32,307 nt of DNA from Clostridiales bacterium (GTDB taxonomy: Bacteria; Bacillota; Clostridia; Caldicoprobacterales; DTU083), in the NCBI GenBank assembly GCA_012837325.1, contig DURK01000004.1, positions 1 through 32,307 of the forward strand. The letters are read 5' to 3'. The stretch's first letter is position 1. Each line of letters starts with the position of its first letter. The position numbers were made by a program, and so were the translations under genes. Of this stretch, positions 1 to 32,307 are shown in pieces. The notes under the pieces were generated by a model, which searched no databases, was not told where the DNA came from, and saw nothing but the letters and a program-made list of their open reading frames with translations.

Positions 1-1
1 C

Positions 2-598
2 ATCCACACCAGAGCAAGAACAAAGCGAATTTTAAAAGCCAATGGAGTGGAAAAGGTTTACGGGCTGGATGATATCCTGTCTTCACCGGTCAACAACAGC
101 GGATTCAATGAGGAATACGGTCTTTTGGGGTCAAATAAGGCAACGGAGGAAACCGTCAAGCTGTTCCCTCGTAATTGCCAGTCCCTGGTTGAGCGGATAC
201 AGGCCATTATGAAGGAGAAAACCGGGAAAACCGTGGAGGTCATGGTTTACGGGGACGGGGCCTTCAAGGACCCGGTGGGGAAAATCTGGGAGCTGGCTGA
301 CCCGGTTGTGTCCCCTGCTTATACAAAAGGCCTGGAGGGAACACCCAATGAGATCAAGCTGAAGTACCTGGCCGACAATCAATTCAGTCATTTGAAGGGA
401 GAAGAGCAGAGAAAAGCAATTGCCGATTATATCCAAAACAAGGAACCCGACTTGGTGGGCAGCATGCTTTCACAAGGCACAACCCCTCGCCGCTTAACCG
501 ACCTGATCGGCTCCCTGTGCGATTTAACTTCGGGCAGCGGCGACAAAGGGACACCTGTTGTATACATTCAGGGTTACTTTGATAACTTCACCAAGTAG
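2..598 (+). CDS. CofE-like coenzyme F420-0:L-glutamate ligase family protein, 5'-truncated by window edge
   Basis: The frame is open from base 2 to the stop at 596-598, so only the C-terminal 198 residues are visible; Firmicute members of this family are about 400 residues long. The visible part carries the family's conserved stretches, including YGLLGSNKATEETVKLFP, the MVYGDGAFKDPVGKIWELADP segment (read as two halves around KDPVG), KLKYLADNQF and QGTTPRRLTDLIGSLCDLTSGSGDKG near the end. CofE adds glutamate to F420-0, but many Clostridia that make no F420 carry this protein, so its real substrate is uncertain. A GTG at 47 could start a shorter protein but lies inside the conserved domain, so the upstream extension is preferred. 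It converges on gatB with only 15 bases between the two stops and no visible terminator hairpin. Confidence 0.8.
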   Translation: MHTRARTKRILKANGVEKVYGLDDILSSPVNNSGFNEEYGLLGSNKATEETVKLFPRNCQSLVERIQAIMKEKTGKTVEVMVYGDGAFKDPVGKIWELADPVVSPAYTKGLEGTPNEIKLKYLADNQFSHLKGEEQRKAIADYIQNKEPDLVGSMLSQGTTPRRLTDLIGSLCDLTSGSGDKGTPVVYIQGYFDNFTK

Positions 599-613
599 TC
601 GGAAGTCCTCCTT

Positions 614-2224
614 CTATTCTGCCAGCATTTTCTGCAATAGTTCTTTTGCGATCTGAGGATTGACTTTGCCGCAGCCGGCCTTCATGATTTGTCCCATGAG
701 GTAACCGGCTGCTTTTATCTTACCCTTCCTGTAGTCTTCAACCACACCTTGATGTTCATCCAGAACATCCTGAATGAGGCTTTCGATTTCTGCCCGGTCA
801 CTGACCTGGTTAAGGCCCCTTTCCTCCACAATAAGCTGCGGCCTTTTGTTTGTAATGACCAGTTCATCGAGTATTTCCTTGCCGATGCTGCGACTGATTG
901 TCCCTTCTTCCACCAGCTTTATCAGCTCCGCCAGCCGGCTGCTGTCTACCGGTGCAATGGGCTGATTCGTATGCTTCCACAGCCTCAGCAGTTCTGCCAG
1001 GATCCAATTGGACGCCTCCTTGGGTTGGATGCCATAGTCAACCACTTCTTCATAATACTCTGCAAGGAACTTGCTTTCGGTTAAAACATTTGCTTCATAT
1101 ATGCTTAACCCATATCGGGAGCTGAAACGCGCTCTTTTCTGCCTGGGCAGCTCAGGCAGTGATTCTTCAAGAAAAGGCTGGAGTTCCTCGTCACGTAAAT
1201 CAAGGGGAGGAAGATCCGGATCCGGGCAGATGGAGTACTGCTGGCTTCCATTTTTCATACGCATGGGAAAGCTCATCCCCTTTTTATCATCCCATCTTCT
1301 TGTTTCGGATCGAATCAGGTCCGGCCTATTCGACTTAAGCAGCCCCTGTTGGCGCTGCTGCTCCCATTCCAGAGCCCTTTGGATTTCCTTGAAGGAATTC
1401 AGGTTTTTAATCTCTACCTTTGTGCCAAGCTGCTTCTCCCCGCTTCTTCTCACTGACAGATTGACATCACAGCGAAGAGAACCCTGTTCCATTCTGCAGT
1501 CCGACACCTCAGTGTATTCCAGTATTCTTTTCAGCTCCTTTAAAAATGCAACCGCCTGCCTGGGAGAGATCGCTTCCGGGTGAGTAACGATTTCAATCAG
1601 CGGGACTCCTGCCCGGTTATAATCCACCAAGGTAACAGGCCGATTCTCTGGATGGATCAGCTTGCCCGCATCCTCCTCCAGATGAATTCGTTCAATTCCA
1701 ATACGCAGATGCTTTTCCTGATTATCAATATCGAGGTGTCCATTTTCGCAAAGGGGAAGATCGAATTGGGTTATTTGGCAGCCCTTGGGCAAATCAGGAT
1801 AGGTGTAGTTTTTCCTATCAAACCTGCTTACCCTGTTTACCTCACAGTTCAATGCCCTGCCGGCCCTCAGCGCAAGCCGGACAGCCTCGCGATTTAGCAC
1901 CGGCCAGGTCCCCGGCATCCCCATGCAGATTGGACAGGTATTTTCATTAGGGCGTGCACCGAATTGAGTGGAACAAGCACAAAACATCTTGGACAAGGTC
2001 TTGAGCTCTACATGAATTTCCATCCCAATAACGGTTTCAAGGTTCTGGCTGCCTTCACAAAAGCTGCCTGGCTGCAAATCCCGGATTTCTGTTTTTCCCG
2101 TTTCTGCCAAACCCATCACCCGGGGCACCACTACATGTCCATCCTCCATGCGGTTGGCATGGCAGAAAAGCCTTTCCTGATCTGTAAATGCTTTTACTTC
2201 ATCCTTGCGCAAGCTGAGCTTCAT
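614..2224 (-). CDS. gatB: Asp/Glu-tRNA amidotransferase subunit B with an N-terminal GatC-like tail
   Basis: GatB is the subunit of GatCAB that binds misacylated Glu-tRNA(Gln) or Asp-tRNA(Asn) and passes it to the GatA amidase. Visible marks: zinc cysteines C82, C84, C97 and C100 (CACS, then CPIC), FDRKNYTYPDLPKG, DYNRAGVPLIEIV, MEQGSLRCDVNLSVR, GTKVEIKNLNSF, and a complete tail domain ending in KGKIKAAGYLMGQIMK. The family is normally about 475-480 residues; this one has 536. GatB proper starts near residue 63 (ETVIGMEIHVELKT). Residues 5-38 instead resemble the C-terminus of GatC (LRKDEV, then NRMEDGHVVVPRV). The ATG has a GGAGG ribosome site that overlaps the stop of the upstream dipeptidase gene, so the start is well supported. 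Neither gatA nor a full gatC is visible. The tRNA-kinase region is divergent (YSICPDPDLPPL where DYRYFPEPDLPP is usual), so it may be an accessory paralogue. Confidence 0.9.
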   Translation of the reverse strand: MKLSLRKDEVKAFTDQERLFCHANRMEDGHVVVPRVMGLAETGKTEIRDLQPGSFCEGSQNLETVIGMEIHVELKTLSKMFCACSTQFGARPNENTCPICMGMPGTWPVLNREAVRLALRAGRALNCEVNRVSRFDRKNYTYPDLPKGCQITQFDLPLCENGHLDIDNQEKHLRIGIERIHLEEDAGKLIHPENRPVTLVDYNRAGVPLIEIVTHPEAISPRQAVAFLKELKRILEYTEVSDCRMEQGSLRCDVNLSVRRSGEKQLGTKVEIKNLNSFKEIQRALEWEQQRQQGLLKSNRPDLIRSETRRWDDKKGMSFPMRMKNGSQQYSICPDPDLPPLDLRDEELQPFLEESLPELPRQKRARFSSRYGLSIYEANVLTESKFLAEYYEEVVDYGIQPKEASNWILAELLRLWKHTNQPIAPVDSSRLAELIKLVEEGTISRSIGKEILDELVITNKRPQLIVEERGLNQVSDRAEIESLIQDVLDEHQGVVEDYRKGKIKAAGYLMGQIMKAGCGKVNPQIAKELLQKMLAE

Positions 2225-2231
2225 TGCCGTC

Positions 2232-3137
2232 CTACCTCCACTCCAGCCCTACATCCAGCAGGGGATAGCTGTTTGCATCCACATCGTCAAAATGCCACCA
2301 TTCCGTCCGGATGCCTTTGAACCCGCAGCTGACCATCACCCGGGTCATGTAGTCCATGTTTTTCTTCGCTTCCGGGGAATGGTTGGGATAATCCCGGGCG
2401 GCCTTCTCGGTAAAATCATCAAACCCCGTAGGCATTTCCAGCTCATTGCCCTCCTTGTCCACCAGGGTGATGTCTACTGCCGCCCCCCGGTTGTGCTTGG
2501 ACCCGGTATCCGGATGGGCAACATAACCGGGCAGAGGTGAATGCTCCCACATGATTCTTTGAACGGACAAGGGCCGGTAAGCATCCCAGATCTTAATGGT
2601 GTATCCATCCTCTTTGAAGATTTCATTTGCCCGGATCAGCTTGACGGCGGTCTCCCTTCTGAGAAACGCTTTGCTGTTGTCCGGATATACCTGGCGATTC
2701 ATGAAGTTATCCTCATCCGCATAGCGCAAATCAATGATTATATCAGAATCCAATGCCTGAACGTCGGCCAGGCCATTGATGACCTCTGCTCGATAAGCTG
2801 CTTCTTTCTCCTGACCGCGCTGCTTCAAAGCCAGGTTCTCATATGTAAGCTCGGTGTTCTGTTCCTTCAGCTTCCGATTCTCATCCGTCAAAAGGCTGCT
2901 TTTTTCAAGCAGCTCTTTGTTATCTGCTTCATATATCTCAAGTTCAGCCTTCAGATCTCTGACAACCTCTTCCAAAGCGCTGTTTTTTCCTGCGGAATGG
3001 TTCCATTTTGTCTGAAGACTGCCTGTTTTGATCAGGAAAATAAAAAGCAACGCAAGTAAAGCAAGCGTTAGAATAACGACTGCTGCAGTTAACAGCCTCA
3101 ATCTGGTTTGCGCGGTCTTCCTTCTCCTGTGATTCAC
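2232..3137 (-). CDS. Membrane-anchored M15-family D-Ala-D-Ala dipeptidase (VanX/DdpX-like) with coiled-coil stalk
   Basis: A zinc peptidase of the VanX type, expected to cleave D-Ala-D-Ala or a related dipeptide outside the membrane. Catalytic and zinc residues are in place: R188 in WDAYRP, H215 and D222 in SKHNRGAAVD, E279 and H282 in EWWHFDD. In front of the enzyme domain are a basic N-terminus, one transmembrane segment (about 15-36) and a predicted coiled coil (about 52-112, rich in E, K and L heptads). VanX itself is about 200 residues and cytoplasmic, so this 301-residue form is an anchored, stalked version. The start is GTG at 3137, preceded by AGGAGGAAGCCAG. It lies directly upstream of gatB on the same strand with 7 bases between the stop and the next ATG. 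The family is clear; the substrate and any role in glycopeptide resistance are not. Confidence 0.85.
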   Translation of the reverse strand: MNHRRRKTAQTRLRLLTAAVVILTLALLALLFIFLIKTGSLQTKWNHSAGKNSALEEVVRDLKAELEIYEADNKELLEKSSLLTDENRKLKEQNTELTYENLALKQRGQEKEAAYRAEVINGLADVQALDSDIIIDLRYADEDNFMNRQVYPDNSKAFLRRETAVKLIRANEIFKEDGYTIKIWDAYRPLSVQRIMWEHSPLPGYVAHPDTGSKHNRGAAVDITLVDKEGNELEMPTGFDDFTEKAARDYPNHSPEAKKNMDYMTRVMVSCGFKGIRTEWWHFDDVDANSYPLLDVGLEWR

Positions 3138-3197
3138 CTGGCTTCCTCCTTATCGATTCAACAGGATTGATTTTTGTCCATTCCGATTGACTCATTT

Positions 3198-3217
3198 TAT
3201 GGTAAAATAATACCATA
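3198..3217. promoter_or_regulatory. Perfect inverted repeat upstream of the dipeptidase gene
   Basis: TATGGTA, six A/T bases, TACCATA: two perfect 7-base arms, 60 bases before the GTG start of the dipeptidase. On the minus strand its centre gives a TATTAT hexamer that could serve as -10, although no good -35 is seen. It is a candidate operator; the binding protein is unknown. Confidence 0.4.
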
Positions 3218-3255
3218 GAAATGGCTTCCTGGCTTCTGAAGCTTATCTTCTCTGA

Positions 3256-3284
3256 TTGAAAGCATCAAGCCCGGTTTATATAAA
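3256..3284 (+). promoter_or_regulatory. Promoter for guaC
   Basis: TTGAAA (3256-3261), a 17-base spacer, then TATAAA (3279-3284). This predicts a transcript start near 3291 and a leader of about 115 bases before guaC. Confidence 0.6.
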
Positions 3285-3346
3285 TTTTGGCTTGTGCCTG
3301 TTCCATCATATCATGAACAACAGGCTTACATAAAATTTAAAACCCC

Positions 3347-3399
3347 GTGCAATGATAGGTTGAGAGAATGATTCAGACCTTGTTGCACTTGGAGAGGAG
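3347..3399 (+). promoter_or_regulatory. Leader hairpin next to the guaC ribosome binding site
   Basis: GTGCAA (3347-3352) pairs perfectly with TTGCAC (3383-3388), and inside it AGGT (3357-3360) pairs with ACCT (3377-3380). The ribosome site GGAGAGGAG begins two bases after the stem, so folding could affect translation. I looked for the conserved core of the guanine/adenine riboswitch here and did not find it. Whether it is a regulator or only a leader fold is not known. Confidence 0.35.
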
Positions 3400-3405
3400 T
3401 TCCCT

Positions 3406-4389
3406 ATGGACAGAGTATTTGATTACGAAGACGTTCAACTGATTCCCAATAAGTGTATTGTCAGCAGCAGAAGCGAATGTGATACATCGGTGGTGTTTGG
3501 CGGGCGAAAATTCCGCCTGCCCGTTGTGCCTGCCAATATGCAGACGATTATCGATGAAAAAATTGCCCTTTTCATGGCTGAAAACGGTTACTTCTATATT
3601 ATGCATCGCTTTAACCCCGAAAAGCGAATGGGCTTTATCCGGGATATGCAGTCCAAAGGCCTGTTTGCATCCATCAGCGTAGGTGTAAAGCAAGAGGAGC
3701 ACAGCTTTATCGACGAGCTGGTGAGTAACCGGTTGATTCCAGAGTATATTACCATCGATGTAGCCCACGGGCATTCGGATTCAGTGATCCGCATGATTCA
3801 ACATATCAAGAATCGCCTGCCGGACAGCTTTGTCATCGCAGGAAATGTGGGCACGCCGGAGGCTGTCCGGGAGCTGGAAAATGCAGGTGCAGACGCCACC
3901 AAGGTAGGAATCGGGCCGGGTAAGGTATGCATAACCAAAATCAAAACCGGATTCGGAACCGGCGGATGGCAGCTGGCTGCTCTCCGTTGGTGTGCCAAGG
4001 CTGCCAGCAAGCCTATTATAGCAGACGGAGGTATCCGAACCCATGGCGATATTGCCAAGTCTGTCCGCTTCGGTGCAACCATGGTGATGATCGGCTCACT
4101 TTTTGCAGGCCACGAGGAATCCCCTGGTATGACATTCGAAAAGGATGGGAAGGTATATAAAGAATACTTTGGCTCAGCTTCAGAGTTTCAAAAGGGTGAA
4201 AAAAGAAATATTGAAGGGAAAAGAATGTTTGTCGAGCATAAGGGCTCGCTGAAGGATACCCTGATCGAAATGGAGCAGGACCTCCAGTCCTCCATTTCCT
4301 ACGCAGGAGGCCGCAAGCTGGAAGCGATCCGCAACGTGGACTATGTCATTGTTAAGAATTCCATTTTTAACGGCGACAATATATACTAA
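3406..4389 (+). CDS. guaC: GMP reductase
   Basis: Reduces GMP to IMP with NADPH, returning guanine nucleotides to the common purine pool. The 327-residue length matches the short Firmicute GuaC type with no CBS insert. Visible marks: the N-terminal [13 protein letters not shown] start, the phosphate-binding [12 protein letters not shown] segment, the catalytic Cys175 in [11 protein letters not shown], and the [12 protein letters not shown] loop that separates GMP reductase from IMP dehydrogenase (which has the CBS domains and a different flap). The ATG follows GGAGAGGAG at good spacing. It is the only plus-strand gene in the left 26 kb, stands alone with its own promoter, and ends in a hairpin shared with the convergent PIG-L gene. 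Confidence 0.95.
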
Positions 4390-4420
4390 AACACCAATCA
4401 AATAAAGGTCAGTATAATAA

Positions 4421-4478
4421 GAAGCCTGCCCTGAGATACTGCCGGTCTTGATAACCGCTTCACCCCAGGGCAGGCTTC
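4421..4478. terminator. Large hairpin between convergent guaC and PIG-L genes
   Basis: GAAGCCTGCCCTG (4421-4433) is perfectly complementary to 4466-4478, a 13-bp stem. The loop holds a second small stem, CGGT/ACCG. It lies about 30 bases past each stop codon. On the minus strand the stem is followed by TTATTATACT, on the plus strand by no T-run, so it is a better terminator for the PIG-L transcript than for guaC. Confidence 0.6.
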
Positions 4479-4507
4479 AACGCATCGTGTTTCCTATTTT
4501 CGTATGC

Positions 4508-5215
4508 CTAAGGCAGAAGCCTCTTGGGAACCATTCGCAGGTAGTTCCGGCACAAACGGAATCCTTCTGCATAAGCCACACCGCACTGGTAGCCTCTAAC
4601 CTTGGAACAGGTTCTTACAAAGTCAAGGAAATCAATGCCGTCATGCTCCAGCATCCACTCAATCTGTGATTTGTGACAGGCAAGCGCTTCCAGCTTGGTT
4701 TCAATCACATCGGAGATATCTACATATTCTGTAGGGAGAAATCCTACCCCGGCAAGGGTATCCATATGGTAGATCGGTGTAAGCGGCGCGGAGGCGGGAA
4801 CTGCACCGATTTCATAATGACCGCAGCTGGCTGCAAAGGTAGCGCGGAAAGTAGCATAATAGGTTTGTATGTGGTCATTCATATAGTCGCTTTCAAAATG
4901 GGTTATCACCACATCCGGTTGAACATCGCGCACCACTCTTGCCAGCTTCCTGACAAGATCATCGTTTTCAGCTGTAACATACAGATCTCCGATATCTATG
5001 GAATAATGAGCGGCCCCGATCACCTTCGCAGCCTCTTTTGCTTCCTTTTCGCGAATAATCCGCAGCTCATCAGGCATGATCTCGACATGCCCAAGGTTAC
5101 CGTTTGCAATGTTGCATACAGCTACATCATGTCCTTGTTTGATATACTTGGTTAAGGTTCCATAGCAGCCTATTTCCAAGTCATCCGGATGACAGCCTAC
5201 AGCCAAAATTTTCAT
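4508..5215 (-). CDS. PIG-L/LmbE-family zinc deacetylase
   Basis: PIG-L enzymes remove N-acetyl groups from GlcNAc-type sugars or sugar conjugates using one metal ion. The 235-residue protein opens with MKILAVGCHPDDLEIG, which has the HPDDxE metal and catalytic motif (H9, D11, D12), and later has SDYMNDHIQT, matching the family's second metal-binding histidine region. There is no signal peptide, so it acts in the cytoplasm. AAGGAGA lies 8 bases before the ATG. The neighbours upstream on the same strand are a ROK-family sugar regulator and a NagB-like protein, which suggests an acetylated amino sugar or glycoconjugate as substrate. Two promoter-like sites lie in the 245-base gap upstream, so it can be transcribed without its neighbours. 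Confidence 0.88.
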   Translation of the reverse strand: MKILAVGCHPDDLEIGCYGTLTKYIKQGHDVAVCNIANGNLGHVEIMPDELRIIREKEAKEAAKVIGAAHYSIDIGDLYVTAENDDLVRKLARVVRDVQPDVVITHFESDYMNDHIQTYYATFRATFAASCGHYEIGAVPASAPLTPIYHMDTLAGVGFLPTEYVDISDVIETKLEALACHKSQIEWMLEHDGIDFLDFVRTCSKVRGYQCGVAYAEGFRLCRNYLRMVPKRLLP

Positions 5216-5260
5216 AATTATCGTCTCCTTTGTTATATTTCATCTTGGTTGGTGCGAAGT

Positions 5261-5289
5261 TAATTATTCCTGATCAAGAAAATATTCAA
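5261..5289 (-). promoter_or_regulatory. Possible proximal promoter for the PIG-L gene
   Basis: Read on the minus strand: TTGAAT (5289-5284), 17 bases, TAATTA (5266-5261). The hexamers are weaker than in the distal promoter. Between the two promoters lies a small palindrome, CGATTT-TT-AAATCG (5324-5337). Confidence 0.35.
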
Positions 5290-5410
5290 TTGTACCTTTA
5301 TAGAAAGACCACGAGATCTGATCCGATTTTTAAATCGCTTATGAGGCTGCATATTTTGTGCTGCGAAATAGTAGGTTTCCATTCATTTGTTTGTTGGATT
5401 GATTAATAGT

Positions 5411-5439
5411 AGATTAACATATCAGCCAAAACATGTCAA
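5411..5439 (-). promoter_or_regulatory. Promoter for the PIG-L gene
   Basis: Read on the minus strand: TTGACA (5439-5434), 17 bases, TAATCT (5416-5411). It begins 22 bases past the ROK stop codon and predicts a leader of about 190 bases. Confidence 0.6.
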
Positions 5440-5460
5440 TCCATATCCTGATGAAGGGAG

Positions 5461-6735
5461 TTATAGAAAACTGGTTAACTGGTTTTCCATAAAGTATTCT
5501 GCCACGCCGATGCTGTCACCCTTCGATCCGGACATGGCATAACTGATTAAAACATCCTTCATGAGAAAGCTGTTTCCATTTTCCTTGCTCTGCTGCTGCA
5601 ACTCGTTAAAAAACCCGGTGCCAAGACGTTCGATATCACCACCCAGCACAACCTGCTTGATTCCTGTGATACACACGGCACTATTAATACCTGCATACAG
5701 CATCTTGGCTGTATTCTTTAACAGATCACGAATGGCTTCCACTCCGTTGTCATAGGCTTCTGCTATGTTCTCCAGGGTTACGCTGTTTGCCCTGCCCTGC
5801 AGTGCTCCCGCCGCAGCGCTGCAATGTTGCTCTGCTAATATTTTTCGGGCAGCGGATTTAATCGCATCTGTATTAATATATTGTTCCAGGCATCCATGAT
5901 TGCCGCATGGGCATGGCTTCCCATTATAATCAATGGAAACATGGCCGATTTCACCGGCAGAATGGTCACTTCCCATGATTACCTGGTTGTTATAGACAAT
6001 ACCTGCGCCTACCCCGTCCGTTACGTTAATATAGAGCAGGTCCCTGACTTCCCTGCCCATTCTGGACAAGGTATTTTTTTCTGCATAAGCCATGCACATG
6101 GATGAGTTTCCAAAAAAGACAGGCAGAGACAATTTGCTTTCCAGGAGCTTGATTGCATCGGACTTGATGCTGACATGCATGGCTGAATACGATAACATCT
6201 GCTCTGCTTCAAGGTAGATTCCGGGAAATGTGATGCAAACAGCAGCCACCTTCCTGCTGTCTATGTTCTTTGCCTTGTTCATAAAAATATCATATATCAG
6301 TTCACAATAGTCGTTACCGCTGTCCGGATCAGACTCACTGCTGCTGTGAAAACCACCATACTGATCTGACAGGTGTTCAACAAAACAGGTCTCAATTTCG
6401 TTCAGTTCCAAGTCATAAAGGGTGTAGTGTACGCCCCATCTGCTCAAAGAAAAAACAGGGATCTGTCTGCCATCTGCACACACCCTTAAGTTGATAGGTT
6501 TTCTGCCCGGCATATCAGAAGAACCCAATCCGGTTTCGATTAGTAAATTAGCCTGCAAAAGCTCATCCACAAGAATGGAAACCGTTGTCGGGCTGAGTTT
6601 GGTTTTTCTGACCAACCCGGCCCTTGAAATCTGCTCGTTGTTTTTTACCAGATTGAATAGTGATTTGATGTTTTCTTCTTTTATGGTTTGTTGACTGGTA
6701 ACCTTGGTCTCCGATGGTTCAAGCAAAAACTTCAT
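5461..6735 (-). CDS. ROK-family transcriptional regulator (NagC/XylR type)
   Basis: A sugar-responsive repressor or activator made of an N-terminal helix-turn-helix and a sugar-kinase-like fold. Counting from the start chosen here, residues about 17-60 form the winged helix (NIKSLFNLVKNNEQISRAG, then KLSPTTVSILVDELL). The ROK part shows the GEIGHVSID segment and the zinc loop CPCGNHGCLEQ typical of this family. The open frame runs 30 codons further upstream to 6825, but those codons read through a strong RNA fold and have no family similarity; the ATG at 6735 follows GAGGAAT, so I take it as the start (424 residues). It lies between the NagB-like and PIG-L genes, so N-acetylglucosamine or a related sugar is the likely effector. 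This is inference from context. Confidence 0.9.
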   Translation of the reverse strand: MKFLLEPSETKVTSQQTIKEENIKSLFNLVKNNEQISRAGLVRKTKLSPTTVSILVDELLQANLLIETGLGSSDMPGRKPINLRVCADGRQIPVFSLSRWGVHYTLYDLELNEIETCFVEHLSDQYGGFHSSSESDPDSGNDYCELIYDIFMNKAKNIDSRKVAAVCITFPGIYLEAEQMLSYSAMHVSIKSDAIKLLESKLSLPVFFGNSSMCMAYAEKNTLSRMGREVRDLLYINVTDGVGAGIVYNNQVIMGSDHSAGEIGHVSIDYNGKPCPCGNHGCLEQYINTDAIKSAARKILAEQHCSAAAGALQGRANSVTLENIAEAYDNGVEAIRDLLKNTAKMLYAGINSAVCITGIKQVVLGGDIERLGTGFFNELQQQSKENGNSFLMKDVLISYAMSGSKGDSIGVAEYFMENQLTSFL

Positions 6736-6766
6736 GATTCCTCGCTCATCCTCAATGCTAAAATAA

Positions 6767-6834
6767 AACCAGCAGCCCTCAAAGGGAAAACCCTTTAGAA
6801 TGGAAGTGGGGGCGAATGCCCCCACCTGCTGGTT
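6767..6834 (-). other. Nested three-stem RNA element between NagB-like and ROK genes
   Basis: An outer 9-bp stem (6767-6775 with 6826-6834, CTGCTGGTT and its complement, no mismatch) encloses two perfect hairpins: 6781-6796 (AAAGGG, four-base loop, CCCTTT) and 6806-6825 (GTGGGGGC, four-base loop, GCCCCCAC). Read in the direction of the flanking genes, the outer stem runs into TTTTATTTT. It could act as a terminator or attenuator limiting ROK expression, be a structured regulatory RNA, or be a small palindromic repeat element. Confidence 0.5.
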
Positions 6835-6855
6835 ACTGCTTACAAAATAGATTGA

Positions 6856-7806
6856 TCAATTTGTGTCTGCACAGAGCGGACCTGCCAATTCCTCCATGAA
6901 GAACAGCTTACCGGGCAGAGTTGGGATAAAGCTTGAGGTTACAGCTGTATCCGGCCCGTAACGCAGTGTCATCCAAAAGCTCATTCCCTGCCATTGCATT
7001 CCACGGCTGAGTACACCATCTGCTCCGCCGATAATATAATCGGAGTTGAATATGATGTTTGGCCCTACGGTGTTTGCATAGCATGGAATCAGTGTCAGGT
7101 TGCTGCGGAAGCTGGTGATGGCATTTTGTTCAATGGTAAACGGATGCAATCTGGCAGCGACCCGGTGGGTAGCAGCCATCCATTCTTCCTGGCTGGAATA
7201 CTCCGCTGCAAAATGCGGTTCCCAAAAAGCAATATGGCATGCACGCCCGATACCAAAAATCAAAACCTGTTTTGCACCTTTTGCTTTCAAGGCAGCAATT
7301 TTTTCTGCATATTTAGGGAGATTGTCTTTTGTGGCAAAGTTTCTTTGACTCACTGGAATTGTAAGATCTCCAAGGGGACCGTATAAAGCATTTTCCATAG
7401 CATGCTGAAAGGATGTAGGACTGCTGGCAGGCACTGTGTTTCCTTCTGCGTCGCTCCACTCATCCATGTTGAAACCATGTACATGCTTGCAGTCTACATT
7501 CCATTGTTTCAGGAAATAGACCAGCCATTTGTACATACCCATGGGACCGACAGGAAGGATTAAGATCAGATCGCGCCCTTCTTCTGCTGTGGTCTTTATT
7601 TGCATTGCAATCTCATGGCCCATATAAACCCCGAATTCTTCAAGATTGCTGCAGGCTACAGGCTTGAAATCCTTGTTCCAGAAAGGCTGGGGATCGAATA
7701 CGCTGGATGGATCATTGCTTACACACTTGCTGATCCTTTCAATATCCCACCCTTTAGGAAACACTTCGCTGTAATACGAACCCTTTAAAGTGCTCATCAT
7801 GTCCAT
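6856..7806 (-). CDS. Divergent glucosamine-6-phosphate isomerase/deaminase-like protein (NagB superfamily)
   Basis: NagB turns glucosamine-6-phosphate into fructose-6-phosphate and ammonia. This 316-residue protein keeps the fold's landmarks: a phosphate loop region LPVGPMGMYK (NagB has LPTGSTP), GFNMDEW with the ring-opening Asp115, and GIGRACHIAFWEP with His191 and Glu196. The Asp that sits two residues before the His in NagB is replaced here by Ala189. It is also longer than the usual 240-270 residues, with an N-terminal extension of about 50. The substrate may therefore differ from GlcN-6-P. The ATG follows AGGAGGT at good spacing, and a TTGACA promoter lies about 80 bases upstream. It leads the unit with the ROK and PIG-L genes. 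Confidence 0.75.
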   Translation of the reverse strand: MDMMSTLKGSYYSEVFPKGWDIERISKCVSNDPSSVFDPQPFWNKDFKPVACSNLEEFGVYMGHEIAMQIKTTAEEGRDLILILPVGPMGMYKWLVYFLKQWNVDCKHVHGFNMDEWSDAEGNTVPASSPTSFQHAMENALYGPLGDLTIPVSQRNFATKDNLPKYAEKIAALKAKGAKQVLIFGIGRACHIAFWEPHFAAEYSSQEEWMAATHRVAARLHPFTIEQNAITSFRSNLTLIPCYANTVGPNIIFNSDYIIGGADGVLSRGMQWQGMSFWMTLRYGPDTAVTSSFIPTLPGKLFFMEELAGPLCADTN

Positions 7807-7826
7807 AAAAACGACCTCCTATTTTA

Positions 7827-7843
7827 ATGTACTTTTCGTACAT
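7827..7843. promoter_or_regulatory. Inverted repeat in the NagB-like leader
   Basis: ATGTAC, five bases, GTACAT, about 40 bases downstream of the predicted transcript start and just before the ribosome site. It is a candidate operator for the neighbouring ROK regulator or a small leader hairpin. Confidence 0.35.
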
Positions 7844-7885
7844 GTAGTGCAAGATTTATTTAGTTTGTCCTGTGGATGTATTAAT

Positions 7886-7914
7886 AATTTACCACCTTTT
7901 TGTTCCCCTGTCAA
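7886..7914 (-). promoter_or_regulatory. Promoter for the NagB-like/ROK unit
   Basis: Read on the minus strand: consensus TTGACA (7914-7909), 17 bases, TAAATT (7891-7886). It predicts a start near 7879 and a leader of about 73 bases. Confidence 0.6.
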
Positions 7915-7959
7915 TGTCGTTTCATTTAGTGTATCCACAGAATTGTGTAAGAATACCCA

Positions 7960-8041
7960 AAAATACAAAGAATCCTCTGCATGTATGCTACAAATTTTCG
8001 CTGTCATGAGAATATTGGTAAATAGCACAAGAGGAGTCTTT
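7960..8041 (-). terminator. Possible long-range terminator of the metal ATPase operon
   Basis: Twelve bases at 8030-8041 pair with 7967-7978 at 11 of 12 positions. An inner TGCTA/TAGCA stem lies between them, and a T5 run follows on the minus strand at about 7960-7964. It begins 15 bases past the ATPase stop codon. The loop is long (about 50 bases), so this is a weak call. Confidence 0.3.
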
Positions 8042-8055
8042 TTTTCATCGAACTT

Positions 8056-9960
8056 TTACAGCCCTTTCACATTCAAGGCCCTTAAGGAGTTCAGCACGGC
8101 AATAACCGTTACCCCCACATCTGCGAAGATTGCTGCCCACAATGCCGTCATGCCAAATGCACTGAAGATCAAAACGGCTGCTTTAACAGCTATAGCCAGA
8201 TAAACGTTTTGCCAGGCAATTCCCATTGTTTTCTTTGCGATGCGGATGGCGGTTGTAATTTTAGAAGGCTCGTCGGTCATAATTACCACATCCGAAGCCT
8301 CGATGGCCGCATCCGAGCCCAGACCGCCCATGGCAATCCCAACATCAGCCCGGGCCAATACCGGCGCATCGTTGATGCCGTCCCCTACAAAGGATAATTT
8401 GGATTTGGAAGCCCCCAGCTCAAGCAATTCCTCCAGCTTCTCCACCTTGCCTTCAGGCAGAAGCTCCGCATAAAACGCATCCAAATCCAGCTCATTCGCT
8501 ATCCTGGAAGCGGTTGCCTCATTGTCACCGGTCAGCATAACAGTCTGCCGGATCCCGGTTTTTTTCAATTCCTGGATTGCCCTGCGGGAGTCTTCCTTTA
8601 CCTCATCAGATATAAGAATACAGCCTGCATATTCACCATTTACTGCGATATGAACAACCGTACCATACAAATCCTTTCGGTTGTAAGAAATCATGTTTTG
8701 TGCCATCAGCTTGTGATTTCCTGCCAGAATCTCCTTGCCGTCCACCATGGCACGAACACCATGTCCGGATATCTCTTCCATATCGGTAATCCTGGAGGCA
8801 TCGATTTCTTTCCCGTAAGCCTGCTTCAACGATAGAGAAATCGGATGATTGGAGAAATGCTCTGCCAGAGCAGCCAGCTCCAGCAGGTCCCGCTCCTTCT
8901 TTTCCCGAGATTCCTTTTCACCAAGACCATGAAGGCCATCCCGCTCAGACAGATCCTGATCATCCCGGCAATGAATCTCCTGAACCCGAAATACACCCCT
9001 GGTCAGTGTTCCGGTTTTGTCAAATACCATGCGGTCGGTTTGTGCCAGAGCCTCCAGATAGTTGCCGCCTTTCACCAGAATCCCTCTGGAGGAAGCGCCG
9101 CCAATACCGCCGAAAAAGCTCAGAGGAACGGACACCACAAGTGCACAGGGACAGGATACCACCAGAAAAGACAAGGAACGATAAATCCAATCTGAAAAAG
9201 CTGCCTCTCTGATCAGCAGGGGCGGCAGCACAGCAAGCAGGAATGCTACGATTACCACGATTGGCGTGTAGTAGCGGGCAAACCGTGTAATAAACCGCTC
9301 GGATTTGGATTTGTTGTTGGTGGCGTTTTCCACCAAATCCAATATTCTGCTCACAGCGGATTCTTCATATTCTCTGATCACCTTCACGGTTATCACACCG
9401 TTTAAGTTAATGCAGCCGCTTAAAATCTCGCTGCCTGCCTGAATCTCCCTGGGTACCGGTTCACCTGTCAGGGCTGAGGTATCAAGCAGGGAGCTTCCCT
9501 CCAATACCTCGCCGTCCAGGGGAACCCTTTCCCCTGCCTTGATGACAATGATGTCGCCGGGCCTTACCTCTTCCGGGTCCATTTGGATCAGTTCGTTGTT
9601 CTTTTTCACATTGGCATAATCCGGTCGGATGTCCATCAGATCGGCAATGGATTTTCTGGATTTGTCTACCGCATAATTCTGAAACAGTTCTCCAACCTGA
9701 TAAAAGAGCATAACGGCTACCCCTTCGGGGTACTCCCCTATTAAAAATGCGCCGATGGTAGCAAGGCTCATCAGAAAGTTTTCATCAAACACATTCCCTC
9801 GCACGATATTTCTGGCTGCCTTGAAAACAATATCCCAGCCTGTAATCATATAACTGCTTAAAAACAGGACAAGCCTGAGCCATTGCAGGTTTATTCCAAT
9901 CCATGCTGCGGCTGCCCAAATGACCGCAGCAAGAACGATTCTCCAGAGACGTTTTTTCAT
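8056..9960 (-). CDS. cadA: Heavy-metal-exporting P1B-type ATPase (Zn/Cd/Pb class)
   Basis: Pumps soft divalent metals out of the cell using ATP. Seen in order: two pairs of N-terminal membrane helices, the actuator TGEPVP motif (about 165), the metal-site SCPCAL in the sixth helix (about 269), the phosphorylation site DKTGTLT (about 314), the HP dipeptide (about 372), the GDGINDAP hinge, and two C-terminal helices containing a Lys (VKAAVLI) and an Asp (FADVGVTV) that mark the ZntA/CadA rather than the copper class. Members usually carry an N-terminal HMA domain; here that domain is a separate upstream gene. An ATG at 9960 follows AAGGGGAT; an in-frame TTG at 9978 overlaps the upstream stop but lacks a better site. 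An Asp/Glu/Arg/Lys-rich insert follows the phosphorylation motif. Metal specificity is inferred. Confidence 0.92.
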   Translation of the reverse strand: MKKRLWRIVLAAVIWAAAAWIGINLQWLRLVLFLSSYMITGWDIVFKAARNIVRGNVFDENFLMSLATIGAFLIGEYPEGVAVMLFYQVGELFQNYAVDKSRKSIADLMDIRPDYANVKKNNELIQMDPEEVRPGDIIVIKAGERVPLDGEVLEGSSLLDTSALTGEPVPREIQAGSEILSGCINLNGVITVKVIREYEESAVSRILDLVENATNNKSKSERFITRFARYYTPIVVIVAFLLAVLPPLLIREAAFSDWIYRSLSFLVVSCPCALVVSVPLSFFGGIGGASSRGILVKGGNYLEALAQTDRMVFDKTGTLTRGVFRVQEIHCRDDQDLSERDGLHGLGEKESREKKERDLLELAALAEHFSNHPISLSLKQAYGKEIDASRITDMEEISGHGVRAMVDGKEILAGNHKLMAQNMISYNRKDLYGTVVHIAVNGEYAGCILISDEVKEDSRRAIQELKKTGIRQTVMLTGDNEATASRIANELDLDAFYAELLPEGKVEKLEELLELGASKSKLSFVGDGINDAPVLARADVGIAMGGLGSDAAIEASDVVIMTDEPSKITTAIRIAKKTMGIAWQNVYLAIAVKAAVLIFSAFGMTALWAAIFADVGVTVIAVLNSLRALNVKGL

Positions 9961-9974
9961 GATGCTTATCCCCT

Positions 9975-10196
9975 TCAAGCTTTCTTGATGATCACATCCG
10001 GTTCAATTTTCTTAATGATCTTCTCTGCCTCCCGGAGGATAGCAGGCATTTGATCCTCTTCGCCCTCAACAATCAATTTGGTGGTCATATAGTTAACCGT
10101 GGCCTGCTTGACTCCATCCAGTTTGCAGATGGCTGTTTCCATTTTCGCTGCACAGCTGGCACAGCCCAGGCCTTTTAAGGTAAATTTCTTTTTCAT
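9975..10196 (-). CDS. Stand-alone heavy-metal-associated (HMA) domain protein
   Basis: A 73-residue ferredoxin-like metal carrier. GLGCASCAAKME near residue 10 holds the CxxC metal-binding pair, and the rest (AICKLDGVKQATVNYMTTKL) fits the single HMA fold. It likely delivers metal to the ATPase encoded 14 bases downstream, acting as the detached N-terminal domain of that pump. The ATG follows AGGGGGAAA. A metal-regulator operator lies about 55-80 bases upstream, so the pair is probably switched by the ArsR-type protein encoded just before it. Confidence 0.88.
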   Translation of the reverse strand: MKKKFTLKGLGCASCAAKMETAICKLDGVKQATVNYMTTKLIVEGEEDQMPAILREAEKIIKKIEPDVIIKKA

Positions 10197-10248
10197 AACA
10201 GTTTCCCCCTGTAATCATTCTGATTCCCATTTTATGAATTTTCAAAAT

Positions 10249-10276
10249 ATATGAACAGTTGAACAATTGTTCATAT
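10249..10276. promoter_or_regulatory. ArsR-type operator in front of the HMA-ATPase genes
   Basis: ATATGAACA (10249-10257) and TGTTCATAT (10268-10276) are perfect inverted arms. Between them lies TGAACAATTGTTCA (10260-10273), a perfect 14-bp palindrome that shares the right arm. The first 12 bases recur exactly at 10721-10732 in front of the regulator gene. It resembles the AT-rich palindromes bound by SmtB/CadC proteins. Confidence 0.6.
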
Positions 10277-10310
10277 GTTTAGTTAAAAAAATATACTCGT
10301 TGATATCCGG

Positions 10311-10691
10311 CTACTTTTCATTGATATGAGTCATGCCTTGATCAAGGATCTGCTGAACATGCTCATCATCTAAGGAATAATAGACCACCTTGCCATCCCT
10401 TCTGCTCTTCACCAAAGCAGCCCGTTTCAATACCCGCAGCTGATGTGAAATGGCCGATTGGGTCATGTTCAGCAGGTTGGCAATGTCACAGACACACATT
10501 TCTGATTCATCCAATGCCCACAGGATGCGTACCCTTGTTGGATCACCGAATACCTTGAACAGCTCTGCCAGATTGTACAAGGTCTCCTCTTGAGGCATTT
10601 TCCCCCGTACCTGGTCGACCACATCCTGATGGATGATATCACAATCGCATCGCTCAACAGGAGCATCGTTTTTGGTGTAGCTCCTGGCCAT
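10311..10691 (-). CDS. ArsR/SmtB-family metal-responsive repressor (CadC-like)
   Basis: A winged-helix repressor that leaves DNA when it binds toxic metal. Residues about 38-100 form the winged helix (LFKVFGDPTRVRILWAL, then NMTQSAISHQLRVLKRAALV). The metal-box MCVCDIA supplies Cys66 and Cys68, and the N-terminal ERCDCDIIH supplies Cys15, Cys17 and His21, the arrangement known from CadC (Cd/Pb/Zn). Numbering is from the ATG at 10691, preceded by GGGGTG; an in-frame ATG nine codons earlier has no ribosome site. It leads the HMA and ATPase genes on the same strand, with an operator palindrome between its promoter and its start codon, so it probably represses itself and the pump. Confidence 0.92.
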   Translation of the reverse strand: MARSYTKNDAPVERCDCDIIHQDVVDQVRGKMPQEETLYNLAELFKVFGDPTRVRILWALDESEMCVCDIANLLNMTQSAISHQLRVLKRAALVKSRRDGKVVYYSLDDEHVQQILDQGMTHINEK

Positions 10692-10719
10692 CCTATCACC
10701 CCGATTTCTTTCATCCAAA

Positions 10720-10741
10720 CATATGAACAGTTATTCATGTG
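10720..10741. promoter_or_regulatory. ArsR-type operator in front of the regulator gene
   Basis: ATATGAACAGTT followed by ATTCATGT is an imperfect version (7 of 9 in the second arm) of the operator at 10249-10276. It lies just downstream of the predicted transcript start, where bound repressor would block the polymerase. Confidence 0.55.
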
Positions 10742-10752
10742 TTCCCAATATT

Positions 10753-10781
10753 ATTATATGCAAGGGATACCAAATTGTCAA
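10753..10781 (-). promoter_or_regulatory. Consensus promoter for the metal regulator operon
   Basis: Read on the minus strand: TTGACA (10781-10776), 17 bases, TATAAT (10758-10753), a full match to the housekeeping consensus. The -35 element overlaps the last codons of larA. Confidence 0.75.
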
Positions 10782-12067
10782 TGCTTGCTTTGCGGGCTTT
10801 CAATCACCATGACCGCAACACCGTCCGGAATGGCTGTTATACTTGCTTCCCTGGAGCCTGCAATGGCTTCAGCCTTTTCCAAGGCTTCCTCCAGACTGTG
10901 GGCAGGTATCATATGCATGGCTTCGACCATTTCATCCGGTGCATCCGAAACATAAATCACCTTTGCCTTTTGCAGAATTCGAATAAAGATCTGGGTCTGC
11001 CATTGATCGGCCAGTGTCTCGTTTCTGCCTCTGCTTAAAAACATTTGCAGGGTTTTGTTTATATCCGGTTCATCCGCCAGTTGATGGTAAAAGTCCTGGC
11101 CGCCATGGCCATCATTGGATTTTGCCAGCATGATGATGACTCCGCCTTTTTTTACTGTGGCCTCCGCTGCGGTCATCCCTTTTACCGCCTGATAGATGTT
11201 CTGGTCCAAAGGATAGCCGCCATTCGTAGAAATAACGATGTCTGCAGGTCTGGCATCAGCCTTACACAGGGTGGAAAGAAAATCACATCCAGCTGTATGG
11301 GCCTCTTCGAAATCACCAGCTACGGCATGGATGACTTCTTTCTTTTCATTAATGATTACGTTGACGATAAATGCAAGCTTCGCTTTTCTGGCTCCCCAAA
11401 CCATATCCCTGTGTATGAGGTTTCCCTTCAGTATACCCGTCCTCGAGGCCGGATGGGCAATGAACTCTGAACAATGGTTTGCAAGAACTGTGGTTCTGCC
11501 GGCAATTCCCGGCAGTACACTCTTTCTGCCGCCTGAGAAACCGGCAAAAAAGTGAGGTTCAATAAAGCCCTCCGCTGCCAGCAAATCGGCTTCCACAGCC
11601 ATGCGGTTGATCATGCATTCACCACCGCTTGGCAATGTCCCGATTTTAGTCAGGGGGGAATGATCGCAATCGTGAACAACAATATTTTCGCTGCCTGCAA
11701 TTTCCTCACCGAATTTCTCGACCATCTCTTTACGACTCATAGACCGGTGGCATCCCGTCGCTATCAGAATGGTAATATTGGCATTGGGACTGCCCTTTCT
11801 GATTTCCCGAAGCATGGGAGGAAGGATGATCTTGCTGGGAACAGGGCGTGTATGATCGCTGGCAATGATCACAACCCTTTTTTTACCCTGCGCCAGCACT
11901 CGCAGCGGCGGCGAGCCGATTGGTGCAGCCAGGGCCTCCTCCACCAGCTGTTCCTGTGTTTGATTCACTTTATAATGATGCAGCCTGGAAACAAGGACGC
12001 CGTTCAATCGATTGTCCGGCAAAGCGATTGAACGAGTCTCTGTTCCATAGGGAAATGTAAGCTTCAT
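10778..12067 (-). CDS. larA: LarA-family nickel-pincer racemase
   Basis: LarA proteins use a nickel-pincer nucleotide to racemize lactate or other 2-hydroxy acids by hydride transfer. Visible marks: SDHTRPVPS near the start, the catalytic-histidine segment IATGCHRSMS, EPHFFAGFSGGRKSVLPGIAG, which includes the cofactor-linking Lys and the second catalytic His, and the substrate-domain GGYPLDQNIYQAVKGM segment. Length (about 429 residues) fits the family. The ATG at 12067 follows GAGGTGGAG; a GTG three codons upstream lies inside that ribosome site. No larB, larC or larE cofactor genes occur in this window, so they must be elsewhere. It has its own promoter and is followed by the metal regulator. 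Substrate is undetermined, because many LarA homologues do not act on lactate. Confidence 0.9.
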   Translation of the reverse strand: MKLTFPYGTETRSIALPDNRLNGVLVSRLHHYKVNQTQEQLVEEALAAPIGSPPLRVLAQGKKRVVIIASDHTRPVPSKIILPPMLREIRKGSPNANITILIATGCHRSMSRKEMVEKFGEEIAGSENIVVHDCDHSPLTKIGTLPSGGECMINRMAVEADLLAAEGFIEPHFFAGFSGGRKSVLPGIAGRTTVLANHCSEFIAHPASRTGILKGNLIHRDMVWGARKAKLAFIVNVIINEKKEVIHAVAGDFEEAHTAGCDFLSTLCKADARPADIVISTNGGYPLDQNIYQAVKGMTAAEATVKKGGVIIMLAKSNDGHGGQDFYHQLADEPDINKTLQMFLSRGRNETLADQWQTQIFIRILQKAKVIYVSDAPDEMVEAMHMIPAHSLEEALEKAEAIAGSREASITAIPDGVAVMVIESPQSKH

Positions 12068-12108
12068 AATCTCCACCTCATAATGAATAAGGATGCATAA
12101 CTAAATTC

Positions 12109-12137
12109 AGTATACCATACCGAAATATTGACTACAA
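12109..12137 (-). promoter_or_regulatory. Promoter for larA
   Basis: Read on the minus strand: TTGTAG (12137-12132), 17 bases, TATACT (12114-12109), with a TG one base before the -10 (extended -10 type). It predicts a leader of about 35 bases. Confidence 0.6.
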
Positions 12138-12219
12138 TTTATCAGAACGATTGATGATACCGATTACTGCAGCGAAAGGAAGAAGAAATTGCACTTTGGA
12201 TTTGAATGGGACAGAAGAA

Positions 12220-13908
12220 TCATCTATTCAGAATTCTATCGATCATGGCTCTGTGTTTTTTGACAGTGTAATAGACCGCCTCTTTCCCATTCCAGGAGAC
12301 ACCTGCCCTGACACTTCTTCCATCTTGCTTGATCAACCCCAAGTCTCTTAATTTGCCGATATCCGCCAAAATATCTTCCATGGTTGTCTCCAGCCCATCC
12401 GTTATGGCTTGTATACTGACACCATGCTCCTGCTGTCTTAAAAACATCAGAACAGCCCGTTGTTCTTTTCTCAAAATCTTTCTCCATAAATAGTTGTCAA
12501 TGGCAGAATCCGATAATTGGTAGGTGTCCTTTATTCCTTGTTTTATGACATCCAGGTACTCTTGACTGGGCACCGTATCCTGCTCCCACCTTGGCTTATG
12601 GGTTAATGTATAAATGGGCAGCCCGTCTTCCCAGCCCAACAGAGCTTTTTTATTGTACCAGGTTCTTCCTTCATGACGCTGAATTTCCGCAAGCTGCTCT
12701 TTGGTAATAAGGTACATCTTCCCATAGCTGCTGCCCTTTTTGCTTAAATCAAGAAAGGCCACTCCTTGGTTTTGCCAGCTTCCGCTTTGCTTCGCAAAAT
12801 AGATGGGGTGATTCAGCTTCCTTGGTCTGATCTGCAGAGGTGGTGAGTTGTCTTCACACATCTCAATATACTTCATGAATCTTTCATAGTTGATATTAGA
12901 ACCATAGCAGGCATACCATACGTAATGATCAAAGATATCTGATATCCCAAGATACCAGGGCTGGAAGGAAAACGGAATCATTCTTTTCCCGTCCACAGGC
13001 TTCTTGTAGACGTAGGTATATGCCTCAATTGACTCACCAGACCTGGCGGACACCCTTACCTTTTCTCTTGCATACAGGTATCCTTCTGCTTCGTAGGCAT
13101 CGATCTCACCAATCTTCTTTTGCGGAATACAGTACAGTTCACCCTTCACCGTTTCTTCCTTGTCTTCCACGATACCGGGGTATCGTCCCAAATCGTATAG
13201 TGCATAGCCGGACAAAGCAGCGGTTCCACGAAATTCGGATTCCTCCAGATATCCCTGGGGACCATTCATTTTCATCAAGGTCCCATACACGAACAGCCAT
13301 ATCTTTTTTTCACCATTCATTTTGTGAATCAACCTTTCTATCCTCATTCCGAACTCCTCATTGAAATCAAATTTCGTTTTCCCTTCTGCCAGCATCAGCT
13401 CCAATTCTTTCTTTTTCTCTAATAGGAACTGTGTGAAGCCTTGATGCTTGGCAGGGTATAACCCGATAAACTGCATTGCGCCGGCCTCGACCAGTAAATT
13501 TAAGGCATCCATCATGAATCGGAAGGAGCTGAAGCCATGTCCAGCAATCCCTCCCTTCTCAATTATGTCCAAAGCTCGAATCAGGGCAGCTTCCAAGCCT
13601 TGTATGTGCACGCACTGATCTGGATTACCCATATAGAAGTTGATCAGCAAGCCGGTGAATAGTATGGTTGGATATTTCCAGAAATGTACTTTCGCATCAT
13701 ATGGCATATCTTCACTAAAGATGACCCTCCAGTATCCATCTGCATCCTGGTTCTTGATGAGCTCGTTAATCATACCCGTTACTTCCTCGATATCGGCAGT
13801 ACCTTTTACTTGACTTTGAAACAATTCCAACCAATCCTTCATCTGTTTCTCGAAGTCCTGAAATGCTTCCCTGCTTGGAGCTGCCTTGTTCATTAATAAT
13901 TCCTTCAT
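12220..13908 (-). CDS. Four-part protein: helical domain, two GGCT-like domains, C-terminal winged helix
   Basis: 562 residues, no single known name. Residues 1-195 are helical; DGYWRVIF near 57 and repeated helix pairs recall alpha/alpha-toroid proteins, but this is weak. Residues 203-300 form a gamma-glutamylamine cyclotransferase-like (AIG2/GGACT) domain: LFVYGTLMK, ALYDLGRYPGIV, VKGELYCIP and an acidic YEAEGY at the catalytic Glu position. Residues 332-440 form a second GGCT-like domain: YACYGSNIN, then GKMYLITKEQLAEIQRHEG with Glu413 as the probable catalytic residue. Residues 478-560 form a winged helix. B. subtilis YkqA also has two tandem domains of this superfamily, but without the flanking parts. 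The likely reaction is release of 5-oxoproline from gamma-glutamyl compounds; DNA binding is inferred. The ATG follows AGGAGGGGG. Confidence 0.7.
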   Translation of the reverse strand: MKELLMNKAAPSREAFQDFEKQMKDWLELFQSQVKGTADIEEVTGMINELIKNQDADGYWRVIFSEDMPYDAKVHFWKYPTILFTGLLINFYMGNPDQCVHIQGLEAALIRALDIIEKGGIAGHGFSSFRFMMDALNLLVEAGAMQFIGLYPAKHQGFTQFLLEKKKELELMLAEGKTKFDFNEEFGMRIERLIHKMNGEKKIWLFVYGTLMKMNGPQGYLEESEFRGTAALSGYALYDLGRYPGIVEDKEETVKGELYCIPQKKIGEIDAYEAEGYLYAREKVRVSARSGESIEAYTYVYKKPVDGKRMIPFSFQPWYLGISDIFDHYVWYACYGSNINYERFMKYIEMCEDNSPPLQIRPRKLNHPIYFAKQSGSWQNQGVAFLDLSKKGSSYGKMYLITKEQLAEIQRHEGRTWYNKKALLGWEDGLPIYTLTHKPRWEQDTVPSQEYLDVIKQGIKDTYQLSDSAIDNYLWRKILRKEQRAVLMFLRQQEHGVSIQAITDGLETTMEDILADIGKLRDLGLIKQDGRSVRAGVSWNGKEAVYYTVKKHRAMIDRILNR

Positions 13909-13935
13909 GATGATTTCCCCCTCCTATTTTAATTT

Positions 13936-13965
13936 TACGAAGCGCTTGGGAATTTTGACTTCGTA
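13936..13965. promoter_or_regulatory. Inverted repeat at the start point of the GGCT-fusion gene
   Basis: TACGAAG (13936-13942) and CTTCGTA (13959-13965) are perfect 7-base arms 16 bases apart. They lie right at the predicted transcript start. The winged helix of the encoded protein or the WYL-like regulator next door could bind here. Confidence 0.4.
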
Positions 13966-13972
13966 TGCTGAA

Positions 13973-13981
13973 AGTATACCA
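13973..13981 (-). promoter_or_regulatory. Extended -10 promoter for the GGCT-fusion gene
   Basis: Read on the minus strand, TGG then TATACT (13978-13973) is an extended -10; no clear -35 is seen. Confidence 0.4.
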
Positions 13982-13994
13982 GAGGGAAAGCTCC

Positions 13995-14015
13995 AAAAAA
14001 GGCAGCTCAGCTGCC
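13995..14015 (-). terminator. Terminator after the WYL-like regulator gene
   Basis: Read on the minus strand: GGCAGC, a three-base loop, GCTGCC, then T6 (14000-13995). It lies 14 bases past the stop codon and separates this operon from the GGCT-fusion gene. Confidence 0.8.
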
Positions 14016-14028
14016 CACTTTTCCGAAA

Positions 14029-15039
14029 TTAACGATATTCGAATTCAATCTTATGTATTTCGTCCTGTGTTATCTCCCGTATGGGAGCTTTGCCAGGTGC
14101 GCTGTAAATCCGGACGATGTTCAAGCTCTCACCAGCCAGCCTCACATAACAGTTGTGAATAATCTCCCTGGCTGCATTGCTCAGATGTATCGTACACTTT
14201 TCTCCCGACTTAAAGAGGTACATTAAAGCGTCTTTTTTGCTTCCCTTGGCCATAACCTCCTCATCAATACTCTCATTGTATTTTTGAAACTCCTTCTCAG
14301 GCGGCAGATCCATATCATCTTCTCTTGCCCTTCTCTCAATCCTTTCTCTGGCATAATCGGAGAGCTGAGAATAGATTCGATTTGCCAGATGATCGTATCT
14401 TTCTGCTGCAATTGAATCCTCCCGGCCCTGAGCCAGAGACTTCAGCCCCGTAAACAAAAAATATACCTCTGTCAGATTAAGGGGCAGAAATATCGGATGA
14501 ACAGTAGATTGATAGGTCAATTCTCCTTTCTGCCTTTGGTAATTGCGTATCTTTACATGCTGGCCTAAAATTTTCGTGCCCATGATCAGCTTGTCCAAGT
14601 CACCCTCGATAACTTTTCTGGTCACAACATAATGATCCAACAGCTGACCCTTGGTCATGCCTTTCTGCAGTGTTTTCAGCAAATCAACCTGTCTTTCAAG
14701 TGCACTCATGTTTTCTTTTGTCAATGATTCATCCAGTATCAGTTCAATTTTATGATGATCCAGCAAATACCGTACAAAACTCAATATTCTCTGCCGTGCT
14801 TTTTCCTTTGAACGGGTCACCTTCGTGTACAGGCTGAATAGTGCATCTGCCAGCTTCTGCCTGTATTCCTCTCTTAACTGAAGAGACCTTACCGGTATAT
14901 CCATGGATACATCTGTTTCTGTCATTTGCGCAGGCAAGAGATTTAACAACAAGTTTGTTAGAGCGTTTCTTTCATTTTGGTTCGCTGTGCCGTTAATATA
15001 ATTCTGTATTACAGCTTGCAGTTCCATCCGATCAATCAT
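14029..15039 (-). CDS. Probable winged-helix/WYL-like transcriptional regulator
   Basis: 336 residues, helical at the N-terminus. Residues about 118-165 read as a DeoR-type winged helix (LKTLQKGMTKGQLLDHY, then a recognition-helix-like VVTRKVIEGDLDKL). This is followed by STVHPIFLPLNLTEVYFLF, which resembles the stretch after the helix in WYL-domain regulators. The C-terminal 50 residues (CTIHLSNAAREIIHNC to the end) are beta-rich and could be a ligand-binding end domain. No WYL triad is obvious, so the family call is tentative. It is the last gene of an apparent operon with the glycosylase-family, DUF488 and AcpH-like genes. The start could also be the ATG at 15027, which has an AAGGATG site at better spacing; the one at 15039 overlaps that site. 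Confidence 0.6.
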   Translation of the reverse strand: MIDRMELQAVIQNYINGTANQNERNALTNLLLNLLPAQMTETDVSMDIPVRSLQLREEYRQKLADALFSLYTKVTRSKEKARQRILSFVRYLLDHHKIELILDESLTKENMSALERQVDLLKTLQKGMTKGQLLDHYVVTRKVIEGDLDKLIMGTKILGQHVKIRNYQRQKGELTYQSTVHPIFLPLNLTEVYFLFTGLKSLAQGREDSIAAERYDHLANRIYSQLSDYARERIERRAREDDMDLPPEKEFQKYNESIDEEVMAKGSKKDALMYLFKSGEKCTIHLSNAAREIIHNCYVRLAGESLNIVRIYSAPGKAPIREITQDEIHKIEFEYR

Positions 15040-15074
15040 CCTTTCCCGTATTCAACCGTTGACATCAACTAAGC

Positions 15075-15659
15075 TTATATTTGAAATGTCCTTGCATAGT
15101 TTACAATCTGCGGAAAAAAGACTTTGAAATCCTGTTCCAGACTCCCGTAATTGTTTCTTAATTCATCAATCGGTTTGTTCATAGGGCGTCTTGAATTTGC
15201 AAACCGCCTGGCGATATTGTTCACTGCCAGCTCCATGCCGGATAGCTTCCGATATCCCGTAAGCCAGTTTTCATTGATGAGGTAAGGCATCAACCCTTGC
15301 AGTTTGTCCGGCAGAATTGCAGTGTTTCTCCTTAAGATATCATAAAAGTGCTCTGCATATTTCTCCAATGATACAGGTGAATAATCCTCCCAGTTCTTTG
15401 CCAGGTAATGATCATAGAACATATCAATCAACACACCTGCATAACGCCTGTTTGAGCTGGAAACCCTTCTCCTGCTGGTTAAGAAAACAGGATGGGAATC
15501 GGTGAAGCTGTCCAGCCTGCGGTGCATGTGAACTCCTTCCACTATGGCTTTCTCATAATTCTTTTCTGCTGCTTTTTTGATAAAATCACCCAGAAAATTT
15601 CCGAGCAGCACTTTTTCATCCAGATGATCTGCAAGATAGATATGAGCTAAGTAATTCAT
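15075..15659 (-). CDS. acpH: Acyl-carrier-protein phosphodiesterase (AcpH) family protein
   Basis: AcpH removes the 4'-phosphopantetheine arm from holo-ACP, using a metal-dependent HD-like fold. The protein opens with MNYLAHIYLA, the usual AcpH start, followed by GNFLGDF, VHMHRRLDSFTDSHPV and DMFYDHYLAKNW, whose His and Asp residues form the metal site in this family. At 194 residues the length fits. The ATG at 15659 follows AAAGGATCAGG; an in-frame start seven codons upstream would overlap the end of the DUF488 gene and has no family support. Ten bases separate it from DUF488, so the two are probably co-transcribed. Many Firmicute homologues lack experimental proof of ACP activity. Confidence 0.82.
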   Translation of the reverse strand: MNYLAHIYLADHLDEKVLLGNFLGDFIKKAAEKNYEKAIVEGVHMHRRLDSFTDSHPVFLTSRRRVSSSNRRYAGVLIDMFYDHYLAKNWEDYSPVSLEKYAEHFYDILRRNTAILPDKLQGLMPYLINENWLTGYRKLSGMELAVNNIARRFANSRRPMNKPIDELRNNYGSLEQDFKVFFPQIVNYARTFQI

Positions 15660-15669
15660 CCTGATCCTT

Positions 15670-16041
15670 TCAATGCTCAATTGCCTCTGACAGCCACCTT
15701 TTCAGAACCAATGCATGATTTATTTTTGGATCCCTGGCTGCGTACAGCAATGTTACATTACCTGTTTTTAGTTTTCTGGAAACCTCCCTGGCAAACTCCT
15801 CAGCCTTAGGATTGCGATCCAATTCAAGGAAATATGATTGGGCAAAGGATTCCATCTGCTCTGCCTGATGTCCGAACTCCTTCCGTATGGAAGTACTGGG
15901 AGCAATATCTTTTGCCCATTCATTGAGAGCGGCTCTTTCCTTGCTGATTCCTCTGGGCCATAGCCTGTCCACCAATATTCTATGACCGTCCTCTTCTGCG
16001 GGCATATCATAAATTCGCTTGATCTTAATTTTGTATTTCAT
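15670..16041 (-). CDS. DUF488 family protein (YeaO-like)
   Basis: A 123-residue cytoplasmic protein of unknown function. The family signature is clear: IKRIYDMPAEEDGHRILVDR, then LWPRGISKE, WAKDIAPS and, near the end, TLLYAARDPKINHALVL. The conserved Arg-Leu-Trp-Pro-Arg-Gly stretch suggests a phosphate or nucleic-acid contact, but no activity is established. It sits 14 bases after the uracil-DNA glycosylase-family gene and 10 bases before the AcpH-like gene, on the same strand. AGGGGA lies 10 bases before the ATG. Confidence 0.85.
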   Translation of the reverse strand: MKYKIKIKRIYDMPAEEDGHRILVDRLWPRGISKERAALNEWAKDIAPSTSIRKEFGHQAEQMESFAQSYFLELDRNPKAEEFAREVSRKLKTGNVTLLYAARDPKINHALVLKRWLSEAIEH

Positions 16042-16055
16042 TTAACTTCTTCCCC

Positions 16056-16712
16056 TTATGATACTTGTCCGACTTTCAGCTTATCCTTCAACGCAATCAT
16101 CCCGCGAACAAAGTCACTCTTACCTCCTTGAGCCGGATGTCGAACTTTTTCGTGCGGAATGCCAAGCTTGTTGAGGCTCTCTGCTGCCTTGTTGCCCATG
16201 GCAACCACCTTACTTATATGGAATGACTCAAGTATTTGGAGGAGAGGCTTTTCACCTAAAAGTAATTCCTTCTTCAACGGCGTTCGGTTGCTCAATGCAT
16301 TGTCCTTCTTATGTGGGTGAAAGGGAAAAGCATTCCAGGCCAGAACCATGATGTTGTGTTGAGTCAAGACCTCCCATATGATCGTAGCTGTAGCTTCCTT
16401 CATTAACTTCTCATTTTCAGCAGCCAGTCTGTAACCGTTTTGCTTACCAAACAGATTAAGCCCTTTCATATTGTTCATAAGCAAATGCTCACTGGTAAAA
16501 GGAACGCCGGTCAGGCGGCAGCCTCTGTAGCCGGGTGCCTCGCCCACCAATAGGATCTTAGGATTCACCTTTTGCATCTGCTGCAGATAGATATAGAGGT
16601 TGTTTCTTCTTATTGCATTTTCCGCGTGTTCATATGAATATTGGTTGTACACATTTGGTGTAACTTCCATTTCTGCCAACTCTTCTACAAATGCTTTTAG
16701 ACTCTTCACCAT
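16056..16712 (-). CDS. Uracil-DNA glycosylase superfamily protein
   Basis: Enzymes of this superfamily remove uracil or related bases from DNA. Residues 54-75 contain the active-site loop LLVGEAPGYRGCRLTGVPF, and WNAFPFHPH (about 124-132) is a conserved core strand. RHPAQGGKSDF near residue 196 corresponds to the second motif with its conserved His-Pro. The usual catalytic Asp or Asn of motif I is replaced by an Glu-Ala-Pro-Gly arrangement as in several family 4/5-like groups, and no set of four cysteines for an iron-sulfur cluster is seen. Substrate is therefore uncertain. It is the first gene of an apparent four-gene operon. The ATG follows AGGGATGG at short spacing. Confidence 0.75.
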   Translation of the reverse strand: MVKSLKAFVEELAEMEVTPNVYNQYSYEHAENAIRRNNLYIYLQQMQKVNPKILLVGEAPGYRGCRLTGVPFTSEHLLMNNMKGLNLFGKQNGYRLAAENEKLMKEATATIIWEVLTQHNIMVLAWNAFPFHPHKKDNALSNRTPLKKELLLGEKPLLQILESFHISKVVAMGNKAAESLNKLGIPHEKVRHPAQGGKSDFVRGMIALKDKLKVGQVS

Positions 16713-16770
16713 TCACCATCCCTAACCCTTGTGTGGAATCGACCACCGTGCAGCCTGTATAGTTACAGAT

Positions 16771-16779
16771 ATTGTATCA
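16771..16779 (-). promoter_or_regulatory. Possible extended -10 promoter for the glycosylase operon
   Basis: Read on the minus strand, TGA then TACAAT (16776-16771); no good -35 is seen. It would give a leader of about 50 bases. Confidence 0.3.
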
Positions 16780-16928
16780 GGAAAGCTGCAATTATCCTAT
16801 CTTTATCTTTTCGTTATATCCCATGCTGCTGATATGTTGCTCAATGGTTGATATATGGATACCCGTATGCAGGATTTTGCCACTTGATTAATCTTATTCT
16901 ATTTGTAACAACCGACCGGAATCGTCAG

Positions 16929-16972
16929 AAAAAAAGATTGGTAACCATTACTCAAGAAGTAAGGCACCAACC
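16929..16972 (-). terminator. Terminator of the MATE-yjbQ operon
   Basis: Read on the minus strand, GGTTGGT (16972-16966) pairs with ACCAATC (16942-16936, one wobble), and inside it TTACT pairs with AGTAA. The stem is followed by T7 (16935-16929). It begins about 48 bases past the yjbQ stop codon. Confidence 0.65.
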
Positions 16973-17019
16973 TTTATATTACTTGAAAAGCTCCCTGCTT
17001 TTTGTCCAAGAATTGTTTT

Positions 17020-17436
17020 TCATTCACCTATAATTTTAACCAAAACTCTTTTCGATCTTTTCCCGTCGAATTCGCCATAAAAGATTTGCTCCCACGGGCC
17101 GAAGTCCAGCCTCCCATTCGTAATCGCTACCACCACTTCCCTTCCCATGATGGTTCGCTTCAGGTGAGCGTCCGCATTGTCTTCGTATCCGTTATGTGCA
17201 TACTGACTGTAAGGCTTCTCCGGTGCCAATTTTTCCAGGAAAACCTCAAAATCACTATGGAGACCCGACTCGTCGTCATTGATAAAGACACTGGCCGTTA
17301 TATGCATGGCATTGCATAACAGCAACCCTTCCTTGATTCCACTCTCCCTCAAGCATTCTTCTACCTGCGGAGTAATGTTAAGAAAGGCTCTCCTCGTTCT
17401 GGTGGTAAAATACAGCTCTTTTCTGTAGGATTTCAT
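17020..17436 (-). CDS. yjbQ: YjbQ/UPF0047 family protein
   Basis: A 138-residue, widely conserved cytoplasmic protein; E. coli YjbQ has weak thiamine-phosphate synthase activity, but the true role is unclear. Family marks: [20 protein letters not shown], then [22 protein letters not shown] and [12 protein letters not shown], with the conserved His, Asn-Asp and Asn-Gly residues. The ATG at 17436 follows AAGGAGATGATC, a near-perfect ribosome site, so the nine extra codons upstream are rejected. It lies 29 bases after the MATE gene, presumably as the second gene of that unit, and is followed by a terminator. Confidence 0.9.
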
Positions 17437-17465
17437 AGAGATCATCTCCTTTGTAAAAATCATTT

Positions 17466-18857
17466 TTATTGCCGACTCTCCGGCATAAGCTCTCCAAAAT
17501 CAACCATACCTTCGGTCCCGGGCTTTCTTTTTATCAGGATCATGAACCAGGACGTTAACACCACACCTTTGAGCATGCTGGATATGCTGATTGCCCACCA
17601 AACGCCATCCAGCCCCAGACGAGTTGAGGACAGGATCAAGGCTGTCGGTATTCGAAGCGCATTAAGAGTAATGCTGACGATGGAAGGTGGAACGGTTTTC
17701 CCCAATCCGTTAAAGGCACCTGCGCTGGTTAACTCCATGCACATAAAGAGCTGGGAAAAGCCTAATATTCTAAGATACACGATTCCCTGCCGGATGGTTT
17801 CTTCTTCCGGCACAAAGATGGAAAACAGCGGTCTCCCGGCAAAAATCAGCAGCGCTGTGGCAAATATCCCGATGATGGACATAATGGTCATTCCAACTTG
17901 ATAACCTTTTATGATTCTGGACCGCTTCTGTGCGCCAAAATTCTGCCCGACAAAGGCAGCCATGGCTGTCTGGAATCCTGCTGCGGTCATCCAGGATATT
18001 GCTTCGATCTGGGAGCCCACCTTTTGTACCGCTATTGGAATCGGACCCCACTTTGCAATGATCCTCGCGATCACCATTGCAAAACCGGTAAACAGCCCGC
18101 TTTGAAGAGCCACCGGAAACCCCAGCTTTACAATTCGTTTGATATGTGTCAGGTCAGGAGCCTTGAACAGCTTCAGATTCGAGAACAGCTGAGTTTTCTT
18201 TACAGCAGCGGCAATGAAAATGGATGTAACAATGGCCTGCGCGATAACGGTTGCGATGGCAGCCCCTGCAACTTCCATTCTGGGAAAAGGTCCGACGCCC
18301 AGTATCAAAAGTGGATCCAGAATCATATTCGTTATCAGCCCGACTGAATTGATTAAGAAAGGCGTTCTGCTTTCCCCATATCCGTTAAATATCGCTGTGA
18401 AAACAGGGTTTATGAAATAAAACAACAACCCGCCGGCTATGATTACCAAATATGTGACGGCATCCTTGACGATGTCAGCTTCTCCAAGATGAAAGAAACC
18501 AATCAGGGATTTTCGAAATAAGATGAGTATGGATGCATAAAAAATAGAAAGGACAACAATCATTTGAATGCTGTGCTTCATATATACCTTTGCTTCCGTC
18601 ATGTCTTTTCTGCCAACGGACTGTGCAACCCCTACTTCTGCACCTATTTTGGGAATCAGAACAAATGCCATCCCCAGCCATGTATAAAAACCGGCTGTCC
18701 CCACTGATGCAACCGCTCTTGAGCCGATTCTGCCTACCCATATCATATCTGTTAAATTATAAGCCATCTGGACAAAAGATGTTCCCATGATAGGAAGAGC
18801 AAGCCTGAACAGGGCCCTTGCTATGCTGCCTTCTGTTAAGTTGTTTGTCTTTGCCAT
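17466..18857 (-). CDS. MATE-family efflux transporter
   Basis: A 463-residue, 12-helix membrane protein that exports drugs or metabolites in exchange for sodium ions or protons. Two similar halves are visible: [25 protein letters not shown] opens the first, and [19 protein letters not shown] opens the second, with [18 protein letters not shown] after it, which is the typical second-half signature. The short Gly-rich link [14 protein letters not shown] between helices 4 and 5 is also typical. Substrate cannot be told from sequence. The gene has its own promoter (TTGCTC, 17 bases, TATAAT) and is followed by yjbQ. The start follows a purine-rich AAGGGGCAGATGAAGGA stretch. Confidence 0.93.
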
Positions 18858-18900
18858 TCCTTCATCTGCCCCTTATGCATCATTCATCCATTCATCAACA

Positions 18901-18929
18901 ATTATATTCATTAATTCAGCATTGAGCAA
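18901..18929 (-). promoter_or_regulatory. Promoter for the MATE-yjbQ operon
   Basis: Read on the minus strand: TTGCTC (18929-18924), 17 bases, TATAAT (18906-18901). It starts about 30 bases past the rlmH stop codon. Confidence 0.65.
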
Positions 18930-18957
18930 GAGGATGGCAATTGAATAGAATAATCTG

Positions 18958-19437
18958 CTACTTGTGATACGGTTCCCCCCTGGCTATCTTGAATGCCCGA
19001 TAGATCTGCTCCAAAAGGATCAGCCTCATCAGCTGATGGGGAAAGGTGAAGCTGGAAAAGGACAAAACCAGATCGGCCCGCCTGATGATCGCTTCATCCA
19101 AGCCTACGGAGCCGCCTATGATAAAGTCAACCCTGCTTTGTCCTGATAATCCATATTGCTGCAGCCTGTCGGAAAACCCCTCCGAAGAAAGGGATTGTCC
19201 TTCGATTGCCAATGCAATTTTCATCGCATCCTCCCGAATATACCTTCCCAGCCGTAGTCCTTCCTTTTCCTTGACCATTTGGACTTGAGCAGGAGACAAG
19301 GACTCCGGCGCTTTTTCATCCTCCACCTGGATCATTTCAATCTTTGCATACCGGCTGAGACGTTTTGTATACTCCGAAATACCCTGCATCAGATACTTTT
19401 CTTTAATTTTTCCTACACAAACCAGCCTGATATTCAT
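18958..19437 (-). CDS. rlmH: 23S rRNA (pseudouridine-1915 N3) methyltransferase
   Basis: RlmH methylates pseudouridine 1915 in helix 69 of 23S rRNA using S-adenosylmethionine, on assembled 70S ribosomes. At 159 residues it is the usual length. The SPOUT-fold knot is visible in FIIGGSVGLDEAIIRRADLVLSFSSFTFPHQLMR, and the protein ends in RGEPYHK, the invariant C-terminus. It opens with MNIRLVCVGKIKEKYL. In B. subtilis this gene follows walJ and htrC; here the same order holds except that a CPBP protease gene is inserted between htrA and rlmH. Confidence 0.97.
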   Translation of the reverse strand: MNIRLVCVGKIKEKYLMQGISEYTKRLSRYAKIEMIQVEDEKAPESLSPAQVQMVKEKEGLRLGRYIREDAMKIALAIEGQSLSSEGFSDRLQQYGLSGQSRVDFIIGGSVGLDEAIIRRADLVLSFSSFTFPHQLMRLILLEQIYRAFKIARGEPYHK

Positions 19438-19515
19438 TCCTCATCTTCCCATTCCTGATATATGCTTATCCATCCCAAGCTCCATTCCCCGCTCCTCATG
19501 AGGTTGAAAGGTGTC

Positions 19516-20550
19516 TTACAGTACCGGAACAGGATTCACCATCTCCATCACTTCAAATACGAGAAGGAAAACAATAATAGCTATGGCAAGAATCAGCGGC
19601 AAAACAACCGCCGTCATCTTTCCTTTATGCACATTGGCGACGGAAGGCAGACCCTCCTGCTTGCCCCTGGTTACCATATGAAACCCCGCAAAGCATCCGC
19701 CAAATAAAATCAAGGAAATGAAGCCGATAGCAGACCATACAATGATCAGCATTCGAAGCTGATCAGGCGGGATATTGGCCAGCGGATTCGACATACCCTC
19801 AATACCCTCAATATCCACCATATCCGAAGGCAGGAGGTTGATCAGCAAGTTGGAAATATAAGCAAAGGTAACAGCGATTGCATTGTTGACAAAATGATAA
19901 ATGATACTGGGCCAGATGGAGTTTGACCGATAAGCAATATAGCACAGCAAAATACCCATGACGATAATAGCCGGGATGGATACAATGCTCAGGTGCAGAA
20001 AAGCAAACAAAATACCTGTGAAAAGAATGGAAGCCAGTCTGCCGACCCGTTCATAACCCCTTTGAATCACGCCCCGGAACATGAACTCCTCCAAAATGGC
20101 CGGTGTTGCTGCAATAACAAGGATTGCCATAAGATAATGCCTGCCCGTTTCAATGGGGGGGATGGTTGCAGTCTGGGGGGTGCCGAATTGACTGAGGAAA
20201 AAGATCCAAAGCAGGTTAATGATCCCAATGACACCATATCCGAAAACCGCCAGACCAATGGACAAGAGAATTTCAGCCGCACTGATTTTACTTAGCCGAA
20301 GAGTATACTTGATATCCCTTTTCTGCCAAATCAAATATAAAACGGTTGGCAGACCGATGGTCACCAGCTGCAGCAGGAACATGTATAAATAGTATCGGTC
20401 ACCTTCCGTGTTAAGACGGGTTGTAAGCACGGAAGAAAGCAGCATCAGCAGAAGAACAGCCAAATACAGTATACCGCTTGCAATAGGAGTGGAAGACCTA
20501 TTGCTTTCCTTTATCTGATCCTCATACATCGGGTTCATGTTATCAAACAT
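19516..20550 (-). CDS. CPBP-family intramembrane glutamic endopeptidase
   Basis: A multi-pass membrane protein of 344 residues with the CPBP (CAAX protease/bacteriocin-processing) motif set: EEFMFRGVIQRGYE with the catalytic Glu pair, FAFLHLS with the His after the next helix, and YHFVNNAIAV with the His-Asn pair. About eight hydrophobic segments are seen, the last two after the catalytic core. Members process prenylated peptides, bacteriocins or membrane regulators; the target here is unknown. The ATG at 20550 follows GGGAGGAATTT; an in-frame start 27 codons earlier is rejected. Upstream is the htrA terminator, so it is probably transcribed separately, together with rlmH 78 bases downstream. 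Confidence 0.88.
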   Translation of the reverse strand: MFDNMNPMYEDQIKESNRSSTPIASGILYLAVLLLMLLSSVLTTRLNTEGDRYYLYMFLLQLVTIGLPTVLYLIWQKRDIKYTLRLSKISAAEILLSIGLAVFGYGVIGIINLLWIFFLSQFGTPQTATIPPIETGRHYLMAILVIAATPAILEEFMFRGVIQRGYERVGRLASILFTGILFAFLHLSIVSIPAIIVMGILLCYIAYRSNSIWPSIIYHFVNNAIAVTFAYISNLLINLLPSDMVDIEGIEGMSNPLANIPPDQLRMLIIVWSAIGFISLILFGGCFAGFHMVTRGKQEGLPSVANVHKGKMTAVVLPLILAIAIIVFLLVFEVMEMVNPVPVL

Positions 20551-20660
20551 CGAAATTCCTCCCTTCTTATCTATCTTATCGTATTTGCGATATCCAGTAA
20601 ATAGAAACAAAGAATTGCAAAAGAAGGTCAAGAATTATGCGAAAACAAAGCTGTGACAGA

Positions 20661-20681
20661 TAAAAAGCCCCGATATGGGGC
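20661..20681 (-). terminator. Terminator of the walJ-htrA operon
   Basis: Read on the minus strand: GCCCC, five-base loop, GGGGC, then T5. It lies about 47 bases past the htrA stop codon. Confidence 0.8.
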
Positions 20682-20727
20682 GTAATAACCAATAGCTGCA
20701 TCGCCAATTGCATACATTCCAATTGTT

Positions 20728-21900
20728 CTACCTCATATGGCCATTGTTCTGCCTTGTGTTTAATACAGTGCTCTCCTCCAATGTCATGGTGAATTCCATT
20801 TCCCTTCCGTCCCGCATGACAACAACATCAACGGTATCACCAACATGGTGGGAATAAACGGCTATACGGAGTTCAAGCATTTTGGTGACCAGCTTGTCAC
20901 CCAACCGGGTTATGATATCATCTACCCGAATACCGCTTTTATATGCCGGACCCCGCGGATCGATATTTACTACATATACACCATCAACCAGGCCGTCAGT
21001 TTGTTTGTAGTAATGAGCAATGGCCTTATCGTATCCGACTACGCCGATGTAGGGAGTCGTAAATTCACCATCCTCCAGAAAATGCTGAATGATGGGCTTG
21101 GCAGCATTGATGGGTATGGCAAATCCGATTCCCTCTGCGCTGACCACCTTAACGGTATTGATTCCGATGATCTGTCCGTTGACATCTATCAGGGGGCCTC
21201 CGCTGTTGCCGGGATTAATGGAAGCATCCGTCTGAATCAGATCCTCCATGAAATTCTGGCCCCTTTCCGTACCCACCTCCACCGTACGGTCCAGAGCGCT
21301 GATGATCCCTGCTGTAGTGGTATGCTGAAACTGAAGACCAAGTGGAGTTCCGATTGCAATAGCCGGGTCACCGACAATTAGTTGAGAACTGTCCCCAAGC
21401 TCGGCTGCAGGAAGATCCGAAGCATGAACTTTGATAACAGCTAGATCCAGTGTGGGATCTGTCCACAGCACCCTGCCTTCCAGCTCATCTCCGTTATGCA
21501 TGATTACCTTTATCTCAGCTTCTGTTGAAACTGCTACATGGTCGTTGGTTATCACATAGCCGTCCCGACTGACGATAAAGCCCGAACCAACTCCTTCTAT
21601 CACAGTACCCGGCTCAAGCCCATACCCTTCACCCTGAACATGGGTGGTTGAAATGCCCACTACCGAAGGACTTATTTTTTGTACCGCCCGGGCGATGGCA
21701 CCTGTTTGAGCCGGATCTCTCACAGGCATTGACTGCTGAATATGCTGTGGAAATGGAGTTTCCCCATACGGATACGGGTCCCCGCTTTCCGAGGGCGGAA
21801 AGGTGTTGCAGGAAGACAAAAAAATCATTGCGGTCATGACAATGATAGGTATCACAGTAAACTGCCTTGCTTTTCCCAAATTCAAGCATGCCGGACGCAA
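20728..21900 (-). CDS. htrA: HtrA/DegP-like trypsin-type serine protease with one PDZ domain, probable lipoprotein
   Basis: An envelope protease that degrades or processes misfolded exported proteins. The catalytic triad is visible: H121 in ITNDHVAV, D152 in DPTLDLAVIK, and S233 in INPGNSGGPL. Residues about 285-375 form a PDZ domain (IDPRGPAYKSGIRVDDIITRL). The N-terminal hydrophobic stretch ends in FLSSC, a plausible lipobox with Cys31, so it may be a lipoprotein rather than a single-pass protein as in B. subtilis HtrC. The start is TTG at 21900, spaced from GGGAGGG; an ATG closer to that site is in another frame and stops after seven codons. It lies 37 bases after walJ and ends at a terminator. 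This pair matches the walJ-htrC order of Firmicutes. Confidence 0.92.
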   Translation of the reverse strand: MRPACLNLGKARQFTVIPIIVMTAMIFLSSCNTFPPSESGDPYPYGETPFPQHIQQSMPVRDPAQTGAIARAVQKISPSVVGISTTHVQGEGYGLEPGTVIEGVGSGFIVSRDGYVITNDHVAVSTEAEIKVIMHNGDELEGRVLWTDPTLDLAVIKVHASDLPAAELGDSSQLIVGDPAIAIGTPLGLQFQHTTTAGIISALDRTVEVGTERGQNFMEDLIQTDASINPGNSGGPLIDVNGQIIGINTVKVVSAEGIGFAIPINAAKPIIQHFLEDGEFTTPYIGVVGYDKAIAHYYKQTDGLVDGVYVVNIDPRGPAYKSGIRVDDIITRLGDKLVTKMLELRIAVYSHHVGDTVDVVVMRDGREMEFTMTLEESTVLNTRQNNGHMR

Positions 21901-21937
21901 GCCATTCCCTCCCGTTTTTCGTTATGGCCTGCTCCGG

Positions 21938-22735
21938 TTATCCGATATGATAAAAGTTGCTGGCGCGATCCCGGTAGGTTAAATCCACCTGTATATCCCG
22001 GCCTGCCTGGACACCATTGCTCTCCAGAATATCCACAACAGTCTGATAGGCCAGTTGGGGATAGTTGTTATCCTTGCTCAAGTGAGCCAGCAGAACATGG
22101 GTAACCTTCCCCTTTACCATTTCCAGCAAGGCCTGTCCCGAATCTTCATTGGACAGATGCCCTTTTCTGCCAAGAATCCGTTTCTTCAAGTAGCCGGGAT
22201 AAGGTCCGGCCATCAGCATATTTGCATCGTGGTTGGCCTCCAGGATAACCAGATCCGAGTCCATAACGCTTTTTATGATTTTGCTGTTAGTGTGCCCCAA
22301 ATCAGTGACGATACTTATTTTTTTATTTTTATAGGAAAAGCTGAAACCAACCGGATCTGCCGCATCATGGGGAATCTGAAAGGGCTGGATGTTGATGTCC
22401 TGAATATAAAAATCCATATCATTATAAAAAACCCGACGGTTCCCGGCGTCGATTCTTCCCAATTTGGATTCCATGGCCTGCCAGGTTTCCTCATTGGCGT
22501 ATACGGGAACATGAAATCTCCTGGAAATCGCACCTACAGCACTAATATGATCGGAATGCTCATGGGTAACCAGAATGCCCTGTAAATCACGGCCGTCTAT
22601 ACCAATCTGCCCCAGTCCGGCAACAACATTCTTCATAGATGCCCCGGCATCCACCAGGACATGGGTTTTCTCTGTTCCTATATAGGTTGAATTCCCGCTG
22701 CTTCCGCTAAAGAGCGAGCACACCTTGAAATTCAT
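21938..22735 (-). CDS. walJ: WalJ/YycJ metallo-beta-lactamase-fold hydrolase
   Basis: A 265-residue metal-dependent nuclease-like protein of the MBL fold. MNFKVCSLFSGSSGNSTYIG opens it as in YycJ, and the metal ligands H58, H60, D62 and H63 lie in THEHSDH, followed by IPHDAADPVG and TDLGHTN. In Firmicutes the gene sits with the walRK cell-wall two-component genes and with htrA; here walRK is absent from the window but htrA and rlmH follow. B. subtilis WalJ is linked to DNA double-strand break or mismatch repair. The ATG at 22735 follows AGGAGGAAAACC, so the 17 codons upstream are rejected. Confidence 0.93.
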   Translation of the reverse strand: MNFKVCSLFSGSSGNSTYIGTEKTHVLVDAGASMKNVVAGLGQIGIDGRDLQGILVTHEHSDHISAVGAISRRFHVPVYANEETWQAMESKLGRIDAGNRRVFYNDMDFYIQDINIQPFQIPHDAADPVGFSFSYKNKKISIVTDLGHTNSKIIKSVMDSDLVILEANHDANMLMAGPYPGYLKKRILGRKGHLSNEDSGQALLEMVKGKVTHVLLAHLSKDNNYPQLAYQTVVDILESNGVQAGRDIQVDLTYRDRASNFYHIG

Positions 22736-23057
22736 TGGTTTTCCTCCTGATTCTACCAAACCCGATAAAAGTATGCATGTCCACATACAGGTATGACGGG
22801 ATTATGTATCGTTTCATATTAATACATATTCATCATTATATTACAAAACTCACGTCCTTTCTATCTTAATTCTTTTTCTTGTCCGGCAGCGCTTGCATAT
22901 ACATCCGTTTTTTAACAGCTTATCTTTCTTATCAATTGTCAGCTGGATGAAACCAAAAAGAAACGAATTTGGCGGCGGATAAACAACCGCAAATTCGTTC
23001 CTTCAACCTATTATAGATACCTGTTACCGGTTACATATATACCTGTTGGTAAGCCTC
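22736..23057. other. Intergenic stretch between walJ and the TRAP-like operon
   Basis: About 320 bases without a gene. It holds the terminator of the TRAP-like operon (22954-22999). A TATAAT hexamer at 22840-22835 on the minus strand could serve walJ, but I see no matching -35. The rest is AT-rich and shows no other structure. Confidence 0.6.
22954..22999 (-). terminator. Terminator of the C26-TRAP operon
   Basis: AACGAATTT-G-GCGG (from 22962) pairs with CCGC-AAATTCGTT (ending 22999), 13 pairs with one bulged base. On the minus strand the stem is followed by TTTCTTTTT. It is about 60 bases past the stop of the last gene. Confidence 0.75.
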
Positions 23058-23342
23058 TTAGGCAGATGCGGATTTCTCCTGCTTGGACTCACTGGTTTTC
23101 AAAGTCAGTTCATGAGAATCATCCACATAGAAAGCGAACATTCCGACAAGAGAACCGATGGCGGAAAGAGTAATCGCTTTGTACATTACATTTTTACAGA
23201 AGATAGCCAATGATTGACCAAAGTCACCGCCAGCTATAAATGCAATTAAGAGCAACACAAAAACCAAAGCACCAACCAGGACTGCAATCGTCATGCTGAT
23301 TCCAAAAACATGCTGGCAAAAACCTACTACCTTTTTCTTCAT
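23058..23342 (-). CDS. Small two-helix membrane protein, probable partner of the TRAP-like permease
   Basis: 94 residues, not recognised as a named family. Two hydrophobic segments are seen (about 15-40, and about 55-76), with a charged C-terminal tail rich in Ser, Lys and Glu. It begins 12 bases after the large permease gene on the same strand and is the last gene before the terminator, so the two are probably made together. Classic TRAP small subunits (DctQ) are about 160-200 residues with four helices; this protein has half of that, so it would be an unusual small subunit or an accessory factor. The ATG is followed by three lysine codons. Confidence 0.6.
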   Translation of the reverse strand: MKKKVVGFCQHVFGISMTIAVLVGALVFVLLLIAFIAGGDFGQSLAIFCKNVMYKAITLSAIGSLVGMFAFYVDDSHELTLKTSESKQEKSASA

Positions 23343-23354
23343 TGCTATCCCCCC

Positions 23355-24773
23355 TTAACCTTTAATAAATATCGGCAGTATGCCCATAAACAGCAGTATT
23401 GTTGCAATGATGTTACCTAAAACCCATATATACTGCTTTTTTGCTGTCGGCCAGAATTCTGATTTTGCAATACCCATGCCGGTAAACATAGCCAGGGCCA
23501 GCGGCGGTGTCATGCCTTCCATGACCCCGGTTATGGCAGGCATAACAGCAGCTACTAGAAATGGATCGATACCTACTGCTGCACCTGTCGATATAATTGC
23601 GCCGCCTAAAAGAGCTACCTGAGACGAACCCGGCAGCACCATGCCCAATATACCTGTAAAAAGAACCACTACAATTGTCCAGCCCAGTTTGCTGAGTCCA
23701 AGACCGGTAACCCAGGTTTGCATGGCATCTGCCATGGCAACCTCCTTAAAAACATTGGACATGGCATAAGCGAAATAAATTGTCGCACCGACAGGGACCA
23801 CGGTTCTGAGGCTGTTTTTGAACATATTGTAAACAACCTTGACATTGAATGCCCCTTCTGACTCTGCAATTTTTTTCCTGCCGGTTATCAATGCATACAC
23901 TGTGCATACGCCAACTGTGAACATCAGTACAATTGAACTGAATGCTGCTTCGCCGTCAACGCCGAGTCTGGCCTGTATAAAGCCTGATGCCTGAGAAGAA
24001 AATATAATCGGGAACAGAATAATAAGGGGAAGAAGCAGGGAATCCCAACCGTTTTTCAAAGCCTCCCTGAACCTGGGCCTTTCTTCTCTGGGTATCGGCT
24101 TAACGCCTTCTCTTTTGCATAGAATGATAAGAGTGATCAATCTTTGAACGACCAGCCATCCTCCCACAATCCAAAGAGCAATCCAGAAGGTGGCCAAATT
24201 ATAGTTTGCTGCAGGATAAAGTCCCGCCAGAATACCAAAGCCGACAAGATTCAAACCAGGACCCATTTGGTTTCCCAGCATACTGCAGGAGGCTTCTGTT
24301 GTGGCAGCCAATTCTCTTGAAAAGCCGCTCTTAATCATCGCCGGAATGGTAAAAACTCCTGTGGCTGCAACATTTCCAGGACCTGTACCTGTCATGGTGG
24401 CAAGGGCAGCGCTTCCAAACAGTGCGACATACCCTGCTCCTCCCGGTAAACCTCCGAAAATAGCCAATATGATTCTTATTAGTTTTTCAACAACCTTTGT
24501 TTTCTCTAAGATATACGCCAAAGCCAGAAAACTGACAATGATATAAAAGAGGTTGCTTTGTGTTGCCGGAAAGACCAAGTGCTTAAAAAACAAGTTATAT
24601 TTGCCGGTCATAACAACAGAAAAGCAAAAAGCCAGGAACATGGTTTCATAGATGGGCCTTTTGAATAGAATAAATAGCAGCATTACGAAAGCAAGCACCA
24701 AAATGAGATAAAAAACTTCTATCGGCAAGGGCCCTATCATTGTCATGTTTAGCAAAGGTGCTAACATTGCCAT
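23355..24773 (-). CDS. TRAP-type large permease-like transporter (DctM/TAXI class)
   Basis: A 472-residue membrane protein with about 12 hydrophobic segments. The TRAP/DctM landmarks are visible: FGSAALATMTGTGPGNVAATGVFTIPAM and AATTEASCSMLGNQMGPG, where DctM proteins have SALFAAISGSSVANVAA and AAASTGGQIMPP; GMTPPLALAMFTGMGIAKSEFWPTA matches the end-motif of the second half. TRAP systems import organic acids with a sodium gradient and need a periplasmic or lipoprotein binding protein; none is encoded in this window. Upstream by 34 bases is the C26 hydrolase gene; downstream is a two-helix partner. Other ion-transporter superfamily members (CitM/GntP-like) are possible. The gene belongs to the operon with an operator at its promoter. 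Confidence 0.72.
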   Translation of the reverse strand: MAMLAPLLNMTMIGPLPIEVFYLILVLAFVMLLFILFKRPIYETMFLAFCFSVVMTGKYNLFFKHLVFPATQSNLFYIIVSFLALAYILEKTKVVEKLIRIILAIFGGLPGGAGYVALFGSAALATMTGTGPGNVAATGVFTIPAMIKSGFSRELAATTEASCSMLGNQMGPGLNLVGFGILAGLYPAANYNLATFWIALWIVGGWLVVQRLITLIILCKREGVKPIPREERPRFREALKNGWDSLLLPLIILFPIIFSSQASGFIQARLGVDGEAAFSSIVLMFTVGVCTVYALITGRKKIAESEGAFNVKVVYNMFKNSLRTVVPVGATIYFAYAMSNVFKEVAMADAMQTWVTGLGLSKLGWTIVVVLFTGILGMVLPGSSQVALLGGAIISTGAAVGIDPFLVAAVMPAITGVMEGMTPPLALAMFTGMGIAKSEFWPTAKKQYIWVLGNIIATILLFMGILPIFIKG

Positions 24774-24807
24774 AACGAAATACCCCCTTAAGCGAATTCA
24801 AAAAATC

Positions 24808-25542
24808 TTACGAATTTAATTTCTCGGTTCGGACAAGATTGACAAATTCCACGAAAAAGTCCTTCCAAATTTCTTCTGTAAGCATTTCCGGGTGGAATTG
24901 CAGACCCATTCTAAAAGGTCCGGAAATGGATTCGATTGCTTCGATGTGATGATCTTCTGATCTTGCAGCAACCCGATAGCCATCCGGCATTTTGTCTACC
25001 GCCTGACGATGAAAGCTGTTTACTACAGGAGAATGAACCTTCAGCATATCAAACAACTTGCTTTCCGGTGTAATATGTATCCGGTGTGATCCAACATCGG
25101 GCGGGTATACTCCACCTTGCTGATGTAACACATGGTTTCCAATATTAATGTCGTTATCTCCGACGGAGCCACCTTCAACAACCGTAAGCACTTGAAAGCC
25201 CCTGCATATCCCCAGTAACGGCTTTTTATGCCTTATTGCAGCTTGAATGGCTGCCATTTCGCTTTTATAACGGAGCGGATTGCTGTTTTCCAGAACATTG
25301 GTGCCGATTGCTTTTACAACGTTACGTTTAACACTTAATATCTCACCTGCTATAATAATGGCATCGATAAAGTCCATATATGAAGTGATGTGCTGGGTAT
25401 TATCAAAAATGGGTATGATGATTGGAATTGCGCCTGCTTCTTCAAGACTGTCTGTCAACCCCTTATTTACATAAACCATAGGCCAGCCTTCAACAACCGT
25501 TCCAGGCTCCCATCCACTGGTGACCCCTATCCTTACGATCAA
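24808..25542 (-). CDS. Peptidase C26 / class-I glutamine-amidotransferase-like hydrolase (PuuD-like)
   Basis: Family members such as PuuD hydrolyse gamma-glutamyl bonds. Counting from the start chosen here, Cys113 lies in the nucleophile elbow GICRGFQ, and His217 with Glu219 lie in GLQFHPEM, completing the triad; NSFHRQAVDKMP is the family's usual second loop. The start is TTG at 25542, preceded by AAGGAGGTGAT, a full match to the ribosome anti-SD sequence; the open frame runs 33 codons further up but those have no family match and cover the leader. The protein is 244 residues, normal for C26. It leads the operon with the TRAP-like permease and is under the GntR-site promoter, which suggests hydrolysis of an imported gamma-glutamyl or amide compound. 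Substrate is inference only. Confidence 0.82.
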   Translation of the reverse strand: MIVRIGVTSGWEPGTVVEGWPMVYVNKGLTDSLEEAGAIPIIIPIFDNTQHITSYMDFIDAIIIAGEILSVKRNVVKAIGTNVLENSNPLRYKSEMAAIQAAIRHKKPLLGICRGFQVLTVVEGGSVGDNDINIGNHVLHQQGGVYPPDVGSHRIHITPESKLFDMLKVHSPVVNSFHRQAVDKMPDGYRVAARSEDHHIEAIESISGPFRMGLQFHPEMLTEEIWKDFFVEFVNLVRTEKLNS

Positions 25543-25644
25543 CGCTATCACCTCCTTTTCAGTAAAAGTTTGTGATTGAGCCGGTACACCATTTGGGTTG
25601 TAGAATAGATAGACTTTGTTTTGAAATGTATATTGCTGCATTTG

Positions 25645-25668
25645 TATAACTGGTTATAACCTGTTATA
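25645..25668. promoter_or_regulatory. Tandem GntR-type operator for the C26-TRAP operon
   Basis: Two overlapping palindromes, TATAAC-TG-GTTATA (25645-25658) and TATAAC-CT-GTTATA (25655-25668), shifted by 10 bp, one helix turn. They cover the predicted transcript start. The 15-base core ATAACTGGTTATAAC recurs exactly at 26770-26784. Confidence 0.7.
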
Positions 25669-25672
25669 CTAT

Positions 25673-25701
25673 ATGCTATCAGCAATTCCATTATACGTCA
25701 A
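25673..25701 (-). promoter_or_regulatory. Promoter for the C26-TRAP operon
   Basis: Read on the minus strand: TTGACG (25701-25696), 17 bases, TAGCAT (25678-25673). The predicted start near 25666 lies inside the operator, giving a leader of about 125 bases. Confidence 0.5.
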
Positions 25702-25828
25702 CAATTAAATGGAAAATTTCGAATATTTTTTAGCTTGATAACTGCTTTCAATGCATGGCTCATAGTTGAAGCGTTTCTAAAAAGGTAACAAGGGAAATGA
25801 ATTGAGATAAGCTGCGGCTGTCATAGCC

Positions 25829-26569
25829 TTACATATTGCGCTTTAAATGAAATTTATATTTATCGGCCTTATACATGGCCGTTTTGAATTCTACAGGCTT
25901 TGAATCTCTGGTATAGACAACAGATGTAACAACCAGCATGGCGGTACCTTCCCGAACCTTCATAATTTTAGCCACTTCCTGTGTACAGTTAACCGCCTCA
26001 AAGGTCTGATCCACCGCATCTGCTGCGATATCCAACTCACCATATAAATCATAGGTAGAAAAGGGCCTGTTCAGTTTCAAGTACTTTTGTGCGGCTTCAT
26101 TCATCGAATAGCCGACAGCAAGCGGAAAAAAGGAATTGTAGTATACAATTGGTTCATCATTTCCATATCCAAGCAGTTGAAGATTATAAACCTGATCCTC
26201 CAGGCCGCAATTCAATATACTGGAAAGCTGCAAATTGACTGGAACCACCTGTGACTCCAGAATCGTTGTTGATCCGCTCAGCCCGCTGATTTGAAGAGTT
26301 TTCCCGAAGCTGGTGATCCGGGTCAGCCCCTGCCCGATTTTCGGTGCCTTCACGAAGGTGCCTTTTCCTTGTATTTTATATAGGAGTCCGGCGTTTTCAG
26401 CGTCAGCTATCGCTTGTCTGACCGTTATTCTGCTTACATTAAACCGTTTACACAGCTCTCTTTCTGAAGGAATTTGTTCGTTTGGCTTCCATTCACCACT
26501 GGCAATCGCTTTTCTAATACTGTCTTTTATCTGTATATATAAGGGTGTAGGTCCGTCAAAGTTCAACAT
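25829..26569 (-). CDS. GntR/HutC-family transcriptional regulator with UTRA domain
   Basis: 246 residues. Residues 8-75 form the GntR winged helix: PLYIQIKDSIRKAIASGEW, IPSERELCKRFNVSRITVRQA and LYKIQGKGTFV are near-canonical. Residues about 95-240 form the UTRA ligand-binding domain (family HutC), ending in a basic tail. It lies between the C26-TRAP operon and the divergent AtuA operon, and the two promoter regions share a palindromic GTTATAAC core of the type GntR proteins bind, so it is the probable regulator of both. Its own promoter (TTGCAT, 17 bases, TATAAT) carries no copy of the full site. The ATG follows AAGGATTGG. The effector is probably the imported substrate or a product of it. 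Confidence 0.93.
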   Translation of the reverse strand: MLNFDGPTPLYIQIKDSIRKAIASGEWKPNEQIPSERELCKRFNVSRITVRQAIADAENAGLLYKIQGKGTFVKAPKIGQGLTRITSFGKTLQISGLSGSTTILESQVVPVNLQLSSILNCGLEDQVYNLQLLGYGNDEPIVYYNSFFPLAVGYSMNEAAQKYLKLNRPFSTYDLYGELDIAADAVDQTFEAVNCTQEVAKIMKVREGTAMLVVTSVVYTRDSKPVEFKTAMYKADKYKFHLKRNM

Positions 26570-26602
26570 ATTATTACCAATCCTTTTTTATAATCCAATG
26601 GT

Positions 26603-26631
26603 ATTATACTATTTCAATTCCCTGCATGCAA
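26603..26631 (-). promoter_or_regulatory. Promoter for the GntR gene
   Basis: Read on the minus strand: TTGCAT (26631-26626), 17 bases, TATAAT (26608-26603). It lies about 35 bases upstream of the ATG. Confidence 0.6.
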
Positions 26632-26736
26632 GAGCTTGGTCTTTACTGGAGTCTGCTTGATGTTGACTGCTTGATCAGAGTACGAGCATAATAAAGAAAC
26701 ATGCAGGTAATAAACTCTAAATATTCCAATTGGTTA

Positions 26737-26765
26737 TTGACATATAAGTGAAAGAAGTATATGAT
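26737..26765 (+). promoter_or_regulatory. Promoter for the AtuA-DUF4387-symporter operon
   Basis: TTGACA (26737-26742), 17 bases, TATGAT (26760-26765). The predicted start near 26772 lies inside the operator. A small hairpin (26801-26821, TATTGAG with CTCAATA) lies in the leader before the ribosome site. Confidence 0.7.
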
Positions 26766-26768
26766 TTA

Positions 26769-26792
26769 CATAACTGGTTATAACATGTCATG
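26769..26792. promoter_or_regulatory. Tandem GntR-type operator for the AtuA operon
   Basis: The core ATAACTGGTTATAAC (26770-26784) matches the site at 25646-25660 base for base. A second, weaker site, TATAAC-AT-GTCATG (26779-26792), is shifted by 10 bp in the same manner. The site covers the predicted transcript start. Confidence 0.7.
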
Positions 26793-26851
26793 TCACATTT
26801 TATTGAGGCAATCACTCAATATCTCAGGAAAATATTCAGGGAGGTTATTTA

Positions 26852-28222
26852 ATGGGAAAAGAATCATTGCGTATCCATTGTTCCAATGGCCATTTAGGAT
26901 TTGCGCCAACCAAAGAAGAAAGCTTTTGGATTGGTGCAAAAACCATGCCTGACTATTATTGCTGTGACTCAGGCAGCGACGACATCGGTCCGGTACCGTT
27001 GGGGGCTGATAAATGCGCAAGCCATCCGGCACATCAAATGCATGACCTGGAGTTAATGCTTCTTGCCTCACGAGAACAGGGCGTTCCCATGATAATCGGC
27101 TCTGCCGGTGATACAGGAACCAACAGCCGGGTGGATATGTTTGTTGGGTTCATACGGGAAATCGCAAAGAAACATAAGATGAAAAAGTTCAAGCTGGTCT
27201 ATTTTTATTCCGAAGTAGACAAAGAGTATCTTCGGAAAAAGATGGAATCCGGTGAAGTGATCGAGGGCTTGGACAGCAGATCTGATTTAACAATTGAGGA
27301 ACTTGAAAAGACAGACCGTATCGTTGCGGTTGCCGGTGTTCATCCCTATATCAAAGCGCTTGAAATGGGCGCAGATGTAATTATCGGCGGGCGTTCCAGC
27401 GATGCCTGTATATTTGCTGCTGCTGCCAAACATGAGGGCTTCCCGGATGATGTTGCCTACTACGCCGGTAAGGTTCTGGAGTGTGCTTCCTTTTGCGCAG
27501 AGCCTTATGCTGCAAAGGAAACAGTGATCGGCACAATCACGAAGGATGATGTAAAAGTAACAGCTATGAGCCCTTATCAAAGGTGTACACCTGCTTCTGT
27601 TGCAGGGCATGCAATGTATGAGAGGTCCAATCCTTACTATGAGTATGTTGCCGGTGGAATGATGGATATGAGGGATTGTGTATACGAGCAGTATGATGAG
27701 AAGACCTGCCGAATTACCGGAGCCAGATTTATCCCTATTGAGGGCAAAATAAAGGTAAAACTGGAGGGTTCCGGAAAGGTTGGAGAACGGTATCTCGGCA
27801 TGGCAGGAGTTCGCGATCCTTATACCATCAAGCATATTGATGAAGTGATTCAATGGGCAAAGGATCAGGTTAAAGAACGTTTCGAAGGTCAGGAATACCA
27901 GCTGAGCTATCGTATTTTCGGCAAAAACGGAGTGATGGGCGACTTGGAGCCTGTAAAGGAGATCAGGTCTCATGAGCTGCTCATTGTCGTGGAAGGTGTT
28001 GCTCCAACAAAGGAAGTGGCAGAAGAGGTTACCCTGATTGGTACCCGCCAGATTTTCTATGCAAGACTGCCGGAGGTGAAAGGCACTGCCGGAACAGCTG
28101 CATTTATTCTTGATGAAGTTGTTGAGGTTTCTCCTGCATACCAATGGACCATGAACCATGTAGTGGCTGTCGATGATCCATTAGAGCTGTTCCCAATTCA
28201 TGAAATCGAAATAGGAGAATAG
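26852..28222 (+). CDS. AtuA-family (DUF1446) acyclic terpene utilization-like protein
   Basis: 456 residues, cytoplasmic. Family marks: GADKCASHP and GSAGDTGTNSRVD in the first 100 residues, VAGVHPYIKALEMGADVIIG, then GGRSSDACIFAA, and a C-terminal stretch with GVRDPYTIKHIDE. AtuA was named from citronellol/geraniol catabolism in Pseudomonas, but the family is wide and its chemistry is unknown; in anaerobes it usually sits with DUF4387, as here. The ATG follows GGGAGGTTATTTA, and the promoter upstream carries the GntR-type operator. It is the first of three genes; DUF4387 follows after 11 bases. A role in breaking down a branched or hydroxylated carboxylate is a guess from context. Confidence 0.85.
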   Translation: MGKESLRIHCSNGHLGFAPTKEESFWIGAKTMPDYYCCDSGSDDIGPVPLGADKCASHPAHQMHDLELMLLASREQGVPMIIGSAGDTGTNSRVDMFVGFIREIAKKHKMKKFKLVYFYSEVDKEYLRKKMESGEVIEGLDSRSDLTIEELEKTDRIVAVAGVHPYIKALEMGADVIIGGRSSDACIFAAAAKHEGFPDDVAYYAGKVLECASFCAEPYAAKETVIGTITKDDVKVTAMSPYQRCTPASVAGHAMYERSNPYYEYVAGGMMDMRDCVYEQYDEKTCRITGARFIPIEGKIKVKLEGSGKVGERYLGMAGVRDPYTIKHIDEVIQWAKDQVKERFEGQEYQLSYRIFGKNGVMGDLEPVKEIRSHELLIVVEGVAPTKEVAEEVTLIGTRQIFYARLPEVKGTAGTAAFILDEVVEVSPAYQWTMNHVVAVDDPLELFPIHEIEIGE

Positions 28223-28233
28223 GAGGAAGTATC

Positions 28234-28566
28234 ATGAAAACGGTAAAATTGGTTGATTTGGCGAAAACCATCAGAAGTAAAAACGCTGGTACTGACAGAA
28301 TCACCTTTGACATCATTTTTCGGGAACAGGGCAACTATGAGCTGGTGAAAAAAAGTAAATGCCTGACCAGGGATACAGTAGCGAAAATTTTTGATATCCC
28401 TGCGTCCAGAATTGTAGACTTTGTGGAGTTTGATCCTGCCAATGCCATAAAATTCACGATTAACCGCCTGGTCCCCAGCGGCTCATTTGGCGAAGGTGAT
28501 GTATTTGGGTGCCAGCAATACCCGCCGCTCCTTGACATAGAAATTCCACTGGACGACGAATCGTAA
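28234..28566 (+). CDS. DUF4387 family protein
   Basis: 110 residues, the usual companion of AtuA-family proteins; in some genomes the two are fused. Family marks: LVDLAKTIRSKNAG at the start, CLTRDTVAKIF in the middle and FDPANAIKFTINR followed by GDVFGCQQYPPLLD near the end. No known function. The conserved Arg-Ser-Lys-Asn-Ala-Gly and Pro-Ala-Asn-Ala-Ile-Lys runs suggest it forms part of the active site of a complex with AtuA, but this is inference. It follows the AtuA gene by 11 bases with a GGAGGAAG ribosome site, so the pair is co-translated. Confidence 0.88.
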   Translation: MKTVKLVDLAKTIRSKNAGTDRITFDIIFREQGNYELVKKSKCLTRDTVAKIFDIPASRIVDFVEFDPANAIKFTINRLVPSGSFGEGDVFGCQQYPPLLDIEIPLDDES

Positions 28567-28630
28567 ATGTATTTCAAATGAACACTTCTGCTATGTTTGA
28601 CCGAAAAACATATGCGAAAGGAAATCGGCT

Positions 28631-30046
28631 ATGTCACTGCAAAGTATAATCCTGCTATCTTATTTGGCAGTCACGATTTTTATCGGTGTCATTGCGCAAA
28701 GGAAAACCAGAACCGCAAACTCCTTTCATGGTGCCGGCCTTGGCGTTCTGATGTGTGTTGCAGCCGGAACCGGTGAATGGCTGGGGGGAACGTCAACCAC
28801 AGGAATTTCGGAATATGGATATGTTTTCGGTATATCAGGTTCATGGTATTCCATTGCCAATGGCATAGGCATCATTATCATGGCTCTGCTTTTTGCAAAG
28901 CTGTACCGCAGCCTTGATACAGTAACTGTACCGGGCATCATTGAAAAGTATATCGGTCTGAATGCCAGAATCGTATCCAGTATCCTGCTTACATTTGTGA
29001 TGATTGCCGTTGGTACCTCTCAGATCGTGGCAGCCGGTACACTTGGAGTCTCGGTTTTTGGAATGGATTATGTGACGGCTGTTCTGATTCTCGGTACCGG
29101 TTTTATCGTTTACACGCTGGCTGGAGGCATGACAGCAGTTGGATACACCAACATGATGCACCTTGTGTTTATGTATGGCGGAATGATCCTGGCCATTCTT
29201 TTAACCTCCAGAGATGTTGGCGGCTTGTCAGGGATGCAGGCCGCCCTTCCCAAAAGTTATTTCAGCTTTTTTTCCGTTGGTATGCCCAAGGTATCTTCCT
29301 GGCTTATTGCATCCATTCTTGGTGCTTGCACAGCACAAGCAGGAATACAGCCAATCTTAGCCGCCAGGGATGTACATGTGGCAAGAAAGGCTGCGGTTAT
29401 CACAGCTTTTACAGTTGCTCCCTTCGGAATTTTAACTGCATTGCTGGGAATGGCTGCAAAGGTGAAGCTGCCTGGGCTGGCTAACGCAAAGCAAGCGCTC
29501 CCTTCTCTAATAATGGAAATGAACCCTGTTGCCGGCGGCATCATATTTGCTTCCATATTGGCGGCAGTTCTTTCAACTGTGTCTCCTATCATATTGGCAG
29601 CCGGTACAATGATAACAAAAGATATTTATCATCGATTGCTGCAGCCAGATGCATCTGACAAAAAGGTGCTCTTTGTTTCCCGTATTACTACCGCACTGTC
29701 TGGTGTACTGTGTATGGTTATCGCAATTGCTTTATATGACAGCGCCAGAATTTTGGACATCGTATATTTTGCATATACACTCCGGGGTTCACTTTTTGTT
29801 ATTTTGCTCCTTGGAATCTACTGGAAGAAAACTTCTCAAAGAGGAGCCATCTCAGGTATGGTCGTGACATCAATGATTGGACTTATCTGGGTTTCCTTCA
29901 AGGCTCTTAACGGTTCATATCCCATCCATCCTGAATTCAATGAAACATATGCCTCAGTCATAGCAGCTCTCTTTTCAACCGTGCTCTTCTCTTTTCTCCT
30001 GAAAAACCCCGCCATAAAAAGTAAAATGAAATCTTCCGCCCTTTAA
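28631..30046 (+). CDS. Sodium:solute symporter (SSS) family transporter
   Basis: 471 residues, about 12-13 hydrophobic segments. SSS marks: GVLMCVAAGTGEWLGGTSTTGISEYGY near the N-terminus, TLAGGMTAVGYTNMMH (about 160-178), which is the well-conserved helix-5 region, and GGIIFASILAAVLSTVSPIILAAGTMITKDIY, the helix-8 sodium-site region with its Ser/Thr pair. The substrate is not visible; relatives take up proline, pantothenate, acetate or sugars. It follows DUF4387 by 64 bases and has no promoter of its own that I can see, so it probably shares the AtuA promoter. The window thus gives one regulator two uptake systems, this one and the TRAP-like permease. Confidence 0.9.
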   Translation: MSLQSIILLSYLAVTIFIGVIAQRKTRTANSFHGAGLGVLMCVAAGTGEWLGGTSTTGISEYGYVFGISGSWYSIANGIGIIIMALLFAKLYRSLDTVTVPGIIEKYIGLNARIVSSILLTFVMIAVGTSQIVAAGTLGVSVFGMDYVTAVLILGTGFIVYTLAGGMTAVGYTNMMHLVFMYGGMILAILLTSRDVGGLSGMQAALPKSYFSFFSVGMPKVSSWLIASILGACTAQAGIQPILAARDVHVARKAAVITAFTVAPFGILTALLGMAAKVKLPGLANAKQALPSLIMEMNPVAGGIIFASILAAVLSTVSPIILAAGTMITKDIYHRLLQPDASDKKVLFVSRITTALSGVLCMVIAIALYDSARILDIVYFAYTLRGSLFVILLLGIYWKKTSQRGAISGMVVTSMIGLIWVSFKALNGSYPIHPEFNETYASVIAALFSTVLFSFLLKNPAIKSKMKSSAL

Positions 30047-30062
30047 CGCAGTCCTGCCTTTC

Positions 30063-30091
30063 TTGTAAAAATATACAGCAAGTGATAGAAT
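30063..30091 (+). promoter_or_regulatory. Promoter for the fumarase-type genes
   Basis: TTGTAA (30063-30068), 17 bases, TAGAAT (30086-30091), with TG before the -10 element. No GTTATAAC operator is present, so these genes are probably outside the GntR regulon. Confidence 0.55.
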
Positions 30092-30146
30092 ACAGGTATA
30101 TTTCATCAGTTCCCATAAATGGCTGAGCAAAAGTTCAGGAGGAAGA

Positions 30147-30986
30147 ATGAGAGAAATTGATACCGCTGTCATTGTTGAAACCATCGAAAAGCTGTGTATG
30201 CAGGCCTGTTATCAATTAGGCGATGATGTAAAACAGCTGCTGAAACAAGCTCGGGAAAGGGAGGAATCCCCTTTCGGAAGCTGGATTTTGCAACAGATTC
30301 TGGATAACATCGACGTTTCCCGAGAACAGCAGCTTCCTCTTTGCCAGGATACGGGCATGGCTGTCGTGTTTATTGAACTGGGTCAGGATGTTCACATTAC
30401 CGGAGGCAGCCTGACGGAAGCCGTCAATGAAGGGGTGCGCCGGGGCTATCAGAAGGGCTACCTAAGAAATTCTGTTCTGACCCCGCTGGAAAGAAAAAAC
30501 ACAGGCGACAACACCCCAGCTGTACTGCACCTGGAGCTGACAGACGGAGACAGAATGAAAATCACCGTCGCACCCAAGGGCTTTGGCAGCGAAAACATGA
30601 GCCGCCTGATCATGCTCAGGCCCTCCGATGGGATAGAGGGAGTCAAAAAATTTGTACTGGATACCGTTCTTCAGGCAGGCGCCAATCCCTGTCCCCCTGT
30701 CATACTGGGTATAGGAATAGGCGGCACGATGGAAAAAGCAGCTTATCTGGCCAAGAAGGCATTGCTGAGAGAAGCAGGCAGGCCCAACCCTGACCCGCAG
30801 CTGGCTGAATTGGAACAGGAACTGCTGCAAAAAATCAATGCTGCCGGCATCGGCCCGCAGGGGCTGGGTGGAGGAACGACCGCCCTGGCAGTTCATATAG
30901 ACACCTTCCCTACCCATCTGGCAGGTTTGCCGGTGGCTGTCAATGTGCAATGCCATGTTGCAAGACATGCGCAGGCTGTTCTTTAG
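30147..30986 (+). CDS. Class I fumarate hydratase / tartrate dehydratase alpha subunit
   Basis: The catalytic, iron-sulfur-carrying half of a two-subunit class I hydratase. The three cluster ligands are Cys66 (PLCQDTG), Cys182 (GANPCPPV) and Cys269 (NVQCHVARH). FGSENMSR and GIGIGGTMEKAA are conserved. Length (279) fits the alpha subunit. Enzymes of this type hydrate fumarate, or act on tartrate or mesaconate, and the sequence alone does not decide between them. The ATG follows AGGAGGAAG. The beta subunit gene lies 92 bases downstream, an unusually wide gap for this pair. Confidence 0.92.
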   Translation: MREIDTAVIVETIEKLCMQACYQLGDDVKQLLKQAREREESPFGSWILQQILDNIDVSREQQLPLCQDTGMAVVFIELGQDVHITGGSLTEAVNEGVRRGYQKGYLRNSVLTPLERKNTGDNTPAVLHLELTDGDRMKITVAPKGFGSENMSRLIMLRPSDGIEGVKKFVLDTVLQAGANPCPPVILGIGIGGTMEKAAYLAKKALLREAGRPNPDPQLAELEQELLQKINAAGIGPQGLGGGTTALAVHIDTFPTHLAGLPVAVNVQCHVARHAQAVL

Positions 30987-31078
30987 CCCGGACAGGCTGT
31001 TATTTTTATGTCCTCGAGCCATCTGCGGATAGAAAGCTTGCTCACTGCTGATTATTACTATTTATACGGAGTGCTGAC

Positions 31079-31642
31079 ATGATTAAAAGGATTACAACCC
31101 CGGCATCGGACGAACAAATCAGTCAACTTCAGGCAGGGGATATGGTTGAATTAACAGGCGTTCTGTTCACCGGCAGAGATGCCGCTCATAAACGCATGCT
31201 GGAATACATAAATAATGCTCTAGATAAGGGGCAGGAGCCCAGAGATTCCCTACCCATCGATCTGAAGAACCAAGGTATCTACTATACTGGTCCCTGTCCT
31301 GCTCCGCCAGGTAAAATAATCGGTTCCTGCGGACCTACCACCAGCTATCGAATGGACAGCTATACCCCGCAGCTGCTGGATCTCGGCCTGAAGATCATGA
31401 TAGGCAAAGGGCAGCGCAGCCCGGAAGTTATTGAAGCCATGATCCGCAATCGGGCTGTTTATCTGGTTGCAGTAGGCGGAGCGGCTGCGCTTATTGCGCG
31501 CTGCGTAAAAAAGGCAGAAGTACTGGCCTTTGAAGACCTGGGTGCAGAAGCAGTGTATCGGCTGGAGGTGGAAAATCTGCCTTTAATCGTTGTCATCGAT
31601 TCCCAAGGCAGCAATTTGTATCAAACTCAGCCAAGCCAGTAG
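31079..31642 (+). CDS. Class I fumarate hydratase / tartrate dehydratase beta subunit
   Basis: 187 residues, the partner of the iron-sulfur alpha subunit just upstream. Visible marks: LQAGDMVELTGVLFTGRDAAHKR at the start, GPCPAPPGKIIGSCGPTTSYRMD in the middle with the substrate-carboxylate loop, and MIGKGQRSPEV before the C-terminal half. It supplies part of the substrate site and has no cluster of its own. The ribosome site ACGGAG is weaker than that of the alpha gene. Genes for the split enzyme are common in Clostridia and archaea, so this is an ordinary form apart from the 92-base gap. Confidence 0.92.
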   Translation: MIKRITTPASDEQISQLQAGDMVELTGVLFTGRDAAHKRMLEYINNALDKGQEPRDSLPIDLKNQGIYYTGPCPAPPGKIIGSCGPTTSYRMDSYTPQLLDLGLKIMIGKGQRSPEVIEAMIRNRAVYLVAVGGAAALIARCVKKAEVLAFEDLGAEAVYRLEVENLPLIVVIDSQGSNLYQTQPSQ

Positions 31643-31712
31643 GCTGCATTGTCTCTTCGAAGAATCTGGTTTCGGCAGATAAGACGTTTCGGGAAGAATA
31701 GGTTGCTTCAAT

Positions 31713-32307
31713 ATGGATAAAAAACAAACCAATGCACAAAATCCGCTTGGCACGGAACCTGTAGGCGGCTTGCTAAGAAAATTTGCCATACCAAGCATTG
31801 TGGCCATGTTGGTTGGTGCGCTATACAATATCGTGGACCAATTTTTCATTGGCCAAAAAATTGGGGAATTGGGAAATGCTGCAACGAATGTGGCCTTCCC
31901 GCTAAGTACCATCAGCACAGCAATCGCGCTGCTGTTTGGGATAGGCGGTGCCGCTGCATTCAACCTGACCATGGGGGAGGGAGACAGCAAAAAAGCTGCC
32001 TATTATGCAGGCAATTCCATTACTTTGCTGTTAACTTTGGGAGCATTGCTTGCCTTGCTTACTCAATTATTTCTCACGCCTCTGCTTCGGTTTTTTGGTT
32101 CACCTGAACCTGTCTTAAGCTACGCAAAGACCTATACCCGGATTACCTCAACCGGGTTTCCATTTTTGGTTTTTTCGATCGGCGGCGGACACCTCATCCG
32201 TGCGGATGGAAATCCAAGATATGCCATGCTGTGCAATCTTTCCGGTGCTCTGATCAATACCATACTGGATCCAATCTTTATATTCGGCTTCAATATGGAT
32301 ATGGCGG
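31713..32307 (+). CDS. MATE-family efflux transporter (MepA-like), cut by right window edge
   Basis: An open frame of 198 codons that runs off the window. It begins MDKKQTNAQNPLGTEPVG, followed by the usual MATE opening LLRKFAIPSIVAMLVGALYN and IVDQFFIGQKIGELGNAA, then GGAAAFNLTMGEGD, IRADGNPRYAML and ILDPIFIFGF, the first-half signatures of MepA-type pumps. About six hydrophobic segments are seen, so the second half lies outside. No strong ribosome site is present at this ATG (only AGGTTG 8 bases before), but the length and the position of the first helix fit. It follows the fumarase beta gene by 70 bases and is not otherwise related to it. Confidence 0.85.
   Translation, partial: MDKKQTNAQNPLGTEPVGGLLRKFAIPSIVAMLVGALYNIVDQFFIGQKIGELGNAATNVAFPLSTISTAIALLFGIGGAAAFNLTMGEGDSKKAAYYAGNSITLLLTLGALLALLTQLFLTPLLRFFGSPEPVLSYAKTYTRITSTGFPFLVFSIGGGHLIRADGNPRYAMLCNLSGALINTILDPIFIFGFNMDMA

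Follow-up and report, generated by a model that had tools for sequence, protein, structure and literature searches.

A rare four-part cyclotransferase fusion gene and its conserved upstream WYL-like regulator gene in a Clostridiales genome

The window analysed here, a stretch of 32,307 nucleotides from a Clostridiales bacterium (contig DURK01000004.1), contains a gene whose product has the domain order helical domain, GGCT1, GGCT2 and winged helix, which is a real but rare family. The gene is preceded by one for a diverged WYL-like regulator, and this gene pair is conserved among relatives. We give a probability of about 0.5 to the reading that the two genes form a module in which the regulator, acting at a palindrome between them, switches the fusion, itself an enzyme acting on a gamma-glutamyl compound. 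The regulatory half of this reading draws on comparative evidence and the enzymatic half on conserved catalytic residues. The first-pass annotation of this DNA had depended on the architecture not being characterised already; no description was found in the literature searched, where both the architecture and the fusion-regulator pair appear so far undescribed. What is new is a variant combining known kinds, namely GGCT enzymes and WYL-type switches.

Domain architecture of the fusion protein and its relatives

The fusion gene and the parts of its product are as follows.

12220-13908, minus strand: fusion gene with a 562-residue product (ATG start, good ribosome-binding site, full-length homologues)
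13318-13908, minus strand: helical N-terminal domain, residues 1-197 (helical in AlphaFold2; matches no known family)
12931-13305, minus strand: GGCT1, a GGACT/AIG2-type cyclotransferase domain, residues 202-326 (PF06094, 1vkb, VYGTL loop, Glu273)
12475-12930, minus strand: GGCT2, a human-GGCT-type domain, residues 327-478 (2rbh/3cry, YGSN loop, Glu413)
12220-12474, minus strand: MarR/ArsR-like winged helix, residues 479-562 (AlphaFold2, VIA-align, conservation)

The four-part architecture had been proposed from the sequence by the first-pass annotation, and it was borne out by AlphaFold2 (mean pLDDT of 91, using an alignment of 37 homologues), Pfam and structure comparison. Residues 1-197 are helical almost throughout, as had been suggested for the N-terminus, residues 202-326 and 327-478 form two cyclotransferase folds, and the C-terminus consists of helices with a beta wing. 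Pfam and PDB sequence searches with the helical domain gave nothing above chance, and its P.DARV..(Y)..PTY and GHG motifs are conserved in the alignment rows. The likening of the tandem cyclotransferase order to that of YkqA also held, as residues 201-480 align with 2qik at Z 15.3; the rmsd of 12.5 over this region indicates that the order is as in YkqA and the relative placement of the domains is not.

GGCT1 is matched by PF06094 (GGACT) at residues 205-311 (E 2e-27, 96.6 bits against a cut-off of 22.8), and residues 200-326 compare with GGACT 1vkb at Z 15.7 and rmsd 2.2 over 124 aligned residues. Pfam placed no domain on residues 1-200 or 327-475 of the fusion; GGCT2 has a profile match to 2i5t (E 8e-6), and residues 327-478 compare with human GGCT (2rbh/3cry) at Z 15.6 and rmsd 2.7 over 140 aligned residues. 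The loops are YGTL in GGCT1 (Y208-L211) and YGSN in GGCT2 (Y335-N338), with YG nearly invariant in both across the alignment. E273 is aligned with the catalytic glutamate of GGACT in the 1vkb alignment, and E413 with the residue that is mutated, to Gln and Ala, in 3cry and 2rbh; we take this residue to be the catalytic E98. Glutamate occupies position 273 in 31 of 32 readable alignment rows and position 413 in all 32. Judged by these residues, both cyclotransferase sites look competent, and catalysis by the fusion is to be read as a suggestion, since a conserved catalytic glutamate alone is no proof of turnover.

The expectation that the last ~85 residues would fold as a winged helix was upheld by the fold check, in which residues ~470-562 matched MarR/ArsR winged helices at Z 11-12.6 (for 3vod, Z 12.2 and rmsd 2.1 over 78 aligned residues); in Pfam, HTH_27 on residues 481-535 was sub-threshold (17.3 bits against a cut-off of 22.2). 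The wing motif QD.RS.R.G is conserved, with D-x-R in 17 of 17 rows, and the domain is near neutral, not clearly basic. Within the family the winged helix is dispensable: it is missing in L039, L047, L094, L097 and L100-L102.

A relative placed in the same GTDB family shows 66% identity along the full length, and since more distant homologues of the same order also exist, the fusion is not an ORF artefact. Full domain order was found in the named genomes of Desulfosporosinus acididurans and of Thermoclostridium, Tissierellia, Firmicutes and Lachnospiraceae MAGs, using a closer alignment of homologues as the query, a single-protein scan having found nothing. Among 398 genomes of the phylum, each searched in full, the helical domain was found in eight and a confident homologue of the regulator in about half a dozen (nine at E < 1e-6, three of these weak); the module is accordingly regarded as rare and patchy.

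The fusion has a modular make-up: in relatives, either the helical domain or the winged helix may be absent, split off or joined by extra domains. Some lack the helical domain (L108/L109/L095) or GGCT1 (L091, L105, L111), others consist of GGCT2 and the winged helix alone (L040, L088, L107), and GGCT1-GGCT2 without the other parts also occurs. The helical domain is encoded apart from the remaining domains in L036 and is joined to a different YGSN-type cyclotransferase in L043-L045, and further fused domains include HNH (L089), nitroreductase (L092, L118), ASCH (L103) and TPR (L121).

Some of these relatives have features of their own. The 704-residue product of L089 (4968-7082) has five parts: the helical domain, two cyclotransferase domains, the winged helix and a C-terminal HNH nuclease domain. 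In L107 (4998-6200), GGCT2 and the winged helix are followed by a C-terminus of ~166 residues with an RCNLFHG motif, which is HEPN-like by eye and has no Pfam match. The extra domain precedes the GGCT1-GGCT2 pair in the nitroreductase fusions of Epulopiscium (L092, 3433-5076; L118, 4317-5945) and in the ASCH fusion (L103, 4515-5840). One genome has two copies of the module ~20 kb apart, one split (L036, 8404-10157) and one fused (L037, 7263-9017); the former comprises two overlapping ORFs and may be a true split or a frameshift. Standalone GGCT2 (L113-L162) is common in Bacillaceae and is also found in Bacteroidota, and two actinobacterial plasmid copies (H1, H2) are annotated as 'histone deacetylase', a label that looks wrong as the fold is that of GGCT. 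A phage or plasmid origin of the module was considered and set aside, as searches of phages, plasmids and viral contigs matched the GGCT1 or GGCT2 part only, and the regulator had no plasmid match.

The upstream regulator and the gap between the two genes

The regulator gene and the elements of the gap are listed below.

14029-15039, minus strand: partner gene, encoding a diverged WYL-like regulator of 336 residues (predicted fold, adjacency to fusion homologues)
14001-14015, no strand: operator-like palindrome GGCAGCT-G-AGCTGCC (same spot in relatives; terminator-like scan match, then T6)
13973-13981, minus strand: putative extended -10-like element TGGTATACT for the fusion gene (from aligned gaps)
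13936-13965, no strand: inverted repeat TACGAAG-16-CTTCGTA with 7-bp arms (present; arms not kept in relative)

The partner lies directly upstream of the fusion gene on the same strand, and at nearly all loci with adequate flanks a homologue, with identities down to 18-30%, stands before the fusion or one of its shorter relatives. This same-strand arrangement is seen in the full-length relatives L048/L083, L084, L085, L086, L037 and L038/L087, as well as in L036 (split fusion), L039, L047, L050, L089, L091, L094, L102 and L105, and the partner is also directly upstream in the loci without the helical domain (L108/L109/L095). The AlphaFold model of the partner (pLDDT 85) comprises a helical region (residues 1-105), a winged HTH (112-179) and an Sm-like barrel (258-336). 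Its best Foldseek match is PafBC, a WYL protein (E 0.005), and DriD, BrxR and CapW are matched as well, with Z under 8; the barrel scores equally with Hfq, and Pfam WYL was not matched by the partner in the window (E limit 1) or by four relatives (E limit 0.1). The partner is therefore called WYL-like and not WYL.

The palindrome has the consensus TGAAGCT-N-AGCTTCA, and in distant relatives GAAGCT-N-AGCTTC or a close variant is found at the same position in the gap, 52-98 bp before the next start codon, at six loci. In the window, TGGTATACT is 20 bp beyond the palindrome and is identical in the 66% relative; its -10-like assignment is a tentative one from the alignment, since a consensus scan did not find it. 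There are 12 occurrences of GAAGCNNNGCTTC in 1.04 Mb of fetched loci compared with about 1 expected by chance, a count made post hoc, after the motif had been noticed, and 11 of these fall in a gap that adjoins a partner gene (10 with the near-identical L085 and L086 counted once). Four partner genes are back to back with a gene for a calcineurin-like phosphatase (metallophosphatase), in L060 (5961-7792), L062 (2905-4446), L063 (4805-5967) and L039 (10826-12579), and the shared promoters contain the consensus palindrome in L060 and L039 (second copy) and a variant in L062 and L063. Because the L060, L062 and L063 stretches contain no GGCT protein, binding by the partner is the simplest explanation of the palindrome, which on this comparison probably belongs to the upstream regulator and not to the winged helix of the fusion. 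The palindrome is absent in L087, the first copy of L039, L091, L105, L061 and L065.

In the window and in some relatives the palindrome is terminator- or hairpin-like. A role as a terminator only was rejected, as a T-run follows some copies only and four of the sites are in divergent promoters, an implausible place for a terminator. A pattern scan of the 398 genomes returned 44 sites in 39 genomes, and most of the 30 inspected were inside ORFs; the few extragenic sites include the known L039 promoter (L194) and a new one (L185, 197-211), ~60 bp upstream of the start of a homologous phosphatase in a genome that had no part in defining the motif. L185 also has a second, imperfect copy near the start of its contig.

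A wider regulon in the bacterium's own genome was also rejected, with GNAGCTNAGCTNC occurring at five places: three in coding sequence, one in the gap that precedes another gene (L167), where it is hairpin-like, and the palindrome at 14001-14015. An additional PWM match at position 2208 of the window falls within the first codons of the ORF at 614-2224. In L039, a perfect 22-bp palindrome, AGTGCGAAAAATTTTTCGCACT, is located at 8607-8628 directly after another subfamily of regulator and is perhaps a second operator type. For spacer repeats other than the conserved palindrome no significance is claimed: the very small p of a combined test is invalid, since a flooring artefact gave small p values to repeat-free gaps too.

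A different site, the inverted repeat at 13936-13965, had been put forward as the sequence that the winged helix could bind. The repeat does exist, and dinucleotide shuffling of the 120-bp gap yields an arm of at least 7 in 25% of cases (10% without the first 35 bases); in the aligned gaps its arms are not conserved in the 66%-identical relative. As an operator it was rejected, being near shuffle expectation and missing in that relative, and the repeat is probably a product of chance.

Gene neighbourhood, proposed mechanism and alternatives

Upstream of the pair in the window, on the same strand (15075-17463), are genes for an ACP phosphodiesterase, a DUF488 protein (inactive N3 subclade), a UDG-superfamily protein and UPF0047, possibly parts of a longer operon that includes the module, and a lactate racemase is encoded downstream. 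No ADP-ribosylglycohydrolase was found among the scanned neighbours in the window, and genes for a metallophosphatase, macro domain or Thoeris TIR are also absent from it. Among relatives, an ADP-ribosylglycohydrolase is encoded within a few kb at L085, L086, L097, L098, L131 and L161, another is ~9 kb away at L041, and none is in the flanks fetched for the ~45 loci that have GGCT2 by itself (a rough Fisher p of 0.004, with approximate counts and a possible lineage bias, as ADP-ribosylglycohydrolases are common in Lachnospiraceae). In L062, a macro-domain gene and an apparent vWA gene are found by the partner/phosphatase pair. Other neighbours match Thoeris TIR genes (L108), Wadjet JetA and JetB-like genes, a type II methyltransferase and an AbiEi-like gene; as PADLOC matches are also found among neighbours of control loci, an enrichment of defence genes is not shown.

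In the two-gene module, the WYL-like regulator, probably responsive to a small ligand, would bind the palindrome (14001-14015), which is just upstream of the fusion's own promoter, and would thereby turn the fusion on or off. The fusion would act inside the cell as an enzyme, its two cyclotransferase-fold sites freeing 5-oxoproline from a gamma-glutamyl compound or adduct; the helical domain may give oligomerisation or substrate choice, and the winged helix may be an accessory nucleic-acid- or protein-binding part. Binding of inverted repeats by a repressor is known for BrxR (PMC9122601). Against this reading are the weak fold matches behind the WYL call (Foldseek E 0.005, Z under 8), and the palindrome itself, which is terminator-like in places, absent at some loci and mostly in coding sequence in the phylum scan.

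The first-pass annotation had instead placed the coupling to transcription in the fusion, as a one-component sensor: the cyclotransferase domains would bind or cleave a gamma-glutamyl ligand, and the winged helix would act on the fusion's own promoter. Of that proposal, the four parts and the fold of the winged helix stand, and the operator does not. In favour of the sensor reading are the MarR-like fold (Z about 12), the invariant D-x-R of the wing, and the existence of trigger enzymes of this type. The conserved palindrome, however, tracks the partner, even in partner/phosphatase promoters in stretches without a GGCT protein; the proposed repeat is not conserved, and the winged helix is not clearly basic and is absent from several relatives. 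The sensor reading is considered unlikely, and the partner is a better candidate than the winged helix for coupling to transcription. That the cyclotransferase folds serve as non-catalytic ligand- or protein-binding modules is very improbable; non-catalytic members of this fold are plausible, as E. coli YtfP has Arg at the position of the GGACT catalytic Glu in the alignment, yet in the fusion family both glutamates and both loops are nearly invariant.

The neighbourhood of the relatives offers another possibility, also doubtful, that the two genes belong to a conflict or ADP-ribose-related system in which the cyclotransferase removes or processes a modification. Systems of ADP-ribosylglycohydrolases with WYL or Nudix regulators, phosphatases, vWA and macro domains, acting against viral ADP-ribosylation, have been predicted (PMC9503650), and this is consistent with the ADP-ribosylglycohydrolases near six relatives and near none of the GGCT2-alone loci, the metallophosphatase adjoining the partner with a macro domain in L062, the defence-type neighbours, and the HNH domain fused in L089. 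However, none of those genes is in the window, PADLOC matches at control loci and a possible lineage bias weaken the association, and GGCT is not named in PMC9503650. A further, improbable reading is an undescribed inducible conflict module, in which infection or ADP-ribosylation would reach the WYL-like regulator as a nucleotide-type signal, and the regulator would then release a double cyclotransferase able to remove a gamma-glutamyl-type mark from a macromolecule, with the winged helix (together with HNH or other fusions in relatives) bringing the cyclotransferase to nucleic acid.

Relation to known systems and significance

The fusion shares its tandem GGACT-like and then GGCT-like domains with YkqA of Bacillus subtilis (2qik), whereas YkqA (269-285 residues in the entry) has neither the helical N-terminus nor the winged helix, and its relative domain placement differs. 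Mammalian GGACT (A2LD1) and human GGCT (C7orf24) have the same folds, YGTL/YGSN loops and catalytic Glu as the fusion, but are single-domain eukaryotic enzymes with about 20% identity to its domains. With MarR/ArsR regulators the fusion has in common the C-terminal fold and the D-x-R of the wing; its winged helix, in contrast, is below Pfam cut-offs, enzyme-fused, near neutral and often missing in relatives. In its predicted domain order, a winged HTH followed by an Sm-like barrel, the partner resembles the WYL regulators PafBC, DriD, BrxR and CapW, and it has a palindromic site beside a gene that it probably controls; it differs in having no Pfam WYL match, an extra helical N-terminus and weak fold scores. 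The WYL-type regulator, calcineurin-like phosphatase, macro domain and ADP-ribosylglycohydrolase of the systems in PMC9503650 are also found near relatives of the fusion, but GGCT proteins are unnamed there and the enzymes of those systems are absent from the window.

Most bacterial GGCT-fold proteins lack a known role, and this fusion comes with a dedicated regulator gene, an operator-like site and swappable accessory domains. What was an orphan enzyme fold thereby becomes a circuit open to testing, in which the ligand of the regulator and the substrate of the enzyme should be related. If the link to ADP-ribose or phage were true, it would add new chemistry to bacterial conflict systems.
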